NCBI GenBank assembly: GCA_015055805.1
Contig: SVHN01000006.1
Location: 1-64,000, forward strand
DNA: 64,000 bases
Source of the DNA: Clostridiales bacterium
Lineage (GTDB): Bacteria > Bacillota > Clostridia > Christensenellales > Borkfalkiaceae
Direction of reading: 5' to 3'
The notes under the pieces: generated by a model
Seen by the model: the letters and a program-made list of their open reading frames with translations, nothing else
What the model was told of the DNA's origin: nothing
The model's database searches: none
In this document: in pieces, positions 1 through 64,000 of the stretch
How the letters are laid out: every line of letters starts with the position of its first letter
Position numbering within the stretch: position 1 is the first letter of the stretch
Position numbers and translations under genes: made by a program

Positions 1-432
1 TACTTTATATGTCCTGTTGAATATACTTCTTTTGGGTTAGATTATAATGATAATGGTTTGGTGTTTAATCAATACCTTAAACAATGGGTATCACACAAGG
101 GTATAGACCTTATAACTGAAAGTGGTATACAAGTTAAATCAATGTTTAATGGGGTTGTTTTAGATATTCAAGAAAAAAGTACACTTGGGTATATGATTAA
201 GATAGACCACGGAGAAAATACAATCATTACTTATAGTTCTTTAAGTAGTTGTTTAGTAGCGGTAGGTCAAACAGTAAATCAAAATGATATTATAGGTGTG
301 GTAGGGATAACTCACCCAGAAGAAATAGGTTATGGGGAACATTTACATTTAGAAATTGTTGTTGATAATGTTTTTGTTAACCCTACACCTTATATACAAG
401 GTACTGTGTATAGGGAAGTTGAAGAAGAATAA
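1..432 (+). CDS. M23 (LytM/SpoIIQ-like) peptidase domain protein, 5' end outside window
   Basis: The reading frame is open from the first base, so the N-terminus is missing; a TTG at 58 could start translation but coding-like sequence continues upstream of it. The visible ~143 residues are an M23 beta-lytic fold: an H-K-G-I-D segment (the HxxxD zinc site), a G-x-V-x-x-I-x-x-x-x-x-x-G-Y central strand, and a G-E-H-L-H-L-E-I strand with the HxH zinc/catalytic pair. The family cleaves peptidoglycan cross-bridges; the spacing and the W-V-S-H-K-G-I-D block resemble SpoIIQ of clostridia, the forespore partner of SpoIIIAH. Whether it is a sporulation gene or cargo of the mobile element whose right end lies at 643-687 cannot be decided here. 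The region is visibly more AT-rich than the core genes further on. A terminator follows at once. Confidence 0.75.
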   Translation, partial: YFICPVEYTSFGLDYNDNGLVFNQYLKQWVSHKGIDLITESGIQVKSMFNGVVLDIQEKSTLGYMIKIDHGENTIITYSSLSSCLVAVGQTVNQNDIIGVVGITHPEEIGYGEHLHLEIVVDNVFVNPTPYIQGTVYREVEEE

Positions 433-440
433 CTAAAAAA

Positions 441-475
441 AAGATAGGTGGTGTAAAAACCATCTATCTTCTTTA
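441..475 (+). terminator. Intrinsic terminator after M23 gene
   Basis: A 12-bp stem (441-452 with 459-470, one G-T pair) around a 6-nt loop, followed by a short T-rich tail. It begins 8 nt after the stop codon at 432. Confidence 0.7.
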
Positions 476-535
476 ATATAAAAAGTGTAAAAAAATGTGT
501 AACAAATTCTATGTGTTTTGTAGTGATTGTTGAAT

Positions 536-575
536 TTTACAAAACTTACAAAAGTTAGTACGACATTTACAAAAC
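536..575 (+). repeat. Direct repeats TTTACAAAAC next to the tRNA-Thr remnant
   Basis: TTTACAAAAC occurs at 536-545 and 566-575 in the AT-rich stretch just left of the tRNA-Thr 3' fragment, and again at 3067-3076. Short direct repeats beside an attachment core resemble the arm sites bound by tyrosine recombinases, but in DNA this AT-rich the match could be chance. Nothing else is recognisable between 475 and 643. Confidence 0.35.
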
Positions 576-642
576 ATAGAAATTATAGGAAATATAAAGA
601 TTTTAGAGATAATAAAAAACTTGTTTTAGTTGATTGATATAT

Positions 643-687
643 TTCGTAATCAGCAGGTCAGCGGTTCAAGTCCGCTCACCAGCTCCA
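643..687 (+). other. tRNA-Thr 3' half: attachment-site (att) scar, copy 1
   Basis: From the anticodon loop onward this matches a bacterial tRNA-Thr: loop sequence containing CGT at 645-647, 3' anticodon strand, variable loop, a perfect T-arm (AGCGG/CCGCT around TTCAAGT), the 3' acceptor strand CACCAGC and an encoded CCA at 685-687. The 5' half is absent: the preceding bases give no D-arm, no GCTGGTG acceptor strand and no 5' anticodon strand. Integrases that insert at tRNA 3' ends leave exactly this: an intact tRNA at one end of the element and a duplicated 3' fragment at the other. The inferred element therefore lies to the left and reaches beyond the window. Confidence 0.8.
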
Positions 688-725
688 TAAAAATCACCTA
701 CGCTTTTGCGTGGGTGATTTTTATA
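688..725 (+). terminator. Hairpin terminator after the tRNA-Thr scar
   Basis: A 16-17-bp stem (ATAAAAATCACCTACGC with its near-complement, one wobble pair) around a TTTT loop, followed by AT-rich sequence. It looks like the original terminator of the tRNA-Thr transcript, carried along with the att core. Confidence 0.7.
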
Positions 726-737
726 TGTGTAGGCAAA

Positions 738-846
738 GAGCGGGCTTGAATTAGGAGCGAGCAACCAAAGGTTGCGTGTTCGACGAAGTCGAAAAAACAG
801 TCCTGTGAACTGTTTTGCGGGAGGCTCGAGAGAAGCAAGTCCGCTC
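738..846 (+). repeat. Multi-hairpin element closed by tRNA T-arm sequences
   Basis: GAGCGGGCTTG (738-748) is the inverted copy, with one G-T pair, of CAAGTCCGCTC (836-846), so the tRNA-derived sequence closes an ~109-nt fold. Inside are three further stems: GCAACC/GGTTGC, TTCGAC/GTCGAA and AAAACAGT/ACTGTTTT, each with a 3-6-nt loop. It sits exactly between att copies 1 and 2. The minus-strand open frame across it is explained by this structure and is not taken as a gene. Confidence 0.6.
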
Positions 847-856
847 ACCAGCTCCA
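836..856 (+). other. tRNA-Thr 3' end: att scar, copy 2
   Basis: A 21-nt exact copy of the tRNA-Thr 3' end (T-arm 3' strand, acceptor strand, discriminator, CCA), identical to the last part of copy 1. It marks the left edge of the segment carrying the exonuclease gene. Confidence 0.75.
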
Positions 857-915
857 AGAAAAAAAGAAAACATCCAAAGGGCGTTACTCTTGGGGATTTA
901 AATTAAATAATTTGC

Positions 916-950
916 AAAACTCAACTTGTGAAAAGGCGAGTTTTCTTTTA
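916..950 (+). terminator. Intrinsic terminator upstream of the exonuclease gene
   Basis: AAAACTC pairs with GAGTTTT around a ~15-nt loop, followed by a T-rich tail. It lies between att copy 2 and the promoter at 965 and would insulate the cassette. Confidence 0.5.
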
Positions 951-964
951 CCACATAAAACAAG

Positions 965-993
965 TTGAATTATATTTGTTTTTTTGATATAAT
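965..993 (+). promoter_or_regulatory. Sigma-A-type promoter for the exonuclease gene
   Basis: TTGAAT (965-970), a 17-nt spacer and TATAAT (988-993). AGGAG at 1014-1018 is a good ribosome binding site for the ATG at 1026. Confidence 0.75.
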
Positions 994-1025
994 ATATACA
1001 CTTTCAAATTTTTAGGAGTTTTACA

Positions 1026-2405
1026 ATGGAAAAAGTAACTTACTTTGACGTTGAATATGCAAACAATAAAAATAAATCTATTTGTCAAATAGGTATAATG
1101 TGTGAAAATTTTTCTGATGGAGAACCTTATTATCCCGAAAAAGATATTTATATTAACCCAGAAGACGGTTTTGATGATTTTTGTATCAAAGTTCATGGAA
1201 TAACCAAGGATAAAGTAAAAAATGAGCCAGCTTTTCCTATTGTTTGGAAAGAAATTGAAAAATATTTTACAAACGCAGTAATTATTGGGCATAACGTTGC
1301 TGGGGCAGACTTGGACGCATTGGTTAAAGCGTTAAATCGTTACAATCTTGATATTCCTGAATTGTATTATATTTGTACATTAGATTTGGCTCGCCAGTAT
1401 ATCCCTTCTTATGCCGTTGCAGATTATAGCATGTCTACATTATGCGAATATTTTGGCGTTGATATTGACTCAGAACACAATGCTTTCGATGATGCTTGTG
1501 CTTGTGCGGATTTATTCAAGGCTATTATAGAAGAATACGATATTGATATTAAAGATATAAAAATTAAAAAATATGCACCTTGCGTAGAAAAAGAATTTTC
1601 TCAATTTGTAGCAAGTCCTGTTATAAGAAAGGCAATTAGTGAATTTTATGGCGTAATACGTGGTTTTTCTATTGATAACGAAATATCAACCGAAGAAGTC
1701 GATTTTATTAAAAATTGGAAAAAAGAATTTGCTATTTATGATAACCAAAAAGATATCGCAGATATTATATCCGTGATGGATAAAATAATTGACGATGGTG
1801 TCATTACTGTTGAAGAAATTGTTGAATTGCAAGGCGTTGTAAAAGCATATTTAGATGTTGTATCAACTTCACCGATTACATTAGCAACTCAAATTTTGGA
1901 CGGCATTTTAAAAGGTATAACTGTTGACGGAGAAATAACGGAAATCGAGTGTAAAAACTTGCGACAATGGTTATATGATAACATTTATCTTTCAGACCAT
2001 TTTCCATTCAATAAAGCAATGGAAATTTTAGATAAAGTGCTCGAAGATTCTATAATTACAAAAGAAGAAGCGGAATATATAACCACAATGATAAATGAAA
2101 TGTTAAACCCTGTTGATTGCTTAAAAGAAGAAATCAATTCAGTAGACGGTAAACATGTTTGTTTAAGTGGAAATTTTGCTTATGGTCAAAAACCAGATGT
2201 TGAAAAATTTATTGTTTCAAAAGGTGGCAATATAGATACTTCGGTTAAAAAAACAACAGATATTTTAATGATTGGGAACTGTGAGTGCCAAGCATATTCT
2301 AATGGCACATACGGAACAAAAGTGAAAAAAGCAATAGAGTATAATGAAAAAGGCTCTCATATAAAAATTATAAAAGAATCCGATTTTTTCTCTTCTATTA
2401 AATAA
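1026..2405 (+). CDS. DnaQ-like 3'-5' exonuclease / TerB-like / BRCT fusion protein
   Basis: 459 residues, three parts. Residues ~1-175 are a DEDDh exonuclease: F-D-V-E (Exo I acidic pair), an H-G-I-T block, G-H-N-x-x-x-x-D-L-D (Exo II) and H-N-A-F-D-D-A (Exo III). Residues ~190-365 are helical and contain two similar blocks of the D-G-x-I-T-x-x-E type, as in TerB-like domains. Residues ~370-459 are a BRCT domain (G-K-H-V-C-L-S-G-N-F start, lysine-rich T-D-I-L-M core), as in DNA ligase or stand-alone bacterial BRCT proteins. The family trims DNA or RNA 3' ends; the BRCT presumably targets DNA or a partner. It is the only gene between tRNA-Thr att copies 2 and 3, with its own promoter and terminators, so it is likely acquired cargo. 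Domain calls are firm; cellular role unknown. Confidence 0.85.
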   Translation: MEKVTYFDVEYANNKNKSICQIGIMCENFSDGEPYYPEKDIYINPEDGFDDFCIKVHGITKDKVKNEPAFPIVWKEIEKYFTNAVIIGHNVAGADLDALVKALNRYNLDIPELYYICTLDLARQYIPSYAVADYSMSTLCEYFGVDIDSEHNAFDDACACADLFKAIIEEYDIDIKDIKIKKYAPCVEKEFSQFVASPVIRKAISEFYGVIRGFSIDNEISTEEVDFIKNWKKEFAIYDNQKDIADIISVMDKIIDDGVITVEEIVELQGVVKAYLDVVSTSPITLATQILDGILKGITVDGEITEIECKNLRQWLYDNIYLSDHFPFNKAMEILDKVLEDSIITKEEAEYITTMINEMLNPVDCLKEEINSVDGKHVCLSGNFAYGQKPDVEKFIVSKGGNIDTSVKKTTDILMIGNCECQAYSNGTYGTKVKKAIEYNEKGSHIKIIKESDFFSSIK

Positions 2406-2408
2406 ATG

Positions 2409-2456
2409 AAGTGTAGCACACTATACTTTGCAAGCAAAGTCGTGTGTTTTTGCAAG
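2409..2456 (+). terminator. Terminator after the exonuclease gene
   Basis: CACAC and ACTTTGC pair with GCAAAGT and GTGTG, forming a two-part stem followed by TTTTT. Confidence 0.6.
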
Positions 2457-2462
2457 ACAAAA

Positions 2463-2500
2463 AAGAAAGACTAACGAAAATTTTTCGTTAGTCTTTTATA
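2463..2500 (+). terminator. Second palindromic terminator
   Basis: AAAGACTAACGAAAA faces its complement TTTTCGTTAGTCTTT, a near-perfect palindrome with A- and T-tracts on both sides, so it could act in either direction. Confidence 0.65.
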
Positions 2501-2518
2501 CTGTATAAAAAATCCCTA

Positions 2519-2575
2519 AGGGAAACGCCCTAAATAGGGTGTTTTCTTTTTTTGTCGCCCTGATGGGCGACGCTA
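2519..2575 (+). terminator. Third terminator-like hairpin cluster of the cassette end
   Basis: A stem of GAAAxCGCCCTA with TAGGGxGTTTTC is followed by seven T residues, then a separate GTCGCCC/GGGCGAC hairpin. Together with the two hairpins before it, this region (2409-2650) is dense in stem-loops leading into att copy 3. No gene is seen here. Confidence 0.55.
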
Positions 2576-2652
2576 AACCATCTGAAGGTCAGCGTCTACT
2601 ACGCTAAAGCTCCGTAGGGCTAGTCCGTCAAAGGTAGCTGTTCAAAGTTGCC

Positions 2653-2673
2653 CAAGTCCGCTCACCAGCTCCA
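2653..2673 (+). other. tRNA-Thr 3' end: att scar, copy 3
   Basis: Third exact 21-nt copy of the tRNA-Thr 3' end, ending in CCA at 2671-2673. With copy 2 it brackets a 1.8-kb segment holding a single gene. It is followed by an AAAAAAGGTAAGT/ACTTGCCTTTTTT hairpin at 2674-2707. Confidence 0.75.
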
Positions 2674-2708
2674 AAAAAAGGTAAGTCGAAAAACTTGCCT
2701 TTTTTTAT
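2674..2708. terminator. Terminator hairpin beyond att copy 3
   Basis: An A-tract, a GGTAAGT/ACTTGCC stem and a T-tract. Being flanked by A and T runs it can serve both strands, including the minus-strand XRE gene that ends at 2739. Confidence 0.65.
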
Positions 2709-2738
2709 CCATTGCGAAAGCAATGGTATATAATCAAT

Positions 2739-2939
2739 CTAATCTTTTATAAACTCTACTACGTCTTCTATTTTACAGTCTAAAAAAGAACATATTCTAT
2801 CTATTGTCTTCATTTCTATGTTTTGGTTTGCTCTTAATCTGCGGACTGTCTTGCTGTCAATACCACATTCTTCTCTTAGTCTATACGTGGAAACGCCTTT
2901 TTTATCCATTGTTAAAAATAACCTGTCGAATTTAAACAT
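2739..2939 (-). CDS. Small XRE/Cro-CI-type HTH regulator
   Basis: 66 residues. The ATG at 2939 is chosen because GGAGG lies 5-7 nt upstream on the minus strand; longer frames to 3059 have no such site. The sequence is a minimal five-helix Cro/CI HTH: S-T-Y-R-L-R at helix 2, G-I-D-S-K-T-V-R-R-L at the recognition helix, then T-I-D-R-I-C-S-F-L-D-C and a D-V-V-E-F tail as in many ICE and phage regulators. It is divergent from the response regulator that starts at 3140 and lies just outside att copy 3. It probably binds the intervening ~200 bp, but no operator could be assigned. Confidence 0.8.
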   Translation of the reverse strand: MFKFDRLFLTMDKKGVSTYRLREECGIDSKTVRRLRANQNIEMKTIDRICSFLDCKIEDVVEFIKD

Positions 2940-3139
2940 TTTATCCTCCATTTGTCGGCAAATAATATTATGGGGTTTATAATCTTTTTTATTAAGGGGA
3001 TATAATCCCCAACTTGACAATGGGAAGAACATTTTAATGGAATTGTGAAGATATGGCAAATTAAAATTTACAAAACTTTTACAATATATCGGTGCAAAAT
3101 TCGCCTTGTTTATGTTATTATAATAATGGAGATAAAATT

Positions 3140-3811
3140 ATGATAAACGTTTTAGTTGTTGAAGACGAAAGACAAATTAACGAGCTTGTGTGCGTATATC
3201 TTAAAGGCGAAGGCTACAATCCTTGCGCATGTTACGACGGCGCGGAAGGGTTAAAGAGATTTTTAGAAGGGGATATTGACGTTATCATAAGCGACATAAT
3301 GATGCCTGTTATGGACGGATATCAGTTTGCGATAAAGGTTAGGGAAGTGAACGAAGAAGTCCCGATTATATTTTTAACGGCAAAGGACGACAAGCCGTCC
3401 AAGCAGTTGGGGTATAAACTCGGCGTTGACGACTATATGACTAAACCTTTTGACGTTGACGAACTTATGCTTAAAATAAAGGCTATTTTAAGGCGTTCAA
3501 GCGTTAAGAAAAGCAAGAAACTTGAAGTTGGCAACTTAGTGCTTGACCTTGACGAACATACCGCTTACGTTGACGGCGAAGAACTTAATTTTACCGTAAG
3601 AGAATTTGACGTGCTATATAAGTTTTTGTCCTACCCCAAAAAGACATTTACTCGTTCTAAGTTAATGGACGAATTTTGGGGGTTCGACAGTTCCGCAACG
3701 TCAAGGACGGTGGACGTTTGCATAGTTAAGCTTCGTGAAAAAACGGCGGTTTGCGACGGGTTTGAAATAGTGACCGTTCACGGATTAGGGTATAAGGCGG
3801 TGCTTAAATGA
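3140..3811 (+). CDS. OmpR/PhoB-family response regulator
   Basis: 223 residues from the ATG at 3140, which has GGAG 8 nt upstream; an earlier in-frame start lacks a ribosome site. The N-terminal receiver domain (~1-118) has E8/D9, phospho-acceptor D52 in I-I-S-D-I-M-M-P, the T in F-L-T-A-K and the conserved K in T-K-P-F. The C-terminal winged helix (~128-223) ends in the family's V-H-G-L-G-Y-K. It overlaps the histidine kinase by 4 nt (ATGA), so the two are a cognate pair. Downstream genes in the same run encode small membrane proteins, suggesting a cell-envelope signal. Confidence 0.93.
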   Translation: MINVLVVEDERQINELVCVYLKGEGYNPCACYDGAEGLKRFLEGDIDVIISDIMMPVMDGYQFAIKVREVNEEVPIIFLTAKDDKPSKQLGYKLGVDDYMTKPFDVDELMLKIKAILRRSSVKKSKKLEVGNLVLDLDEHTAYVDGEELNFTVREFDVLYKFLSYPKKTFTRSKLMDEFWGFDSSATSRTVDVCIVKLREKTAVCDGFEIVTVHGLGYKAVLK

Positions 3812-4854
3812 AAGATAGATCGCAAAAAACAAAGGGCGAAGTTTTAGGGTTTATTCTTTTTCTTCTGCCGCTATCTTTTACTGTAACTTTCGGGATAATA
3901 ATTTACGTCAGCCTTGACAACTTTTTTGAAAGTAGGTTTGTCGTCGTTATGTTTACCGTAATGTATATAGTTTTTTCGGCACTCGTATTTTATCTAATAG
4001 ATATTTTCCGCAGAAAAAAGACGGTGACTGCGCCAACCGAACAAATTCTCGACGCGACCGAACGCATTGCAAGGGGCGATTTTTCCGTCCGTATTTATCC
4101 AAATAGTGGGATAGACGCTTTTACTGAATACGCGGCTATAATGGAAAACGTCAACAAAATGGCAAGTGAACTTTCTAAAAGTGAAATGCTTAAAAGCGAG
4201 TTTATCTCAAACGTTTCGCATGAGATAAAAACCCCGTTATCAATAATAAAAAGTTACGCATCAGCACTTAAAGCCCCAAATCTAGATAAAGAGACAAGAG
4301 AAAAATACGTTGACGTTTTAGGCAAAACTTCCGAACGTTTATCCGTTCTTGTTACCGATATATTAAAGCTTAACAAGCTTGAAAACCGCACGATTTTGCC
4401 CGAAAAGACCGAAGTTTCGGTAAACGAACTTTTATGCGAGTGCGTTTTAAGATACGAGCAAACAATAGAGAAAAAAGAACTTGAAATAGACACCGACATA
4501 GACGACATAACCGTGTTTGCAGAGCCAAACCTTTTAGACGTGGTGTTTGCAAATCTTATATCTAACGCCATAAAGTTTAGTAAACAGGGCGGCGCGGTAA
4601 AAATTTTATTAAAGGACAACGGCAAGGACTTTACATTTACTGTCAAGGATAACGGTATAGGCATAAAAAAGGAAGTTGGGGAACGCATCTTTGAAAAATT
4701 CTATCAGGCTGACGCGTCGAGATCAAGCGAAGGAAACGGCTTAGGTCTTGCGCTCGTAAAACGCGTTGTGGACGTTCTTGGCGGTAAAATCACGGTTACT
4801 AGCGAACTTGGTAAGGGAAGTACTTTTACCGTTACCGTGGCAAAAGGAAACTAA
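3808..4854 (+). CDS. Sensor histidine kinase
   Basis: 348 residues. Two membrane segments lie close together (~12-34 and ~43-66) with only a ~10-residue external loop, so the signal is probably sensed in or at the membrane (intramembrane-sensing layout). A HAMP-like linker (~70-125) leads to the HisKA helix with phospho-acceptor H138 in S-N-V-S-H-E-I-K-T-P. The ATPase domain has an N-box (N-L-I-S-N-A), G1 D-N-G-I-G-I and G2 G-N-G-L-G-L-A-L. It overlaps the response regulator by 4 nt. Confidence 0.93.
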   Translation: MKDRSQKTKGEVLGFILFLLPLSFTVTFGIIIYVSLDNFFESRFVVVMFTVMYIVFSALVFYLIDIFRRKKTVTAPTEQILDATERIARGDFSVRIYPNSGIDAFTEYAAIMENVNKMASELSKSEMLKSEFISNVSHEIKTPLSIIKSYASALKAPNLDKETREKYVDVLGKTSERLSVLVTDILKLNKLENRTILPEKTEVSVNELLCECVLRYEQTIEKKELEIDTDIDDITVFAEPNLLDVVFANLISNAIKFSKQGGAVKILLKDNGKDFTFTVKDNGIGIKKEVGERIFEKFYQADASRSSEGNGLGLALVKRVVDVLGGKITVTSELGKGSTFTVTVAKGN

Positions 4855-4855
4855 A

Positions 4856-5761
4856 ATGAAAAGGTTAATAGAAAAACTAAAAAATCCGTCACCGCTAATA
4901 TGCGTGTTGTCGATAATAATAACCGTCGTTACGGCATCGCTTGCGCTTACGTTGGTAATACTTGAACAAAGCGAAAGCATTCTTGCCTACGCAAGTTACG
5001 CGTTGGCGGCGTTATCGCTTGCGTATTCGGTGTACGTAATAATTATATTCGCGCCTAAAATGAAAGAGCGAATTATAGCGTCGTTAAAAAAGAACAAGTT
5101 CACCGCCGATATCTTGGAAAACTTCGGGTATAGAAAACTCGTGTTTGCCATCTGGTCGTTTATTTTTAACGTGTTGTACGCGTTGTTCCAAGCAGTAATC
5201 GCCATTTTAAGCCGTTCGGTGTGGTACGGCGCGCTTGCCGTTTACTATATAGTGCTAACCGTTATTCGCGGTCAGGTCGTGTATAAATCGGCAAAACAGA
5301 GAAAACTAGGCGAACAAGAAAGTCTTACTATGCAGTATAAGACTTATAGAAACTGTGGATTTTATTTGGTTGCGCTTAACTTCGCGCTTACGGCGGCGGT
5401 TGTGCAAATGGTCGTAAAAGATATGAGTTTTGCTTATGCGGGGCTTATGATTTACGCAATGGCGGCGTATGCTTTCTTAAAACTTACGCTGGTTATAATA
5501 AGTGTCGTTAAGGCGGATAAGGCAAAGGATTATACGGTAAAATCTATAAATTCTATATCGTTTGCCGATTCACTCGTGTCAATCTTAGCGTTGCAGACCG
5601 CGCTTTTACAGACTTTTGGCGGTGGTGTTGGTTCACAACTTGCAAACTCTCTTACGGGTGGTGCGGTATGTATAATGATAATCGCGCTTGGAATATTTAT
5701 GGCGATTAGGGGCAATAAACTATTAAGAGAAAAGGAAACGGATAATGGACGAAAAATTTAG
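4856..5761 (+). CDS. Polytopic membrane protein of unknown function
   Basis: 301 residues from the ATG at 4856, one base after the kinase stop. Longer frames starting inside the kinase gene have no ribosome site. I see about eight hydrophobic segments (starting near residues 16, 42, 97, 118, 170, 200, 245 and 272) joined by short loops, with basic cytoplasmic ends. I recognise no domain. Its place directly behind the kinase and its 17-nt overlap with the next gene make it part of the two-component operon, as a sensing partner or a target. Confidence 0.75.
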   Translation: MKRLIEKLKNPSPLICVLSIIITVVTASLALTLVILEQSESILAYASYALAALSLAYSVYVIIIFAPKMKERIIASLKKNKFTADILENFGYRKLVFAIWSFIFNVLYALFQAVIAILSRSVWYGALAVYYIVLTVIRGQVVYKSAKQRKLGEQESLTMQYKTYRNCGFYLVALNFALTAAVVQMVVKDMSFAYAGLMIYAMAAYAFLKLTLVIISVVKADKAKDYTVKSINSISFADSLVSILALQTALLQTFGGGVGSQLANSLTGGAVCIMIIALGIFMAIRGNKLLREKETDNGRKI

Positions 5762-6140
5762 TTACAGTTATTCTGCGCTCACCGAGGCGGAGAAGAAAGA
5801 GATAGAGAGAATAAAGAACGAGTACAGGGAAAAAGACAGCCGTCAAATCACTTTGGAAGAACTGAGAAAACTTGATGCAAAAGTTAAAAATACACCGACG
5901 ATTGTTGCGCTTACCTTAGGTGTTATAGGCGTTCTTATATTCGGGCTTGGTATGACCTTCGTTTTAGAGTGGGATAATTCTTTGCTCGGCGTAATACTCG
6001 GTGCTGTCGGCGCGATAGTGGCAACGCTAGCAAAGCCCTTGCACGCTATTTTGTATAAGAGATTAAAAGCGCGCCACGGCAAGAAAATTATAGAACTTAG
6101 CGAAAAGCTTATAGACGCAGATAGGGAAAAGCAAAACTGA
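5745..6140 (+). CDS. Small two-TM protein (family often annotated 'dihydropteridine reductase')
   Basis: 131 residues. A charged N-terminal helix ends in L-R-K-L-D-A-K-V, followed by two membrane segments (~53-74 and ~81-101) and a basic amphipathic tail. Proteins of this size and pattern are common in clostridia and are often labelled dihydropteridine reductase; nothing here supports an enzyme (no nucleotide-binding motif), so I would not use that name. AAGGAA precedes the ATG, which overlaps the upstream gene by 17 nt. It is a paralogue of the protein at 6249-6596. Confidence 0.75.
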   Translation: MDEKFSYSYSALTEAEKKEIERIKNEYREKDSRQITLEELRKLDAKVKNTPTIVALTLGVIGVLIFGLGMTFVLEWDNSLLGVILGAVGAIVATLAKPLHAILYKRLKARHGKKIIELSEKLIDADREKQN

Positions 6141-6248
6141 TTTAACAAAATCTTAACGATTAAGTTACAATGTTTATATAAGTGTTTAACTTCTGTTTAA
6201 CAACCGTGTGTTAAAATATGGTCGTAAACAAAAAAAGGAGACGACGTT

Positions 6249-6596
6249 ATGGAAAACAGAACTTACGCACAAAGATTAATAAACGATTATTCGGAGAAAC
6301 CCGTTACTAAAACCGACAACTTAAAGGCACTCGATAAAAAGGTAAGAAAATCACCTAAGATTTTCTCGTATATTTTCGGCTCGATAGGAAGTCTTATTCT
6401 CGGCACGGGAATGTGTCTTGCAATGCAGGTTATAGGTTCGGCGGCGGCATTAAAGTATATCGGTGTGGGCATAGGACTAGTGGGTATTTTGATGGTATCC
6501 GTAAACTATTACTTATACAAAAAAATGTTAGCTCGTCGCAAAAGAAAATATGCAGGCGAGATATTGAGATTAAGCGGCGAAATTCTAGGTGAATAA
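6249..6596 (+). CDS. Small two-TM protein, paralogue of the preceding gene
   Basis: 115 residues, with the same plan as the 5745-6140 product: a charged segment ending L-K-A-L-D-K-K-V, then P-K-I-F-S-Y-I-F-G-S-I-G-S-L and two membrane segments (~38-60 and ~66-86), and a basic tail ending L-R-L-S-G-E-I. AAAGGAG is well placed before the ATG. The 108-nt gap from the previous gene suggests it may also have its own promoter, though no clear one was found. Two adjacent diverged copies suggest a hetero-oligomer or separately tuned variants. Confidence 0.75.
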   Translation: MENRTYAQRLINDYSEKPVTKTDNLKALDKKVRKSPKIFSYIFGSIGSLILGTGMCLAMQVIGSAAALKYIGVGIGLVGILMVSVNYYLYKKMLARRKRKYAGEILRLSGEILGE

Positions 6597-6611
6597 TAAA
6601 GCCTTGACAAA

Positions 6612-6664
6612 ACAAACGTAAGCGGACGGCAAAATTTTGCCGTCCGCGTTTGCTTTAAATTTTT
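6612..6664 (+). terminator. Strong intrinsic terminator
   Basis: A perfect 13-nt inverted repeat (GCGGACGGCAAAA and complement, 6622-6647), with flanking AAACG/CGTTT extending the stem, then a T-rich tail. It closes the two-component operon. Confidence 0.85.
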
Positions 6665-6697
6665 CATTGTGATACAATGTATTATAGGTGAGAAATT

Positions 6698-7336
6698 ATG
6701 GTTAAATTTTTGATTGTTCGTCACGGTTTTAGTCTTTCAAATAAAGACGGCACTTTTACAGGTCAACTCGATATCGGTTTATCTAAAGTCGGTAAACTTC
6801 AAGCAAAAGCGGTATCTAATTACCTTTTGGAAAACTATAAAATCGACGCCGTGTATTCAAGCGATCTTTCTCGCGCCGTGGATACCGTAAAAGGCGTTGC
6901 AGACGCGCTCGGTCTTTCGGTTGTTACCGACGCTAGACTTCGTGAATATTATTGTGGCAAGTGGGAAGGATTAACCGTTGCCCAAGTCGAAGAATTATAC
7001 TTAGATGACTTAAATAAATGGCGCACCGATAACGGCGGTGACGTCGGCCCTACCGACGGAGAAACAAGAGATCAAATTCGAGATAGGTCCGTTGCCGCGC
7101 TTAAAGAAATCGCGGAAAAAAACCAAGGCAAAACCGTCGTCGTTGCAACTCACGGCGGAACGATTAAAGCCATGCAAGAAGTATGGAAAGACCCCCTTAA
7201 CTTGTTAAATGAAAGTTGGGCAACCAACGCGTCAACTTCTGTCGTTGAGTTTGATGGAACGGATTTTATTGTGAGTTTAAACGGTTACGACGAATATTTG
7301 GGTAGGGATAAAACGGAAATGCCCAAAGGCATTTAA
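6698..7336 (+). CDS. Histidine phosphatase (phosphoglycerate-mutase-like) family enzyme
   Basis: 212 residues. The N-terminal I-V-R-H-G holds the phospho-acceptor H9; E83 in L-R-E-Y-Y-C-G-K-W-E-G and H152 in V-A-T-H-G-G complete the branch-1 catalytic set. The S-S-D-L-S-R-A block is also typical. Members include cofactor-dependent phosphoglycerate mutases, alpha-ribazole phosphatase and broad sugar phosphatases. With no cobalamin genes nearby and the E-x-Y-x-G-x-W-E-G signature shared by the phosphatase subgroups, a small-molecule phosphatase is more likely than a glycolytic mutase. It has its own weak ribosome site (GGTGAG) and is followed by the structured repeat at 7361. Confidence 0.85.
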   Translation: MVKFLIVRHGFSLSNKDGTFTGQLDIGLSKVGKLQAKAVSNYLLENYKIDAVYSSDLSRAVDTVKGVADALGLSVVTDARLREYYCGKWEGLTVAQVEELYLDDLNKWRTDNGGDVGPTDGETRDQIRDRSVAALKEIAEKNQGKTVVVATHGGTIKAMQEVWKDPLNLLNESWATNASTSVVEFDGTDFIVSLNGYDEYLGRDKTEMPKGI

Positions 7337-7360
7337 GCCTTTCTAAACTTTGCATTTCTG

Positions 7361-7418
7361 CGTTTACTGCAAAAAGGGATTTGACCTTCGTGACCAGACG
7401 GTCAACTCAGCCCAAACG
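7361..7418 (+). repeat. Conserved foldable intergenic element, copy 1
   Basis: 58 nt that closely match 37306-37362 (shared cores: GTTTACTG, AAAAAGGGATTTGACCTTC, TGACCA, GGTCAACTCAG and CCCAAAC/TCCAAAC). TTGACC pairs with GGTCAA to make an inner hairpin; CTG pairs with CAG and CGTTT with AAACG outside it. It starts 25 nt after the phosphatase stop codon. A plus-strand open frame across 7350-7565 is not conserved in copy 2 and is not taken as a gene. Confidence 0.65.
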
Positions 7419-7428
7419 AAAATAGGGT

Positions 7429-7515
7429 ATCCCAAAAATTGTCGAAGAAATTTTTGGGAAGAGGAAAAACCGCAGAAAAGTCAAGCAGTTTATATGAAAA
7501 ATAAACTGCTGACAA
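7429..7515 (+). other. Two stable hairpins downstream of repeat copy 1
   Basis: CCCAAAAATT (7431-7440) pairs with AATTTTTGGG (7449-7458). Further on, GTCAxGCAGTTTAT pairs with ATAAACTGCxGAC at ~7480-7514. Neither ends in a clear U-tract, so they look more like parts of a structured RNA than terminators. Between 7516 and 7601 I see nothing further. Confidence 0.45.
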
Positions 7516-7601
7516 AAATGCGTGTTTTGACGAGAGCCTTGAACTGCTCGTTTATAACGCCTTAAATCATAATGGAACAAGTTTTGTAAAAGTCGCAAAA
7601 A

Positions 7602-7621
7602 CTTATAAGAAAACTTATAAG
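7602..7621. promoter_or_regulatory. Twin palindromes CTTATAAG upstream of the nagA promoter
   Basis: CTTATAAG occurs at 7602-7609 and 7614-7621, spaced by AAAC-rich bases, 35 nt before the -35 box; a related TTATAAG lies at 7702-7708 beside the ribosome site. Short tandem palindromes here suggest a regulator binding site. The DeoR-family protein encoded downstream is a candidate, without proof. Confidence 0.4.
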
Positions 7622-7655
7622 AATAGTTGTTTTTTGATTATTTCTTGTTTTTATC

Positions 7656-7684
7656 TTGACTAAACTTAAAAAACCTTATATAAT
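7656..7684 (+). promoter_or_regulatory. Promoter of the nagA operon
   Basis: TTGACT (7656-7661), 17-nt spacer, TATAAT (7679-7684). The ribosome site AAGAGGA precedes the ATG at 7720. Confidence 0.85.
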
Positions 7685-7719
7685 AATAGCAAGTTTCAAT
7701 GTTATAAGAGGAATTTTTG

Positions 7720-8859
7720 ATGAAAGCAATTGTAAATGCAATCGTCGTTATGAAAGATTATTATATTCCTAACGGCGTAATATTGATTGACGGTGAAGAA
7801 ATCAAAGCAGTCGGCAAAGCCAAGGATATTGCTATACCTGACGGCGCAGAGATTATTGATGCGGAAAACAACTACGTTGGTCCAGGACTTATCGATATCC
7901 ATACCCACGCTGCCGACAATCTTTGGATTTACGAAAATCCTGAAGAAACTTCGGCGTATCTTCTTAAACACGGCGTTACAGGCGTTTTGCCCGCGCTGTA
8001 CAACAACTTACATAAAGAAGACTACATCAACGCTGCGGATAATATCTTAAAGGCTAGGGACAACGGCAAGTTTGGAAACTTCGTCGGGTTCTATATGGAA
8101 GGTCCGTATCTTTCACCAAACTTTGGCTGCGAAAGGGATAAAAACGTTTGGAAAGACGCAGTTATACGCGAAGAATATATAGACGTAGTTAAAAAGGTAA
8201 AAGACTCTGCAAAGGTATGGTGTTTTGCGCCCGAACGTGAGGGGATAGAACAGTTTGTGAAAGACGTTAAAAAGGAAATTCCCAACATAATTTTTGCCGT
8301 TGCTCACAGCGAAGCAACCCCCGAACAGGTTGAAAAATATATACCTTACGGCTTAAAGATAGCCACCCACCACACTAACGCTACGGGAACTATACCGCAC
8401 TATTCAGAGTGCAGGGGCGTTTGCGTTGACGAGGCGGTAAACTATAATAAAGAGATCTACGCTGAACTTATTTGCGATAGAATGGGAATTCACGTTCTGC
8501 CGTATATGCAAAGGTTAGTTCGCAAGATAAAAGGCGACGACAGATTAATTCTTATTGCCGACCAGTTCGTTTGCGACGGACCTATCCCACCGGGATTTGA
8601 AGAGGCGACAGACCTTCACTTTGACAATGCAGGTGAGATTGCGGGCTCAGGACTTACCCTTGACGTTGCTTGCTCTAACGTAATGGTGCATATGGGCTGT
8701 TCGGTTTGCGATGCGTTTAGGTTTGGTTCGTATAACCCGGCGCGTGCGCTTAACCTTGCAGGCAAAGGCTACATTGCAGAGGGCAACGCCGCAGACTTAA
8801 TTATCGTAGATCAATTTTTTAACGTAAAGAAAGTAATATTTAAAGGAGAAAATATATGA
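7720..8859 (+). CDS. nagA: N-acetylglucosamine-6-phosphate deacetylase-like amidohydrolase
   Basis: 379 residues, the usual NagA length. Motifs in order: G-P-G-L-I-D-I-H-T-H (HxH metal site), E-G-P-Y (metal Glu), V-A-H-S-E-A-T and T-H-H-T-N-A-T (metal/substrate His), and I-A-D-Q at the place of the catalytic Asp normally in T-D-A-M. The enzyme removes acetate from GlcNAc-6-P in amino-sugar and cell-wall recycling. It overlaps the next gene, a NagB-family protein, by 4 nt, which supports the assignment. The I-A-D-Q-F-V-C-D-G active-site loop departs from the commonest form, so the exact acetylated substrate may differ. Confidence 0.85.
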   Translation: MKAIVNAIVVMKDYYIPNGVILIDGEEIKAVGKAKDIAIPDGAEIIDAENNYVGPGLIDIHTHAADNLWIYENPEETSAYLLKHGVTGVLPALYNNLHKEDYINAADNILKARDNGKFGNFVGFYMEGPYLSPNFGCERDKNVWKDAVIREEYIDVVKKVKDSAKVWCFAPEREGIEQFVKDVKKEIPNIIFAVAHSEATPEQVEKYIPYGLKIATHHTNATGTIPHYSECRGVCVDEAVNYNKEIYAELICDRMGIHVLPYMQRLVRKIKGDDRLILIADQFVCDGPIPPGFEEATDLHFDNAGEIAGSGLTLDVACSNVMVHMGCSVCDAFRFGSYNPARALNLAGKGYIAEGNAADLIIVDQFFNVKKVIFKGENI

Positions 8860-9857
8860 ACAAAATTTTTGACCCGGCAACGACTTTCAAGTTCACACCG
8901 GCAGACTTCGTACCTTTCAAGGACAGAGAAATCTGTGAAAAACTCCGCAAAATAAGCGGTACTGACCTTGAAAAGCACACTAAGGCAGATCAGCACCCCG
9001 AATTCAACATCAAAGTTATGATGAATCCCCACCCCGTGCTAATCGCAACCCTTTTCTCAAGGATTAAAGAAGCTTCGGAAAAAGGCAAGAAAATCACTTT
9101 GATTCTCGGCAACCCCGAACCCGATACTTATATTCCGCTTGCTCAGCTTATCAACTACTTCAAAGTTGATTGCCGCAACGTTCATCTCTTCGCTATGGAC
9201 GAATGGGCAGATCAGGACGGCAATATCGCTCCTGAAACCTATCAGGCTGGTTTTGCTCACTCTATGCTTAAATATCTCGTTTATCAGATTGACGAGAAAC
9301 TTCGTATGCCTTTAGAAAACGTTCACTATCCCACCACTAAGAATATCGGCAGCTATTCCGATATGATCACCGATTGCGGTGAAGGCGGTGCAGACATTTG
9401 TTCTTCATCACCCGGTTGGACTGGACACATGGCGTTTATCGACCCTGTTCCCGATTTCTTCCCCGAAGGATTCGACGGCAGCAAAGAGCCCACTAAGGCT
9501 CAGATCGACGAGTGGCTTAACATGAAAGCTAGAATCGTTAATCTTCATCCGCTTACCGTTGCACAGAACAGCTTGCACGGCGTATTCGGACAGTCTGGTT
9601 ATATAGCAGACGTTCCGCCCAAGGCTGCAACCATCGGACCTATCGACGTTAAGAACGCTAGAGAAAGAATCGAAGTACACGCACTTTTAACTAACTGCAC
9701 TTTCTCTTCGTGGCAGAGAATGACTTCTCGTCTTGTTCTTCACGGACCTGTAACGCCGTTAATTCCCTCTTCAATGTTACAGCTCATGAAAACTCAGGTA
9801 CTCGTATCTGATGAACTCGCTGCACCGTTTGATTGCTGGGAAAAAGTTGGCTACTAA
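8856..9857 (+). CDS. NagB/glucosamine-6-phosphate isomerase-like protein (atypical active site)
   Basis: 333 residues, longer than classical NagB (~240-270). The sugar-phosphate isomerase fold shows in I-T-L-I-L-G-N-P, the M-D-E-W strand (equivalent of L-D-E-Y) and a G-W-T-G-H-M-A-F-I-D-P loop. In canonical NagB this loop is G-x-D-G-H-I-A-F-N-E-P; here the ring-opening Asp is Thr and the N-E pair is I-D. The His is kept. The fold assignment is firm, deaminase activity is not. Being translationally coupled to nagA, it probably handles the deacetylated product or a related amino-sugar phosphate. Confidence 0.78.
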   Translation: MNKIFDPATTFKFTPADFVPFKDREICEKLRKISGTDLEKHTKADQHPEFNIKVMMNPHPVLIATLFSRIKEASEKGKKITLILGNPEPDTYIPLAQLINYFKVDCRNVHLFAMDEWADQDGNIAPETYQAGFAHSMLKYLVYQIDEKLRMPLENVHYPTTKNIGSYSDMITDCGEGGADICSSSPGWTGHMAFIDPVPDFFPEGFDGSKEPTKAQIDEWLNMKARIVNLHPLTVAQNSLHGVFGQSGYIADVPPKAATIGPIDVKNARERIEVHALLTNCTFSSWQRMTSRLVLHGPVTPLIPSSMLQLMKTQVLVSDELAAPFDCWEKVGY

Positions 9858-9876
9858 TTTTAATCAATAAATCAAA

Positions 9877-9913
9877 AATGCAAGGAATTGGTCCTTGCAT
9901 TTTTATTTTTTAA
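9877..9913 (+). terminator. Terminator of the nagA operon
   Basis: AAATGCAAGGA pairs with TCCTTGCATTT around a 5-nt loop, followed by a long T-rich tail. Confidence 0.85.
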
Positions 9914-9930
9914 TATGCTTTTCATTTCGC

Positions 9931-9959
9931 TTGACTTATAATTCCCCATGTGGTATAAT
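9931..9959 (+). promoter_or_regulatory. Promoter of the deoR-phosphatase-MFS operon
   Basis: TTGACT (9931-9936), 17-nt spacer, TATAAT (9954-9959). The predicted start point at ~9966 is almost on top of the first ATG at 9968. Confidence 0.85.
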
Positions 9960-9985
9960 GCCGTAAAATGTGGAGGTTTGTGGAT

Positions 9986-10753
9986 TTGATTGCAAATAAA
10001 AGACAGTCGTTAATAGTGGATAAAATTCAAATTAACGGAGCGGTTTCGGCTACGGAACTTGCAAAAGAGTTTAAGGTGTCTATTGAAACGGTAAGGCGCG
10101 ATCTTATGGTGCTGGAAAAGAAAAATCTTTTAGAGAGAGTGCACGGTGGGGCAATCGCAGTTGGAAAGATGATGACCTACCACACGTTAAGCGAAAGAAA
10201 GGGGGAGAGCGTCGAAGAAAAGATTGCCCTTTCAATCACCGCAGAAAAGTTGGTTTGTGACGGGGACGTTATATTTATTGATTCAGGAACGACGCCTGTA
10301 TATTTTGCAAGGCGGATAAAGGAAAAAAATATAACCGTCGTTACGGCAAGCCTTGAAGTATTTAATGAACTTAGCGGCAGTTTAGCAAAAGTCATTTTAT
10401 GCGGAGGGGAATATTCTTCTGAATCTGCAAGTTTTTGCGGTGCGCTTGCACTTGAAACCCTTTCAAAAATATACGTAAGTAAGGCGTTTATTTGCCCTTC
10501 GGCGGTTTCATTAAAGCACGGTATATGCGATTTTTCGCAGGATATTTATCCCATACAAAAGCAAGCGATGGAACGGTGTGATAAAGTTTATATTCTCGCT
10601 AGTAGCGATAAGTTTGAGCGAAATGGATTGCTCAAACTTAGCGAAATGAATAAAGATTTCATTTACGTTACGGACGGTGCGTTAAATAATGAGTATAAAA
10701 AAATATATATAGAAAACGGTATTAAGATAATGACAGGAGAAGAAAAACTATGA
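9986..10753 (+). CDS. DeoR-family transcriptional regulator
   Basis: 255 residues from the TTG at 9986, which has GGAGG (9972-9976) nine bases upstream. An in-frame ATG at 9968 would have almost no leader and would place GGAGG inside the gene. The N-terminal HTH has A-V-S-A-T-E-L-A-K-E-F-x-V-S-x-E-T-V-R-R-D-L, the DeoR signature, then R-V-H-G-G-A. The C-terminal DeoRC domain is related to sugar-phosphate isomerases (F-I-D-S-G-T-T, L-C-G-G-E) and binds phosphorylated sugars. It is translationally coupled to the next gene and lies beside nagA, so an amino-sugar phosphate is the likely effector. Confidence 0.9.
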   Translation: MIANKRQSLIVDKIQINGAVSATELAKEFKVSIETVRRDLMVLEKKNLLERVHGGAIAVGKMMTYHTLSERKGESVEEKIALSITAEKLVCDGDVIFIDSGTTPVYFARRIKEKNITVVTASLEVFNELSGSLAKVILCGGEYSSESASFCGALALETLSKIYVSKAFICPSAVSLKHGICDFSQDIYPIQKQAMERCDKVYILASSDKFERNGLLKLSEMNKDFIYVTDGALNNEYKKIYIENGIKIMTGEEKL

Positions 10754-11523
10754 AAAAAGTTCTGCTGATTTTATGTGACGGTATGCGTCCCGACGCTATT
10801 AGTGATTTGGGCGCGGTCAAAGCCTTGTCTGAAAAATCTTCTTATACATTCAACGCTAAAACCGTAGTTCCGTCAATGACTTTGCCTTGTCATATGTCGC
10901 TTTTTCACAGCGTAAAACCCGATAGACACGGCGTAACGACCAACGTTTATACGCCGCAGGTGCGTCCGATAAACGGGCTTTGCGAAGTTTTGAAAATGGC
11001 AAAGAAAAAGTGCGCCATGATATATTCGTGGGAGCAGTTAAAAGATATAACGCGCCCAGGTTCGTTAGAGTGGGCGTATTATGAAAAGGATTTTCCAGAC
11101 ACGTTACTTCACGGCAGAAGATTTACCGATATTGCGCTTAAATATTTGCAAGATCAAACACCCGACTTTATGTTTTTATATTACCATACCCCCGATATTT
11201 TGGGACACGGCTACGGTTGGATGAGCAGAGAATATCTTGACGGGGTAAAGGCGGTTTGGGACTATATAACCGAAGTGGTTGAAAAGGTATCTGATGAATA
11301 TACCGTAATGGTTACCGCCGACCACGGCGGACACGATAGGGTACACGGCTTGGATATTCCCGAAGATACTACTATTCCTCTGTTCATTAAAGGCGAAAAC
11401 TTTGAAAAAGGCAAAGTTCTAGACAACGTGAACATTATTGATATCGCGCCTACCGTGGCAGATATTATGGAAGTAGAAAAAGATCAGGACTGGGAGGGTA
11501 AATCTTTATATGTTAAAGACTGA
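10750..11523 (+). CDS. Alkaline-phosphatase-superfamily phosphodiesterase/phosphatase
   Basis: 257 residues. The N-terminal L-I-L-C-D-G-M-R-P-D-A has the first metal Asp; P-S-M-T-L-P-C-H has the nucleophile Thr; H-T-P-D-I-L-G-H-G and T-A-D-H-G-G-H supply the remaining zinc ligands. This is the nucleotide-pyrophosphatase/phosphodiesterase (NPP-like) branch. No signal peptide, so it acts in the cytoplasm. It overlaps the DeoR gene by 4 nt and the transporter gene by 14 nt, suggesting that an imported organophosphate is its substrate. Confidence 0.85.
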   Translation: MKKVLLILCDGMRPDAISDLGAVKALSEKSSYTFNAKTVVPSMTLPCHMSLFHSVKPDRHGVTTNVYTPQVRPINGLCEVLKMAKKKCAMIYSWEQLKDITRPGSLEWAYYEKDFPDTLLHGRRFTDIALKYLQDQTPDFMFLYYHTPDILGHGYGWMSREYLDGVKAVWDYITEVVEKVSDEYTVMVTADHGGHDRVHGLDIPEDTTIPLFIKGENFEKGKVLDNVNIIDIAPTVADIMEVEKDQDWEGKSLYVKD

Positions 11524-12721
11524 AAATAAAAGCGCGTGGGCTCTTATATTTTTATGCTCGTTTATGTATTTTATAAGTTACGTCACAAGGACTAATTATG
11601 GCGCGGCAGTATTAGAGATATCCACGGCAACAGGATTAGAAAGAACTAGTTTGGCGGCGGCCCTTACGGGAAGTTTCATTGCTTACGGTATAGGTCAACT
11701 TCTTAGCGGTTATCTTGGCGATAAGATTCAGCCAAAGTTTCTAATTGCAGGCGGAATAACCCTTACCGTTTTAATGAACTTTGTTATACCGTTTTGCGCA
11801 ACAAGCACGCAAATGACTATTTTTTGGACGATAAACGGCTTGGCGCAATCGTTTATGTGGCCACCTGCGGTAAAAATGCTTGCGGTAAAACTTAATCAGG
11901 CAGAATACCAAAAAGGTACGCAACTAGTCAACTGGGCGGCTCAAATAGCAACCATTTTCATATATCTCGTTACACCATTAATCATTACCTTGCTCAACTG
12001 GAAAGGCGTGTTTTACGTTTCTTCGGTACTAGGCGTTATAGGGCTTGCCGTTTGGCTTATTAAATGCCCGTTAATTGATCTTAATCAGGTCAAAGTGAAT
12101 AATTCGGGTGAAAAGCAAAAGGTTAATAAAGCACCGTTCGGCGTGGTTTTGGTGCTGGTTATGATAGCCATAGTTTGTATGGGTATGTTACGTGACGGTA
12201 TCACTACTTGGATGCCTACCTATATCGCTGATACTTATAATCTTTCTAATGAGATTTCTATACTTACGGGCGTGCTTTTGCCTATATTTGCCTTAGTTTG
12301 CTACACGATAGTTTCTTATCTGTACAAAAACAAACTTAAAAACCCTTTGACTTGCGCGTTTGCAGTTTTTGCCGTCGGATTGTTGTCGGCGGGACTACTT
12401 TCACTCTTTGCATCGTCAAGTCCAGTAATTTCGGTGCTTTTATCGGCGTTACTTACGGGAAGTATGTACGGCGTAAACCTAATACTAGTGTGTATGGTTC
12501 CGGGTTGCTTTAAGAAGTTTTCTAACGTATCGTTTATATCGGGACTATTAAACTGCTGCACCTACGTCGGTAGTGCGGTATCTACTTACTGTTTTCCGCT
12601 ACTTGCGACACATATATCGTGGAGTGGAACGATTTTCGTTTGGTTTATAATAGCATTAGTTGGTTCAGCCTTGTGCTTAATTAGTGTTCCGCTTTGGAAT
12701 AAATTTAAAGAAAAATTATAA
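11510..12721 (+). CDS. MFS transporter, OPA (sugar-phosphate:Pi antiporter)-like
   Basis: 403 residues with about 12 membrane segments. The first helix (F-M-Y-F-I-S-Y-V-T-R-T-N-Y-G) resembles the GlpT/UhpT group, with its conserved basic residue near the first helix, and G-x-G-Q-L-L-S-G-Y-L-G-D-K follows helix 2. The central loop is short (~195-205). Context (phosphodiesterase and DeoR regulator in one overlapping operon) fits uptake of a phosphorylated sugar or glycerophosphodiester. The substrate cannot be read from the sequence. Confidence 0.8.
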   Translation: MLKTENKSAWALIFLCSFMYFISYVTRTNYGAAVLEISTATGLERTSLAAALTGSFIAYGIGQLLSGYLGDKIQPKFLIAGGITLTVLMNFVIPFCATSTQMTIFWTINGLAQSFMWPPAVKMLAVKLNQAEYQKGTQLVNWAAQIATIFIYLVTPLIITLLNWKGVFYVSSVLGVIGLAVWLIKCPLIDLNQVKVNNSGEKQKVNKAPFGVVLVLVMIAIVCMGMLRDGITTWMPTYIADTYNLSNEISILTGVLLPIFALVCYTIVSYLYKNKLKNPLTCAFAVFAVGLLSAGLLSLFASSSPVISVLLSALLTGSMYGVNLILVCMVPGCFKKFSNVSFISGLLNCCTYVGSAVSTYCFPLLATHISWSGTIFVWFIIALVGSALCLISVPLWNKFKEKL

Positions 12722-12725
12722 AAGG

Positions 12726-12760
12726 GTAGGCGCGTTAAAAATTTTTATCGCGCCTATTAA
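12726..12760 (+). terminator. Hairpin after the MFS gene
   Basis: TAGGCGCG pairs with CGCGCCTA around an A/T-rich loop. The tail is only weakly U-rich. Confidence 0.6.
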
Positions 12761-12765
12761 TATGG

Positions 12766-12794
12766 TTGACAACACAATAAAAAAGTTGTATACT
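12766..12794 (+). promoter_or_regulatory. Promoter of the glycine-riboswitch transcript
   Basis: TTGACA (12766-12771), 17-nt spacer, TATACT (12789-12794). Confidence 0.85.
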
Positions 12795-12849
12795 TTGTTT
12801 ACATTTTCAATGATGCTTGCAGGATCTAAGGAAACTGTGAGTGGAGAAA

Positions 12850-12928
12850 TTCCGGAGAATCTCTTAGATTAAAAGAGTGCCGAAGGTGCAAGGGGCGTGC
12901 CCCGAATCTCTCAGGCGAAAGGACGGAA
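12850..12928 (+). ncRNA. Glycine riboswitch (single aptamer)
   Basis: TTCCG (12850-12854) closes with CGGAA (12924-12928) as P1. Inside are the family landmarks: GGAGAATCTCTTA, GTGCCGAAGGTGCAA, a GGGG/CCCC stem, and CGAATCTCTCAGGCGAAAGGAC. Glycine binding in this class usually turns transcription on by preventing a terminator. The ~45 nt before P1 do not show a full second aptamer, but could supply the short P0/kink-turn strand typical of singlet types. The AGCS symporter it precedes is a known target class. Confidence 0.93.
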
Positions 12929-12962
12929 CGAAATTTTATATCGTTTATCTTTTATTTTTCGG

Positions 12963-12993
12963 AGTTGCTTTTATTGAAAGGCAACTTTTTTTG
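12963..12993 (+). terminator. Riboswitch expression-platform terminator
   Basis: AGTTGC (12963-12968) pairs with GCAACT (12981-12986), extended by a TTT/AAA stretch, then an eight-base T run. It lies 35 nt behind the aptamer and 20 nt before the symporter ATG. Confidence 0.85.
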
Positions 12994-13012
12994 TTACAAG
13001 GAGAAAAAAGGT

Positions 13013-14467
13013 ATGAAAGAATTTTTATCTTGGCTGGAAAATGCCGTTGAAACGGTGAACTCCTATCTTGCAGACTGGGTTTTAGTAATATTACTCGTAG
13101 GCGTAGGTCTGTTTTATACCATTAAAACGCGTTGCGTTCAAGTCCGCTGTTTTGGTCAGGGCATGAAAAACGTGTTCGGCGGTATGAAGTTTAAAGGTGA
13201 AAAAAGCAAGGGCGGCATGAGTTCTTTTCAAGCGGTGGCAACCGCAATCGCTGCGCAGGTCGGTACGGGAAATATAGTCGGCGCGTGCGGCGCAATCTTG
13301 CTCGGTGGACCGGGCGCAATATTTTGGATGTGGATTATTGCTTTTCTAGGTATGTCCACTATTTACGCTGAGGCTGTACTTGCTCAAAAAACAAGAATCG
13401 TTAACGAAGACGGCTCGGTATCGGGTGGTCCCGTATATTACATACGCACGGCGTTTAAGGGCAAGTTCGGTAAATTCCTTGCTGGGTTTTTTTCCGTTGC
13501 CGTAATAATTTGTTTAGGCTTTGTTGGCGCAATGGTTCAATCTAATTCTATAAGTTTGGCTGTCGCAAACGCAGGCGGTTACGATTATGAAAAATGGGGT
13601 TGGATTGTTGGTATAGTTCTTGCCGTGCTTGCAGGAATTATATTTATAGGCGGTGCAAAGCGAATTGCGTCGGTTACCGAAAAGATAGTTCCTATTATGG
13701 CGGTCGTTTATCTTCTTGGTGGACTTATTATTTTATGCTTTAATATCACGGCTGTTCCAACTGCTTTGTGGTACATTATTAAATATGCTTTCGCTCCTAA
13801 CGCTATAATAGGTGGTTCGATAGGTTACGCCTTAAAAATGGCTATAAGCAAGGGTGCGCAACGCGGACTTTTCTCTAACGAGGCGGGTATGGGTTCTACA
13901 CCGCACGCCCACGCTCAGGCAAACGTCAAAACAGCGCACGAACAGGGTACTGCTGCAATGATAAGCGTGTTTATCGATACGTTCGTCGTTCTTACAATGA
14001 CTGCACTTATCGTCATTACTTCGCTTTACGTAAAGAATCCCGAACTCGTTGAAACGGCAGATAAGAATACTATGGTGCAAATGGCAATAACTTCGCTTTT
14101 CACTAATGCTAACGTCGGCTCGCTTGTGGGCGGAATATTCGTTGCAGTATGCCTTACTTTCTTTGCTTTCTCGACCATTATCAGTTGGAACTTGTTTGGA
14201 AGAATTAACTTTGAATACTTGTTCGGCAAGAAATCGTCCGTGGTTTATTCGTGTTTAGCAATTTTGTTTGTTTTCCTAGGCGCATTTTTAGGTAGTAACT
14301 TGGTATGGAGCTTTAACGACTTCTTTAACTATTTAATGGTACTTCCCAACGTAATTGCGCTCTTTGCATTGTCTGGAATGGTCATAAAAGAACTAAAAAC
14401 CAACGGCAAAGGAACGTCAGCAGAAGAAACCCCGAACCAAGCCCTAGGCGAAAATTTAGAGAAATAG
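13013..14467 (+). CDS. Sodium:alanine/glycine symporter (AGCS family)
   Basis: 484 residues from the ATG at 13013 (AAGGAG upstream); in-frame starts further up lie in the terminator. About 11 membrane segments, with the family blocks F-Q-A-V-A-T-A-I-A-A-Q-V-G-T-G-N-I-V-G, G-G-P-G-A-I-F-W-M-W and S-N-E-A-G-M-G-S. AGCS carriers take up alanine or glycine with Na+. Control by a glycine riboswitch points to glycine as the relevant substrate, probably uptake for catabolism or relief of excess. Confidence 0.93.
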   Translation: MKEFLSWLENAVETVNSYLADWVLVILLVGVGLFYTIKTRCVQVRCFGQGMKNVFGGMKFKGEKSKGGMSSFQAVATAIAAQVGTGNIVGACGAILLGGPGAIFWMWIIAFLGMSTIYAEAVLAQKTRIVNEDGSVSGGPVYYIRTAFKGKFGKFLAGFFSVAVIICLGFVGAMVQSNSISLAVANAGGYDYEKWGWIVGIVLAVLAGIIFIGGAKRIASVTEKIVPIMAVVYLLGGLIILCFNITAVPTALWYIIKYAFAPNAIIGGSIGYALKMAISKGAQRGLFSNEAGMGSTPHAHAQANVKTAHEQGTAAMISVFIDTFVVLTMTALIVITSLYVKNPELVETADKNTMVQMAITSLFTNANVGSLVGGIFVAVCLTFFAFSTIISWNLFGRINFEYLFGKKSSVVYSCLAILFVFLGAFLGSNLVWSFNDFFNYLMVLPNVIALFALSGMVIKELKTNGKGTSAEETPNQALGENLEK

Positions 14468-14506
14468 TTTTAATTGTTATTTTTATTAATATTAAACATA
14501 AATTAA

Positions 14507-14545
14507 TAGGCTCGATTTTAAATGAATCGGGCCTTATTTTTTGTA
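14507..14545 (+). terminator. Terminator of the symporter gene
   Basis: AGGCTCGATT pairs with AATCGGGCCT (one G-T pair), followed by TATTTTTT. Confidence 0.8.
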
Positions 14546-14552
14546 AAAGTAA

Positions 14553-14581
14553 TTGATAAAATGACAAAAGTGTGCTATACT
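14553..14581 (+). promoter_or_regulatory. Promoter of the orphan leader RNA
   Basis: TTGATA (14553-14558), 17-nt spacer ending in TGTGC, TATACT (14576-14581). The predicted start is at or next to G14588, the first base of the closing stem below. Confidence 0.85.
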
Positions 14582-14587
14582 AACTTC

Positions 14588-14784
14588 GGCGTACAATTTA
14601 ATATAGATCTTAAATGACTAACCCAAAGGGATTTTTTTACTTTTTTGGGGCATACTCTTCGTTATAAATTTGTTAAAATACAAATTCCACATGAAGAGTG
14701 ATTAGTCATTTTCATTAAATTGTACGCCAACAATCGGAGTTTGTGTTTTTGTGCGTTAACTTCGGTTGGCGCACTTTTTATTTT
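14588..14784 (+). ncRNA. Candidate riboswitch-like leader RNA with terminator/antiterminator switch
   Basis: The closing stem is perfect over 15 bp (14588-14602 with 14714-14728). A second perfect 10-bp stem lies inside it (14612-14621 with 14702-14711), then a branch: CCCAAA (14622-14627) with TTTTGGG (~14643-14649), and ACTCTTC (14654-14660) with GAAGAGT (14693-14699) capped by an AAATTTG/CAAATT loop stem. A terminator follows: GTGCGTTAAC (14751-14760), a TTCG tetraloop, GTTGGCGCAC (14765-14774) and a T-rich tail. GTACGCCAAC (14722-14731), the 3' strand of the closing stem, can instead pair with 14765-14774 in 9 of 10 positions, so closing stem and terminator would exclude the antiterminator. 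It matches no riboswitch class I know. Confidence 0.7.
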
Positions 14785-14797
14785 ATAGGTGGTTTTT

Positions 14798-15787
14798 ATG
14801 AAAAATTTTACTAACAAGATTCTAGATGTTGTAAAGAAAGTTTTGGATTGTTTTAGCAGGTTTTCAACCAGAAAAAAAGTTGTTGTGTTTTGTATCGTTG
14901 TTGTTTTTCTATGTTTCGGGATTGTTGGTGCTGTATCTTGCGTTTCAAATAATATTAATCACAACGTGATTTTAATATTAATGGAAAAAGATGGTACTAG
15001 CATACAAAAAAAGCTAACGAAGCGTAGCAGCGGAGACACTATATATGCTCCAAGTGATTATAAGATTTATCCATCTTTAATAGAGGGGTTTGTTGTTGTA
15101 GATGATTGTTGGTATTTAACTGAAGAAAGGACTAACACTATTTACTTTCCTTATTCCATGCCCAGTCATAAACTAACATTATATGCAAATGTAAGACCAT
15201 TGACAAAGATAGAAGATTTGAAATTTTCCGATTCTAACAATGTGCATGATTATTTTTCTTCTAATAGTGAATTGCAAGATGAATTTTCAAGTAAGCCCAA
15301 TATCAATAGTGAAACATCGTATTACGAAATATGTGAAAAAAGCGTTTCATCAATTAAAAACATTGTTAGATATTATCCAGCAACTAAAAGCGTGGTGCTT
15401 AAACGAGGATATTCAATTAGTGAAAATATGGGGAATGAGGCTCTAGTTTCAGATGAGTTTACTATAAACGTGATAATAGATTTGGAGCACGAGACTATAA
15501 CATGTAAAGGAATATATTCACGAATGGGATTTTCTAAAAATTCTAGCGTTGGGGGAAGTGTTAACATATTGTATAATGTTGCTCAAATATCGATAGATGA
15601 TATTGAACAACCTTTATTTCCAAACTTTTCAACTGTTGACTATACGTATGATATAAGTAGTGCCACAAATAGTAAAAAGATGCAAGAACTTTGGAATGCA
15701 GATGGGTATGATTATGCCAAAAAGTGTTATGCTCAAGTAAACAAATTGTTGAAAACAATGAATCAAAGAGTGATAGTGCTTTCTTAA
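14798..15787 (+). CDS. Membrane-anchored extracytoplasmic protein with InlB/Flg_new-like repeat
   Basis: 329 residues; the ATG at 14798 follows AGGTGG. A basic N-terminal helix precedes one membrane segment (~27-48), and the rest should be outside the cell. Residues ~60-130 resemble a Listeria-Bacteroides (InlB B / Flg_new) repeat: G-D-T-I, a W-Y-L-T-E-E strand, then M-P-S-H-K-L-T-L-Y-A. The remaining ~190 residues match nothing I recognise. Codon use is clearly more AT-rich than in the flanking core genes, which suggests transfer. It sits directly behind the orphan leader and 23 nt before a P-loop NTPase gene. Confidence 0.65.
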   Translation: MKNFTNKILDVVKKVLDCFSRFSTRKKVVVFCIVVVFLCFGIVGAVSCVSNNINHNVILILMEKDGTSIQKKLTKRSSGDTIYAPSDYKIYPSLIEGFVVVDDCWYLTEERTNTIYFPYSMPSHKLTLYANVRPLTKIEDLKFSDSNNVHDYFSSNSELQDEFSSKPNINSETSYYEICEKSVSSIKNIVRYYPATKSVVLKRGYSISENMGNEALVSDEFTINVIIDLEHETITCKGIYSRMGFSKNSSVGGSVNILYNVAQISIDDIEQPLFPNFSTVDYTYDISSATNSKKMQELWNADGYDYAKKCYAQVNKLLKTMNQRVIVLS

Positions 15788-15810
15788 AAGTTAGAAAATT
15801 GGTGAATAAT

Positions 15811-16260
15811 ATGAAAATAATAGCATTGCAGGGGAAATCAAATATAGGAAAAACCACGGTTATAACAAAGCTTTATCACAAATTGTGTGTTTCTTATAAA
15901 AGAAAAAACTTTAGCATAAGTAACCAAGATGGTGATTTTGCCGCAATATTTGATATAAACTCACACATTATAGGGATAACTTCGATAGGCGATTACGAAA
16001 AAGATTTAATCGAGCCTTTTAAAATTTTTGAAAATAATAATTGCGAATTATGCGTGGTATGCTGTCATAAAAAGCATGAAACTAATGGTTCAAAAAACTT
16101 TATAGAAAGCAAGGCAAAACAATACGGCGTAAATATAATGTGGTACACAAAAGCATACTTAGGAACATGGAATACACAATATAATTGTGGTGTTGAAATT
16201 GATGCTATAAATGATATACAAGCAAATATATTATTGAAAGAGATATTGTTGCAAATTTAA
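15811..16260 (+). CDS. Small P-loop NTPase of unknown function
   Basis: 149 residues. A Walker A motif (L-Q-G-K-S-N-I-G-K-T-T-V) starts at residue ~6; a hydrophobic strand L-C-V-V-C-C-H ending in H/K rather than D/E stands where Walker B would be, so hydrolysis is uncertain. The layout (beta-strand, P-loop, then a strand with N-Q-D-G-D-F) resembles small SIMIBI/MobB-like NTPases. The ATG at 15811 has GGTG upstream; a longer frame overlaps the previous gene. AT-rich like its partner at 14798, with which it is probably co-transcribed. Confidence 0.6.
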   Translation: MKIIALQGKSNIGKTTVITKLYHKLCVSYKRKNFSISNQDGDFAAIFDINSHIIGITSIGDYEKDLIEPFKIFENNNCELCVVCCHKKHETNGSKNFIESKAKQYGVNIMWYTKAYLGTWNTQYNCGVEIDAINDIQANILLKEILLQI

Positions 16261-16338
16261 AAGAAAGGAATGAAGTTTAAATTTTGCCTATTTAAAAGAA
16301 GAATTTAAAAAATTTTTACAAAAACAGCGAAAAAGTGA

Positions 16339-16367
16339 TTGACAATGTTCGCAAATTCCGCTATAAT
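16339..16367 (+). promoter_or_regulatory. tRNA operon promoter
   Basis: TTGACA (16339-16344), 17-nt spacer, TATAAT (16362-16367), 43 nt before tRNA-Met. Confidence 0.9.
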
Positions 16368-16409
16368 ACATAAGCATTTAACGAAAAGGTTTCGGCTAAG
16401 TGTAGACAT

Positions 16410-16486
16410 GGCGGCGTAGCTTAGTTGGTTAGAGCGGCCGGTTCATACCCGGCAGGTCGTTGGTTCGAATCTGACCGCCGCTACCA
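16410..16486 (+). tRNA. tRNA-Met (anticodon CAT)
   Basis: 77 nt with a full cloverleaf: acceptor GGCGGCG with CGCCGCT, D-loop TTAGTTGGTTAGA, anticodon stem GCCGG/CCGGC around TTCATAC, T-loop TTCGAAT and encoded CCA. The paired first base pair (G-T) favours elongator rather than initiator Met. A lysidine-modified tRNA-Ile(CAU) cannot be excluded without comparison. Confidence 0.93.
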
Positions 16487-16548
16487 CTATAACAACAACG
16501 GCGTACGCGTCGAAATATAAAGGCGGAAACAATCCGCCGACAGATCAA

Positions 16549-16623
16549 GGCCCCTTGGTCAAGCGGTTAAGACACCACCCTTTCACGGTGGTAACATGGG
16601 TTCGATTCCCGTAGGGGTCACCA
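16549..16623 (+). tRNA. tRNA-Glu (anticodon TTC)
   Basis: 75 nt: acceptor GGCCCCT with AGGGGTC, anticodon stem CCACC/GGTGG around CTTTCAC, T-loop TTCGATT, encoded CCA. It lies 62 nt behind tRNA-Met under the same promoter. The decayed integrative element begins right after it, so its 3' end was probably the integration site. Confidence 0.95.
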
Positions 16624-16632
16624 AAATCGAGA

Positions 16633-16664
16633 AAAATCAGTCAGTTTTGACTGATTTTTTGCTT
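16633..16664 (+). terminator. tRNA operon terminator
   Basis: AAATCAGTCA pairs with TGACTGATTT around a short loop, then TTTTTT. Confidence 0.85.
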
Positions 16665-16810
16665 TTATAAGCACTTTTCACCCTTGATTTAAATGTGCGT
16701 TGACCACTTTTAATGTTTTTTTGGAAAGTTTTATTTTGCATTTTGTCACAGTTTTTGTCACAGTATAACATATAGAAAGGCAGGAGTTTCTAATTCCTGC
16801 CTTTTGCTAT

Positions 16811-17944
16811 TTAATAGTTCAACTTTGCTCCTTCTTTTAGTAAATATTCGTCTGACACGTCAGTATAAGCATTTCCAAGTTCGCCAAGAGAGTGTCCTAC
16901 GAAAAGTTTTTGCGCTATTTCTGATACTCCACACTCGATACACCTAGAATAAAAAGTTGTTCTTAGGTCATATAGAATATGATTTGGTAATATAGAATTG
17001 AATTTTTCTCTTAACGTATATGGCTTATAAAAACTTATTTCTTGATTATCTTTTATGTAAGGTTTAAGCATGGGTGTAATTGGTATTTTCTTATATTCAG
17101 TCTTACCATTTTTACGTTTGCTGTTTATAGCAACAATAAATTCACCATCACGCTTTGCTGTTTCATATTCGTTAGGACGCAACCCTGTATAAAGTGCTAT
17201 GGCAAACATAAGTTGATATTCGCTTTCGACTGTTGATTCAAGCAAGTGTTTTTCCTCGGCTTTTGTCAACGCCTTTCCGTGTTTTCTATCGTGTTTTAAA
17301 TGAATAACTATATCCAAAGGATTTTTTGTAAGTATTCCATGAGCAATTGCCGCTTTGAAAATAATTGACATTAGCGAATAAATTTCTTCGGAAGTTTTAC
17401 CTTTGCCGGAATTAGATATTTCTTCAATTAAGTCTTGACATTCCAAAGAAGTTATTTTTGTTAAAAGTTTTTCTTCGAAGTAAGGTTTAAGATATTTTTT
17501 GTATCTTGATAAATCGTTTTCATAGGTTTTTTCTTTGACTTTTTTCTTTCTAAAGTTTTCAAAGTGAAACATCGCAAAGGAGTTGAACGTCATCGGGGCA
17601 ACGGTTGTTCTTTTGTTTATCTTTTCGGCCGTTTTTAACTTTTCTATAAATTTTTGTTTTGCAGATTCAAGATTTCTATCCGTAACGAAAACGCTATATC
17701 CGTTGCGCCGATATTTTATGTCGTATGTAAATGCATTTTTACTTACCTTTCTTTTATATACTCTTGCGGTGCAACCATCTGTTCTAAATTCTTTTCTAAA
17801 AGTTTTCGGCATTTTATTTATCTCCTTTTGAGTGAAATTAATGTTCACACAGGTTTTTTCATTTGAATTTTTATTGTCATCAATAATAGGCTGTGCTAAT
17901 TTTAATTGTTCTAATAACGCTGTTAGATTTTTCATCTGCGTCAA
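16811..17944 (-). CDS. Tyrosine recombinase / integrase
   Basis: 377 residues from a TTG at 17944. The frame stays open without ATG or GTG for ~75 bases further upstream, past a GGAGG at ~18000, so the true start is unsettled. It has an N-terminal arm-binding part (~55-105), a SAM-like core-binding domain (~115-205) and a C-terminal catalytic domain with R256 (T-G-L-R-P), R328 (Y-D-L-R), H351 (V-G-H-S) and nucleophile Y360. The usual first His of the HxxR box is Tyr325. This is an ICE/phage-type integrase sitting 190 bp from the tRNA-Glu 3' end and pointing toward it, the normal arrangement for a tRNA-targeting element. Confidence 0.88.
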   Translation of the reverse strand: MTQMKNLTALLEQLKLAQPIIDDNKNSNEKTCVNINFTQKEINKMPKTFRKEFRTDGCTARVYKRKVSKNAFTYDIKYRRNGYSVFVTDRNLESAKQKFIEKLKTAEKINKRTTVAPMTFNSFAMFHFENFRKKKVKEKTYENDLSRYKKYLKPYFEEKLLTKITSLECQDLIEEISNSGKGKTSEEIYSLMSIIFKAAIAHGILTKNPLDIVIHLKHDRKHGKALTKAEEKHLLESTVESEYQLMFAIALYTGLRPNEYETAKRDGEFIVAINSKRKNGKTEYKKIPITPMLKPYIKDNQEISFYKPYTLREKFNSILPNHILYDLRTTFYSRCIECGVSEIAQKLFVGHSLGELGNAYTDVSDEYLLKEGAKLNY

Positions 17945-18094
17945 AAGTAACGTTTCTTGATTAGCTTGAATTAATTCTGTATTTTTCGTATAAAGTTTTC
18001 CTCCTTGATTTTTATTTTCTGCTAGCTTCTAAAATTGAGGAAATTTTGGTTTTGTATCCTACATTATTTTTCCTAATAAAGCAAGCGATTTTGA

Positions 18095-19018
18095 TTAATA
18101 TTTATAAAAACTATTAAATTTTCTTTTTGTAGACAATTCCATTTCTTCTTTGCGTTCATTGGCAACGATTTTTGCTTCTCTAAGTTTATCTGGTGCATAT
18201 TGATGTATGAAGTATAAAAACTCTTTATGACGTTGCAATTCTGGTAATTGCTTTTCATATTTTTGCAATTCGTTAAACAAATATTCTCTATCCTTATCCG
18301 TCGTTTTCTTTTCTTGTTCAAGCAGTTTGTATTTAGCAATTAAGCCAACAACTTGTTTCTCGATATCTTTCTTAAAGAAAGGCTTTTTGCCGTTAATAGC
18401 ATCTTCAAACGCCTTCAAATATTCTTCCAAAGGTTTTAGTTCTTTTGAAAGGGTATTTTTCTTTTCTTCAAGTTTTTTCATTTCCCACTCGTATTTAGTT
18501 GTGTGTTTTTTGTTGCTTCCAATCTCGCCACGGTCTAAGCCATAGCGATAAGCAACTTGCTCGTAAAAATCGTCTTGTAAATTTCCAAACGAAACTTGTC
18601 CGCCTCGTTGTTCCCAAAAGTCAGAAGAACATATTTTAGGGGAAGGGAGAGCGTTGTACTCGTATATTCCTTTACCATTAACGTCCTTTGCTTGAATGGG
18701 AGAACCTTTTTCGTTTCGTAAAACTTTGCCGTCACTACCTTTTGCATAAACTTTCTTTTTGCCTTGGTCTACTATTGGAACGTAGTAAAGTTGCAAGTGC
18801 GGTGTAGTTTCGTCAAAGTGAATTACGGCAGACAAAATATTTTCGTCCGTGCCGTGGTAACCGACTTCTCGTAGAACAAATTTATAGCAGTCGTTAAAAA
18901 ACTCTAAAACTCTTGGTGGTGGCTGTTCGCCTTGCACGTAACCAAGTTTTTCAAAGAACGTTTTATCCGATGTTAAGATACAAACTTTGTTTTTGTATCC
19001 CGTTCGCTCTGCCGAGGG
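18095..19018 (-). pseudogene. MobV/Pre-type plasmid mobilization relaxase, N-terminally truncated
   Basis: The open frame runs from just after a TAG (19021-19019) to 18095, with a GTG at 18937 as the first conventional start, but coding-like sequence (G-Y-K-N-K-V-C-I-L-T-S-D-K) lies upstream of it. The relaxase signature H-F-D-E-T-T-P-H-L-Q is present, with Gln at the usual third His. The C-terminal half (~from codon 175) is a charged coiled coil, as in Pre/Mob proteins. The first ~80 residues of the family, including the N-terminal catalytic motif, are missing. It nicks plasmid/IME origins in the intact family; this copy is probably inactive. Confidence 0.75.
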
Positions 19019-19047
19019 CTAATTTTTGTCATAAATAAATAGAAAAA

Positions 19048-19076
19048 AGCACAGGTGTTTAACACTTGTGCTACGA
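19048..19076 (-). terminator. Terminator-like hairpin at the element boundary
   Basis: AGCACAGGTG pairs with CACTTGTGCT (one mismatch/wobble) around TTTAA. Reading on the minus strand it is followed by TTTTTT, so it would stop leftward transcription. It overlaps the TTG proposed as the start of the coiled-coil gene. Confidence 0.55.
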
Positions 19077-20586
19077 TAAAGACGGATACGAGATAAAAAC
19101 CGAGATAAAAAAACTCTCACCGTTCGTTGGTATGCTTGCCGACGAGATAGCAGAAACGGTTGAACTCTCGTCATTTTTAACATACGAATACGGTCTTAAC
19201 GTAAAAGATTTATTCCGCAGGTTTTACGAGCGTGAAGAAGAGCGGAAAAAAGAAGAAGAAAGACAGAAGTTTGCTGAACAGTTAAACAATATTCGCCGCC
19301 ACATTGAAGAGAGCGGACTTACCCCCGAAGAATACGTGGCTATGCTGGAAAAACGCATAAGGGATCTTGAAGAGCGTGAAGAAGATATTCTTGCCGCGCA
19401 CAAGACCATAGACGAAATGCACGACAGAATAGACGCGTTAAACGACGAACTTCGTCACTCAAAGGAAAAGATTAACTCTCTCAAATACGAGATAGCCGAA
19501 CTCAATCGCAAGTACGAAGAAGATATGGAAGCCGAGCGTATTCGCCACGAAGAAGAAATCGAGGCACTCAACGAAGAACACGCTCAAGAAATCCAAAATC
19601 TACACGACGAATACGCAGACACTATTGCAGAGATTAATGCTGAGCATCAAAGGGCGGTGGACGAACTTAACACGGCGCACGCGGAAGAAGTCAACGCTAT
19701 AAACGAAAAGTACTCCGAAGAAATTGCCGTTTTAAATTCTCAGCATAGAGAAGAAATAAACGACCTTACCGCGCGCCACGAACAAGAAGTTGCGCAAATG
19801 GAAGAAAAACACGCCGCAGCGGTTGCTGCGCTTACGGCGTCTTACGAGCAAAAACTGCACGATTACGAGATTGCGGCTATAAAGTGGGAAACAAAATACA
19901 AACAGACCGAAGAAAAGTATCGCGTGGATATAAAGAGTCTGCGTGAAAAAATGGTCGCAAGAGAAAAAGAACTTAACCTTGAAATCGACGAGAAGAAAGA
20001 CGAGATTAAAGACCTTAAAAAGAAATGCAAACGTCTTGACGAAAAGAAAACGCTTGCAGACGCGCGTCTTAACGCAATCAAGACCGAATATGGCTTAATG
20101 AGCGAAAAGGACGTATTCACGACCAAAGAAGGTACGGACGAAATAGAACATCAGTACAAGGTGTTTAAGCGATTCTTTAGAACAGAGTGGAAAAAGACCA
20201 AACGTCAAATCCGCCAAGACGCTATTAGGGCGTTTAAGGAAGAACGCTTAAAGGCAAAAGGTGGAGTCGTTGCTGGTGCTGTCGCTAGCGCAGTCGTTGC
20301 AGAAAGAAACGAAAAACAGGCGGAAACAACGAAAAAGGCGGAAGATATTATTATTCCACCACCCACGGAAACGCTAAAGGCGGAAACCGCACCGATACAG
20401 ACAGAAACCACGCCGATATTGACGGAAATAGCGATTCCCGAAACGGTGGAAACGCAAGAAACCATTGAAACGGTAATTCCCGAAACGGAAAGCGTTACAG
20501 TAAACGAAGAGCGTGAAACGGTTGCCGTTACCGAGGCGGAAGAAAAGACCTTGCAAGAAGAAAATGGAGCGATAGATGAAGAATAA
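19066..20586 (+). CDS. Long coiled-coil protein, possibly 5'-truncated
   Basis: 506 residues from a TTG at 19066 (AGGTG 8 nt upstream; in-frame stop at 19060-19062). Residues 1-45 form a compact segment, ~50-345 an almost unbroken charged coiled coil rich in E/K with recurring E-E-x-x-x-L/I-N-x-E/Q-H-x-E units, ~345-400 a basic part, and the last ~110 residues are a low-complexity P-E-T-V-E-T-x-E linker. No membrane segment. The frame begins inside the hairpin at the mobile-element boundary, so an original N-terminus may have been lost. It overlaps the AAA+ gene by 11 nt, so the two are translationally coupled and likely partners. Confidence 0.7.
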   Translation: MCYDKDGYEIKTEIKKLSPFVGMLADEIAETVELSSFLTYEYGLNVKDLFRRFYEREEERKKEEERQKFAEQLNNIRRHIEESGLTPEEYVAMLEKRIRDLEEREEDILAAHKTIDEMHDRIDALNDELRHSKEKINSLKYEIAELNRKYEEDMEAERIRHEEEIEALNEEHAQEIQNLHDEYADTIAEINAEHQRAVDELNTAHAEEVNAINEKYSEEIAVLNSQHREEINDLTARHEQEVAQMEEKHAAAVAALTASYEQKLHDYEIAAIKWETKYKQTEEKYRVDIKSLREKMVAREKELNLEIDEKKDEIKDLKKKCKRLDEKKTLADARLNAIKTEYGLMSEKDVFTTKEGTDEIEHQYKVFKRFFRTEWKKTKRQIRQDAIRAFKEERLKAKGGVVAGAVASAVVAERNEKQAETTKKAEDIIIPPPTETLKAETAPIQTETTPILTEIAIPETVETQETIETVIPETESVTVNEERETVAVTEAEEKTLQEENGAIDEE

Positions 20587-21988
20587 TAAATCACGCAAAA
20601 AATACGTGGCGTTAATCGTTGCGGTAATAGTTCTCGGCATAGTGCTTGCCCTTGCTTTTAGCTCGTATATTTCTACGGGTGAGCGGTTTATCGTGCGTTC
20701 GGAAGTTACTTATATTATCCTTGCGCTTATGCTGTTATTGCCTATAAGTATGATCGCGCTATTAATAGCAATGACCTTTGGTAAAAAGCAAGAAACGGAC
20801 GACCAAAAACCTAAAAAGGTTGTGTTTGATGGAAAAATGCCGTATATGTTACCCTACGCGCAACAGCCTAAGAAAGGCGGAAAGGCAGAAGAAGAGGAAG
20901 AAGAAATAAAATCTCGTTTTTATATGCTCAGCGAAATAGACGCAAATAGAGGCAAGTATATAAAGAGCGGATATAACGACGGAATAACCTTAAAGAGTTT
21001 TTGCGAAGAGTTTAGAAACTTTGCATGCAGTAAAATGAAACTGTATTACAGTATAGACGACATAAGAAGATTCGTAGCAGGACTATCGGTAAGTAAGATA
21101 GTAATACTGCAAGGTATGTCTGGTACGGGAAAAACGTCGTTAGCATACGCATTAGGCGAGTTTTTAGGCAACTCGTCAACGGTAGTCCCCGTTCAACCAA
21201 TGTGGAAGGAAAGAACGGACTTAGTAGGGTACTATAACGAGTTTACTAAAAGGTTTAATGAAACCACCCTTTTGCATAAGATGTACGAGGCGAATTACAG
21301 TAAGGATATATACGTAACAATCCTAGACGAAATGAACATAGCGAGAGTAGAGTATTACTTTGCCGAGTTCTTGTCACTATTAGAACTACCGAATCCCGAA
21401 AGAAGATACTTAGACGTAGTGAGTGACGAGTGGGAAAACGACCCGGTGCAGTTAAAGGGCGGACAGATGAAGTTGCCAAATAATATGTGGTTTATAGGAA
21501 CGGCAAACAACGACGACTCAACGTTTGCGATATCGGATAAGGTATACGATAGAGCCATGATAATGAACTTAGACAATAAGTCTGAACCGTTTAGAGCTCC
21601 CAAGACCAAGGGGATAAAGATAACGGCAGAAAGGTTTATGGAACTAGGAAGAGAGGCAACCGAAGAATACGCAATAACCAACAGAAATATGAGAAGGCTG
21701 GAAAAGCTGGACGAGTATATGATAAAGGTATTCCACATCACGTTCGGAAACCGAATAATGAAACAGATAAAGGAATACATACCGATATACGTATCGTGCG
21801 GCGGGGAAGAGTTAGAAGCGTTAGACGATATATTATCGAAGAAAGTATTAAGGAAGTTAGAAACGCAGAACCCAGTATACATAAGAAGTGTAGTAGATGG
21901 ATTTTGTGATTATCTAGACGAACTGTTTGGACAGAACAAAATGAAACTTTGCAAAGAATACGCGCAAAGGATTAAGAAAAACGTGTAG
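20576..21988 (+). CDS. Membrane-tethered McrB-type AAA+ ATPase
   Basis: 470 residues. Two membrane segments (~10-32 and ~43-68) are followed by an acidic linker (~95-112) and a AAA+ domain of the McrB/MoxR class: Walker A G-M-S-G-T-G-K-T (~180-187), a V-P-V-Q-P-M-W-K-E-R-T-D-L-V-G-Y-Y segment, Walker B L-D-E-M-N (~250-254) with the M-N-I-A-R extension seen in McrB, and sensor 1 G-T-A-N-N-D-D-S. Such ATPases remodel partners; McrB itself is a GTPase, but the specificity here is not readable. No McrC-like nuclease is nearby. It is coupled to the coiled-coil gene and stands 53 nt before two giant surface proteins, so a role in their assembly or in envelope remodelling is a reasonable inference. 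Confidence 0.8.
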   Translation: MKNNKSRKKYVALIVAVIVLGIVLALAFSSYISTGERFIVRSEVTYIILALMLLLPISMIALLIAMTFGKKQETDDQKPKKVVFDGKMPYMLPYAQQPKKGGKAEEEEEEIKSRFYMLSEIDANRGKYIKSGYNDGITLKSFCEEFRNFACSKMKLYYSIDDIRRFVAGLSVSKIVILQGMSGTGKTSLAYALGEFLGNSSTVVPVQPMWKERTDLVGYYNEFTKRFNETTLLHKMYEANYSKDIYVTILDEMNIARVEYYFAEFLSLLELPNPERRYLDVVSDEWENDPVQLKGGQMKLPNNMWFIGTANNDDSTFAISDKVYDRAMIMNLDNKSEPFRAPKTKGIKITAERFMELGREATEEYAITNRNMRRLEKLDEYMIKVFHITFGNRIMKQIKEYIPIYVSCGGEELEALDDILSKKVLRKLETQNPVYIRSVVDGFCDYLDELFGQNKMKLCKEYAQRIKKNV

Positions 21989-22041
21989 GAACAAGGCGAA
22001 AGAGCCAAAAGAATTAGCCAAAAAGGAAAGGAGTATGTCTT

Positions 22042-24954
22042 ATGATTAAACAATCAAAGTTAGTTTACGTCATCGGTTCGATTGTCATAGGCATCATTAC
22101 TATAATAGCAGTCGTCGCAGGGTTAATGCTTAGCGGCGTTATAGACGCGAGTTCGCATAAACTCGTGTTTATCAGTAAGTCCGAAGAAATCGTTTACACC
22201 GGGCAAGCTTTGGTGTGCAACGAATACGAGATAGAAAGCGGTGAACTTAAAGCAGGGCATACCGCAGAAGTAGTTATGACGGGAAGTCAAACCGAAGTCG
22301 GCGAGAGCCAAAACACTTACGCCGTTGCAATCTATGACGAGAACGGCGCGGACGTTACCATTGACTACGAGATAACTACGCATTACGGCACGCTTAAAGT
22401 TTTGCCAAAACCGCTTTCGGTAAAGTCGGGAGACGCCACCGAAGAGTATAACGGCGAGGCTGTAAAAAATTCTGACGCGTCTATTAGCGCAGGCGAACTT
22501 ATGGAAGGTCACACCATAGAATATATTATGACTGGTTCTCGTACCGATGCGGGAAAGGGCGACAATACTTTCGTGGTGGTAATTCGCGATAAGTCGGGCA
22601 TAGACGTAACCAAGAATTACGCGGTAAATTATACCTACGGTGTTTTGGAAGTGTTGCCGATGGAAGTTGCAATCCAAAGCCAAAACAAAGTAGTAGAATA
22701 CGACGGCAAAGAACACGCTATGGAAAACGATCAGTGGACATACGTCAACAACAAACGCCCCGAAGAAGGTCTTGACGTTGAAGTGTACTTTACTGGTGGC
22801 GTTACGGGCGTTGGAACGGTTGAAGTTAAGCTTGCAAGCGTAGTGGTAAAAGACGGTGACCGCGACGTTTCATTTAACTATGATTTTACCTATGCAGGCG
22901 CAACGGTAGAAGTTAAATCAAGAAAGATTACTTTGGTTTCGGGCTCTGCGAAAAAAGAATACGATGGAACGGAACTTGTGAATAGGGAAAAACCCACACT
23001 AGCGGAAGGCTCGCTTGCTGACGGACACGACGTCACGGGTTACGTTATCACGGGAAGTCAAACGGAAATAGGCTATTCTTCTAATACTATGAACCCCGAT
23101 TCAATAGTTATTACCGACGGGGACGGAAACGTGGTAAACGATAACTACGAGATAACCGTTAAAGAAGGTACTCTTACGGTAACCGAAGTGGGCGGTAACC
23201 AACTTAAAGACGATCCAAACATAGACGATAAAGATCCCAGTGCGTCCAATAAAGACACGCTGGACAAAGTAGTCGCTAAGGTTACGGCAGAGCACGACGG
23301 CGCAATGTATTTGAGAAAAATGAGTTTTAAAGACTACGGCGGCGCAGGTTCAAGTTGGAGTGTTGCGCCTGAGTATAGCGTACTTTTGGGCGGCGTTTAC
23401 AGCATGAATTATCTTGTCGGCGAAGGTCTTAAAAACAGAGAAGTAGCAACGTTGTTGACGGCTAAAATCGAGCCGGTTGAAACTGCGTTCGGCTATGCTC
23501 TTCCGTACTATTATAGTACTATCAACACGGGCGGAAGTGATATCCAAACAAGTGATACCGTAAACTCAGGCACAATAACTTCGGCTTATTATCCACACTA
23601 TTATAATTTTAATTACACTAATCTTCACAGCGGTCATTTAGAAGAATATACTGATGAAGAAAGTGCTTATTATACTTACGTAACGGAAAACTATTTAGGT
23701 AAGACGTCCGACGCTGCTTATAACAGGGCACTTACTATAATTTATAACGAAGGTTGGAAAAAATCCGATACAGATATTATACAAAAAGTTTGCTCTTACG
23801 TTCAGGGTCTTGCAGATTATGATATCGACACCGATATCGAAGAAAAGGAAACGGACGTTATTTTAGCAATGCTTAAAAACACCGATAAAAAGTATACCGC
23901 GCTTTGCCGTCATTACGCAGGCGCAGGCGTCGCGCTTTTCCGCGCGCTTGGAATCCCTGCAAGATATACAACGGGGTACATGATCAGCGCAAAAGACGGA
24001 CAAGAAGTGGAAGTCAAGGTTAAAGACGGACACGCGTGGGTAGAGATTTATCTTCAAGGTATCGGTTGGATACCGGTAGAGTGCACCGCAAGCGCAAGTA
24101 GCGGTTCAGGTTCAATTTCGGGTAAACCTCTGATAGAACTTAAACCCGTCGAAACAAGAAGACTTTATACGGGCGAAATGTTTGAACCGATAGACAACGT
24201 TACTGTGGTTGGCGAAGACTGGAACGACTATAAAGTTTTAGGCTATAACGTTACAGCGGTTGACGTTCAGGGCGCAAGAAGTGAAGTCGGAAAGGGCGAT
24301 ACTTATATCGTTGATGGGTCTGTTAAAATTTGCGACGGATCGGGAACGGACGTTACCGATCAGTTTGAGATTACCTTAAAAACTGGGAAAATACATATCT
24401 ATAAATACACCTTGACCTTAACGACCAAGAGCGCGGAAAAGGTTTACGACGGCGAACCGCTAATTTATCAAACGTCCGAAGAAGATTGCGGATACAGTTT
24501 AGAAGGTCAAATTTTTGAAGACTATACTTACGCCGTGCAAATCACGGGAAAACTTGAAAAAGCCGGAACGTCGTCAAACACCGCCAAGATTAAGATTACC
24601 GATAAGGGTGGCAACGACGTGACCGATCATTATCTAATAACCTACAATCACGGAACGTTAAAAATTACCCGCAGACAAATAACCATAAAAGCAGGGTCTA
24701 TGTACGAAGTATACGAAACGGGAAAGGTGCTTGAAATTGCAGCGGATAACTATGAACTGACAGGCGAACTAGCAAAGAGCACACACTTCGTAGAAGCAAA
24801 AGTTGAGGGTAGTTTAAGCGGATTTGGTCAAAGTTATACCAAGGTTAAATACGCAAGGATTTACGATAAAAACGGAAGTGAGACGGTTGAAGTTACCGAT
24901 CAGTACGAAATAACGTATGCTACTGGAATTTTAAAGATGACACTTCCCGAGTAG
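22042..24954 (+). CDS. Extracytoplasmic YDG/MBG-repeat protein with transglutaminase-like domain
   Basis: 970 residues; AAAGGAG precedes the ATG. An N-terminal signal-anchor (~9-31) is followed by about four beta repeats of ~80-90 residues (each with a Y-x-G/Y-D-G start, G-x-x-x-G-H, T-G-S-x-T and a D-V-T-x-x-Y-x-I-T-x-x-x-G-x-L end), typical of YDG/MBG-type bacterial Ig-like repeats. A transglutaminase-like domain (~400-690) has C622 (L-C-R-H-Y-A), H664 (G-H-A-W-V-E) and E680 at the usual Asp position (P-V-E-C-T). Three more repeats follow. No LPXTG motif, so anchoring is by the N-terminal helix. Such domains act as proteases, cross-linkers or peptide-binding modules; activity is not certain with Glu as third residue. 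Confidence 0.8.
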   Translation: MIKQSKLVYVIGSIVIGIITIIAVVAGLMLSGVIDASSHKLVFISKSEEIVYTGQALVCNEYEIESGELKAGHTAEVVMTGSQTEVGESQNTYAVAIYDENGADVTIDYEITTHYGTLKVLPKPLSVKSGDATEEYNGEAVKNSDASISAGELMEGHTIEYIMTGSRTDAGKGDNTFVVVIRDKSGIDVTKNYAVNYTYGVLEVLPMEVAIQSQNKVVEYDGKEHAMENDQWTYVNNKRPEEGLDVEVYFTGGVTGVGTVEVKLASVVVKDGDRDVSFNYDFTYAGATVEVKSRKITLVSGSAKKEYDGTELVNREKPTLAEGSLADGHDVTGYVITGSQTEIGYSSNTMNPDSIVITDGDGNVVNDNYEITVKEGTLTVTEVGGNQLKDDPNIDDKDPSASNKDTLDKVVAKVTAEHDGAMYLRKMSFKDYGGAGSSWSVAPEYSVLLGGVYSMNYLVGEGLKNREVATLLTAKIEPVETAFGYALPYYYSTINTGGSDIQTSDTVNSGTITSAYYPHYYNFNYTNLHSGHLEEYTDEESAYYTYVTENYLGKTSDAAYNRALTIIYNEGWKKSDTDIIQKVCSYVQGLADYDIDTDIEEKETDVILAMLKNTDKKYTALCRHYAGAGVALFRALGIPARYTTGYMISAKDGQEVEVKVKDGHAWVEIYLQGIGWIPVECTASASSGSGSISGKPLIELKPVETRRLYTGEMFEPIDNVTVVGEDWNDYKVLGYNVTAVDVQGARSEVGKGDTYIVDGSVKICDGSGTDVTDQFEITLKTGKIHIYKYTLTLTTKSAEKVYDGEPLIYQTSEEDCGYSLEGQIFEDYTYAVQITGKLEKAGTSSNTAKIKITDKGGNDVTDHYLITYNHGTLKITRRQITIKAGSMYEVYETGKVLEIAADNYELTGELAKSTHFVEAKVEGSLSGFGQSYTKVKYARIYDKNGSETVEVTDQYEITYATGILKMTLPE

Positions 24955-24975
24955 TCTTTTTAGGAGTAAAGGCTG

Positions 24976-27900
24976 ATGATTTACGATAAGTATAAAAAAC
25001 GAATAGAAGTGATGATGAAAATACTTGCGTTTATAACCAAGTATAAAATAGCCATCATTTCCGCACTTGTAGCCGTAACCTTAAGCGTTTCGGGGCTTTT
25101 GGCTGCCCGCGGAACGGTTACGGGTGCGTCAATGCCTATAACCGAATTCGTTTACGGCGACGTGGAATTAAACCTTGGCGCAAAAGCGTTTATGAGTAAG
25201 GTGGGCTACGAATTTAAAGCCGACGGCGAAACCGAGTGGACGACCGACGTTCCATCGAAACCCGGAACGTATACAATGCGTGCGACGGCGAAAGCGTCTT
25301 TTGGTGGTAGACGCACATCCGACGAGTTTAAGTTTACTATCCACCCAAGAGAAGTAACCTTTAAAGTTGAACAAGGAGCAACAGTTTACGGCGAAAAGCT
25401 GTCTATGCACTTAACCGACGGCAGTATGGCTCAGGGCGAAGTTTTTGAAAGCGGTGAATTCCTGTTTGAAGGACTTGGTACGGATAGCGTTACCGTTATG
25501 CCCGATACCGATACGATAAAGATTATCCGTCCGTCAGACAATGCTGACGTTACCGAGTGTTACGATATTCAAGCAGAAGAAAGGGACATTATCATTTTTA
25601 AAAGACCTGTTGACGTAAAGTTTGGTAACGATGAAGAACTTACTAAGGTTTACGACGGTACACCGCTTATACCTACCAACAGCGATTTTGTAGTAACTAG
25701 TGAATTCGGCTTTATAGCAGGTGATAAAATTGAATACAAATTCGAGAACGGCGTAACTAACGTTTTCGATAAAGATGAAAGTTCAGTTTCTGTTGAAAGG
25801 GTGACAAATAAAGACGGCGTGGACGTGACCGACTACTATAACATAAATATAACGAAACCTTCGTTAAGGGTGACGCCTAGAGAGATAGAGATTACTTCTA
25901 ATAATTTTAACACCACCTATTGTGGCGCGCCTATTGATTACGAAAGCGCAAAGACGGTCAGCGTAACAACTGGAACGCTTGCCGACGGACAAGAAATTTT
26001 ACCGACGTTTGAAGATAAATCGCTCATAAACGTCAGCGATTCTTGCGACAATGACTTTACTTATCAAATAGCAAGTGCCGACGGTACTGTCATTTACGAT
26101 AGCTTAAATCCCGATCTTGAAACTAACGCAAACTATTCGGTAAGCGTCGTTTTAGGAAAGATTACCATTGATAAATACGACCTTGAAATAACCGAGCACG
26201 AACACGGCGTTGACCAAATAATTACATACGACGGCAATCCGCACGGCTGCGGTATAGACTGTTTAGGTTATAATAACGACGTTACGCTTGCAAATACTGC
26301 GCACCGTTTAGAAGTAACCGCGACAACGTTTGTCAATGCAGATACTCACGACAACGAGTTTACCGTTAAAATTTTTGATGGCAATAATCAACCTGTTGAC
26401 GAAAACTATAACGTTACCACGGTCGATAATTCGGTTGTTATCACACCGCGTGATTACACCTTTGTTCCGCACTCGCACTCGTTTACGTATAATTCAACTG
26501 CGCAAGGGTGCAAAACTTGCGGCGATTTGTATGGTGAAACAGATTTATCTGGACATAAAATAGAAATTACCGAGCTTGCGCCTACGGCAACCGACTGGGC
26601 GGAATACGGCTATTCCAACGCGTTCTCTGACGGAGATATCAAAATAGTTTACGATGGTACGGACGTTACCAGTAACTATAAAATAACTTTTGACAATACT
26701 AGCAATCCAACTCTTATTATCACTAAGAGAGCAATCACTATTACTGCGCATAACCACGTTGGTGGTGATGCCTTTACCTATGACGGAGATTTGCACGGCT
26801 GTTCTGCCGACGATTGCGTTTATACTGATGACGAAAAGTATTTAGTCGAATACGGACACACCATAGTGTTAAAGTCTACTGGCGAGGCAGATGCTGGGAC
26901 TTATACTAACCATATAGACGTTAACGACGTTATTATTTATGACGGTGAAACTGACGTTACCGCCAACTATTCAATAACTACTATTGACGGCGCATTTAAT
27001 ATAAATAGGCGTGATATTATCATAAAAACGCACAGTCACGGCGGCGAACAAGACGACGTGCTATGGACTTATGACGGTGAAGAACACAGTTGTTTAAATG
27101 AAAATTGTCAATATAACGATAGTGATATTACTAGCGAATTAAAACTTGTACTCGGTCATAAAATAAATCTTATTACGGCGGCGGAAGTAACTAACTATGC
27201 GGACAGCGGAACGCCAAACGACATCACCATCGAAATAGTTAATGAAATCGACCCGACGATTGATTATACCGATAACTATAATATAACTTATACGCCCAAA
27301 GGCACGCTCACTATAAACAAGCGTGAAATAACTATAAAAACGCACAACCACGGGTGGACTTATGATGGCGAAGAGCACAGTTGCACAAATGAAAATTGTC
27401 AATATAACGATAGTGATATTACTAGCGAATTAAAACTTGTTGACGATCAAAAACTTAAACTTATAGACTCAACAAAAGTCGTTCATTATCAAGACGGCGG
27501 TTACGTAAACGAGATTACCGTTATAGTCGTTGACGAAAACGACGATACGATAAACTATACCGATAACTATAATATAACCTATCAGCCAAAAGGCACGCTT
27601 ACTATAAACAAGCGTTTGGTTACGGTGAAAACTCACACTCATGAGTGGGTTTATAACGGGTTAGCACAAAGCTGTTTGGAAAAAGGCTGCGATTATAACG
27701 ACGATATAGGTACGAGAGTTTTAGGTCTAGTTGACAACCACGCGCTTGAAATTTATTCGGCAAGTTACATAACCAACGTTTTCGACGGTGAAGTGGAAAA
27801 CGTGATTGAATTTAACGTCTTTGACGATAAAGGACTTCAAGTTTACGGTAGCGCGGACGATTATTCTGGCTATCAGGATTATACGTTTAGTTTTTCTAAC

Positions 27901-30900
27901 GGAACTTTAACGCTTACACCCTTTGAATTATCTATCGAACTACATAACCACACCTGCGTTTACGACGGAAAAGCGCACGGCTGTGGAATAGGTAAGCATA
28001 TAGGTGAGAGCGGTTGCAATTGCTGTGACGGCTATTTTGAAGAAGATCTATCGGCAAGCCTTGTAAGTGGACATAAATTTATCGTTGTAGAATATGCAAG
28101 CATAACTGACGTTGGAAGTATTGAAAACTCGGCTAAATTTAAGATAGTTGATGCAAACGACGATACAATGTACGACGAAGACGACAACGTCGCTGATAAC
28201 TATAAGCTTACGGTAATTTCAAATGGTGCAGTCCTTACCGTAACGCCGCGCCCGATAACCATAAAAACTCATACGCACACTTGCGTTTATGACGGATATT
28301 ATCACGGCTGTGCTGAAAAAGAACATAACTGTTGCACAGGGTATGATCAAAACAACCTTACAAGCGGAAGTTTGGTTGAAGGCGATTATTTGGTGATTGA
28401 TAGGACCACCAAGATAATGCTTGTAAAAGAAAGCGAAAAGATAAACGATTTAACGTTTAAGATTTATGACGCCAACGGGATTTTAATGTATGATACTGGT
28501 AACGTTCGCGCAGTTGATAACTACGAAGTGACTTACGAATACGGCATACTCACCATTACGCCACGCCCAGTTACCATACACGGCATAACGGAAAGCAAGA
28601 TTTACGATGGTACACCGCTTGAACTTCCGACGGATATTAAGAACGAGATTGACGCCTTGACACCGCTTGCAGACAATGAATACGTTAAAGCCATTGAAAA
28701 CACGGGCGATCCCGTAACCAACGTTTGGGAAGAAAGCATAACCAAAATTACGGAAAATTCAGTTAAAATATACACTTTGAGCGGAATTGACCCCGAAGAC
28801 AGAACGGATAACTACGATATTAATTTGGTGGACGGAAAACTTACTATCGACCCCCGCCCGATACAGATTAATACGCATAGTCACACCTGTATTTACGACG
28901 CGCTAAGCCACGGCTGCGGTATAGGTAAACACTCGGGGGCAAGCGACGTTAATTACTGCAATTGTTGCGGTGTTTACGACTATTCAAGCGACGATTTGAA
29001 TATTGTGAAAGACGTGTATTACGATTTTGTTAGTGGACAATACTTGGTCGTTGACGGAACTAGAACCACCATAACGGACGTAGGAACGATTAAAAATGAA
29101 GTTGATTTTAGAATGGCTTACGGCAGCGACGTATTCACTATTGACGGGCACGAACTTATCGAAAACTATGACCTTTCGTTTGTTTATGGCACTCTTGAAG
29201 TTAAGCCGCGCCCGATAACTGTTTATACAAGCGACGGTCAAAAAGTTTTTGACGACAAAGACTTTGCCCTAACGGAGTTTGACGGTGAAGTTATAACCAG
29301 AATAGAGAATATCGTTTCGGGACACTATTTTGCAGACGTAAGCATTGAGCCCGTAAGATACGTAGGTGACACCAAGGCTGAAAACTGCGTCGTTGATTAT
29401 TACCAGATTAAAGACGGCAATGGCAATCCGATAAATACGGCTAACTATGAAATTACTTGGGTAAACGGAACGATTACTATAACCGTACGAAAAATCCAGA
29501 TTGAAACGCACAGCTTTACTTGCACTTACGACGGAAAAGCGCACGGTTGCGGTTTAACAACAAATCACGATTTAGGCACTTGTTATTGCTGTGGCGTAGA
29601 CGGATATTCTAACGACGATATAAGAGAGGTCGATAACGTAAATTATTTCTATCTTGCCGACGGAAACCGTTTGGAGATCGATACGGCTAACAGCGCAAAC
29701 CTAATCAAAGCAGGCACGATTGATAATCAGGTAACGTTTAAGATTTATTCGTCGGACGGCACGTTGCTTTACAGCGTTAGTAAAGCTGATAACAATTACG
29801 AGATAGAGTTTTATAGCGTAGGAAAAATAACCGTCAATAAACGCGATATCACCGTAGAATCGCACGGACACGAGTGGACTTACGATGGAAAGGACCACGC
29901 TTGTTCGGTTGCGGGTGATTGCGCTGACGGATATCCCGATACCGACGTCGGCGATAAAGTTACGATAACCTTATCAACAACCGTAAAATACGTGACGGAC
30001 GGAGAAAAGGATAACGTTATTAGCGTCGGTGGGGTGAAAATAACCCACCCAACGCTTGGCGACGTTACAGACTGTTACGATATTACTTGCGTAGTAGGTG
30101 GAACGGTTAAAATTCTTCCTAAGGATATAACGGTAACGGCGTATAGCCAAGAAAAAGAATACGATGGTACGCCGTTAGTTCAAGAACAGGGCGCGTACGA
30201 TCCTATATCAGACCTAGGGGTTGTGGAAGGCGACAAAATCGTTTCATTGCTAAACAACGAAGGTTCTATAATAAACGTTGGAACGTATGAAACTAGAATT
30301 ACGAGCGGTTCGGTCGTTATAAAAGATAACGCAGGCGTTGATAGGACTGCTAACTATAATATAACCGAATATAAGACTGGTGAGTTAAAGATAACGCCGC
30401 GCAATATCACGATAAATGCGCACGAGCACACGCAAGACAACGGTAGCGCGTTTATTTACGACGGAAATCCTCACGGTTGCTTAGAGGACGATTGTGCATA
30501 TTTAACCGATATAGGCCACGTTATTGAACTTGAAACCGCTACCGAAGAAACAGCCGCTGGTGAATACGATAACGTAATTACCGTAAAGGCAATTTATGAC
30601 GGAAACGGTAACGACGTCACGGGAAACTATAACGTTGAAGAGATAGTAAAAGGTATCTTAGAAATAGTAGATCCTAACGCAGACGATGACAACGACGATG
30701 ACGATAATGACGATAACGACGATGACAAAGACGGAGAATTCCCCGACGGTAACGACATAAGCAAGAAGCCGTCAACCGATAAAGACGGACAAAAGAAGGT
30801 TGTGTTTAAGGTTAAGTCCACCACTAGTGGGGATTTGTACCTTAGATTGAAGAGCCTAGGGGATTACGATCTCACGGGTTGGAAAAACGCTAAAGCATGG

Positions 30901-32550
30901 AGTCAAAGTGGAATAGACGTAAATCCCTTGTATTTTGTTGCTCAGGCGTTAAAAGACGCTGGTAAATCACCGTATAACGTGGTATTCTACGAAACTGACG
31001 AATATACCGGCAACGAACAGTATATGATTGCGAACTACGTTTTAGATAACCGCGCGAACTCGCTTAACGACGTTTTCGTGTCTGAGATTGTAGACGGCAA
31101 GGAACAGATTAAGTCTTGGAACGGAATAGGACAATACGAATTAGAGTTCTATAATTACAACGGTGAAGCGATAGAGATAACCGATACTGATATGATAGCG
31201 GCGGAAGCGTTGTATAGCGAATACGTTTATAAAACTTACTTGCAAATTCCTGCAAAAACCGAACAAGAACTTTTGGCAATCGCAGATAGCGCAGGTCTTG
31301 ATAAAAACAGTCCTACAATAATTAACGACGTAGCCGAATACGTTAGAACTAAAGTTTCTTACAACCTAGAATTTGAAACGCCGTACTCTGACGATATAGC
31401 GGTTGAATTTTTCACCATAGCAACCGACGGTATTTGTCAGCATTACGCGACGGCTGCGACCATGATGTTTAGGACGTTAGGAATACCAGCAAGATATACC
31501 ATAGGTTATCACGTAAAAGTTACTTCAGAAGTAGTGACCGACGTCGTAGTCGGCAATGCGCACGCTTGGGTGGAAGTTTATATCGACGGACTTGGTTGGA
31601 TTAGGGTGGAAGTTACGGGTAGTTCAAACGATTTCCCCGATAATCCCGACACGCCGACACCAACCCCAGGCGGAGAGGACGGCCCCGAACAAAAACTTGG
31701 AACGCTTTACGTTAAGCCTCAAGATATGTACGGTTCAAGTCAAACGTATAATAAAGACAATCCGCTAAAACCGAACGGCGTTATCGTTGACCAAGAAGGT
31801 TATTTGGATTTCAAGACTTTAATGGAAAAATCTGGATATTCTTATGAAGCGGTCGTTTCGGGTGAGAACTATACGCCTGCAACCGTAAGCCCAAGTAAAA
31901 TAGTATCGTTAAAGATATTCTGTAACGGTGAAGACGTTACGGATAAGTATAATATTCACTATGCTGATGGTGAACTAAAACTTAGCGAATATTACTTAAA
32001 ACTCTATATGGGCGTTGCGAAAAGGGCGTATAACGGTAAGCCTCAATCGTACGGCGAGGATACGCAGTATCAGATTATGCCAGAGTCGATTATGGGCGAC
32101 GGACACCAAATAGTCTTTAACAAGAACGTTCTGCCTACGGTTACTATAACCGACGTTGGAACTATGCTAGGTGAGGATTTATTAAACGCAGGGCTTATTA
32201 CCATTTTGGATAAGGACGGTAACGACGTCACGGATAAGTATTCGATTGAGTTTAAAGATCTTTTAACAGTCGATAAAATCGCAATAACGGTTGCAAGTGG
32301 TACGTATATTAAACCTTACGACGGAACGCCGCTTAACCCCAAAGACGAGTTGAAATTGTATTTAGGAACTTTGATTGATGGGCATAGAATAGTAGGCAAC
32401 GCGGTTGGTAGTGTGCTTTTGGGAGAACGCGAAAACACTATTATACTGACGGACGTTAAAATCGTTGACAGCCAAGGAAACGACGTGACAAAGAATTACG
32501 ACATATTCTTAGAAGTAGGAACGTTGACGGTGTTTATGCTCGAAGAATAA
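24976..32550 (+). CDS. Giant (2,524 aa) repeat protein with His/Cys-signature YDG repeats and transglutaminase-like domain
   Basis: AGGAG lies 10 nt before the ATG, 21 nt after the previous stop. A signal-anchor (~18-41) precedes about 20 beta repeats. Twelve of them (residues ~408-1830) begin with H-x-H (H-x-F in one) and continue Y-D-G-x-x-H-x-C-x(n)-C, three or four with an added C-x-C-C; the others are plain YDG repeats. An Asp-rich linker (~1895-1925) leads to a transglutaminase-like domain with C2154 (G-I-C-Q-H-Y-A), H2196 (A-H-A-W-V-E) and E2212 at the Asp position. A short Pro/Thr linker and about three plain repeats end the protein without a sorting signal. It is probably a long surface fibre; the His/Cys sites could bind metal or form disulfides. 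Confidence 0.82.
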   Translation: MIYDKYKKRIEVMMKILAFITKYKIAIISALVAVTLSVSGLLAARGTVTGASMPITEFVYGDVELNLGAKAFMSKVGYEFKADGETEWTTDVPSKPGTYTMRATAKASFGGRRTSDEFKFTIHPREVTFKVEQGATVYGEKLSMHLTDGSMAQGEVFESGEFLFEGLGTDSVTVMPDTDTIKIIRPSDNADVTECYDIQAEERDIIIFKRPVDVKFGNDEELTKVYDGTPLIPTNSDFVVTSEFGFIAGDKIEYKFENGVTNVFDKDESSVSVERVTNKDGVDVTDYYNINITKPSLRVTPREIEITSNNFNTTYCGAPIDYESAKTVSVTTGTLADGQEILPTFEDKSLINVSDSCDNDFTYQIASADGTVIYDSLNPDLETNANYSVSVVLGKITIDKYDLEITEHEHGVDQIITYDGNPHGCGIDCLGYNNDVTLANTAHRLEVTATTFVNADTHDNEFTVKIFDGNNQPVDENYNVTTVDNSVVITPRDYTFVPHSHSFTYNSTAQGCKTCGDLYGETDLSGHKIEITELAPTATDWAEYGYSNAFSDGDIKIVYDGTDVTSNYKITFDNTSNPTLIITKRAITITAHNHVGGDAFTYDGDLHGCSADDCVYTDDEKYLVEYGHTIVLKSTGEADAGTYTNHIDVNDVIIYDGETDVTANYSITTIDGAFNINRRDIIIKTHSHGGEQDDVLWTYDGEEHSCLNENCQYNDSDITSELKLVLGHKINLITAAEVTNYADSGTPNDITIEIVNEIDPTIDYTDNYNITYTPKGTLTINKREITIKTHNHGWTYDGEEHSCTNENCQYNDSDITSELKLVDDQKLKLIDSTKVVHYQDGGYVNEITVIVVDENDDTINYTDNYNITYQPKGTLTINKRLVTVKTHTHEWVYNGLAQSCLEKGCDYNDDIGTRVLGLVDNHALEIYSASYITNVFDGEVENVIEFNVFDDKGLQVYGSADDYSGYQDYTFSFSNGTLTLTPFELSIELHNHTCVYDGKAHGCGIGKHIGESGCNCCDGYFEEDLSASLVSGHKFIVVEYASITDVGSIENSAKFKIVDANDDTMYDEDDNVADNYKLTVISNGAVLTVTPRPITIKTHTHTCVYDGYYHGCAEKEHNCCTGYDQNNLTSGSLVEGDYLVIDRTTKIMLVKESEKINDLTFKIYDANGILMYDTGNVRAVDNYEVTYEYGILTITPRPVTIHGITESKIYDGTPLELPTDIKNEIDALTPLADNEYVKAIENTGDPVTNVWEESITKITENSVKIYTLSGIDPEDRTDNYDINLVDGKLTIDPRPIQINTHSHTCIYDALSHGCGIGKHSGASDVNYCNCCGVYDYSSDDLNIVKDVYYDFVSGQYLVVDGTRTTITDVGTIKNEVDFRMAYGSDVFTIDGHELIENYDLSFVYGTLEVKPRPITVYTSDGQKVFDDKDFALTEFDGEVITRIENIVSGHYFADVSIEPVRYVGDTKAENCVVDYYQIKDGNGNPINTANYEITWVNGTITITVRKIQIETHSFTCTYDGKAHGCGLTTNHDLGTCYCCGVDGYSNDDIREVDNVNYFYLADGNRLEIDTANSANLIKAGTIDNQVTFKIYSSDGTLLYSVSKADNNYEIEFYSVGKITVNKRDITVESHGHEWTYDGKDHACSVAGDCADGYPDTDVGDKVTITLSTTVKYVTDGEKDNVISVGGVKITHPTLGDVTDCYDITCVVGGTVKILPKDITVTAYSQEKEYDGTPLVQEQGAYDPISDLGVVEGDKIVSLLNNEGSIINVGTYETRITSGSVVIKDNAGVDRTANYNITEYKTGELKITPRNITINAHEHTQDNGSAFIYDGNPHGCLEDDCAYLTDIGHVIELETATEETAAGEYDNVITVKAIYDGNGNDVTGNYNVEEIVKGILEIVDPNADDDNDDDDNDDNDDDKDGEFPDGNDISKKPSTDKDGQKKVVFKVKSTTSGDLYLRLKSLGDYDLTGWKNAKAWSQSGIDVNPLYFVAQALKDAGKSPYNVVFYETDEYTGNEQYMIANYVLDNRANSLNDVFVSEIVDGKEQIKSWNGIGQYELEFYNYNGEAIEITDTDMIAAEALYSEYVYKTYLQIPAKTEQELLAIADSAGLDKNSPTIINDVAEYVRTKVSYNLEFETPYSDDIAVEFFTIATDGICQHYATAATMMFRTLGIPARYTIGYHVKVTSEVVTDVVVGNAHAWVEVYIDGLGWIRVEVTGSSNDFPDNPDTPTPTPGGEDGPEQKLGTLYVKPQDMYGSSQTYNKDNPLKPNGVIVDQEGYLDFKTLMEKSGYSYEAVVSGENYTPATVSPSKIVSLKIFCNGEDVTDKYNIHYADGELKLSEYYLKLYMGVAKRAYNGKPQSYGEDTQYQIMPESIMGDGHQIVFNKNVLPTVTITDVGTMLGEDLLNAGLITILDKDGNDVTDKYSIEFKDLLTVDKIAITVASGTYIKPYDGTPLNPKDELKLYLGTLIDGHRIVGNAVGSVLLGERENTIILTDVKIVDSQGNDVTKNYDIFLEVGTLTVFMLEE
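27096..27440 (+). repeat. Recent 291-nt internal duplication in the giant gene
   Basis: An exact 54-nt match links 27096-27149 and 27387-27440 (offset 291 nt = 97 codons), with further near-identity at 27271-27325 and 27562-27615. It corresponds to two adjacent His/Cys repeats and shows that repeat number changes by in-frame duplication. Confidence 0.85.
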
Positions 32551-32560
32551 TTAAAACGGA

Positions 32561-32592
32561 AAAGAGTGGATAATTACATATCTGCTCTTTCT
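32561..32592 (+). terminator. Terminator of the surface-protein locus
   Basis: AAAGAGTGGATA pairs with TATCTGCTCTTT (two G-T pairs) around a 6-nt loop, with a pyrimidine-rich tail. Confidence 0.65.
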
Positions 32593-32594
32593 GT

Positions 32595-32623
32595 TTGCAA
32601 ATAAAGGGCAGTTGTGATATAAT
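32595..32623 (+). promoter_or_regulatory. Promoter of the GNAT gene
   Basis: TTGCAA (32595-32600), 17-nt spacer, TATAAT (32618-32623). Confidence 0.75.
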
Positions 32624-32656
32624 TTTATCGCTTACAAATTTTTAACGAGGCGCGTT

Positions 32657-33124
32657 ATGATAATAAGAAAGGCAGAAGAAAAAGACGTTGACAGGCTTTA
32701 CGAAATGCTCCGCCAAGTACAGCAAATTCACGCGGACGGAAGGCCGGATATCTTCAAAGCAGGCACTAACAAATATAATAAAGATAAGATAAGGGAATTT
32801 CTAGTCAATCCTATAACACCGGTTTTCGTTGCTGATCTTGACGGTGTCGCGGTGGGTTATGCTTTCTGCGATATAAAAGAACAAAAAGAGAGCGAAAATT
32901 TGCGTCCGCTTAAAACCTATTATCTAGACGACTTATGCGTAGACGAAAATTACCGCGGAAATGGAATAGGCAAAAAACTTTACGATCACGTTGTAAACGC
33001 AGCAAAGGAAGAAGGGTGTTACCATTTAACCCTTAACGTGTGGCACTTAAATCCGTCCGCGCTTAGATTTTACGAAAAAGTCGGTATGACCCCGTTAAAA
33101 AGCACGATGGAGAAAATATTGTAA
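32657..33124 (+). CDS. GNAT-family N-acetyltransferase
   Basis: 155 residues, a single GNAT domain: N-terminal I-I-R-K-A-E-E-K-D strand, Y-Y-L-D-D-L-C-V-D at strand 4, acetyl-CoA loop Y-R-G-N-G-I-G-K-K-L, and the N-x-x-A-L-R-F-Y-E-K-V-G-M end strand. It transfers an acetyl group from acetyl-CoA to an amine; no neighbour identifies the substrate. Monocistronic, with its own promoter. Confidence 0.88.
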   Translation: MIIRKAEEKDVDRLYEMLRQVQQIHADGRPDIFKAGTNKYNKDKIREFLVNPITPVFVADLDGVAVGYAFCDIKEQKESENLRPLKTYYLDDLCVDENYRGNGIGKKLYDHVVNAAKEEGCYHLTLNVWHLNPSALRFYEKVGMTPLKSTMEKIL

Positions 33125-33140
33125 AATCGCATAAAAACGT

Positions 33141-33169
33141 TTGACAAACGCATAAAAATATTGTATTAT
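33141..33169 (+). promoter_or_regulatory. Promoter of the infC-rpmI-rplT operon
   Basis: TTGACA (33141-33146), 17-nt spacer, TATTAT (33164-33169). Confidence 0.85.
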
Positions 33170-33175
33170 ATCTAG

Positions 33176-33306
33176 GCTTAAAGAAGAAGTTACCCTTCTC
33201 GCCGACGGAAAATCGTTCGTTCGGCTCAATACTTTGACTGCGCTATCGCGCTGTGATTACGTATTTTTTCGGGTTGCTTTATCTTTATTAGCAACCCGTT
33301 TTTTTA
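33176..33306 (+). ncRNA. infC leader with attenuator (L20-leader-type)
   Basis: A ~130-nt structured leader ends in a strong terminator, CGGGTTGC pairing with GCAACCCG around a T/A-rich loop (33271-33299), then seven T residues. Inside are GCGCTATCGCGC-type and GCCGACG/CGTTCGGC-like stems. In Firmicutes this operon is repressed by ribosomal protein L20 binding to its leader and promoting termination; position and architecture fit, but I did not match the L20-binding motif base by base. Confidence 0.65.
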
Positions 33307-33355
33307 TGGTATTAACGAGAGAGTTCGTTAAAATTTTATTGAGAGGTACACGACC

Positions 33356-33868
33356 ATTAAAAAAGAACATCAACTTAACGAAGAAATTCGTGATAAGGAA
33401 GTTCGCCTTATAGGAGAGAACGGCGAACAGTTGGGAATCGTTTCTTCGCGCGAGGCGCAAAAAATTGCTGAGGACAGCGGACTTGACCTTGTCAAGATTT
33501 CCCCAACCGCAAACCCACCCGTATGCAAGATAATGAATTACGGAAAATATTTGTTCGAACTTAACAAGAGAGCAAAGGAAGCTAAGAAAAACCAAAAGGT
33601 TATCGAGATTAAAGAAGTTTGGCTTTCAATGACGATTGACGTCGGTGACCTTAACGTTAAGGCTAAACAGGCTCAGAAATTCTTAGCGGCTGGCAACAAG
33701 GTTAAAGTTTCTATTAGACTTAGAGGTCGTCAAATGGCGCACTCGGAACTTGGGCTTGACGTTATGAAAAGATTCTTTGAACTCGTTAAAGACAGCGGAA
33801 CAATGGAAAAGCAACCGCAGACCGAGGGTAGAAACATCTGGATGATGCTCGTCCCTTTGAAAGCGTAA
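33356..33868 (+). CDS. infC: Translation initiation factor IF-3 (AUU start codon)
   Basis: 170 residues from the ATT at 33356. GAGAGG (33341-33346) is 9 nt upstream and the peptide from there (H-Q-L-N-E-E-I-R-D-K-E-V-R-L-I-G) is the conserved IF-3 N-terminus; the first ordinary start (TTG, 33431) would delete 25 conserved residues. The N-domain ends near residue 75 (I-M-N-Y-G-K-Y-L-F-E) and the C-domain carries the R-L-R-G-R-Q-M-A-H block. IF-3 prevents premature subunit joining and rejects non-standard start codons, so its own AUU start gives autoregulation, as in other bacteria. Confidence 0.95.
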   Translation: MKKEHQLNEEIRDKEVRLIGENGEQLGIVSSREAQKIAEDSGLDLVKISPTANPPVCKIMNYGKYLFELNKRAKEAKKNQKVIEIKEVWLSMTIDVGDLNVKAKQAQKFLAAGNKVKVSIRLRGRQMAHSELGLDVMKRFFELVKDSGTMEKQPQTEGRNIWMMLVPLKA

Positions 33869-33901
33869 CTTAAAAAATATAAACTATCGGAGGATACAAT
33901 T

Positions 33902-34099
33902 ATGCCTAAAATGAAGACCAAAAGCGCGGCTAAAAAGCGTTTTAACGTAACCGCGTCGGGCAAGGTTAAAAGAGCTTGCTCGGGCAAGAACCACATTCTA
34001 ACCAAGAAAGACAGAAAGAGAAAGAACAATCTTTGCGCTGGTGCGTACGTTGACGTTACCCAAGAAAAGACTGTTAAGACGCTTATTTACAATAAGTAA
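33902..34099 (+). CDS. rpmI: 50S ribosomal protein L35
   Basis: 65 residues, the full family length: [13 protein letters not shown] start and the basic R-K-N-N-L core. GGAGG is well placed before the ATG. Second gene of the infC operon, 33 nt behind infC. Confidence 0.97.
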
Positions 34100-34121
34100 T
34101 ACATTTTAAGGAGAATTAATC

Positions 34122-34475
34122 ATGCGTATTAAAAGAGCTGTTAACGCTGTAAAGAAGCGTAGAAAAATATTAAAACTCGCTAAAGGTTATTTTGGCGGAA
34201 GAAGTAAAAGATACAGAGTAGCTAGAGAAGCCGTTATGAAGGCTCAGCTCTATGCTTACTACGGAAGAAAGGCTAAAAAGCGTGACTTTAGATCACTTTG
34301 GATTGCAAGAATTAACGCTGCTTGCCGTATGAACAACCTTTCTTACAGCAAGTTCATGTTCGGTTTGAAAAATGCAGGTATCGACCTTAACAGAAAGGTT
34401 CTCGCAGAAATCGCTGTTTCTGACGCCGCTGCATTTACCGCTCTCTGCGAAAAAGCAAAAGCAAACTTAAAATAA
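34122..34475 (+). CDS. rplT: 50S ribosomal protein L20
   Basis: 117 residues, full length. Basic N-terminal arm ([12 protein letters not shown]), G-Y-F-G-G-R-S-K and the [11 protein letters not shown] block are diagnostic. L20 binds 23S rRNA early in assembly and in Firmicutes also represses this operon through the leader. Confidence 0.98.
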
Positions 34476-34485
34476 TTTTTTGGAT

Positions 34486-34513
34486 AAAGCCTACGGTCAG
34501 TAGGCTTTATTTG
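34486..34513 (+). terminator. infC operon terminator
   Basis: ATAAAGCCTAC pairs perfectly with GTAGGCTTTAT around GGTCA; the T-tail is short. Confidence 0.75.
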
Positions 34514-34617
34514 AAGTTTTACATACTTCGCAATAGTTCGTTAAACAACAATTTTTCTTCTCTTGCTTGTATCTAGAACTTCAAATTAAAAAAAGAAATG
34601 CTGCGTAAAAAGTTATT

Positions 34618-35346
34618 ATGATAACTTCCAAACAAAACACTCTAATCAAGCAAATCCGTTCGCTTTCCGATAAAAAGTTTCGCGACAGTCTTAATCTTTA
34701 CGTCGTTGAGGGGATAAAACTCGTCAATGAAGTGATAAGCCTTAACCTTGCCGTAAAAACGGTAATCTGCACGGAAAAAGCCCTTTCGAAAATTCTTAAA
34801 ACGTCGGCTAACGTTGAACTCGTTTCGCCCGAAGTTTTTAAGTCTATAAGCGAAGAAGTTACTCCACAAGGCGCGTTAGCCGTGGTGGAAAAACCTTTCG
34901 AAAAACTTAAAAAACCGACGGGTAACTGCTTGTTGCTTGACGGCGTTTCCGACCCTGCTAACGTCGGTGCGATTATAAGGACGGCGGCTTGCGCAGGGTA
35001 TAACGACGTGTATATGACCGATACTTGTGCCGACCAGTATTCTTCAAAATCTGTAAGGAGCAGTATGGGGGGAGTTTTTCGCGTGAATACGTATCGTGCA
35101 AAACTAGAAGAACTCTTAGCCGTTATAGATAACCCCATAGTGGTTGCGGATATGAACGGCGAAGACGCCTTTACTTTTAAGCACGCCGGTAATGTTTGTC
35201 TTGTTATAGGCAACGAAGGTCACGGCGTTTCAGAAAGCGTGGAAAGGTTATCCGATTACACCGTTAAAATTCCTATGCAAAACGGTATGGAAAGTTTAAA
35301 CGCAGCGGTTTCCGCAGGCATACTTATGTATGCACTTAAAAATTAA
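34618..35346 (+). CDS. TrmH/SpoU-family RNA 2'-O-methyltransferase
   Basis: 242 residues. An N-terminal L30e-like substrate-binding domain (~1-95, from I-T-S-K-Q-N-T-L-I-K-Q-I) leads to the knotted SPOUT domain with V-S-D-P-A-N-V-G-A-I-I-R-T-A (motif 1), V-I-G-N-E-G-H-G-V (motif 2) and P-M-Q-N-G-M-E-S-L-N-A-A-V (motif 3). It methylates a ribose in rRNA or tRNA using AdoMet; this two-domain type is usually rRNA-directed. There is no clear Shine-Dalgarno sequence, but the ATG agrees with the family start. It stops 3 nt before the hydrolase gene. Confidence 0.9.
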   Translation: MITSKQNTLIKQIRSLSDKKFRDSLNLYVVEGIKLVNEVISLNLAVKTVICTEKALSKILKTSANVELVSPEVFKSISEEVTPQGALAVVEKPFEKLKKPTGNCLLLDGVSDPANVGAIIRTAACAGYNDVYMTDTCADQYSSKSVRSSMGGVFRVNTYRAKLEELLAVIDNPIVVADMNGEDAFTFKHAGNVCLVIGNEGHGVSESVERLSDYTVKIPMQNGMESLNAAVSAGILMYALKN

Positions 35347-35349
35347 GTT

Positions 35350-36531
35350 ATGAAACTAATTAAAAAAATGTTTGATATCGACTTTCTGTTTTCCGTTAAA
35401 CCTGAAATAAGGCGTTTGGAAACAGAGGTCGAAAACAAGTTCGGAAGAACGCATGCAATATATTATAAAGGTCAGCCGTATCATGGAAGAGATACTTATA
35501 ATTTTGCTTACGTTGGCGTTCCGAACGGCAAAACGCCCGATCAAGGTTTTCCTGCGGTAGTGTTAGTTCATGGTGGTGGCGGCTGTGCTTTTCACGAGTG
35601 GGTTGAGTTTTGGAATAATAAAGGATACGTCGCCATTGCGCCCGATATAAGTGGCCAGCATAACGGTGACAAAAAGTACGACGGAAAGGGCGCCCCCAAG
35701 AACCCCGAAGGCGGTCCGAGTGGTTACGCACCGTTTAGGTCCAACCTTGACAACTACCGTGATTGCTGGATTTATCACTCGGTATGCAACGTAATTTACT
35801 GCAATAATATTTTGCGCGAAATGGACGTTGTAAACCCCGAAAAGATTGCAGTAACAGGTATATCTTGGGGCTCGGTTATGACCGAAATAGTCAGCGGAGT
35901 TGATAATAGGTTTGCTTGTTTTGCCCCCGTTTACGGTGGTGGATATCTTCATAAGACTCCTGCGTTTTTAGCGCAAGAGCCAAAGCCCGACAATTCGAGA
36001 TTATGGCTAAACTATTTTGACCCAACGGCATATTTAAAAAGGAATAGAAAACCTATACTTTTCACGTCAGGTGTAGATGATCCCGCGTTTTTGGTAGAGA
36101 ATAACTTTAAGTCATGGAAAAAATCCGAAAAGTACGCAAGCTATTCTTGGCGTAAAAACTTAGAACACTATCACCGCTGGAAAGACCAAGAAGGTATGAT
36201 TAACGTATACCGATTTATCGATAAAAACTTGGAAAATAACGCCATGCCGTTCGAACTTGTTTTAGACGATTTTGACGGCGAAAAACTTACCGTAAAACTA
36301 GACGGAAAAATGAGTGTTGGTGCAAAGCTTAATTACGCAGTCGGCAAAAAAACGTGTAAGGCTAATGCCAAGCGTGAGTGGATATCGGTAGGCGTTAAAC
36401 AAGAAAAAAACGGAATTTTATCCGTTACCGTACCTAAACAAGCAACTTATTTCTTTATGGAAATAACAGATAATTCTGATCCCGAATTTATTATGAGTAG
36501 TAAAATGCGGATTAGGTCAAATAAAATCTAA
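35350..36531 (+). CDS. Alpha/beta hydrolase (acetyl-xylan-esterase / dienelactone-hydrolase-like)
   Basis: 393 residues, no signal peptide. V-V-L-V-H-G-G-G-G-C is the oxyanion-hole strand; G-I-S-W-G-S is the nucleophile elbow (Ser ~176); the catalytic Asp is probably in T-S-G-V-D-D-P-A-F and the His in L-E-H-Y-H-R-W. A ~75-residue C-terminal beta extension (from ~300) follows the hydrolase core, as in some prolyl-oligopeptidase-like esterases. Coupled to the TrmH gene by a 3-nt gap, though a functional link is not obvious. Confidence 0.82.
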   Translation: MKLIKKMFDIDFLFSVKPEIRRLETEVENKFGRTHAIYYKGQPYHGRDTYNFAYVGVPNGKTPDQGFPAVVLVHGGGGCAFHEWVEFWNNKGYVAIAPDISGQHNGDKKYDGKGAPKNPEGGPSGYAPFRSNLDNYRDCWIYHSVCNVIYCNNILREMDVVNPEKIAVTGISWGSVMTEIVSGVDNRFACFAPVYGGGYLHKTPAFLAQEPKPDNSRLWLNYFDPTAYLKRNRKPILFTSGVDDPAFLVENNFKSWKKSEKYASYSWRKNLEHYHRWKDQEGMINVYRFIDKNLENNAMPFELVLDDFDGEKLTVKLDGKMSVGAKLNYAVGKKTCKANAKREWISVGVKQEKNGILSVTVPKQATYFFMEITDNSDPEFIMSSKMRIRSNKI

Positions 36532-36549
36532 ACGAAAAAGGAGAAAATT

Positions 36550-37281
36550 ATGTCAGGACATTCTCATGCAGCCAACATTGCGGCTAAAAAAGCTAAAACC
36601 GACGCTGCTAAAGGTAAAATATTCACAAAAGTAGGTAGGGAAATTGCAGTTGCTGCAAAATCTAACCCCGACCCCGATACCAACAGTAAGCTTGCCGATG
36701 CTATTGCTAAGGCTAAAGCCGTAAACATGCCCAACGAAAATATCAAAAGATGTATCGCAAAGGCAGCAGGTGAGTTATCTAGCGATAACTACGAAGAACT
36801 CACTTACGAAGGTTACGGCCCTGCTGGTAGCGCAGTTATCATTAAAACGCTTACAGACAATAAAAACCGTACCGTTGACTACGTTCGTACCGCTATGAGA
36901 AAACACGGCGGTTCAATGGGTAACTCTGGTTGCGTTTCTTTCACTTTCTCTAATCTTGGCGTTATCGTTATCGAAAGAACGGCTGATTTAGACGAAGATA
37001 CCATTATGGAATACGCTTTGGACGCTGGCGCAGACGATTTTATCGCAGAAGACGACGCTTTCGTTGTTCATACCGCTCCTGCAAGCTTTTCCGCAGTAAG
37101 AAAATATCTTGAAGATAAAGGCTTAAACTTCTTCGAGGCGCAAGTTGAGATGGTTCCCCAGAACAAAATTACCTTAGAGGGTGACGATCTTGCCAAGTTC
37201 CAACGCTTAATCGACGCTTTGGAAGATTTGGACGACGTGCAGAACGTATATCATAACGTAGAACTTCCCGACGAAGAATAA
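36550..37281 (+). CDS. yebC: YebC/PmpR (TACO1-like) family regulator
   Basis: 243 residues, full family length. S-G-H-S-H-A-A-N-I start, I-F-T-K-V-G-R-E-I-A and the P-x-x-N-x-x-I-x-R-x-I-x-K-A block in domain 1, then Y-E-G-Y-G-P-x-G-x-A and the acidic C-terminal domain. Members act as DNA-binding regulators or, by more recent work, as translation factors that relieve ribosome stalling. AAAGGAG precedes the ATG, 18 nt after the hydrolase gene. Confidence 0.95.
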   Translation: MSGHSHAANIAAKKAKTDAAKGKIFTKVGREIAVAAKSNPDPDTNSKLADAIAKAKAVNMPNENIKRCIAKAAGELSSDNYEELTYEGYGPAGSAVIIKTLTDNKNRTVDYVRTAMRKHGGSMGNSGCVSFTFSNLGVIVIERTADLDEDTIMEYALDAGADDFIAEDDAFVVHTAPASFSAVRKYLEDKGLNFFEAQVEMVPQNKITLEGDDLAKFQRLIDALEDLDDVQNVYHNVELPDEE

Positions 37282-37296
37282 GGGTTTATCTACGGC

Positions 37297-37384
37297 GTGT
37301 GGCGTCGTTTACTGAAAAAGGGATTTGACCTTCATGACCAATAAGGTCAACTCAGTCCAAACCCATTTTCGAGCCTAGCCACAC
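37297..37384 (+). repeat. Conserved foldable intergenic element, copy 2
   Basis: The core 37306-37362 matches 7361-7418. Here the inner hairpin is longer (TTGACCTT with AAGGTCAA), ACTGA pairs with TCAGT and GTTT with AAAC, and a further outer stem (GTGTGGC 37297-37303 with GCCACAC 37378-37384) closes the whole fold. It begins 15 nt after the yebC stop codon. Confidence 0.65.
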
Positions 37385-37463
37385 TTGTATCTAACCCCTT
37401 ATTACCTTATTATCTTGGATTTAAACTTTTATTAAAATAAAAAAATTTTTAATAAATAGCGTA

Positions 37464-37516
37464 TAAAATCACTTTGCTTGCTTATACTTATGTTATCGGC
37501 GGTAAGGTGATTTTTA
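37464..37516 (+). other. Long-range hairpin in the yebC-htrA gap
   Basis: AAAATCACTT near 37466 pairs with AAGGTGATTTTT near 37504 around a ~28-nt loop. The T-tail makes it terminator-like. Between 37385 and 37460 I see nothing else. Confidence 0.45.
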
Positions 37517-37587
37517 ATTATCTAATTATCCGTAAATTACCGTAAAATTACTGCCGTTAAAATATCCCCTTAAACTTTCGGCAGTAG

Positions 37588-37662
37588 AAAATTTTTTCCG
37601 CTCCCTAAGTAAAAAAGGGGGCGGAAAGAACGTTTTTATTGTAAGGCGTTCTTTCTTTTTTA
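37588..37662 (+). terminator. Two hairpins before the htrA gene, the second an intrinsic terminator
   Basis: TTTCCGC-TCCC pairs with GGGG-GCGGAAA (37588-37628). Then AAGAACG pairs with CGTTCTT and is followed by TCTTTTTT, a good terminator. No gene is supported in 37282-37767. Confidence 0.6.
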
Positions 37663-37767
37663 AAATTATTATGACTTTTTTTTGAATTTTAAAGTTATTT
37701 TTAATCAAAGTATGATAGAATAATTATCGAAGGAAATTTTTGCTAATATATTTTTATAGGTGGTTTG

Positions 37768-39090
37768 ATGAAAAAAACTCTTTCTAAGATTTTAATATTA
37801 TCGCTAGCTTTGCTTATGGCTCTATCCATGGCTGGCTGTTATCTGTTTTTTAGTGAAGAACCGGAAGACGTTCCCGAAACCTTTACTTACACTTTACTTC
37901 CCGACTCAGGGAATCTTGCAGATAACGTAGACTTTAACTCGCCTACTGAAAACGGCTCGTTTAACCGTCTTGCCGCTATTAACGCTGTGGCTCGTTCAGT
38001 AGTTGCTATATCCATACAAAATTCCGTAGGCACGTCCTACGGTTCGGGCGTTATCGTCGATATTGACGTAAGCGGAAAAACCTCAGATCAATTCTATATC
38101 TTAACCTGTCATCACGTCGTATCGGGTGAAGGTGATATTACCGTTTCCGTTCCCGATAAAAATTCACGTAATACGGGCGACGAAAACTACGATAAAAACT
38201 TTGAGTTTACGGGCACTATCGATAACAATAAAAGTATGCACGCTGGTAGTGAAATAACGTTGGTCGGCGGTGATAAAGATAGTGACGTTGCAGTTCTTAT
38301 GTTAGATCTTAAAGGCAACGAAAAAGTCAAAGCGGAAGATATCGTCGCTTGCCAAATTCCCAAAGACGATTACGTAATACAACTTGGTGAAGACGTTTTT
38401 GCGGTAGGTAATCCTAGCGGTATGCTACCTATGACCGTTTCTAACGGTATAATAAGCTACATTGATAGATTAGTTACCGTCGGTTCTGTCGGTGATATGA
38501 ACCTTTTGCAGATAGACGTTCAGATTAACCACGGCAATTCGGGCGGCGCGCTGTTCAATTATTACGGTCAACTCGTCGGCATAACTAACGCTGGTAGCGA
38601 CGAATACGACGGACTTAACTACGCTATACCTTATAAAAACACTACCAACGTAAAAGAAGACCAAGGTTTCGTAACCATTGCAAAACAACTCATTGCCACC
38701 AAAACCGATTCTAACTACGGCTATATTTCAGGCAGATGGATGCTCGGCGTAACCGTCAAGGAAGAGGCGTTAGAAAACGGCGGTGTTCGTTTAAAAGTTG
38801 AAGAAGTTATTGAAAAAGGTAACGCGGAAGAATCAGGCGTAAAAGTGGGCGACATCATAACTAAGATAACCTACAAAAACGCTGACGGCGAAACCAAGAT
38901 GGACGATATAACCACTTCGGCAGGACTGTCTGCGGCGTTAAGTGAGATTAAGAAAGCGTACAAAATAGGCGACAGTTTTAGTATGACGCTAGCAAGGATT
39001 GAAAACGGTCAATACGTATCAAAGACCATAGACTTTAAGTTGCAGGTAGAATATATCTTCTGTGATACGGGCGAAAGACCTAAAGTGTAA
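37768..39090 (+). CDS. HtrA/DegP-type serine protease, lipoprotein with PDZ domain
   Basis: 440 residues; AGGTGG precedes the ATG at 37768. A lipoprotein signal peptide ends in the lipobox L-S-M-A-G-C (lipidated C24). The trypsin-like domain has H in T-C-H-H-V-V, D in D-S-D-V-A-V-L and S in N-H-G-N-S-G-G-A-L. A PDZ domain (~325-425) follows, with G-V-K-V-G-D-I-I near its middle. HtrA proteins are envelope quality-control proteases. Most Firmicutes HtrAs use an N-terminal membrane helix; anchoring as a lipoprotein is less usual. Confidence 0.9.
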   Translation: MKKTLSKILILSLALLMALSMAGCYLFFSEEPEDVPETFTYTLLPDSGNLADNVDFNSPTENGSFNRLAAINAVARSVVAISIQNSVGTSYGSGVIVDIDVSGKTSDQFYILTCHHVVSGEGDITVSVPDKNSRNTGDENYDKNFEFTGTIDNNKSMHAGSEITLVGGDKDSDVAVLMLDLKGNEKVKAEDIVACQIPKDDYVIQLGEDVFAVGNPSGMLPMTVSNGIISYIDRLVTVGSVGDMNLLQIDVQINHGNSGGALFNYYGQLVGITNAGSDEYDGLNYAIPYKNTTNVKEDQGFVTIAKQLIATKTDSNYGYISGRWMLGVTVKEEALENGGVRLKVEEVIEKGNAEESGVKVGDIITKITYKNADGETKMDDITTSAGLSAALSEIKKAYKIGDSFSMTLARIENGQYVSKTIDFKLQVEYIFCDTGERPKV

Positions 39091-39108
39091 GGTGGAATAA
39101 GAATTTTA

Positions 39109-39146
39109 GATGCGGCGGCGCAATTTGCGTCGCCGTTATTTATTAT
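39109..39146 (+). terminator. Terminator of the htrA gene
   Basis: CGGCGGCGCAA pairs with TTGCGTCGCCG (one wobble), followed by TTATTTATT. Confidence 0.75.
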
Positions 39147-39168
39147 CGGGTGAAAAGAGTAGTTTTTA

Positions 39169-39197
39169 TTGACATTTACTTAAAATTAAAGTACAAT
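39169..39197 (+). promoter_or_regulatory. Promoter of the ruvCAB-queA-tgt operon
   Basis: TTGACA (39169-39174), 17-nt spacer, TACAAT (39192-39197). The start codon at 39207 lies only nine bases after the -10 box, so the mRNA should be almost leaderless. Confidence 0.8.
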
Positions 39198-39206
39198 AAA
39201 TAAGAT

Positions 39207-39701
39207 ATGGTAATAGTAGGTTTTGACCCTGGCTTAGCAACGCTTGGTTACGGGGTGATAAGAGCAGACAACAGAAGTAAACCCGAGATGATTGATTACG
39301 GTATAGTTTCCACCCCCAAGGAAGAAAACCTTGCCGTGCGCCTTGCTATGCTTGAAAAGGGCGTAAAGCAGATTATCGACACTTTTAAGCCTGACGAGAT
39401 TGCCATTGAAGAATTATTCTTTGCGAAAAACGTTAAGACTGGTATTGCCGTTGCACACGCAAGAGGGGTTATACTTTTAACCGCCATTAAAGAGTGCGGA
39501 AAGATTTTCGAGTACACGCCCTTACAGATAAAACAGGCTTTAACCGGTTATGGCAGAGCCGAAAAAATTCAGATACAGCAGATGGTAAAGACCATGCTAA
39601 AACTTAAAGGCATACCGCGCCCCGACGACGCGGCGGACGCTTTGGCGGTTGCGCTTTGCCACTCTCAGACCAATAAACTCGGCGGACTGTTCAGTATTTA
39701 A
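39207..39701 (+). CDS. ruvC: Holliday junction endonuclease RuvC
   Basis: 164 residues, full length. F-D-P-G-L-A-T-L-G-Y-G holds the first catalytic Asp, I-E-E-L-F-F the Glu, and R-P-D-D-A-A-D-A-L-A the C-terminal Asp pair. RuvC resolves Holliday junctions with RuvAB. The ATG has no Shine-Dalgarno sequence and nearly no leader (see promoter), yet agrees with the family N-terminus. Confidence 0.97.
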   Translation: MVIVGFDPGLATLGYGVIRADNRSKPEMIDYGIVSTPKEENLAVRLAMLEKGVKQIIDTFKPDEIAIEELFFAKNVKTGIAVAHARGVILLTAIKECGKIFEYTPLQIKQALTGYGRAEKIQIQQMVKTMLKLKGIPRPDDAADALAVALCHSQTNKLGGLFSI

Positions 39702-39713
39702 ATAAGGTGGATT

Positions 39714-40307
39714 ATGATAGGTTATATTAAAGGCAATCTTTTAACTGCGGATAATGGTGTAGTTATACTTGAAAATAACGGAATAGGTTACGAGATAACC
39801 TGTTCGGCGTCGGTGTACAATAAACTTTTAACCGACAAGAAAGGCGAAGTCTATACCTACCTTGCGGTAAGGGAAGACGGCGTTTCTCTTTACGGGTTTG
39901 AAAGTTTAGAAGAAAAAGGTATGTTTCTTAAACTCATATCGGTATCGGGCGTAGGTCCAAAAATGGGCATAACCGTGCTTTCAAACATGAACCTAAAAGA
40001 CCTTGCGATAAAGATTGCAACGTCGGATGTGAAAGGCTTATCTTCGGTTAAGGGCTTAGGAAAGAAGACGGCGGAACGCATAATATTAGAACTTCGTGAA
40101 AAGATAACTGCGGACGGCGAGGCGGTAGAAACGTCTACCAAACAACCTACGGAAACGCTTGACGGCACAAGTGAAGACGCGATTATTGCGCTTATGAGTT
40201 TAGGGTTTACCAAGGCTGAGTGCGTTCAAGCGGTTAAAGACGCTAAAAATAACGGCGCGGAAACTATCGAGCAGATTATTGCTTATTCTATAAAGCACAT
40301 TAAGTAA
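39714..40307 (+). CDS. ruvA: Holliday junction DNA-binding protein RuvA
   Basis: 197 residues. N-terminal OB fold from M-I-G-Y-I-K-G, tandem helix-hairpin-helix motifs (L-I-S-V-S-G-V-G-P-K and V-K-G-L-G-K-K-T-A-E-R-I) and the C-terminal domain (L-M-S-L-G-F) that touches RuvB. AAGGTGG precedes the ATG, 12 nt after ruvC. Confidence 0.97.
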   Translation: MIGYIKGNLLTADNGVVILENNGIGYEITCSASVYNKLLTDKKGEVYTYLAVREDGVSLYGFESLEEKGMFLKLISVSGVGPKMGITVLSNMNLKDLAIKIATSDVKGLSSVKGLGKKTAERIILELREKITADGEAVETSTKQPTETLDGTSEDAIIALMSLGFTKAECVQAVKDAKNNGAETIEQIIAYSIKHIK

Positions 40308-40316
40308 GGATAGAAA

Positions 40317-41352
40317 ATGGAAGAAGAAAGATTAGTGCAAAGCACTATTAATGAAACTGAATCGGATTTTGAAAACGTACTTCGTCCCAAGTCAATGGAC
40401 GGTTACGTCGGTCAAGACCGCGTAAAGGACAACCTTGCCGTAAGCATTGCCGCGGCAAAAATGAGAGAAGACGCGCTTGACCACGTTCTTTTGTACGGAC
40501 CCGCAGGCTTAGGTAAAACCACACTTGCGCATATAATAGCTAATGAACTCGGTACGCAGTTAAAAGTAACTAGCGGACCTGCAATCGAGCGCGCAGGCGA
40601 CCTTGCTGCAATACTTACCAACCTTAACGAGCGTGACGTTTTGTTTATTGACGAGATACATAGGCTAAACCACAACGTTGAAGAGATTTTATATCCTGCA
40701 ATGGAAGATTTCGTGCTTGACTTTATAATCGGCAAAGGCCCGTCGGCAAAGAACGTCCAGTTGCCGTTACCAAAGTTTACCCTTATCGGCGCGACTACTA
40801 AGGCAGGTATGCTGTCTTCACCGTTGCGCGATAGGTTTGGTTTGATACTAAGACTAGAAACCTATTCAAATAAAGAACTTACGGAAATCGTCGAGCGTTC
40901 GGCTGTAAAACTCGGCATAAGCATTGAGCACGAGGCGGCGGAAGAAGTTGCAAAGCGCAGTCGTGGGACGCCCCGTATTGCCAACAGACTTTTAAGACGA
41001 GTAAGGGATTACGCCGTTGTTAAAGGACATCAAACGGTGCTTTTATCCGACGCTCAAGGCGCGCTTAAAATGATGGAAATTGACGAGCTTGGATTAGATG
41101 CTATCGACGTCAAAATATTGAAATCAATGGTGGAAAAATTCGGCGGTGGACCGTGTGGACTGGATACCCTTGCCGCAACCATAAACGAAGACAGCAACAC
41201 CATAGAAGACGTTTACGAACCGTACCTTTTACAACTTGGGTTTATCGCAAGAACGCCTAGGGGTAGAGTATTACTTAAAAAAGGTTACGAACATATAGGC
41301 TTAAAGATGCCGGAGGGTAAAGCGGAACAGTATTCCGTTTTTGATATATTTA

Positions 41353-41366
<14 letters not shown>
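40317..41366 (+). CDS. ruvB: Holliday junction branch-migration ATPase RuvB
   Basis: 349 residues. R-P-K-x-M-x-x-Y-V-G-Q start, Walker [10 protein letters not shown], Walker [10 protein letters not shown], sensor 1 I-G-A-T-T, arginine finger in P-L-R-D-R-F, and a C-terminal winged helix ([11 protein letters not shown]). It overlaps queA by 14 nt. Confidence 0.98.
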
Positions 41367-43534
<2,168 letters not shown>

Positions 43535-43570
43535 TAAAATAGTCGAAACCGAAAAAAAGCGTTAAAATAC

Positions 43571-43599
43571 TTGATTTTACAGTCAAAATACTTTACAAT
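43571..43599 (+). promoter_or_regulatory. Promoter of yajC
   Basis: TTGATT (43571-43576), 17-nt spacer, TACAAT (43594-43599); AAGGAG precedes the ATG at 43645. Confidence 0.7.
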
Positions 43600-43644
43600 A
43601 AAAAAGCAAAACAAAAAATTCAAATATATAAGGAGATAGAAATT

Positions 43645-44145
43645 ATGATTTATAATTTACTAGCAGAAGAAGGTGCAAATAATACTGGAACTATAATAAT
43701 TATGATAGTTCTTATCGTTGCTATTATCGGTCTTTTCATTTGGCAGAGCATTACCGGCAAGAAAAGACAGCAGGAAGCGCAGAACATGGTCAACTCGTTA
43801 AAGGTTGGCGACGGTGTTAAAACTATCGGCGGTATCTGTGGTGTCGTTGCAGAAATCAACAATCAGGAAAATACTTTCGTTTTAGAAACTGGTACTGACG
43901 CAAACAAGTCTTTCATTAAGTTCGATAAGGGCGCAATTTATCAGACTTATTCAAAGATGTCACCTGAAGAGGCGGCGGCTCAACAGGCTCAGGCTCAAGC
44001 ACCTGCGGCTGAACCCGTTAAGGAAGAAGTCCCCGTAGAAGAACAGCCTAAGGCAAAGAAAGCAAAGGCTGCAAATCCAACGGAAGAAAAGTCAGAAGCT
44101 CCCGCTGAACCTGCTACCGAAGAAAAGGTAGAAGAAAATAACTAA
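43645..44145 (+). CDS. yajC: Preprotein translocase subunit YajC
   Basis: 166 residues. One membrane helix (~12-34), then the YajC core K-R-Q-Q-E-A-Q-N-M-V-N-S-L-K-V-G-D-x-V-x-T-I-G-G-I-x-G and an E/A/P/K-rich tail of ~60 residues, longer than in most YajC proteins. YajC accompanies SecDF in protein export. Its place after tgt is the widespread order, but secD/secF are not next here. Confidence 0.9.
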   Translation: MIYNLLAEEGANNTGTIIIMIVLIVAIIGLFIWQSITGKKRQQEAQNMVNSLKVGDGVKTIGGICGVVAEINNQENTFVLETGTDANKSFIKFDKGAIYQTYSKMSPEEAAAQQAQAQAPAAEPVKEEVPVEEQPKAKKAKAANPTEEKSEAPAEPATEEKVEENN

Positions 44146-44171
44146 AAAACTGTTAAATAATCATAACGATT

Positions 44172-44217
44172 AACCCCCTTGCATATTCATTTAGAGAGAA
44201 AGTGCAGGGGGTTTTTT
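44172..44217 (+). terminator. yajC terminator whose 3' arm carries the next gene's ribosome site
   Basis: CCCCCTTGCAT pairs with GTGCAGGGGG (one bulge) around a ~16-nt loop, followed by TTTTTT and directly by the ATG at 44218. The 3' arm AGGGGG is also the only Shine-Dalgarno-like sequence for that gene, so folding would both end transcription and hide the ribosome site. Confidence 0.7.
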
Positions 44218-44598
44218 ATGCAAGCGGAAGGGAAAGGTGGATTTATTTTTTCGATTTTAGTCGGGGTTGGTATAGCGACAATAACGGCGCTGATAGGCGT
44301 TCTTATTTTTGCCGCCGTAATAAAAATGGCTATGCTTGACGGTGCAGTTATAAAAACGGTCAGTCAGTTCTTAAAAGTGCTTGCGGTGTTTTTGGGGTGC
44401 ATGCTGTCTTTAAGCGGAAATAAAGGGTTGATTAAAGGCGCGGTTACAGGCGTGCTTGCTATGGCTGTTATGTATCTATTATTAAAGTTAATAGGCGGCG
44501 GCGTAAGTTTTGGTCTTTCTTTTTTGGTGGACTTAATTTTTGGCGCGGTCGTCGGGGCAATATCGGGAATTATCGCAGTAAACGTAAAAGGCAATTAG
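44218..44598 (+). CDS. TIGR04086-type (YrzE-like) membrane protein
   Basis: 126 residues from the ATG at 44218. Four hydrophobic segments (~8-33, ~45-62, ~70-88, ~95-122) with short loops and glycine-rich helices, matching the small four-TM family that follows yajC in many Firmicutes. Function unknown; a link to Sec or envelope homeostasis is only positional. The frame is open further upstream, but those starts lie in the terminator hairpin. Confidence 0.75.
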   Translation: MQAEGKGGFIFSILVGVGIATITALIGVLIFAAVIKMAMLDGAVIKTVSQFLKVLAVFLGCMLSLSGNKGLIKGAVTGVLAMAVMYLLLKLIGGGVSFGLSFLVDLIFGAVVGAISGIIAVNVKGN

Positions 44599-44616
44599 AG
44601 AGGTATAAATGTACAT

Positions 44617-44655
44617 ATATAACCGCCGTGCAAGTGTTTGCACGGCGGTTATACT
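44617..44655. terminator. Bidirectional terminator between convergent genes
   Basis: AACCGCCGTGCAA pairs with TTGCACGGCGGTT around a 4-nt loop, with A/T-rich flanks on both sides. It separates 44598(+) from 44674(-). Confidence 0.8.
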
Positions 44656-44673
44656 ATTAAAACTAATATATGC

Positions 44674-45951
44674 TCAATCGTTACAGAAGAAAGATGACGA
44701 CGGCGCGGCGTTAGGTTTTCTGCCGACCTGAGTATTGTCTTCTCTGCGGTTTCTAAGTTCGGGGACGGGGTTCGGGGCAACTTGGAATCGGTAATCCATA
44801 CCGCGTTTTTTAATAAATCCGTCTATGACGTTGTGCGACGGAACTATTTGAACGTTCGGATTAATGATTTTTTGGTAACGGAAAAAGTCCGAATCGTTCT
44901 CTAACTCGTTAATCTTTTTATAGCCTTCGCGACAGTTTGTGAACTGTACGGTGTCGCCAAGTATTTTTCTAACGTAATCAATATTTTCGTGCAAAGATAT
45001 AGGCGCGGGAAAATCACCGTCGGGGATAACTTCGTTCCACTCTTTGTCTTCGTACTTTTTAAGAAGTTCTGCCGCCTTATGTAGATGCGATATTTCAAAC
45101 CATAAGTTTTCTTCCCACAAATTCTTTACGTACGGGTCGGTTTCGGTCATATAGCACGACCAGTAAAGGTAGCACTCGCAGTATTCGTGCCATAATAGCA
45201 TTTCAAACCAAGTCGCGCTAGAATCCATAAGTGAGCCGTACTGTGTAACGTGTTCTTCTTCGACCAACGCGATTTCTTGGTAAAGACGTCTACCGATATC
45301 AGACTTAGCAAAGTTGGTTACGTTCATATAGTAGTTCATAGTCTGTTGCTCTGCAGCCGTGATAATCATAGTGTTTAGAACCGTTTGTACGTCGGATTTT
45401 TTTGCGTCGATATTGCGCTTAACGTTGTCTTTGGGATAGCGGTGGTGGGCTATTGTAGGTCTTCCGGGCATGATTTCCGTATACCGCCCGACCAGCCACT
45501 CGGCGTAAATTCCCTGTTCCATTTCTAAAAGGTTTGCATAGCGGTAAAGGTGATCGAAGTCTTCTAACAACGCAAAATCTAGAGAGTTTTTAACGTCGCA
45601 GTCCACTTCGCGTTTAGCAAGCTCGGAAGTAAGGTCGACTGCCAACTGTTCGTACGAAATGGTGTGCTCTAATATGCTTTCGTCACAAGGTTTAAGCAAC
45701 GATATTTTTAGTTGTTGCTGTTTTTCTATCGTGCGTGTAGCGGCTAATTCACGACGTAGGTCGTTGTCGGTAACGTGTCGCTGAAAGTTGTGCGAAAACC
45801 AGTTCGCCTCAAACTCCGTGCCGTTCATAAGTATTATCCTACACTTAGTGTAGGGGTCTACTTCCCGTTTATTGTAGGGCTTTGGGTACATCTGCGCCCA
45901 GTTTTGATAAAGTTTATCAATAGATCTAGGTTTCTCGTTAAACGGATTCAT
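44674..45951 (-). CDS. Ferritin-like diiron-type protein of unknown function
   Basis: 425 residues; AAAGGAGC precedes the ATG. The central ~250 residues (from ~130) look like a ferritin-like four-helix bundle: helices rich in E/H at F-D-H-L-Y-R-Y-A-N-L-L-E-M-E, A-E-Q-Q-T-M-N-Y-Y, I-A-L-V-E-E-E-H-V-T-Q-Y (an E-x-x-H candidate metal pair), L-L-W-H-E-Y-C-E-C-Y-L-Y-W and W-F-E-I-S-H-L-H-K. N- and C-terminal extensions are unfamiliar; the tail is R/N/P-rich. Such bundles bind a di-iron or Fe/Mn site and act as oxidases, oxygenases or peroxide scavengers. I recognise no named member and no partner reductase is adjacent. Confidence 0.6.
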   Translation of the reverse strand: MNPFNEKPRSIDKLYQNWAQMYPKPYNKREVDPYTKCRIILMNGTEFEANWFSHNFQRHVTDNDLRRELAATRTIEKQQQLKISLLKPCDESILEHTISYEQLAVDLTSELAKREVDCDVKNSLDFALLEDFDHLYRYANLLEMEQGIYAEWLVGRYTEIMPGRPTIAHHRYPKDNVKRNIDAKKSDVQTVLNTMIITAAEQQTMNYYMNVTNFAKSDIGRRLYQEIALVEEEHVTQYGSLMDSSATWFEMLLWHEYCECYLYWSCYMTETDPYVKNLWEENLWFEISHLHKAAELLKKYEDKEWNEVIPDGDFPAPISLHENIDYVRKILGDTVQFTNCREGYKKINELENDSDFFRYQKIINPNVQIVPSHNVIDGFIKKRGMDYRFQVAPNPVPELRNRREDNTQVGRKPNAAPSSSFFCND

Positions 45952-46111
45952 ACTCGCTCCTTTTGAATAAATTTTTTCTCCGTTTTAGATTATGCAGATT
46001 ACGCTAAATTTGTTATCACATAAAAAATGCGCGACCATTTTCGGCGCGCATTTAGCATTTTATTGCTTTATACCACAACTATTCACTCTTCACTCTTCAC
46101 TTTTCACTAAC

Positions 46112-47338
46112 CTATACGCACCAGTCACCTTTGGTAAAGATAGGGGTTTTCGTGCCGTCTTTTTCAATGCCGATAACCGTTAGGTCTTCCGTTCCTATCA
46201 TAAAGTCAACGTGTTCAACCGAGTCGTTTAATCCGAGTTTTGAAAGTTCTTCTTTACTTAGTTTATCTCCGTCCTTTACCGTGGTGGGATAGCCTTTTCC
46301 TAACGCTAGGTGACAACTTGCGTTTTCGTCGAATAGAGTATTAAAAAAAAGTATTTTACTCTTAGCGATAGGCGAACTCTTACCGATAAGCGCGACTTCG
46401 CCTAAACGGCGAGTGCCTTGGTCGGTCTCTATTAAATTCTTTAAGGCGTCGTAGCCTTTTTCTGCGGAAAAGTCCACGATTTTTCCGTCCTTAAACGTTA
46501 AGGAAAAACCGTCTATAATCTTGCCGTTTTCGCATAGTGGCATAGCGGACACAACCTTGCCGTTGACCTTTTTAGCATGCGGCGCGGTAAACACTTCTTC
46601 GGTCGGCATGTTCGCAACGAAACTTACCCCGTCTTTTGCCGTTTCCTTTGCCGATAACCAAACGTGATCGTCTAAAAGCCCCACCGTTAAATCCGTGCCT
46701 GCGCCGTTCTTAAAGTGCAAACTGTCAAAGCGTTTGTAGTTTAGATATTCGGCTTTTTTAGTTAGGTTGTCGATATGTTCTTTCCAAGCTAAGGTTGGGT
46801 TTTCTCTATCTAAGCGCATAGTCTTTTCAATAGCGTCCGATAAGTCGGATTCGGGGTCAAGCGAGTTCGGGAATACTTGTTCTGCCCAAGCTTTGGTCGG
46901 TACGGATACTACGCACCACCTTATCCCGTTTGCCATAACGCAGTCGGAAAATTTCTTTAACGCTTTACTTCTTGCCTTTGCTGCTGCCGCAAGTTTTTCG
47001 GATGGAATATCCTTAAAGGCGGACGGATCGTCCGCTGCTATTGCTACGTAGCAAAAGTTTTTTTCCACTAAGTAATTCTTGCTATCTATAAACCATTTGG
47101 GAATATCGCAAAGGGTAGGGGTGTCTGCATAAGTATAACTCAGTTTATCCACTATTTCGTTTTCCCACCTAACGCGAACTATCTTTGCGCCCAAAAGGTA
47201 GGCTTGCTTAGTTATCTCTTCTGCGACCTTGTGTTTTTCAACGGGGCAGGCTATTTCTAAGCCTTGACCTTTTTGTAGATTTACGCCTATTTTTAGGGTG
47301 AGAAGTGCAAAGTTTTGTAAAGTTTTGCCGTCCAACAT
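46112..47338 (-). CDS. M29-family (thermophilic) aminopeptidase
   Basis: 408 residues, full length. L-Q-K-G-Q-G-L-E-I-A, N-M-P-T-E-E-V-F-T-A-P-H (metal Glu) and G-x-x-x-H-L-A-L-G-K-G-Y-P / D-S-V-E-H-V-D-F-M-I-G (metal Glu/His/Asp region) are the AmpS/AmpT signatures. It removes N-terminal residues from peptides using two metal ions, in the cytoplasm. Monocistronic and divergent from dxs. Confidence 0.9.
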   Translation of the reverse strand: MLDGKTLQNFALLTLKIGVNLQKGQGLEIACPVEKHKVAEEITKQAYLLGAKIVRVRWENEIVDKLSYTYADTPTLCDIPKWFIDSKNYLVEKNFCYVAIAADDPSAFKDIPSEKLAAAAKARSKALKKFSDCVMANGIRWCVVSVPTKAWAEQVFPNSLDPESDLSDAIEKTMRLDRENPTLAWKEHIDNLTKKAEYLNYKRFDSLHFKNGAGTDLTVGLLDDHVWLSAKETAKDGVSFVANMPTEEVFTAPHAKKVNGKVVSAMPLCENGKIIDGFSLTFKDGKIVDFSAEKGYDALKNLIETDQGTRRLGEVALIGKSSPIAKSKILFFNTLFDENASCHLALGKGYPTTVKDGDKLSKEELSKLGLNDSVEHVDFMIGTEDLTVIGIEKDGTKTPIFTKGDWCV

Positions 47339-47511
47339 AATTTTACCGCCGTGTTTATTTATAGTTTTCTATAAAATTTTAGTACATAGCGCAAAATAAG
47401 TCAAGTGGAAAAAGGTCGAAAGGGCGCGGTTTTGTGCGGTTGTCGGTTTTTACTTAAAACTGCTCTATGGTAAAATTTTTAGCGGTTTTCTTTTAAACTT
47501 CTGTTTTCGCA

Positions 47512-47540
47512 TTGACAATTAGTTGAAATTATAATATAAT
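47512..47540 (+). promoter_or_regulatory. Promoter of dxs and the following genes
   Basis: TTGACA (47512-47517), 17-nt spacer, TATAAT (47535-47540). The rest of the 47,339-47,598 gap shows no other feature. Confidence 0.85.
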
Positions 47541-47598
47541 AACTCTATATCAATTATTGTGGATAGTTGCGTCCTTACGTATTTTAGGTGTAAAGTTT

Positions 47599-49422
47599 AT
47601 GGCGATTCTTGACGGATTGAATCTTCCGACTGATATAAAAAAACTTAATATCAACGCCTTAAAAGAGCTCGCGGAAGAACTTCGTGCAGAGATTTTGTCG
47701 ACAACTTCAAAAAACGGCGGTCATTTAGCGAGTAATCTTGGCATAATAGAGACGACCATTGCGCTTTATTATACCTTTGATTTTCCTAGCGATAAACTTA
47801 TTTTCGACGTGGGGCATCAATGTTACGCGCATAAAATTTTATCGGGAAGAAAGGACAGCTTTTCATCTATCCGTACGGACGGTGGAATTTCAGGCTTTCC
47901 CGATAGAGAAGAGAGCGAATACGACAGTTTCGTTGCTGGCCACGCTGGCACTTCTATCGCCGCAGGGCTTGGGTACTGCGCCGCTCGCGACAGTTTAAAA
48001 GAAGACTATACGGTTATAAACGTCGTCGGTGACGGCTCGATTGCTAACGGCTTAAACTTAGAAGCCATATCGGTAAAAGACGTTAAACCTAAAAAATATA
48101 TAGTTATCCTTAACGACAACGGTATGTCCATATCTAAAAATACCAACGGACTTTACCAAATGCTGTCTAAGGGGACGACCAAGCGTTCGTACGCTAAAAG
48201 CAAGCGTATCATAAAAAAGATTTTCGGCACGTCCATAGTTACTAGGGGACTTGCTAAGATTAGAAACCTAATTAAGCACGTGCTAGGCAAGAACCAGTAT
48301 TTTGAAAACTATGGGTTTAAGTACGTCGGTATCGTTGACGGAAACGATATGGGCGAACTCGTAAAGATATTGTCGCGCGTTAAACTTGCGTCCGAAGATA
48401 AGGCGATACTTCTTCACGTCAAGACCACTAAGGGTAAAGGCTATGAAAAGGCGGAAGAACAAGCCGAACTGTATCACGGCGTAGGCGTTGACCTTAAAAA
48501 TGAGAGTGGCGAATTTTCAAAAGCACTTGGCGAAAAACTTAACGATATGATAGATAGTGACAGCCGCATAGTTGCCATAACCGCCGGTATGAAAGACGGC
48601 ACGGGGCTTAGCGCGGTTGAACAAAAACACCCCAAAAACTTTTACGACGTCGGGATTGCAGAAGAATACGCGGTGACGTCTGCGGCAGGTATGGCGGCAG
48701 GCGGGTTAAAACCCATCGTGTGTATATATTCAACCTTTTTGCAAAGGGGGTACGATCAGATTATTCACGACGTTTGCTTGCAAAATCTTCCGGTGGTGTT
48801 CTGTCTTGATAGGGCAGGGCTTGTAGGAAAGGACGGCAAGACGCATCAGGGCGTTTTTGATTTGAGTTATCTAACGCATATTCCAAACCTTACCGTTTTT
48901 GCGCCGACGACTGCTAATGAACTCAAAGATATTCTTGATTATGCAATAAGCCTTAATAAGCCAGTTGCAATAAGATATCCTAAAAATCATGAAGGTGAAA
49001 GAGAAGTTCTAGGAATAAAAGACGGGCGTTGGGAAACAATCAAAAAGGGCGACAAAGTTTCTATTCTTGCGGTAGGACCGAAAATGCTTAAAGTTGCGCT
49101 CGGCGTATCGGAAACGATAGACGGTGTTGGGGTTATCTCTGCAAGGACTGTGAAACCGCTTTGTGAAAAGACTTTGCGCCAAATAAAAGACACGCTCGTA
49201 GTTACCTTGGAAGAAAACAGCGTAATCGGTGGGTTCGGTGGACTAGTCAGCGCGTATTACAGAAAAGAGAATATAAACGTAAAGCTTTTATCTTTCGGGG
49301 TAAAGGACGAATTTATCGGGCATGGCAGTATTAAGTGCCAGTTGGAAAGTAACGGGCTTACGGTAGACGATATTAGTTCGGCAATAATTTCAGCCGACGA
49401 CACATTAAAGAGGAAAGGATAA
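47599..49422 (+). CDS. dxs: 1-deoxy-D-xylulose-5-phosphate synthase
   Basis: 607 residues from the ATG at 47599 (AGGTG upstream); an earlier frame start at 47557 adds 14 unconserved residues. S-N-L-G-I-I-E-T-T, D-V-G-H-Q-C-Y-A-H-K, thiamine-diphosphate motif G-D-G-S-I-A-N-G and the transketolase-like G-I-A-E-E-Y-A-V-T and Y-S-T-F-L-Q-R-G-Y-D-Q blocks. First step of the MEP isoprenoid pathway. Its stop overlaps the next ATG (TAATG), unusual coupling to a polysaccharide gene; undecaprenyl-phosphate demand may be the link. Confidence 0.96.
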   Translation: MAILDGLNLPTDIKKLNINALKELAEELRAEILSTTSKNGGHLASNLGIIETTIALYYTFDFPSDKLIFDVGHQCYAHKILSGRKDSFSSIRTDGGISGFPDREESEYDSFVAGHAGTSIAAGLGYCAARDSLKEDYTVINVVGDGSIANGLNLEAISVKDVKPKKYIVILNDNGMSISKNTNGLYQMLSKGTTKRSYAKSKRIIKKIFGTSIVTRGLAKIRNLIKHVLGKNQYFENYGFKYVGIVDGNDMGELVKILSRVKLASEDKAILLHVKTTKGKGYEKAEEQAELYHGVGVDLKNESGEFSKALGEKLNDMIDSDSRIVAITAGMKDGTGLSAVEQKHPKNFYDVGIAEEYAVTSAAGMAAGGLKPIVCIYSTFLQRGYDQIIHDVCLQNLPVVFCLDRAGLVGKDGKTHQGVFDLSYLTHIPNLTVFAPTTANELKDILDYAISLNKPVAIRYPKNHEGEREVLGIKDGRWETIKKGDKVSILAVGPKMLKVALGVSETIDGVGVISARTVKPLCEKTLRQIKDTLVVTLEENSVIGGFGGLVSAYYRKENINVKLLSFGVKDEFIGHGSIKCQLESNGLTVDDISSAIISADDTLKRKG

Positions 49423-51452
49423 TGGGAAAGAAAACCAGATTATTTTTGTACGTATTTTTAGATCTAACAATAGTATTCCTATCTTGGTTTATAGGACTTA
49501 GACTTTTAAGCGCGACGGCAATTTTTGACGTAATGGGCTCGGCCATATTGTACCTTTTGGGCGCGGGCGCAATCGCCGTTCTGTTTAACTTTATTTGCAG
49601 ACTCTACACGGGAATTTGGCGTTACGCAGGTTTTACCGACGCTGTAAGGTGTATGATTTCAGCAGTTCTTTTCTGTTGTTACTGCGTTTTCGTTGCTATT
49701 ACAAACGAAGCGGCTATACCTGCGCTCACTATTGAGTGGTCGGTAATAACCGGTGTCGTTTATCTCGTCGCTTTAATTGCAAGCAGATTCTGCTCTAAGG
49801 GCTTTGCGGTTATTGAAAATTCTAGCAAGAGAAAACTTCTCGGCAGAAAGAAGACTAGGGTAATGTTGCTCGGCGCAGGTAGCGCAGGTGACGTTATTAT
49901 CCGTGAAATGAAAAATTCCGAAAAGATCAATATGCGTCCTATATGCGTGCTTGACGACGACGAACACAAAATCGGCAATCACATTGACGGAGTTAAAATC
50001 GTAGGAAAAATCAAAGAAGTTACCTATTATGCAAAGAAATACAACATTGACGAAATAGTCGTTGCAATACCTTCGGCAAGTAGAAAAACCATCGGCAATA
50101 TCTTAGCCGAGTGCCATAAGACTTCGTGCAAAGTTAAAATTCTTCCCGGTGTTTATCAGCTTGCGGACGGACAAGTTTCGGTGTCTTCTATAAGGGAAGT
50201 CAGCGTCCAAGACCTTTTAGGTCGTGAACAGGTCAAGGTTAATCTTGACGAAATTATGCGTTATATCGAAGGCAAGGTTGTGCTGGTTACGGGCGGCGGC
50301 GGTTCTATCGGTAGCGAACTTTGCCGTCAGATCGCTGAACATAACCCCAAACAACTCATTATCGTTGATATTTACGAAAATAACGCTTACGATATTCAGC
50401 AAGAACTTCTTAGACATCTTCCTAACCTTAACCTTGAAGTGTTGATAGCAAGTGTAAGGGACAGCAAGAAAATTAGCAATCTTTTCGAGCAATATAAGCC
50501 TCAACTCGTATTCCACGCAGCGGCGCATAAACACGTTCCGCTTATGGAAGTTAGCCCCAACGAGGCGGTTAAAAATAACGTCAGCGGTACTTTGAAAGTA
50601 GCAGAGGCTGCTGGTAGAAACGGCGTTGAGAAGTTTATTCTTATCAGTACGGATAAGGCGGTAAACCCCACTAATATCATGGGCGCAACCAAGCGTATCT
50701 GCGAAATGATTATTCAAACTATGAATAAAAAGTACGACACCGATTACGTTGCAGTAAGGTTCGGTAACGTTTTAGGTTCAAACGGTTCGGTTATTCCGCT
50801 GTTCAAAAAACAGATAGCCGAAGGCGGTCCTATTACCGTAACTCACAAGGATATCGTTCGTTACTTCATGACCATACCAGAGGCAGTAAGCCTAGTTCTT
50901 CAAGCAGGCGCGTATGCGCACGGCGGAGAAATTTTCGTGCTAGACATGGGCGAACCCGTAAGGATTTACGACCTTGCAGTTAATATGATAAGACTTAGCG
51001 GATTAGAGCCGTATAAAGATATTGATATTAAAATTACAGGACTTCGTCCGGGTGAAAAACTCTATGAAGAAAGACTTATGGAAGAAGAGGGAATGCAGAG
51101 AACTGCAAACGAAATGATCTCTATCGGTAAGCCTTTGGAAATTGATGAAAAGAACCTTTTTGACAAAATTAATAGACTCTATATCGAAGCCTATAACGAA
51201 ACCGATAAGATGAAGGAACTAGTTCACGAACTAGTACCCACCTATAAAATTGACAATAGGGGCAAATCGCGTAAGAGTACTTCAAAGACGACTTCTAAGT
51301 CTACTAGTAAAGCAAGAACGCCTAGGTCGTCGGTTGGTACGGCTAAAAAGGGCGCGGCAACCAAAACTACTAAGACTAAAACAACGGCCAAGACCACTAA
51401 AACAAACGTTGAACCCGAAGTTCAAGAAAGAGTATTCAGCGTAGTAGATTAA
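49422..51452 (+). CDS. Membrane-bound nucleotide-sugar 4,6-dehydratase (WbpM/CapD/EpsC family)
   Basis: 676 residues. Four N-terminal membrane helices (to ~125), a CoA-binding-like Rossmann region (G-A-G-S-A-G-D, ~148) and a C-terminal SDR dehydratase with T-G-G-G-G-S-I-G-S-E (~287), S-T-D-K-A-V-N-P-T-N-I-M-G-A-T-K-R (the family's Met in place of the usual Tyr) and G-L-R-P-G-E-K-L. It converts a UDP-HexNAc to its 4-keto-6-deoxy form for surface polysaccharide. The last ~60 residues are a K/T/S/A-rich tail not seen in typical members and possibly wall- or nucleic-acid-interacting. Confidence 0.9.
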   Translation: MGKKTRLFLYVFLDLTIVFLSWFIGLRLLSATAIFDVMGSAILYLLGAGAIAVLFNFICRLYTGIWRYAGFTDAVRCMISAVLFCCYCVFVAITNEAAIPALTIEWSVITGVVYLVALIASRFCSKGFAVIENSSKRKLLGRKKTRVMLLGAGSAGDVIIREMKNSEKINMRPICVLDDDEHKIGNHIDGVKIVGKIKEVTYYAKKYNIDEIVVAIPSASRKTIGNILAECHKTSCKVKILPGVYQLADGQVSVSSIREVSVQDLLGREQVKVNLDEIMRYIEGKVVLVTGGGGSIGSELCRQIAEHNPKQLIIVDIYENNAYDIQQELLRHLPNLNLEVLIASVRDSKKISNLFEQYKPQLVFHAAAHKHVPLMEVSPNEAVKNNVSGTLKVAEAAGRNGVEKFILISTDKAVNPTNIMGATKRICEMIIQTMNKKYDTDYVAVRFGNVLGSNGSVIPLFKKQIAEGGPITVTHKDIVRYFMTIPEAVSLVLQAGAYAHGGEIFVLDMGEPVRIYDLAVNMIRLSGLEPYKDIDIKITGLRPGEKLYEERLMEEEGMQRTANEMISIGKPLEIDEKNLFDKINRLYIEAYNETDKMKELVHELVPTYKIDNRGKSRKSTSKTTSKSTSKARTPRSSVGTAKKGAATKTTKTKTTAKTTKTNVEPEVQERVFSVVD

Positions 51453-51471
51453 TCTGATACAAAAGGTGCGT

Positions 51472-53136
51472 ATGAGCAACAAAAAGGCGTTAAAATGGAT
51501 AATGAATATTTCTGCTAAGCAGAAAGCGAAAATGCTTTTGCTTATCATTTCTAACGCTTTGTTCTCGGTTATGTCTATTCTGTTCGCCTTTGCTATTAAG
51601 GGTGTTATAGACGGCGCGGTCGGCGGAAATAAAAACAGTTTTATATTCTACGCCGTTTTTATATTTGGAATAGTCGTTTTGCAGTTTGCGTTTAGGCTGG
51701 TAATAAACGGACTTTCCGAACATATACGCGGACGTCTGGCTATCGAATACAAGTCGCGCGTCTTTTCGGACATACTAAAAAAGAAATACGATAAGATTGA
51801 CGTTTACCATAGCGGTGAACTTATGAACCGCTTGACTAACGACGTGAACGTGGTTAGTGACGGCGCGGCAGGGATACTGCCGACGGTGGTATCCGCCGTA
51901 ACAAGACTTCTATGTGCTGTAGCGGCTTTGATAATACTAGACTGGGTTTTTGCAGTTGCCTTTACAGTTGCTGGACTACTAGTGTTTTTGGTTATATCCT
52001 TACTTCGAGGCAAACTTAAAACTCTGCATAAATCCGCACAGGAAACCGAAGGGAAATCCCGTTCGTTTATGCAGGAGTGCATTGAGAACTTACTTGCGGT
52101 AAAAGCCTTTTCTAAGAGCGATAAAATAGAAGAGCAATCTAAAGATCTTCAAGAAGAAAACTTTAAGGTTAAAATGCGTCGCCGTAACTATTCTATTACG
52201 GGGCACGCGATATATAACTTTATATTCAGCGCAGGGTATCTATTTGCGCTCATATACGGCGCGTCGTTAATTTTAGGCGGCGATTCTACCATGACTTACG
52301 GTTCGCTGTCTGCTATACTTCAGTTGGTGAATAACGTACAAGTTCCGTTCGCATCGCTATCTAACGTGCTGCCACAATATTATGCTATGATAGCGTCAGC
52401 CGAAAGGCTTATAGAAATAGAAAATATAGAATCTGAACCCGACTGCGAACAGATTGATGCAAAATCTGTTTATTCGGCAATGAAAGGCATTTGTTTTTCT
52501 GAGATAGGGTTTACCTACGATAGGGACGTCGTGCTTAAAAATTCAAGTATGTACGTCAATAAAGGTGACTTTGTTATGATAAGCGGTGCGTCGGGTGGCG
52601 GAAAGAGTACGCTGATTAAACTCATGCTTGGCGTTTATGAACTAGAAAAGGGCGAAATGTATTTTGACCTTGAACGGGATAAAGTTCCGCTCGGCGTTCA
52701 GTCAAGGTCGTTATTTTCTTACGTTCCGCAAGGCAATATGATTTTTAGCGGTACTTTAAGGGATAACGTAACCTTTATAAATCAAGACGCAACCGACGAA
52801 GAGATAGAACGCGCTCTAAAAGTGGCGGAGGCGGAAGAGTTCGTTTCTGAACTTCCCGAAGGGCTTAACACGGTCGTTGGAGAAGACGGCGTTGGGCTGT
52901 CAGAAGGACAGATACAAAGAATAGCGATAGCAAGGGCGGTGCTTTGTAATGCGCCGATAGTGCTTTTAGACGAAGCTACTAGCGCGCTTGACGACGAAAC
53001 CGAACGTAAGGTGCTAAATAATTTTAGGCAGTTAGACGGAATAACTCTGTTTATAATATCGCACAGAAAGGCGGCGGCAACCATTTGTAATAGAGTGCTT
53101 AGGGTAAAGGATAAAAAGATTACCGAACTTAACTGA
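51472..53136 (+). CDS. ABC exporter, fused permease and ATPase
   Basis: 554 residues from the ATG at 51472 (AAAAGGTG upstream). Six membrane helices (~15-300) form a type-1 exporter domain. The ATPase has Walker A G-A-S-G-G-G-K-S-T, signature L-S-E-G-Q (Glu for the usual first Gly), Walker B I-V-L-L-D-E-A-T-S-A-L-D and the switch His in I-I-S-H-R. Between a dehydratase and Wzz-like genes it may export a polysaccharide intermediate, lipid or peptide; a half-transporter working as homodimer. Confidence 0.9.
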   Translation: MSNKKALKWIMNISAKQKAKMLLLIISNALFSVMSILFAFAIKGVIDGAVGGNKNSFIFYAVFIFGIVVLQFAFRLVINGLSEHIRGRLAIEYKSRVFSDILKKKYDKIDVYHSGELMNRLTNDVNVVSDGAAGILPTVVSAVTRLLCAVAALIILDWVFAVAFTVAGLLVFLVISLLRGKLKTLHKSAQETEGKSRSFMQECIENLLAVKAFSKSDKIEEQSKDLQEENFKVKMRRRNYSITGHAIYNFIFSAGYLFALIYGASLILGGDSTMTYGSLSAILQLVNNVQVPFASLSNVLPQYYAMIASAERLIEIENIESEPDCEQIDAKSVYSAMKGICFSEIGFTYDRDVVLKNSSMYVNKGDFVMISGASGGGKSTLIKLMLGVYELEKGEMYFDLERDKVPLGVQSRSLFSYVPQGNMIFSGTLRDNVTFINQDATDEEIERALKVAEAEEFVSELPEGLNTVVGEDGVGLSEGQIQRIAIARAVLCNAPIVLLDEATSALDDETERKVLNNFRQLDGITLFIISHRKAAATICNRVLRVKDKKITELN

Positions 53137-53205
53137 TGTAATTTACAAATAAACGTTGCGGTTCTGATTTGAAAGTTATAAGAAAAAAATGATGAGGTAT
53201 TTGAG

Positions 53206-54300
53206 TTGACAATAAAGGAAATATGTTCTTGCTTTAATATTGCGGGTAAATACTTAGGTTGTAAAGAAATTCCCACAGGCAATATAAACAGCACCTATCA
53301 AGTCGATTTTAAAGACGAGGGCGAAAAAAGAGAATATATCGTTCAGCGCATAAACAAGGCTGTGTTCAAAGAGCCTGAAAAGGTAATGGATAACATTATA
53401 AGGGTTACCCACCACGTGCGTATGAACATAATAAAGAAAGGTCTTTCGACCAAAAAGTTCGTTTTAAGAGCGTTTGTTTCCAAGTACGACGAAGAACCTT
53501 ACGTTATAGACGATCAGGGCGATTACTGGAGATGTTATCGCTTTATAGCAAACTCTATAACCTACGACACTTGCGACGACTTGCTTATCATTGAGCGCGC
53601 AGGTAGGGCGTTTGGTAGATTTCAAAGTTGTTTAGAAGAGTTTGACGCTAAGACCTTATTTATTACTATTCCCGACTTTCACAATACCAAGGTCAGATAT
53701 AAAGCACTTCACGACGCAATAGAGAAAGATCCGCTAAAACGCGTATCAAGGGTAATAGCGGACGTAAATAAACTGTTGCTCTTTGAAAAACAGGCAACTG
53801 AACTTCAAGACTATCTTGACCAAGATAAAATCCCGACCAGAGTTACTCATAACGATACCAAGTGCAATAACGTAAGTTTTGATAGAACTACGGGCGAAGC
53901 ACTTGCCGTTTTGGATCTAGACACGGTTATGCCGGGCGCGATAGCGCACGACTTTGGCGACGCTATCCGTTTCATAGCAAACACGCTTATAGAGGACGAT
54001 CCCAACGTGGACGACGTTGCGCTTGACCTTGATAAGTACGAGGCGTTCACCAAAGGGTTTGTAGGTGAACTTAAAAACGATCTCACCTGCATGGAAAAAA
54101 AGACCTTAAATCTCGGAGTGTTCGCAATGACGGTCGAACTTGCGGTTAGGTTTTTGACCGATTATATTTTGGGTGACGTGTACTTTAAGACCAAGTATCC
54201 GGGACATAACCTTGATAGGGCAAGAAACCAGATCGCTCTTGCAGAAGACATAATACGTAAAAAATCAAAGATGGACATAATTTTAGACAAATATTTATAA
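53206..54300 (+). CDS. NahK-like sugar 1-kinase (aminoglycoside-phosphotransferase fold)
   Basis: 364 residues from a TTG at 53206 (AGG ~11 nt upstream, a weak site). The N-lobe has G-N-I-N-S-T-Y, the catalytic loop is T-H-N-D-T-K-C-N-N and the metal site L-D-L-D-T-V-M-P-G, then H-D-F-G-D-A-I-R. This T-H-N-D-T-K-x-N-N/D-L-D-T-V-M-P-G pattern is that of N-acetylhexosamine 1-kinases, which phosphorylate GlcNAc or GalNAc at C1. In this set it would feed nucleotide-sugar synthesis for the 4,6-dehydratase two genes upstream. Confidence 0.8.
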   Translation: MTIKEICSCFNIAGKYLGCKEIPTGNINSTYQVDFKDEGEKREYIVQRINKAVFKEPEKVMDNIIRVTHHVRMNIIKKGLSTKKFVLRAFVSKYDEEPYVIDDQGDYWRCYRFIANSITYDTCDDLLIIERAGRAFGRFQSCLEEFDAKTLFITIPDFHNTKVRYKALHDAIEKDPLKRVSRVIADVNKLLLFEKQATELQDYLDQDKIPTRVTHNDTKCNNVSFDRTTGEALAVLDLDTVMPGAIAHDFGDAIRFIANTLIEDDPNVDDVALDLDKYEAFTKGFVGELKNDLTCMEKKTLNLGVFAMTVELAVRFLTDYILGDVYFKTKYPGHNLDRARNQIALAEDIIRKKSKMDIILDKYL

Positions 54301-54318
54301 GGAGAAAGCTTTACTTAA

Positions 54319-55146
54319 ATGGACGTAAGAAACACAGAAAGCATAGGAGAAAATTTTCTTCACAGTATAATAAGGGCTGTCAGAAAGTTTTGGATTCTTA
54401 TAATAGCGGTAGTGGTCGCGGCGGTTGCGGTTGGCGGAGTTATTGCAGTCACTAAAACCCCTAAATACACCGTTAACGAAACGGTAGTATATAAGGCGCA
54501 AAATATTCACTCGGATAGCACCGTAAACAATATCAACGCCATGAACGCGTTCTTAGGCACTATCGTTGACTTTTGCGACGAAGAAGTAGTCGTTGACCGT
54601 GCAAACTATTACTATGCAATGTACCTTAACGAAAAGGCAAAAGCCGGTGAAAACTATACCGTGGACGATTACGTTGAAACGGTAAAACAAAACGATACCT
54701 ATAAGTACGAAGAGATAAATAAGCACCGTATATTCGCAAGCAATATTGAAGTTACTTCAAGCGAGGCAGACGAAGACGGAACTAAATTCTCGTTCGTTAT
54801 TAAGTATACCGATTTATCAAAAGATGCAGCAAAAGACAAGGTGAAAATACTTATTTTAGCCGCAGATATGGAAAGCAAAGAAACGGTGGTTGTTGATAAC
54901 GTATCACAGAACAAGTATTTTGCAGGTATAAATTCTGAGTTTTTAGACTACGGAACGGGAAGTATAACTTCGGACGTGTCTGTCCCGAAAATACTTATAA
55001 TATCTTTCGTTATAGGTTTGATTGCGGCGTTCGTCGTGGTATATTTATTGAATATGCTCGATAATACCGTTAAGACCAAGGGCGAATTGCAAGAAATAAC
55101 CGGCGTGGATACGCTAGCGTTTATTTCAGAACACGGAGGTAAATAA
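54319..55146 (+). CDS. Wzz/YveK-like polysaccharide chain-length protein 1
   Basis: 275 residues. Membrane helices at ~26-48 and ~214-238 flank an extracytoplasmic domain of ~165 residues, the polysaccharide co-polymerase (PCP) layout; P-K-Y-T-V-N-E-T-V-V-Y lies just after TM1. The short cytoplasmic tail (I-T-G-V-D-T-L-A-F-I) resembles the kinase-activating end of CapA/YveK proteins, yet no BY-kinase gene is adjacent. AAGGAG precedes the ATG. Confidence 0.82.
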   Translation: MDVRNTESIGENFLHSIIRAVRKFWILIIAVVVAAVAVGGVIAVTKTPKYTVNETVVYKAQNIHSDSTVNNINAMNAFLGTIVDFCDEEVVVDRANYYYAMYLNEKAKAGENYTVDDYVETVKQNDTYKYEEINKHRIFASNIEVTSSEADEDGTKFSFVIKYTDLSKDAAKDKVKILILAADMESKETVVVDNVSQNKYFAGINSEFLDYGTGSITSDVSVPKILIISFVIGLIAAFVVVYLLNMLDNTVKTKGELQEITGVDTLAFISEHGGK

Positions 55147-55147
55147 A

Positions 55148-55846
55148 ATGGAAGAAAAAATAGTTTTGCAAGAACAGACAGAACAACCGTTTCCGTTTTT
55201 TGCCATCATTTACAGAAGAATAGTTTTAATAATACTAATAACCGTTTTGGCGGCGTTATTAAGTTTAGCGTATTGTCTAACCAGCGTAAAGCCGACCTAT
55301 ACTGCAAGCAACTCACTTATACTTCGCTTGTCGGTAGGCGACGATACGGCAGGTACGGTTACCACCAACGTTTCACTTTCAAAACTTTATCTTTCGGACG
55401 TAGCAAGCATTATGGAATCCCCTAAGGTTATGAACTACGCAAACGAAACTTACGAAGGTGAAGGCTCGATTTCTGCCAATGCAATCGAAGTGGTTATGGA
55501 CGAAGGAAGCTTGATTTTCAGCGTTTCGTATACCGATTTATCCGAAGAGGTTGCGAAAGAAAAACTTGCTACAGTTATTTCTTGCGCATCAGAAGTACTT
55601 TCTAGTGGCGCGTTAGAAGCCGAAAGCGTTGCGCTTATCCCCACGCAGAAGACTAGTAAGGTTGTAGAAAACAGCGGCTTTGCAAAGTATATAGTGCTTG
55701 GAACGGCGGCTGGACTAGTCGTATCGGTGCTTATAGCCATGTTGTTGTACGCTTTGGATAACAGCGTCAACGATAGAAAAGAGTTTGAAGAATTGACGGG
55801 CGTCAGCGTACTTGCGTACATCTCAACGCCTAGTAAAAATAAATAA
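55148..55846 (+). CDS. Wzz/YveK-like polysaccharide chain-length protein 2
   Basis: 232 residues, starting 1 nt after the previous stop. Same plan: TM at ~21-44 and ~183-205, P-T-Y-T-A-S-N-S-L after TM1, and a tail L-T-G-V-S-V-L-A-Y-I-S matching its neighbour's. Two tandem diverged co-polymerases without a kinase suggest a hetero-oligomer, perhaps acting on a polymerase elsewhere in the genome. Confidence 0.82.
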   Translation: MEEKIVLQEQTEQPFPFFAIIYRRIVLIILITVLAALLSLAYCLTSVKPTYTASNSLILRLSVGDDTAGTVTTNVSLSKLYLSDVASIMESPKVMNYANETYEGEGSISANAIEVVMDEGSLIFSVSYTDLSEEVAKEKLATVISCASEVLSSGALEAESVALIPTQKTSKVVENSGFAKYIVLGTAAGLVVSVLIAMLLYALDNSVNDRKEFEELTGVSVLAYISTPSKNK

Positions 55847-55857
55847 CAAACAACAAA

Positions 55858-55898
55858 TAAAAACCACCCGAATTGTTAAAACGTTCGGGTGGTTTTAG
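55858..55898. terminator. Bidirectional terminator after the Wzz genes
   Basis: AAAACCACCCGAA pairs with TTCGGGTGGTTTT around a 10-nt loop; A-tract before, T-rich after. Serves both the plus-strand operon and the minus-strand TtcA-like gene. Confidence 0.8.
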
Positions 55899-55925
55899 TA
55901 TATCAATATTTGGATTAAATAACCG

Positions 55926-56672
55926 TTATTTGATTGTTTCTGCTTGCGACTCAAACTTATCGAAAAGATTATATCTTTCGGGGTGAATAAGAGCGGTAAA
56001 CATCATGTCGCGCACGTTTGGAACTTGTTCACCTACGCTTGATATGAGATTTTTAACGTATTCACGCTTGGTCTGTTTGTTGGCAGGGCAACAACTTTTA
56101 ACGACGGGCAAGTCTTTTGAATAACCTATAACGTCCAATTCTTTAACCATAATCATAGGTCGTATAAGTGTTAGGTCGATTTTATCTAGATAACTCTTCG
56201 GCGCAAAGGTCGATAGCCTACCTTCGTATAATAGCGACAACATCATTGTGTCGACAAGATCGTCTGCGTGGTGACCTAACGCTACTTTGTTGCAGCCTTT
56301 TTCTTTTGCTAGGTTATTCAGCGCGCCTTTACGCATCTTTGAACACAGCGCGCAGGGGTTGGACTCAGCGCGGATATCGAAAACTATTTTTCCGATATCA
56401 GTTTTTTCTATAAAGTACTCAACGTTAAGTTCGTTGCATAAATTTTTTATGGGGGTGTAGTCGGTAGGTGCATCGGCAAAATTTAGGTCCACGGTAATAG
56501 CGATAATTTGAAACCTTTCGGGGGAAAATCTGCGGTATTCGGCCAAAAGTTTTAATAGCGTTACGCTATCTTTTCCGCCCGAAACGCCAACGGCGATTTT
56601 ATCTCCGTCGCGTATAAGTTTATATTTTTCGATGCCTTTTCTTAAAACCGACAACATTTTTTGCGTGGTCAT
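55926..56672 (-). CDS. TtcA-like tRNA thiolation enzyme (PP-loop ATPase)
   Basis: 248 residues from the ATG at 56672, which has GAGGTG 7 nt upstream; a longer frame to 56720 has no such site. PP-loop G-V-S-G-G-K-D-S, a C-x-L-C-x-K-M-R-K-G CxxC pair after N-P, and G-H-H-A-D-D. TtcA makes 2-thiocytidine 32 in some tRNAs using ATP and a [4Fe-4S] cluster. Related Firmicutes proteins of this length may modify other sites, so I give no gene symbol. Confidence 0.82.
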   Translation of the reverse strand: MTTQKMLSVLRKGIEKYKLIRDGDKIAVGVSGGKDSVTLLKLLAEYRRFSPERFQIIAITVDLNFADAPTDYTPIKNLCNELNVEYFIEKTDIGKIVFDIRAESNPCALCSKMRKGALNNLAKEKGCNKVALGHHADDLVDTMMLSLLYEGRLSTFAPKSYLDKIDLTLIRPMIMVKELDVIGYSKDLPVVKSCCPANKQTKREYVKNLISSVGEQVPNVRDMMFTALIHPERYNLFDKFESQAETIK

Positions 56673-56768
56673 TAATTCACCTCGGGTTTTATCCTTTATT
56701 CGGTTGATTTTTTTCGTCATTTACATTATACTTGTAATTAGCAAAAAATCAAAGATTTTTGGTGGGGT

Positions 56769-57407
56769 ATGGTAGAATTTATTCGAAACTTAATAGGAAA
56801 CGACCTTTGGGCAACGTTTATAATGTCGTTAGTACCACTAATTGAACTTAAAGGCGCGATAGTTTTTGCCCGCGGAATAGGCTATTCGTTTTTTAAAGCA
56901 ATGGCACTTTCGTTCGTTGGCTCTACTTTCGTGTTTATTCCCATATATTTCTTGTTAAGACCGATCTTAAACCTTATGAAAAAGGTTAAGTGGTTCAATA
57001 AACTCGCGCTAAAAGTTGAGGGCTATTTTGACGATAAAGCCAAAGAAACTATGGAAAAGCGTGAAAATGGTTCGGGAAACATTACGTCTGAAACGCTCTT
57101 AAAGCAAATCGGCGTATTCATTTTCGTAGCAATCCCGCTACCTATGACGGGGGTGTGGACGGGTACTGCGATTGCGGTGTTTTTAAATCTAAAATTTAAA
57201 GACGTTATTCTGCCGATAGCACTTGGCAACTTGGTCGCAGGACTAATAATATCTTTACTTGCACAGTTGTGTTTGACTTTCTGGTCGATAGAAACGCTTG
57301 ACTATATTTTATACGCATTGTTTGCGCTTGCCGTGGTATTGCTTGCCGTAACGATATTCAAGATTATGAGCAAAAAGACCGACCAATACGATAAAAAGGA
57401 AGAGTAA
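56769..57407 (+). CDS. COG2426-type small multidrug-export-like membrane protein
   Basis: 212 residues, about five membrane segments. P-L-I-E-L-K-G-A-I with F-A-R-G-I-G-Y near the N-terminus and P-L-P-M-T-G-V-W-T-G in the second half are hallmarks of this family, which is labelled small multidrug export protein but lacks firm functional proof. GGTGGGG precedes the ATG; the patatin gene follows after 1 nt. Confidence 0.8.
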   Translation: MVEFIRNLIGNDLWATFIMSLVPLIELKGAIVFARGIGYSFFKAMALSFVGSTFVFIPIYFLLRPILNLMKKVKWFNKLALKVEGYFDDKAKETMEKRENGSGNITSETLLKQIGVFIFVAIPLPMTGVWTGTAIAVFLNLKFKDVILPIALGNLVAGLIISLLAQLCLTFWSIETLDYILYALFALAVVLLAVTIFKIMSKKTDQYDKKEE

Positions 57408-57408
57408 A

Positions 57409-58236
57409 ATGGGATTTTTTAGTTGGCTACTTAGGCGCAATAAACCAAGGCAGATTAAACTTGGTTTGGCACTCGGTTCGGGGGGAGCAAAAGGTTTTGC
57501 TGAACTCGGCGCGCTTAAAGCTTTTGAAGAAAACGGAATAGAATTTGACCTGATTGCAGGGACTAGTATCGGTAGTATTATAGGCGCGTTTTACGCCGCT
57601 GGGTATACTTCTACCGATATTTTAGAACTTTTAAAAAGAGTGGACGTAGGTGAGATTAAAAATCTATTCATGATAAAAATGGATACTTCGGGACTGTTTT
57701 CAGTAATTGATAGGGAAATAGGCTCACTCAATATTGAAGAACTGAAAAAGCCATTTAAGTGTGTCGCAACAGAGATTGAATCGGGCGAAGAATACGTCTT
57801 TGAAAAGGGAAGTGTTGCGAAAGCACTCTGCGCGTCCAGCAGTATGCCGCCCTTTTTTAAGCCGGTAGTAATAGATGGTGAAAGGTACGTTGACGGCGCG
57901 TTCGTAAACTCCGTTCCAGCCGATCTAGTAAGGGGTATGGGCGCAGATTACGTCGTGGGGATAGACCTATCCACTCACGAGGCAAAACCGAGTTTACTTT
58001 CTAAACTGTTCCCCGTGTTTAAATCTAAGGTGGAACAGCCTTGGAAGAAAGGTTATGATAATAGCGACGTTATGTTGCACCCCGATTTAAGCGAGTATCA
58101 AGCGGTGTCTTTCTGGCGCGGCAACGATATGTTTGATATCGGGTATAGTTTGGCGATAGACAAAATGCCCGAAATAAAAGCAGGCATAGAAGAACTAAAA
58201 AGGGCAAAACCCAAAAAGAAAAAAGAAAAAAAATAG
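57409..58236 (+). CDS. Patatin-like phospholipase
   Basis: 275 residues. G-L-A-L-G-S-G-G-A-K-G-F oxyanion loop, G-T-S-I-G-S nucleophile elbow with S53, and the D-G-A-F dyad Asp (~162). Bacterial RssA-type patatins hydrolyse acyl esters of phospholipids. No signal peptide; a highly basic K-rich C-terminus may touch the membrane surface. Translationally coupled to the upstream export-like protein. Confidence 0.9.
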   Translation: MGFFSWLLRRNKPRQIKLGLALGSGGAKGFAELGALKAFEENGIEFDLIAGTSIGSIIGAFYAAGYTSTDILELLKRVDVGEIKNLFMIKMDTSGLFSVIDREIGSLNIEELKKPFKCVATEIESGEEYVFEKGSVAKALCASSSMPPFFKPVVIDGERYVDGAFVNSVPADLVRGMGADYVVGIDLSTHEAKPSLLSKLFPVFKSKVEQPWKKGYDNSDVMLHPDLSEYQAVSFWRGNDMFDIGYSLAIDKMPEIKAGIEELKRAKPKKKKEKK

Positions 58237-58256
58237 TTGTCCTAAAGGAATATTTG

Positions 58257-59298
58257 ATGATACACAAAAAGATGTAGAGCGTTATTCTTAGTTATTGCGC
58301 TCATTTTTATTGCTTTTACCTTACTTTCCTGTCGTCCGGCTATAAAATTAGACGATAGTAACGAGCAGGACGGTGATAGCGAAGAACAGCAACAAAACGG
58401 TGAACAGGAAGCAGATGCGGAAAAGGTCGATTTGGGCGTTTCGGTAAGTTTTATAGACGTTGGGTGTGGCGAAGCCATATTTATATATTTTACGGACGGC
58501 AAAACCATGCTTATAGATTGCGGAAAGGATAGCGTTACCGCGGATAAAGTTATAGAACACGTAAAAGGCTTTGATAAAGACAACATTGATTATTTAGTGC
58601 TTACCCACCCAGATGTCGAGCATATAGGCGGCGCGGAAAAGATAATTAATACTTTTAATATAGGTAAGATTTATCACCCAAATATTCGAAAAGATACACG
58701 CGGCGGTGAATTTCCTTTGCACGATAAAGTAATAGAATTAGCAGAAGAAAAAGGCATTGCAACAAAGATATCTGATTATTACGATTATATCGACGGTAAA
58801 GATTATGCGGTAGTGTTTCTGTCACCTTTGAGTAGTGGCGGTGCTTACGCAGAGTTTAACGGTACACTTTCAGCAACGGCTCAGCAGATAAACAATCTGT
58901 CACCTATTATATACTTAGAGATAAAGGGCGTAAGGTTTATACTCACAGGTGACGCAGGCAAAGGTCAAGAACAGTTTGTCTTATCCCAACACAAAGTCGG
59001 TTTATATAAGCAATGGCTATCGAATACCGATATAGAACTTAATTTTACCGAAGTAGATTTTCTTAAAGTTTCCGACGGTGGAGCAGAAGAAGGGACAAGC
59101 GAAGAGTTTTTGCATTTAATATCGCCGAGAAACGCAGTTGTATTTGCAGGTGAAGGTGTTATTCCCGATAACGTTACCTTAAAGAGAATACAGTTAGAGA
59201 ACGAGTTTTATAATCTTTATAGAACGGACGTTTACGGCTCGGTATCTGTGAAAATTACGGGCGATAACGAATACCAAATTATAACGGATAAAGAATAA
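58257..59298 (+). pseudogene. ComEC-type metallo-beta-lactamase-fold lipoprotein, apparent frameshift near its start
   Basis: AAAGGA precedes an ATG at 58257, but that frame stops after six codons (TAG 58275-58277). With one A fewer in the five-A run at 58266-58270 the frame would continue as M-I-H-K-R-C-R-A-L-F-L-V-I-A-L-I-F, a lipoprotein signal ending in T-L-L-S-C, then an acidic linker and the hydrolase domain. The domain (uninterrupted from 58432 to 59298) has F-I-D-V-G-C-G-E-A, L-T-H-P-D-V-E-H-I-G-G (Glu where most have Asp) and L-T-G-D-A, like the hydrolase part of ComEC and its secreted relatives. A sequencing error, a real mutation or slippage could explain the shift. Confidence 0.72.
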
Positions 59299-59307
59299 TT
59301 TTGATAG

Positions 59308-59342
59308 ATTAAACGCCGTCGGGTTCCCGACGGCGTTAAAAT
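59308..59342. terminator. Bidirectional terminator between convergent genes
   Basis: AACGCCGTCGGG pairs with CCCGACGGCGTT around TT, with A/T-rich flanks. Confidence 0.8.
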
Positions 59343-59374
59343 ATTTAAAAAAGAGAAAAAATGAAAGAAAGAGA

Positions 59375-60178
59375 TTAGGCAAGTTTAAGCACGGTAATCG
59401 ATGCGTTAGACAACGTCGCCTCGGTTGCCGAAGTGTTCACAAGCGACAGCGCGTCACCGCTAGATAAATTGATTAAAATCGTTTTACCTGCTGCACCTGC
59501 GCTGTTTGATTGCACGATTGTTTCGCCTGCAATAGCCGCGCCGTTAAGATACAAGGTCGTATTAAATTCGTTAGTTGGAACAGAACCGCCAACGTAGAAT
59601 GAAACCAAATAAGTTCCTTCTTCAGTAACGCTTATGGCGTTATTGCTTACAGTCATGGTCGTGTCTGCGGTTGCCGTATTGAGCGACAAGGGAATAATTG
59701 CACCTGCACTTACGACTTCCGTACCAACACTTGCATAAACCGCATCGTTAGTCCCGGCAGGACCAGCAGGGCCTTGCGGACCGGTTGCACCAGTTGCGCC
59801 AGTTTCACCTACGGGACCCTGAGGACCGATAGGACCAGCAGGACCCTGCGGACCAGTAGCACCAGTCGCGCCCGTTGCGCCAGTTGCACCTACCGGACCC
59901 TGCGGACCGATAGGACCGATAGGACCAACAGGACCTTGCGGACCAGTCGCACCCGTTGCACCAGTCGCACCGATAGGACCAATAGGACCTTGGGGTCCTA
60001 TAGCACCAGTCGCACCCGTTGCCCCGGTAGGGCCTTGCGGACCAGTCGCGCCCTGCGGTCCTTGCGGACCTCTCGGACCTTGCGGACCAGTTGGACCCAT
60101 AGGACCGCGCGGACCACGGATTACCGTCACGTTGTTACGGTTAGAACAGCAATTGTTATTGCCAAATAGACAGCACAT
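59375..60178 (-). CDS. Collagen-like (GXY-repeat) surface protein with jelly-roll-type C-terminus
   Basis: 267 residues from the ATG at 60178; GGAGG lies 11 nt upstream, and an earlier ATG at 60220 would put it inside the gene. A short Cys-rich head (M-C-C-L-F-G, C-C) leads to 41 uninterrupted G-X-Y triplets (mostly G-P-Q, G-A-T, G-P-I), then a ~125-residue C-terminal beta domain like the BclA/TNF-type jelly roll that trimerises and nucleates the triple helix. No classical signal peptide, as in exosporium BclA-type proteins, so a spore-surface role is possible but unproven. Confidence 0.85.
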
Positions 60179-60286
60179 AAAATAAAATTCCTCCTTCGTG
60201 TCTAAATCATAATATTCCATTTATAAAAAAATGGTTACAGACCGAAGAAGGAAAGAATTTGTTTTTTTATATATAAACTAAAATTT

Positions 60287-60793
60287 TTACAGTTCGGGAA
60301 AATCTAAATGGGAAATGTTCATAGGCATTTCATAACACATTTCTTCGTGGTACGAGGACTTATCACCGAACACTTTATTGAAAGGTATCTTAAAATATTT
60401 AGCGGTTGCCTCTGCTAGCAGAGTCCCGTCCATAGAATATATCGCGCCTTTACCAGTAAAACCTCTTGACCCGCTAAAAGTTATTGCGCCGTGCGCTTTA
60501 ACCGCAGTATCCAAAGGAACGGGCTTTCTGTAAGTTACCGAAAGAGTTGTGGTAACGCCGAACATGTTAGGTTCGGTTATCCAAAGTGCTCTGCCGATAA
60601 GCTCGTCCAAGAGCGCGCTCACCATTCCGCCGTGCGTGCGGTCGGGATAACTTTGATGTTCGGACTTAAAAGTTACGAGCGTACCGACCGTGCCGTCTTC
60701 TAATTCATAAAACGGTGCTTTAAGTCCCGTCGGGTTTTCCATTCCGCAAATAATGCAGTATTTGCTGTTTCGTTGGGTTTTTATAACTTTCAT
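60287..60793 (-). CDS. PaaI-type hotdog thioesterase
   Basis: 168 residues. A short N-terminal C-x-x-C element (Y-C-I-I-C-G) precedes a single hotdog domain with T-H-G-G-M-V-S-A-L-L-D-E, where the Asp/Glu acts in acyl-CoA hydrolysis, and T-L-S-V-T-Y-R-K-P-V-P. Probably cleaves a small acyl-CoA. It lies 13 nt downstream of the GDPD gene on the same strand. Confidence 0.85.
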   Translation of the reverse strand: MKVIKTQRNSKYCIICGMENPTGLKAPFYELEDGTVGTLVTFKSEHQSYPDRTHGGMVSALLDELIGRALWITEPNMFGVTTTLSVTYRKPVPLDTAVKAHGAITFSGSRGFTGKGAIYSMDGTLLAEATAKYFKIPFNKVFGDKSSYHEEMCYEMPMNISHLDFPEL

Positions 60794-60806
60794 TTGTATA
60801 ACTCCG

Positions 60807-61511
60807 TTATTTACTGCTCAAAAGTTCGGTGAGTTTATCGGGGAAGTTTACGGTCATACCGTCAACACCGCATTGAACAGCTTTAAGCATAAGGTCTTTA
60901 TTAACAACGCCCCAGGCACGAACGTTAAATCCCTTTTCGTGCCAAGAATCAACTAATTCTTTAGTTAGAATATCCGCGATAGGGCAAAGTTCGGTTATGC
61001 CGATCTCTTTCATTTTAGAAAGTATTTGATCGTCCACTTTATCGGTTAAAAGTCCTGCGGTAAATTCGGGCGCATAGTTTTTAAGGTCGATAAGTTCTTT
61101 CAATTTAAATGAAGTCATTACGGTTTTGTTTACCATATCGTATTTTCTAAGCAAATCTGCGCTGATTTTAGCAGTATTATCGCCCTTCAATTCAATGGCG
61201 AAAGTAAGGTCGAAATCCATAAAATGCGATAGGAAATCTTCAAAAGTAACTATCCTGTCTTTCAAGCTGTTTTTACTTACCCATAATTTTTTAAGTTCGG
61301 ATAAAGTAAAGTCCGAAAGTTTGCCTTTACCGTCCGTAACCCTATCAACAGTATCGTCGTGGAACAAAACGGCAACGCCGTCTTTACTTAACTGCACGTC
61401 CGTTTCAATGCCGTTTGCACCCATGGTTAAACCGTAGTAAAAAGATAACAAAGTATTTTCAGGCGCATATTCGCTCGCGCCCCTGTGTGCATAATTAATA
61501 AATTTTTTCAT
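60807..61511 (-). CDS. Glycerophosphodiester phosphodiesterase
   Basis: 234 residues, one TIM-barrel domain, no signal peptide. Y-A-H-R-G-A-S-E-Y-A-P-E-N-T has the catalytic His and metal Glu, G-I-E-T-D-V-Q-L-S-K-D-G the E-x-D metal pair, and F-H-D-D the second His. It splits glycerophosphodiesters into glycerol-3-phosphate and alcohol. AAAGGAGAA precedes the ATG. Confidence 0.93.
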   Translation of the reverse strand: MKKFINYAHRGASEYAPENTLLSFYYGLTMGANGIETDVQLSKDGVAVLFHDDTVDRVTDGKGKLSDFTLSELKKLWVSKNSLKDRIVTFEDFLSHFMDFDLTFAIELKGDNTAKISADLLRKYDMVNKTVMTSFKLKELIDLKNYAPEFTAGLLTDKVDDQILSKMKEIGITELCPIADILTKELVDSWHEKGFNVRAWGVVNKDLMLKAVQCGVDGMTVNFPDKLTELLSSK

Positions 61512-61613
61512 TTTTAATTCTCCTTTTTCATATCGTAAGAAGTTGGAAACTTGACTGAAAATCTTTAACTTTATATATCATATCACAATTTTTTATTTAA
61601 GTAAACAAAAGAG

Positions 61614-61643
61614 TTGACAAAAATTCGTTTAAACTGATATCAT
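61614..61643 (+). promoter_or_regulatory. Promoter of the ABC exporter pair
   Basis: TTGACA (61614-61619), 18-nt spacer, TATCAT (61638-61643). The -10 box lies inside the palindrome below. Confidence 0.7.
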
Positions 61644-61657
61644 TTTGATATCAGTTT
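61631..61657. promoter_or_regulatory. Perfect palindromic operator AAACTGATATCA-N3-TGATATCAGTTT
   Basis: Two exact 12-nt arms (61631-61642 and 61646-61657) around TTT. The palindrome covers the -10 box and start point, so a bound repressor would block initiation. Size and symmetry suit a TetR- or PadR-type dimer, the usual controllers of drug-exporter ABC pairs; no such regulator is in this window. Confidence 0.8.
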
Positions 61658-61667
61658 AAGGAGAAAG

Positions 61668-62579
61668 ATGCTGATGGATATTATTAGGATAGAGAATTTA
61701 CATAAGAGTTACGGCGACGTTAAAGCAGTAAACGATTTAAGTTTTAAGATAAAAGAAGGGGAATTGTTTGCTTTTTTGGGCGTAAACGGCGCAGGAAAAT
61801 CCACGACCATATCAATGATTTGCAAGACCTTGGAAAAGGATAGTGGAAAGATTTACGTGGACGGTGTTGACGTTGATGAAAATTCGGATAAAATCAAGAG
61901 AGAGATAGGCGTAGTGTTCCAAAATTCCGCGCTTGATAAATCCCTTTCCGTGCGTGACAACCTTATTCACCGCGCGGCACTATATGGAATAGTAGGCAAA
62001 GACTTTGAAGAAAAATTAAAAGAGTTAGTTAATCTTTTAGGTTTTGGCGATATATTAAACCGTCCCGTCGGCAAACTTTCGGGTGGACAGCGCAGAAAGG
62101 CGGACATTGCGCGCGCGCTTATTCATAGCCCTAAAATTCTTATACTTGACGAACCGACCACGGGACTTGATCCACAGACCAGAATTACGCTGTGGGGCGT
62201 GGTTGAAAAAATGCGTCGTGAACAAAATATGACCGTACTTTTGACGACGCATTATATGGAAGAGGCGGCAGACGCCGATTACGTCGTTATTATCGACGGC
62301 GGAAAAAAGGCTGCGGAAGGCACGCCCATTGAACTTAAAAACCAGTATTCGGGCGACTTTATCACCATTTACGACAACGACGAAAGCAAACTTTCCGTGC
62401 TTAATCTTGATTACGTCAAGGTTTCTGGTGGATTTAGGATAGAAGTAGAATCCACCTTAAAAGCAACCGAACTAATAGTTAAACACCCAGACGTGTTCAC
62501 CGACTACGAAGTGGTAAAGGGCAAGATGGATTCGGTGTTTTTAGCGGTTACAGGCAAAAAACTTACGGGGGATAAATAA
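61668..62579 (+). CDS. ABC-2-type exporter, ATP-binding subunit
   Basis: 303 residues (the ATG at 61674 is an alternative; AAGGAG is at 61658-61663). Walker A G-V-N-G-A-G-K-S-T, signature L-S-G-G-Q-R-R-K-A-D-I-A-R, Walker B L-I-L-D-E-P-T-T-G-L-D, switch H in T-T-H-Y-M-E-E-A. This is the DrrA/NatA class. The stop codon directly abuts the permease ATG. Confidence 0.93.
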   Translation: MLMDIIRIENLHKSYGDVKAVNDLSFKIKEGELFAFLGVNGAGKSTTISMICKTLEKDSGKIYVDGVDVDENSDKIKREIGVVFQNSALDKSLSVRDNLIHRAALYGIVGKDFEEKLKELVNLLGFGDILNRPVGKLSGGQRRKADIARALIHSPKILILDEPTTGLDPQTRITLWGVVEKMRREQNMTVLLTTHYMEEAADADYVVIIDGGKKAAEGTPIELKNQYSGDFITIYDNDESKLSVLNLDYVKVSGGFRIEVESTLKATELIVKHPDVFTDYEVVKGKMDSVFLAVTGKKLTGDK

Positions 62580-63491
62580 ATGAAAACTTTCTTTATAATG
62601 CTAAAAAGAAACGTAAAACTATTCTTTAAGGATAAAGGTCTGTTTTTTACTTCGCTTATAACTCCGCTTATTCTACTCGTGTTGTACGCTACTTTTTTGT
62701 CCAACGTTTACACTAGCAGCTTTGAAAGCGTGTTCCAAGGTTTTGGCATCACCATAGACGAAAAACTACTCGACGGACTTGTCGGTGGTCAGCTTATGTC
62801 GTCGCTACTTGCGGTGTCGTGCGTAACCGTTTCTTTCTGTTCAAATATGCTTATGGTTCAGGATAAGATTTCAGGGGCGCATAAGGATATGCTAATAACA
62901 CCAGTACGCCGTTCGCAAATGGCGTTAAGTTACTATATAGCAACCACTATAAGCACGCTTGTAATATGCTTTTTAGCACTTGGCGCAAGCCTTGTTTACG
63001 TCGCTATTATCGGTTGGTATTTAAGTTTTGCAGACGTATTACTGCTTATCGTGGATATATTTCTTTTAACTACTTTCGGCACGGCTCTGTCTTCGGTCAT
63101 TAACCACTTCTTGTCGTCGCAAGGTCAAATATCTGCCGTCGGCTCGATAGTGAGTTCGTGCTACGGCTTTATATGCGGTGCGTATATGCCGCTGTCAAGT
63201 TTTTCAGAAGGTTTAAGAAAAGTATTAATGTTCTTGCCGGGAACTTACGGCACGTCGCTAGTTAGAAACCACTCTATGCAAGGCGCGCTAAATGAAATGC
63301 GAGCGCAGGGCGTTCCGGATGCGGCGGTGGACGGTTTGGCAGCGTCGGTTGACTGTAATCTTGAATTTTTCGGAACGGACGTTAAGATTTGGGCAATGTA
63401 TTTGATAATGGTTTTGACCATAGTAACGCTTATATGCGCATACGTTTTAATAAACGTGCTGTCGGTTAGAAAAAAGAAAACGAGTAAGTAA
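62580..63491 (+). CDS. ABC-2-type exporter, permease subunit
   Basis: 303 residues with six membrane helices and a ~50-residue extracytoplasmic loop after TM1, plus a second loop before the last helix, as in DrrB-type permeases. The motif G-A-Y-M-P-L-S-S-F-S-E-G-L-R lies in the expected place before TM6. Works with the adjacent ATPase to export a drug, lipid or peptide; substrate unknown. Confidence 0.9.
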   Translation: MKTFFIMLKRNVKLFFKDKGLFFTSLITPLILLVLYATFLSNVYTSSFESVFQGFGITIDEKLLDGLVGGQLMSSLLAVSCVTVSFCSNMLMVQDKISGAHKDMLITPVRRSQMALSYYIATTISTLVICFLALGASLVYVAIIGWYLSFADVLLLIVDIFLLTTFGTALSSVINHFLSSQGQISAVGSIVSSCYGFICGAYMPLSSFSEGLRKVLMFLPGTYGTSLVRNHSMQGALNEMRAQGVPDAAVDGLAASVDCNLEFFGTDVKIWAMYLIMVLTIVTLICAYVLINVLSVRKKKTSK

Positions 63492-63501
63492 GACACATAA
63501 G

Positions 63502-63536
63502 AAAACGCAGTTTAAAAGAACTGCGTTTTTGTTTAC
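63502..63536 (+). terminator. Terminator of the ABC exporter operon
   Basis: AAAACGCAGTT pairs with AACTGCGTTTT around a 6-nt loop, followed by TGTTT. Confidence 0.85.
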
Positions 63537-63612
63537 AATAAATCATTATTGTGGTAAAATTATGTATAACAAAACTTATTAATCCCAAAATATTAAGTGA
63601 AGTAGGTGGATT

Positions 63613-63996
63613 ATGCTTGATAGATTAAGTCTTGCTTTACTTAATATTATTAACGGCGAGTGTAGCGGTTCGGGTTATAAAGTTTTCTCGATTGACGACG
63701 TTATGCAATCCTTTCCAACCCGTTTTAAGGTGGAAGAAGAAAGTGTTAGGGAAAGCCTAAACAACCTATCGGCGCGTGAATACGTCATAGTAAAGTACGA
63801 AGACGAAAAAGAGTTTTGCGCCATACCGACGGCTAAGGGGCGGTTGGTGTTTGAAAACCGTATAGAACAAGAAATAGAGCGGGTACAGACGGCAAAAAAG
63901 TATTTCGTTTATTCGGCACTCGGCGCGTTTTTAGGCGGAATATTTGCTTTTGTGATTGCCACCGTCTTAACCTTTGCGCTAAGGGGTGCAATCTAA
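63613..63996 (+). CDS. Small winged-helix-like protein with C-terminal membrane helix
   Basis: 127 residues. Residues ~5-80 look like a winged helix (three helices, then V-I-V-K-Y-E-D-E-K-E-F-C-A-I-P-T-A-K-G-R wing and strand). A charged helix leads to one membrane segment (~100-123). AGGTGG precedes the ATG. It could be a membrane-bound regulator or anti-sigma-like partner; the family is not recognised. Its stop overlaps an ATG at 63996 (TAATG), so a coupled gene begins at the window edge and runs out of it. Confidence 0.6.
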   Translation: MLDRLSLALLNIINGECSGSGYKVFSIDDVMQSFPTRFKVEEESVRESLNNLSAREYVIVKYEDEKEFCAIPTAKGRLVFENRIEQEIERVQTAKKYFVYSALGAFLGGIFAFVIATVLTFALRGAI

Positions 63997-64000
63997 TGCT

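Follow-up and report, generated by a model that had tools for sequence, protein, structure and literature searches.

A probable cis-acting transcription attenuator with a pseudoknot-based strand exchange in a family of Clostridia leader RNAs

The leader, its genes and its neighbourhood

The window (the whole 64,000-nucleotide stretch of clostridial DNA analysed here) carries a promoter, a structured leader, a terminator, a ribosome site and a gene in a row, followed by a second gene (Table 1). This succession, anticipated by the original prediction, agrees with the sequence, in which the ATG of gene 1 lies at 14798. A perfect 15-bp closing stem (P1), described there as starting at 14588 and closing 141 nt, is present in sequence and fold, pairing 14588-14602 with 14714-14728 around a branched domain, and the UUCG-capped terminator with its U-run is likewise found at 14751-14779. 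The leader has a predicted folding energy of -69.2 kcal/mol, compared with -36.2 (s.d. 3.8) for shuffled sequences (z = -8.8), and none of 200 shuffles equals it.

Table 1. Features of the leader and the two genes behind it, in window coordinates
Feature	Positions	Strand	Basis or remark
Promoter TTGATA-17 nt-TATACT, TG before -10	14553-14581	+	Read from sequence
P1 closing stem, 5' strand, on the predicted transcription start	14588-14602	+	Fold; both-sided changes at 9 of 13 aligned pairs (53 relatives)
P1 closing stem, 3' strand	14714-14728	+	Fold and covariation
P2, 5' strand (partner 14702-14711)	14612-14621	+	Predicted fold only
P3 hairpin, sensor domain	14622-14649	+	Predicted fold; missing from the short subtype by eye (sequences read, not folded)
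Hairpin H, 3' strand common to the pseudoknot	14667-14686	+	Fold; 89.5% of cells paired, 1 of 7 pairs double-changed
Pseudoknot strand 1 (AAAATACAAATTCC)	14675-14688	+	14 pairs, covariation
Pseudoknot strand 2 (GGAGTTTGTGTTTT)	14736-14749	+	Covariation and subtypes
Antiterminator, 5' strand (CAATCGGAGTT), overlapping pseudoknot strand 2	14731-14741	+	Fold, covariation and subtypes
Antiterminator, 3' strand (AACTTCGGTTG), overlapping the terminator	14758-14768	+	Fold and covariation
Intrinsic terminator, UUCG-capped hairpin 14751-14774, then U5	14751-14779	+	Sequence; covariation in 53 relatives
Gene 1, 329 aa, hydrophobic segment near N-terminus by eye	14798-15787	+	No Pfam family at E 0.001
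Gene 2, 149 aa, P-loop GKSNIGKTT by eye	15811-16260	+	Sub-threshold Pfam matches only

No known RNA class had been recognised in the leader, and a search with Rfam covariance models had been suggested. Rfam 15 (4227 families) gave no match to the leader at the curated threshold and no related family at a loose one, where the matches lay far below the cut-offs. Nothing fell on the RNA in 20 loci with short forms of the element and ten further loci, and a loose scan of one short form returned matches far below cut-off only. Passages of PMC8040213, PMC11109978 and PMC8632094 contain no matching motif; the element could figure without a name among the 3161 candidates of PMC8040213.

Among the other 150 family genomes searched, gene 1 has no relative and gene 2 a single weak one. 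Upstream, a glycine riboswitch (RF00504, 12842-12936) precedes a sodium:alanine symporter gene (12965-14467). Downstream, 16410-17944 holds tRNA-Met and tRNA-Glu genes and then a minus-strand phage-type integrase gene; this may be where an element inserted at tRNA-Glu ends. In one relative (G007) the symporter is followed by tRNA-Met, confirmed by ARAGORN, with no copy detected by the covariance model described below, and in another (G006) by a further RNA copy together with a lipoprotein gene. Seven other symporter loci (L257-L263, about 1.5 kb of flank each) gave no copy with the model. By this comparison, the RNA-gene unit looks accessory at the symporter site.

Pairings kept among relatives and subtypes

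A DNA search with the leader matched 63 of 151 genomes (its own and 150 relatives), in 23 of 70 genera. Of 70 BLAST places, nine lacked a promoter match (seven true or cut copies and two chance hits), and 53 of the remaining 61 were aligned; we left out L039 and one L026 copy, which ended early, L044, whose start was misplaced, L066 and L027:440, which belong to a divergent class, and L041, L081 and L082, near-duplicates by eye. The covariance model built from this alignment takes its pairs from P1, H and the terminator. It was built without the pseudoknot or antiterminator, and scores the letters of those columns, not their pairing. Loci picked by a pattern were left out of the pseudoknot covariation because the pattern covers pseudoknot strand 2.

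As the original prediction had proposed, homologous leaders were examined for compensatory changes, and these support P1 and three further pairings. A 14-bp helix between 14675-14688 (family consensus AAAAUGCAAAUUCC) and 14736-14749, absent from that prediction, is paired in 97.8% of cells with 5 of its 14 pairs double-changed; at alignment columns 120/207, where G-C is usual, the window copy has A-U. The antiterminator is paired in 94.9% of cells (double changes in 4 of 10 pairs) and the terminator in 98.3% (5 of 10), and hairpin H shows little covariation of its own. Because the 14-bp helix crosses P1 it is a pseudoknot, and because it uses the 3' strand of H it excludes that hairpin. One strand, M (14731-14749), thus has two exclusive partners, 14675-14688 upstream and 14758-14768 downstream. 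The latter is the middle of the terminator, so that antiterminator and terminator exclude each other; alignment column 232 belongs to both and varies in step with each (U-A in 7 and 6 sequences).

Taken as whole states, P1 with pseudoknot and terminator is paired in 96.3% of cells and has 19 both-sided pairs, against 9.8 (s.d. 1.5) in shuffles (0 of 500 as high), and partners slid out of register pair in 30-46% of cells. P1 with H and antiterminator is paired in 92.8% of cells and has 14 both-sided pairs against 9.3 (s.d. 1.5; 1 of 500), with slid partners at 26-50% (at most 50.3%). Further pair types in the antiterminator state are weakly above expectation (47 against 42.5, with 21 of 500 shuffles as high), and in the pseudoknot state no shuffle of 500 is as high. 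Since related sequences can exceed shuffles without structure, we give more weight to the slid controls and to the subtypes.

The principle of an exclusive terminator and antiterminator in a cis-acting leader, as originally predicted, is therefore borne out by covariation, and the strand named for it is not: covariation supports 14731-14741 with 14758-14768 instead. The proposed partners, 14722-14731 and 14765-14774, are indeed complementary in 9 of 10 positions of the window. Across the 53 relatives, this pairing is kept in 77.0% of cells against 76.6% in shuffles, shows no covariation, and 2 of its 10 pairs fail in 39 and 46 sequences. From the sequences compared, we take this complementarity to be incidental, a consequence of conserved letters together with the window copy's own P1.

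Two other groups of copies provide a separate view of the same strands. A short subtype (about 145-175 nt), in which no P3 is apparent by eye, was found with the covariance model; a divergent pair (L066, L027) appeared first among weak BLAST matches and then among model matches too. In the divergent pair, the switching letters are altogether different from those of the long form: the pseudoknot joins AAAAGCGUAUGCCC with GGGCAAUACGUUUU, and M still fits the terminator (with UUGCC). We used 23 of 27 such sequences (leaving out L204, L218, L219:166 and L240:6114). Their own pseudoknot duplexes have median energies of -16.1 (21 short) and -18.3 kcal/mol (2 divergent), compared with -9.1 to -12.6 kcal/mol when strands are exchanged between subtypes and -13.1 among short copies. 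Antiterminator duplexes reach -16.2 (short) and -13.4 kcal/mol (divergent), against -8.7 to -14.0 exchanged between subtypes. Among long copies, exchanged pseudoknot strands (-17.2 kcal/mol) come close to their own (-18.2) because the letters are conserved.

When single sequences were shuffled, 51 of 53 long, 15 of 21 short and both divergent copies passed for the pseudoknot (at most 1 of 100 shuffles as good). The antiterminator passed (at most 5 of 100) in all 53 long, 16 of 21 short and neither divergent copy. By sequence comparison, P1, the pseudoknot, the antiterminator and the terminator, with the strands they have in common, are thus supported.

Copies, promoters and following genes in Clostridia

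With the covariance model, copies were found in at least 35 of 61 genomes of the window's relatives and in at least 73 of 291 genomes drawn from the class, in at least 44 of 180 genera. In 299 genomes drawn from the phylum, the model matched the window's own genome only, and 9 of the 20 misses listed belong to the same class. These counts are lower bounds because the filters were strict and few candidates were scored per genome (39, 8 and 7). The window's genome has three copies: the leader studied here, one on G000:C16 and a divergent one on G000:C19. A pattern scan over one genome per species (84,980 species) gave at least 119 stretches. Among the 80 listed, names are of Clostridia or Bacillota throughout, 79 are metagenome assemblies, and one is a cultured strain, Pumilibacter intestinalis CLA-AA-M10 (L132). 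Sequence similarity places the window leader in a family of RNAs that is found repeatedly in gut Clostridia and is absent from Rfam 15.

For position and cargo we assembled 228 distinct copies, with identical RNAs merged and some copies cut by contig ends kept; the members are not independent. This set omits three weak reverse-strand rows (L087:4785, L169:4672 and L055:2995) and two end pieces (L027:1-49 and L219:166-269). Length is 190-219 nt in 170 of the 228, within a range of 120-245 that includes cut copies. In the 224 copies with enough upstream DNA, a -10 element is present in 222, the TG in 198 and a -35 element in 191, whereas a control 200 nt further upstream (220 copies) gave 63, 3 and 13. 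The -10 lies 4 nt before the model start in 185 of 222 copies. On these sequence counts, the promoter belongs to the RNA unit.

A same-strand open reading frame, called by a simple script with a ribosome-site score, starts within about 320 nt in 199 of 228 copies, 15-24 nt after the U-run in 102 of the 199 (median 23). Of the 29 copies without a called same-strand gene, 13 have less than 320 nt of sequence behind them and 16 do not; eight of these 16 precede another copy within 1 kb and eight do not. The divergent copy in the window's genome (L066:6515-6663), with its rewired pseudoknot letters, is one of the latter eight. Tandem arrangement is seen in 12 of 228 copies, with another same-strand copy less than 1 kb downstream (L025:4874-5748, L026, L096, L172, L212, L238 and L239); in seven of the eight tandem copies without a called gene, the next copy follows after 93-143 nt.

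The RNA could be a stand-alone small RNA to which the downstream gene is incidental, as its own promoter and terminator, the copies that precede another copy instead of a gene, and the eight that precede neither might suggest. We consider this very unlikely, given the open reading frame behind 199 of 228 copies and the peak in its distance, and because a stand-alone RNA needs no antiterminator, yet compensatory change keeps one.

The downstream genes are diverse, and include BspA-type repeat proteins, lipoproteins, methylases, SLOG and zinc-ribbon proteins. We compared 176 of their proteins with Pfam, and 135 of these also with PADLOC and PHROG; the short-subtype proteins are among the 41 compared with Pfam alone. 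Among 25 of 67 Pfam families found in the 135 proteins are BspA-type LRR_5 (17), LRR_8 (12), the Listeria-Bacteroides repeat (7), EcoRI methylase and SHOCT (6 each), three zinc-ribbon families and Rho_N (5 each), MazE/AbrB (4), collagen-like and SLOG (YpsA) (3 each) and TIR_2 (2). Among 25 of 30 families in the other 41 are LRR_5 (4), the copper amine oxidase N-terminal domain (3), SLOG and MazE/AbrB (2 each), and S-layer, lectin, NlpC/P60 and enzyme domains, single each. Among the first 25 of 73 PADLOC and of 76 PHROG families, DNA methyltransferases predominate together with repeat or fibre-like proteins; gene 1 of the window had no match there. A crude lipobox test was positive in 33 of 137 downstream proteins of at least 100 aa against 19 of 339 other open reading frames from L085-L203, and a hydrophobic N-terminus was seen in 70 of 137 against 55 of 339; the loci behind the two sets differ in part. 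The following gene, often of surface type, is probably controlled by the chain of exclusive pairings.

In 4 of 228 copies, as identified by a strict pattern, a second hairpin of the GGTGCGACT...GGAGCACC type lies behind the RNA over the ribosome site of EcoRI-type methylase genes (L049, L035, L077 and L051); it may perhaps serve translational control.

A phage origin was considered, and viral copies are few. Three pattern scans of IMG/VR gave 0, 0 and 10 stretches, and the model confirmed the RNA in 4 of the 10, three of them with identical RNA letters. A long-type copy occurs in 1 of 50,697 phage records, none of which matched one short-type query, and 72,556 plasmid records gave no match. 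On one viral contig (L249), the RNA stands before a lipoprotein-like gene, and three RAGATH-5 matches and one DUF3800-VIII RNA are found as well.

Because adjacent copies and varied cargo are seen, we also weighed a recombination or cassette-insertion site (attC-like), or a mobile repeat that carries genes. The many copies would suit it, as would the symporter site, where tRNA-Met follows and the model finds no copy in one genome (L255) and a copy with other cargo is present in another (L256). After the covariation results we regard it as highly improbable, for the changes fit a nested RNA logic with a promoter and a U-run, and the 72,556 plasmid records gave no match.

A strand-exchange relay and its relation to known systems

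We think it likely that the window RNA is the leader of a two-gene unit and a member of a large Clostridia family of cis-acting transcription attenuators with a strand-exchange relay. Five strands would pair in a chain: the 5' with the 3' strand of H, the latter with M (pseudoknot), M with the terminator middle (antiterminator), and the terminator arms with each other. With adjacent pairings mutually exclusive, two combinations would be left. In the ON state, H and the antiterminator would form and polymerase would read through; in the OFF state, the pseudoknot and the terminator would form and transcription would stop. P1 would stay closed in both, gathering the parts, and 14731-14749 would be the switching strand. 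The choice would presumably be made during transcription.

Calculated energies place the two states close together. In ViennaRNA calculations that set the pseudoknot penalty at 9.6 and duplex initiation at 4.1 kcal/mol, the pseudoknot state differs from the best other fold by a median of -2.0 kcal/mol in the long form (quartiles -3.4 to 0.9, range -6.9 to 9.0). The median is -2.2 in short and divergent copies (range -10.3 to 13.3), and the window copy gives -2.1. The terminator forms in the pseudoknot state of all 53 long and all 23 short or divergent copies. Without the pseudoknot, the best fold is flagged with the antiterminator in 38 of 53 and 13 of 23, and with the terminator in 21 of 53 and 13 of 23, some carrying both flags. 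Step-wise folding of the growing window transcript, by a method blind to pseudoknots, keeps P1 and H and reaches the antiterminator; it would therefore take the pseudoknot to permit termination in the window copy. As the ligand-free states are nearly balanced, a factor could push them either way.

Such a balance would also suit a ligand-free leader in which folding kinetics or temperature sets read-through, so that accessory genes would be expressed weakly, noisily or according to host temperature. This seems unlikely to us, as the long domain and covarying P1, with further helices, appear to be more than a bare timer needs; beside this argument stands the apparent loss of P3, by eye, from the short subtype.

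For the attenuator with a strand-exchange relay, we favour a signal that turns the gene ON: bound to the P1-P2-H domain, it would keep H closed, and the unbound leader would mostly terminate. Because the downstream genes are so diverse, the signal is probably global, not specific to one pathway. These genes share no evident pathway, which makes a ligand from a single metabolic route unlikely and favours a global signal or a protein. One tentative proposal is a new riboswitch class for a global signal (for example, a nucleotide second messenger), with a pseudoknot-driven relay, over surface, defence-like and regulatory genes throughout Clostridia. Metabolite aptamers usually have more conserved unpaired positions than the few seen by eye in the 53-leader alignment (UAAUA after P1, and GA/ACA before the antiterminator).

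The same attenuator might be bound by a protein or a trans-acting RNA instead of a small molecule, a version about which we are somewhat doubtful. A global RNA-binding protein suits the diverse genes and the few conserved unpaired positions as well as a second messenger does, but P1 letters vary freely with compensation, so that the partner would have to read shape or the letters of H and M.

If the relay operates as proposed, many surface-type proteins of mostly uncultured gut bacteria would share one kind of control, with at least 73 of 291 sampled Clostridia genomes (about a quarter) carrying this regulatory RNA, some in at least eight copies. At least one cultured carrier, Pumilibacter intestinalis, is at hand for the problem of its orphan signal.

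Several known systems resemble the family in part. T-box leaders of low-GC Gram-positive bacteria set a terminator against an antiterminator, and the window family likewise consists of leaders in which the two compete. No Rfam covariance model for T-box leaders matches it, and no aminoacyl-tRNA-linked family is among the 25 Pfam families listed in each of the two scans. A type III toxin-antitoxin RNA (ToxI-like) would be expected as short tandem repeats ahead of a ToxN-like RNase; no ToxN-like family is among the 25 of 67 families listed (135 proteins) or the 25 of 30 (41 proteins), and the units are single structured RNAs, mostly of 190-219 nt. ANTAR, LoaP, put and JUMPstart are RNA elements that precede diverse genes and alter termination. 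The window family also precedes diverse genes, but its terminator is built in, and it has no Rfam match.

In trp-type attenuators, strands pair 1:2, 2:3 and 3:4, and the parity of pairing sets termination. The window family is similarly a chain of overlapping strands, but with one strand more and with one pairing that is a pseudoknot. A leader peptide of the trp type is not general here: a crude test for a ribosome site plus start was positive in 33 of 228 copies.

Riboswitches with intrinsic-terminator platforms consist of a 5' leader, a P1 around a folded domain, a terminator opposed to an antiterminator, and a gene directly behind, and the window leader likewise has a P1 domain, a terminator and antiterminator, and an adjoining gene. 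It differs from them in that the rival to the antiterminator is a 14-bp pseudoknot across P1, not P1 itself, that none of the 4227 Rfam families matches it, and that the downstream genes share no evident pathway. From the sequences, a cis-acting attenuator appears to fit best, with a riboswitch in the strict sense (with a small-molecule ligand) and the OFF polarity as candidates only. The family would then be a natural example of an antiterminator whose rival is a long pseudoknot and not the closing stem.
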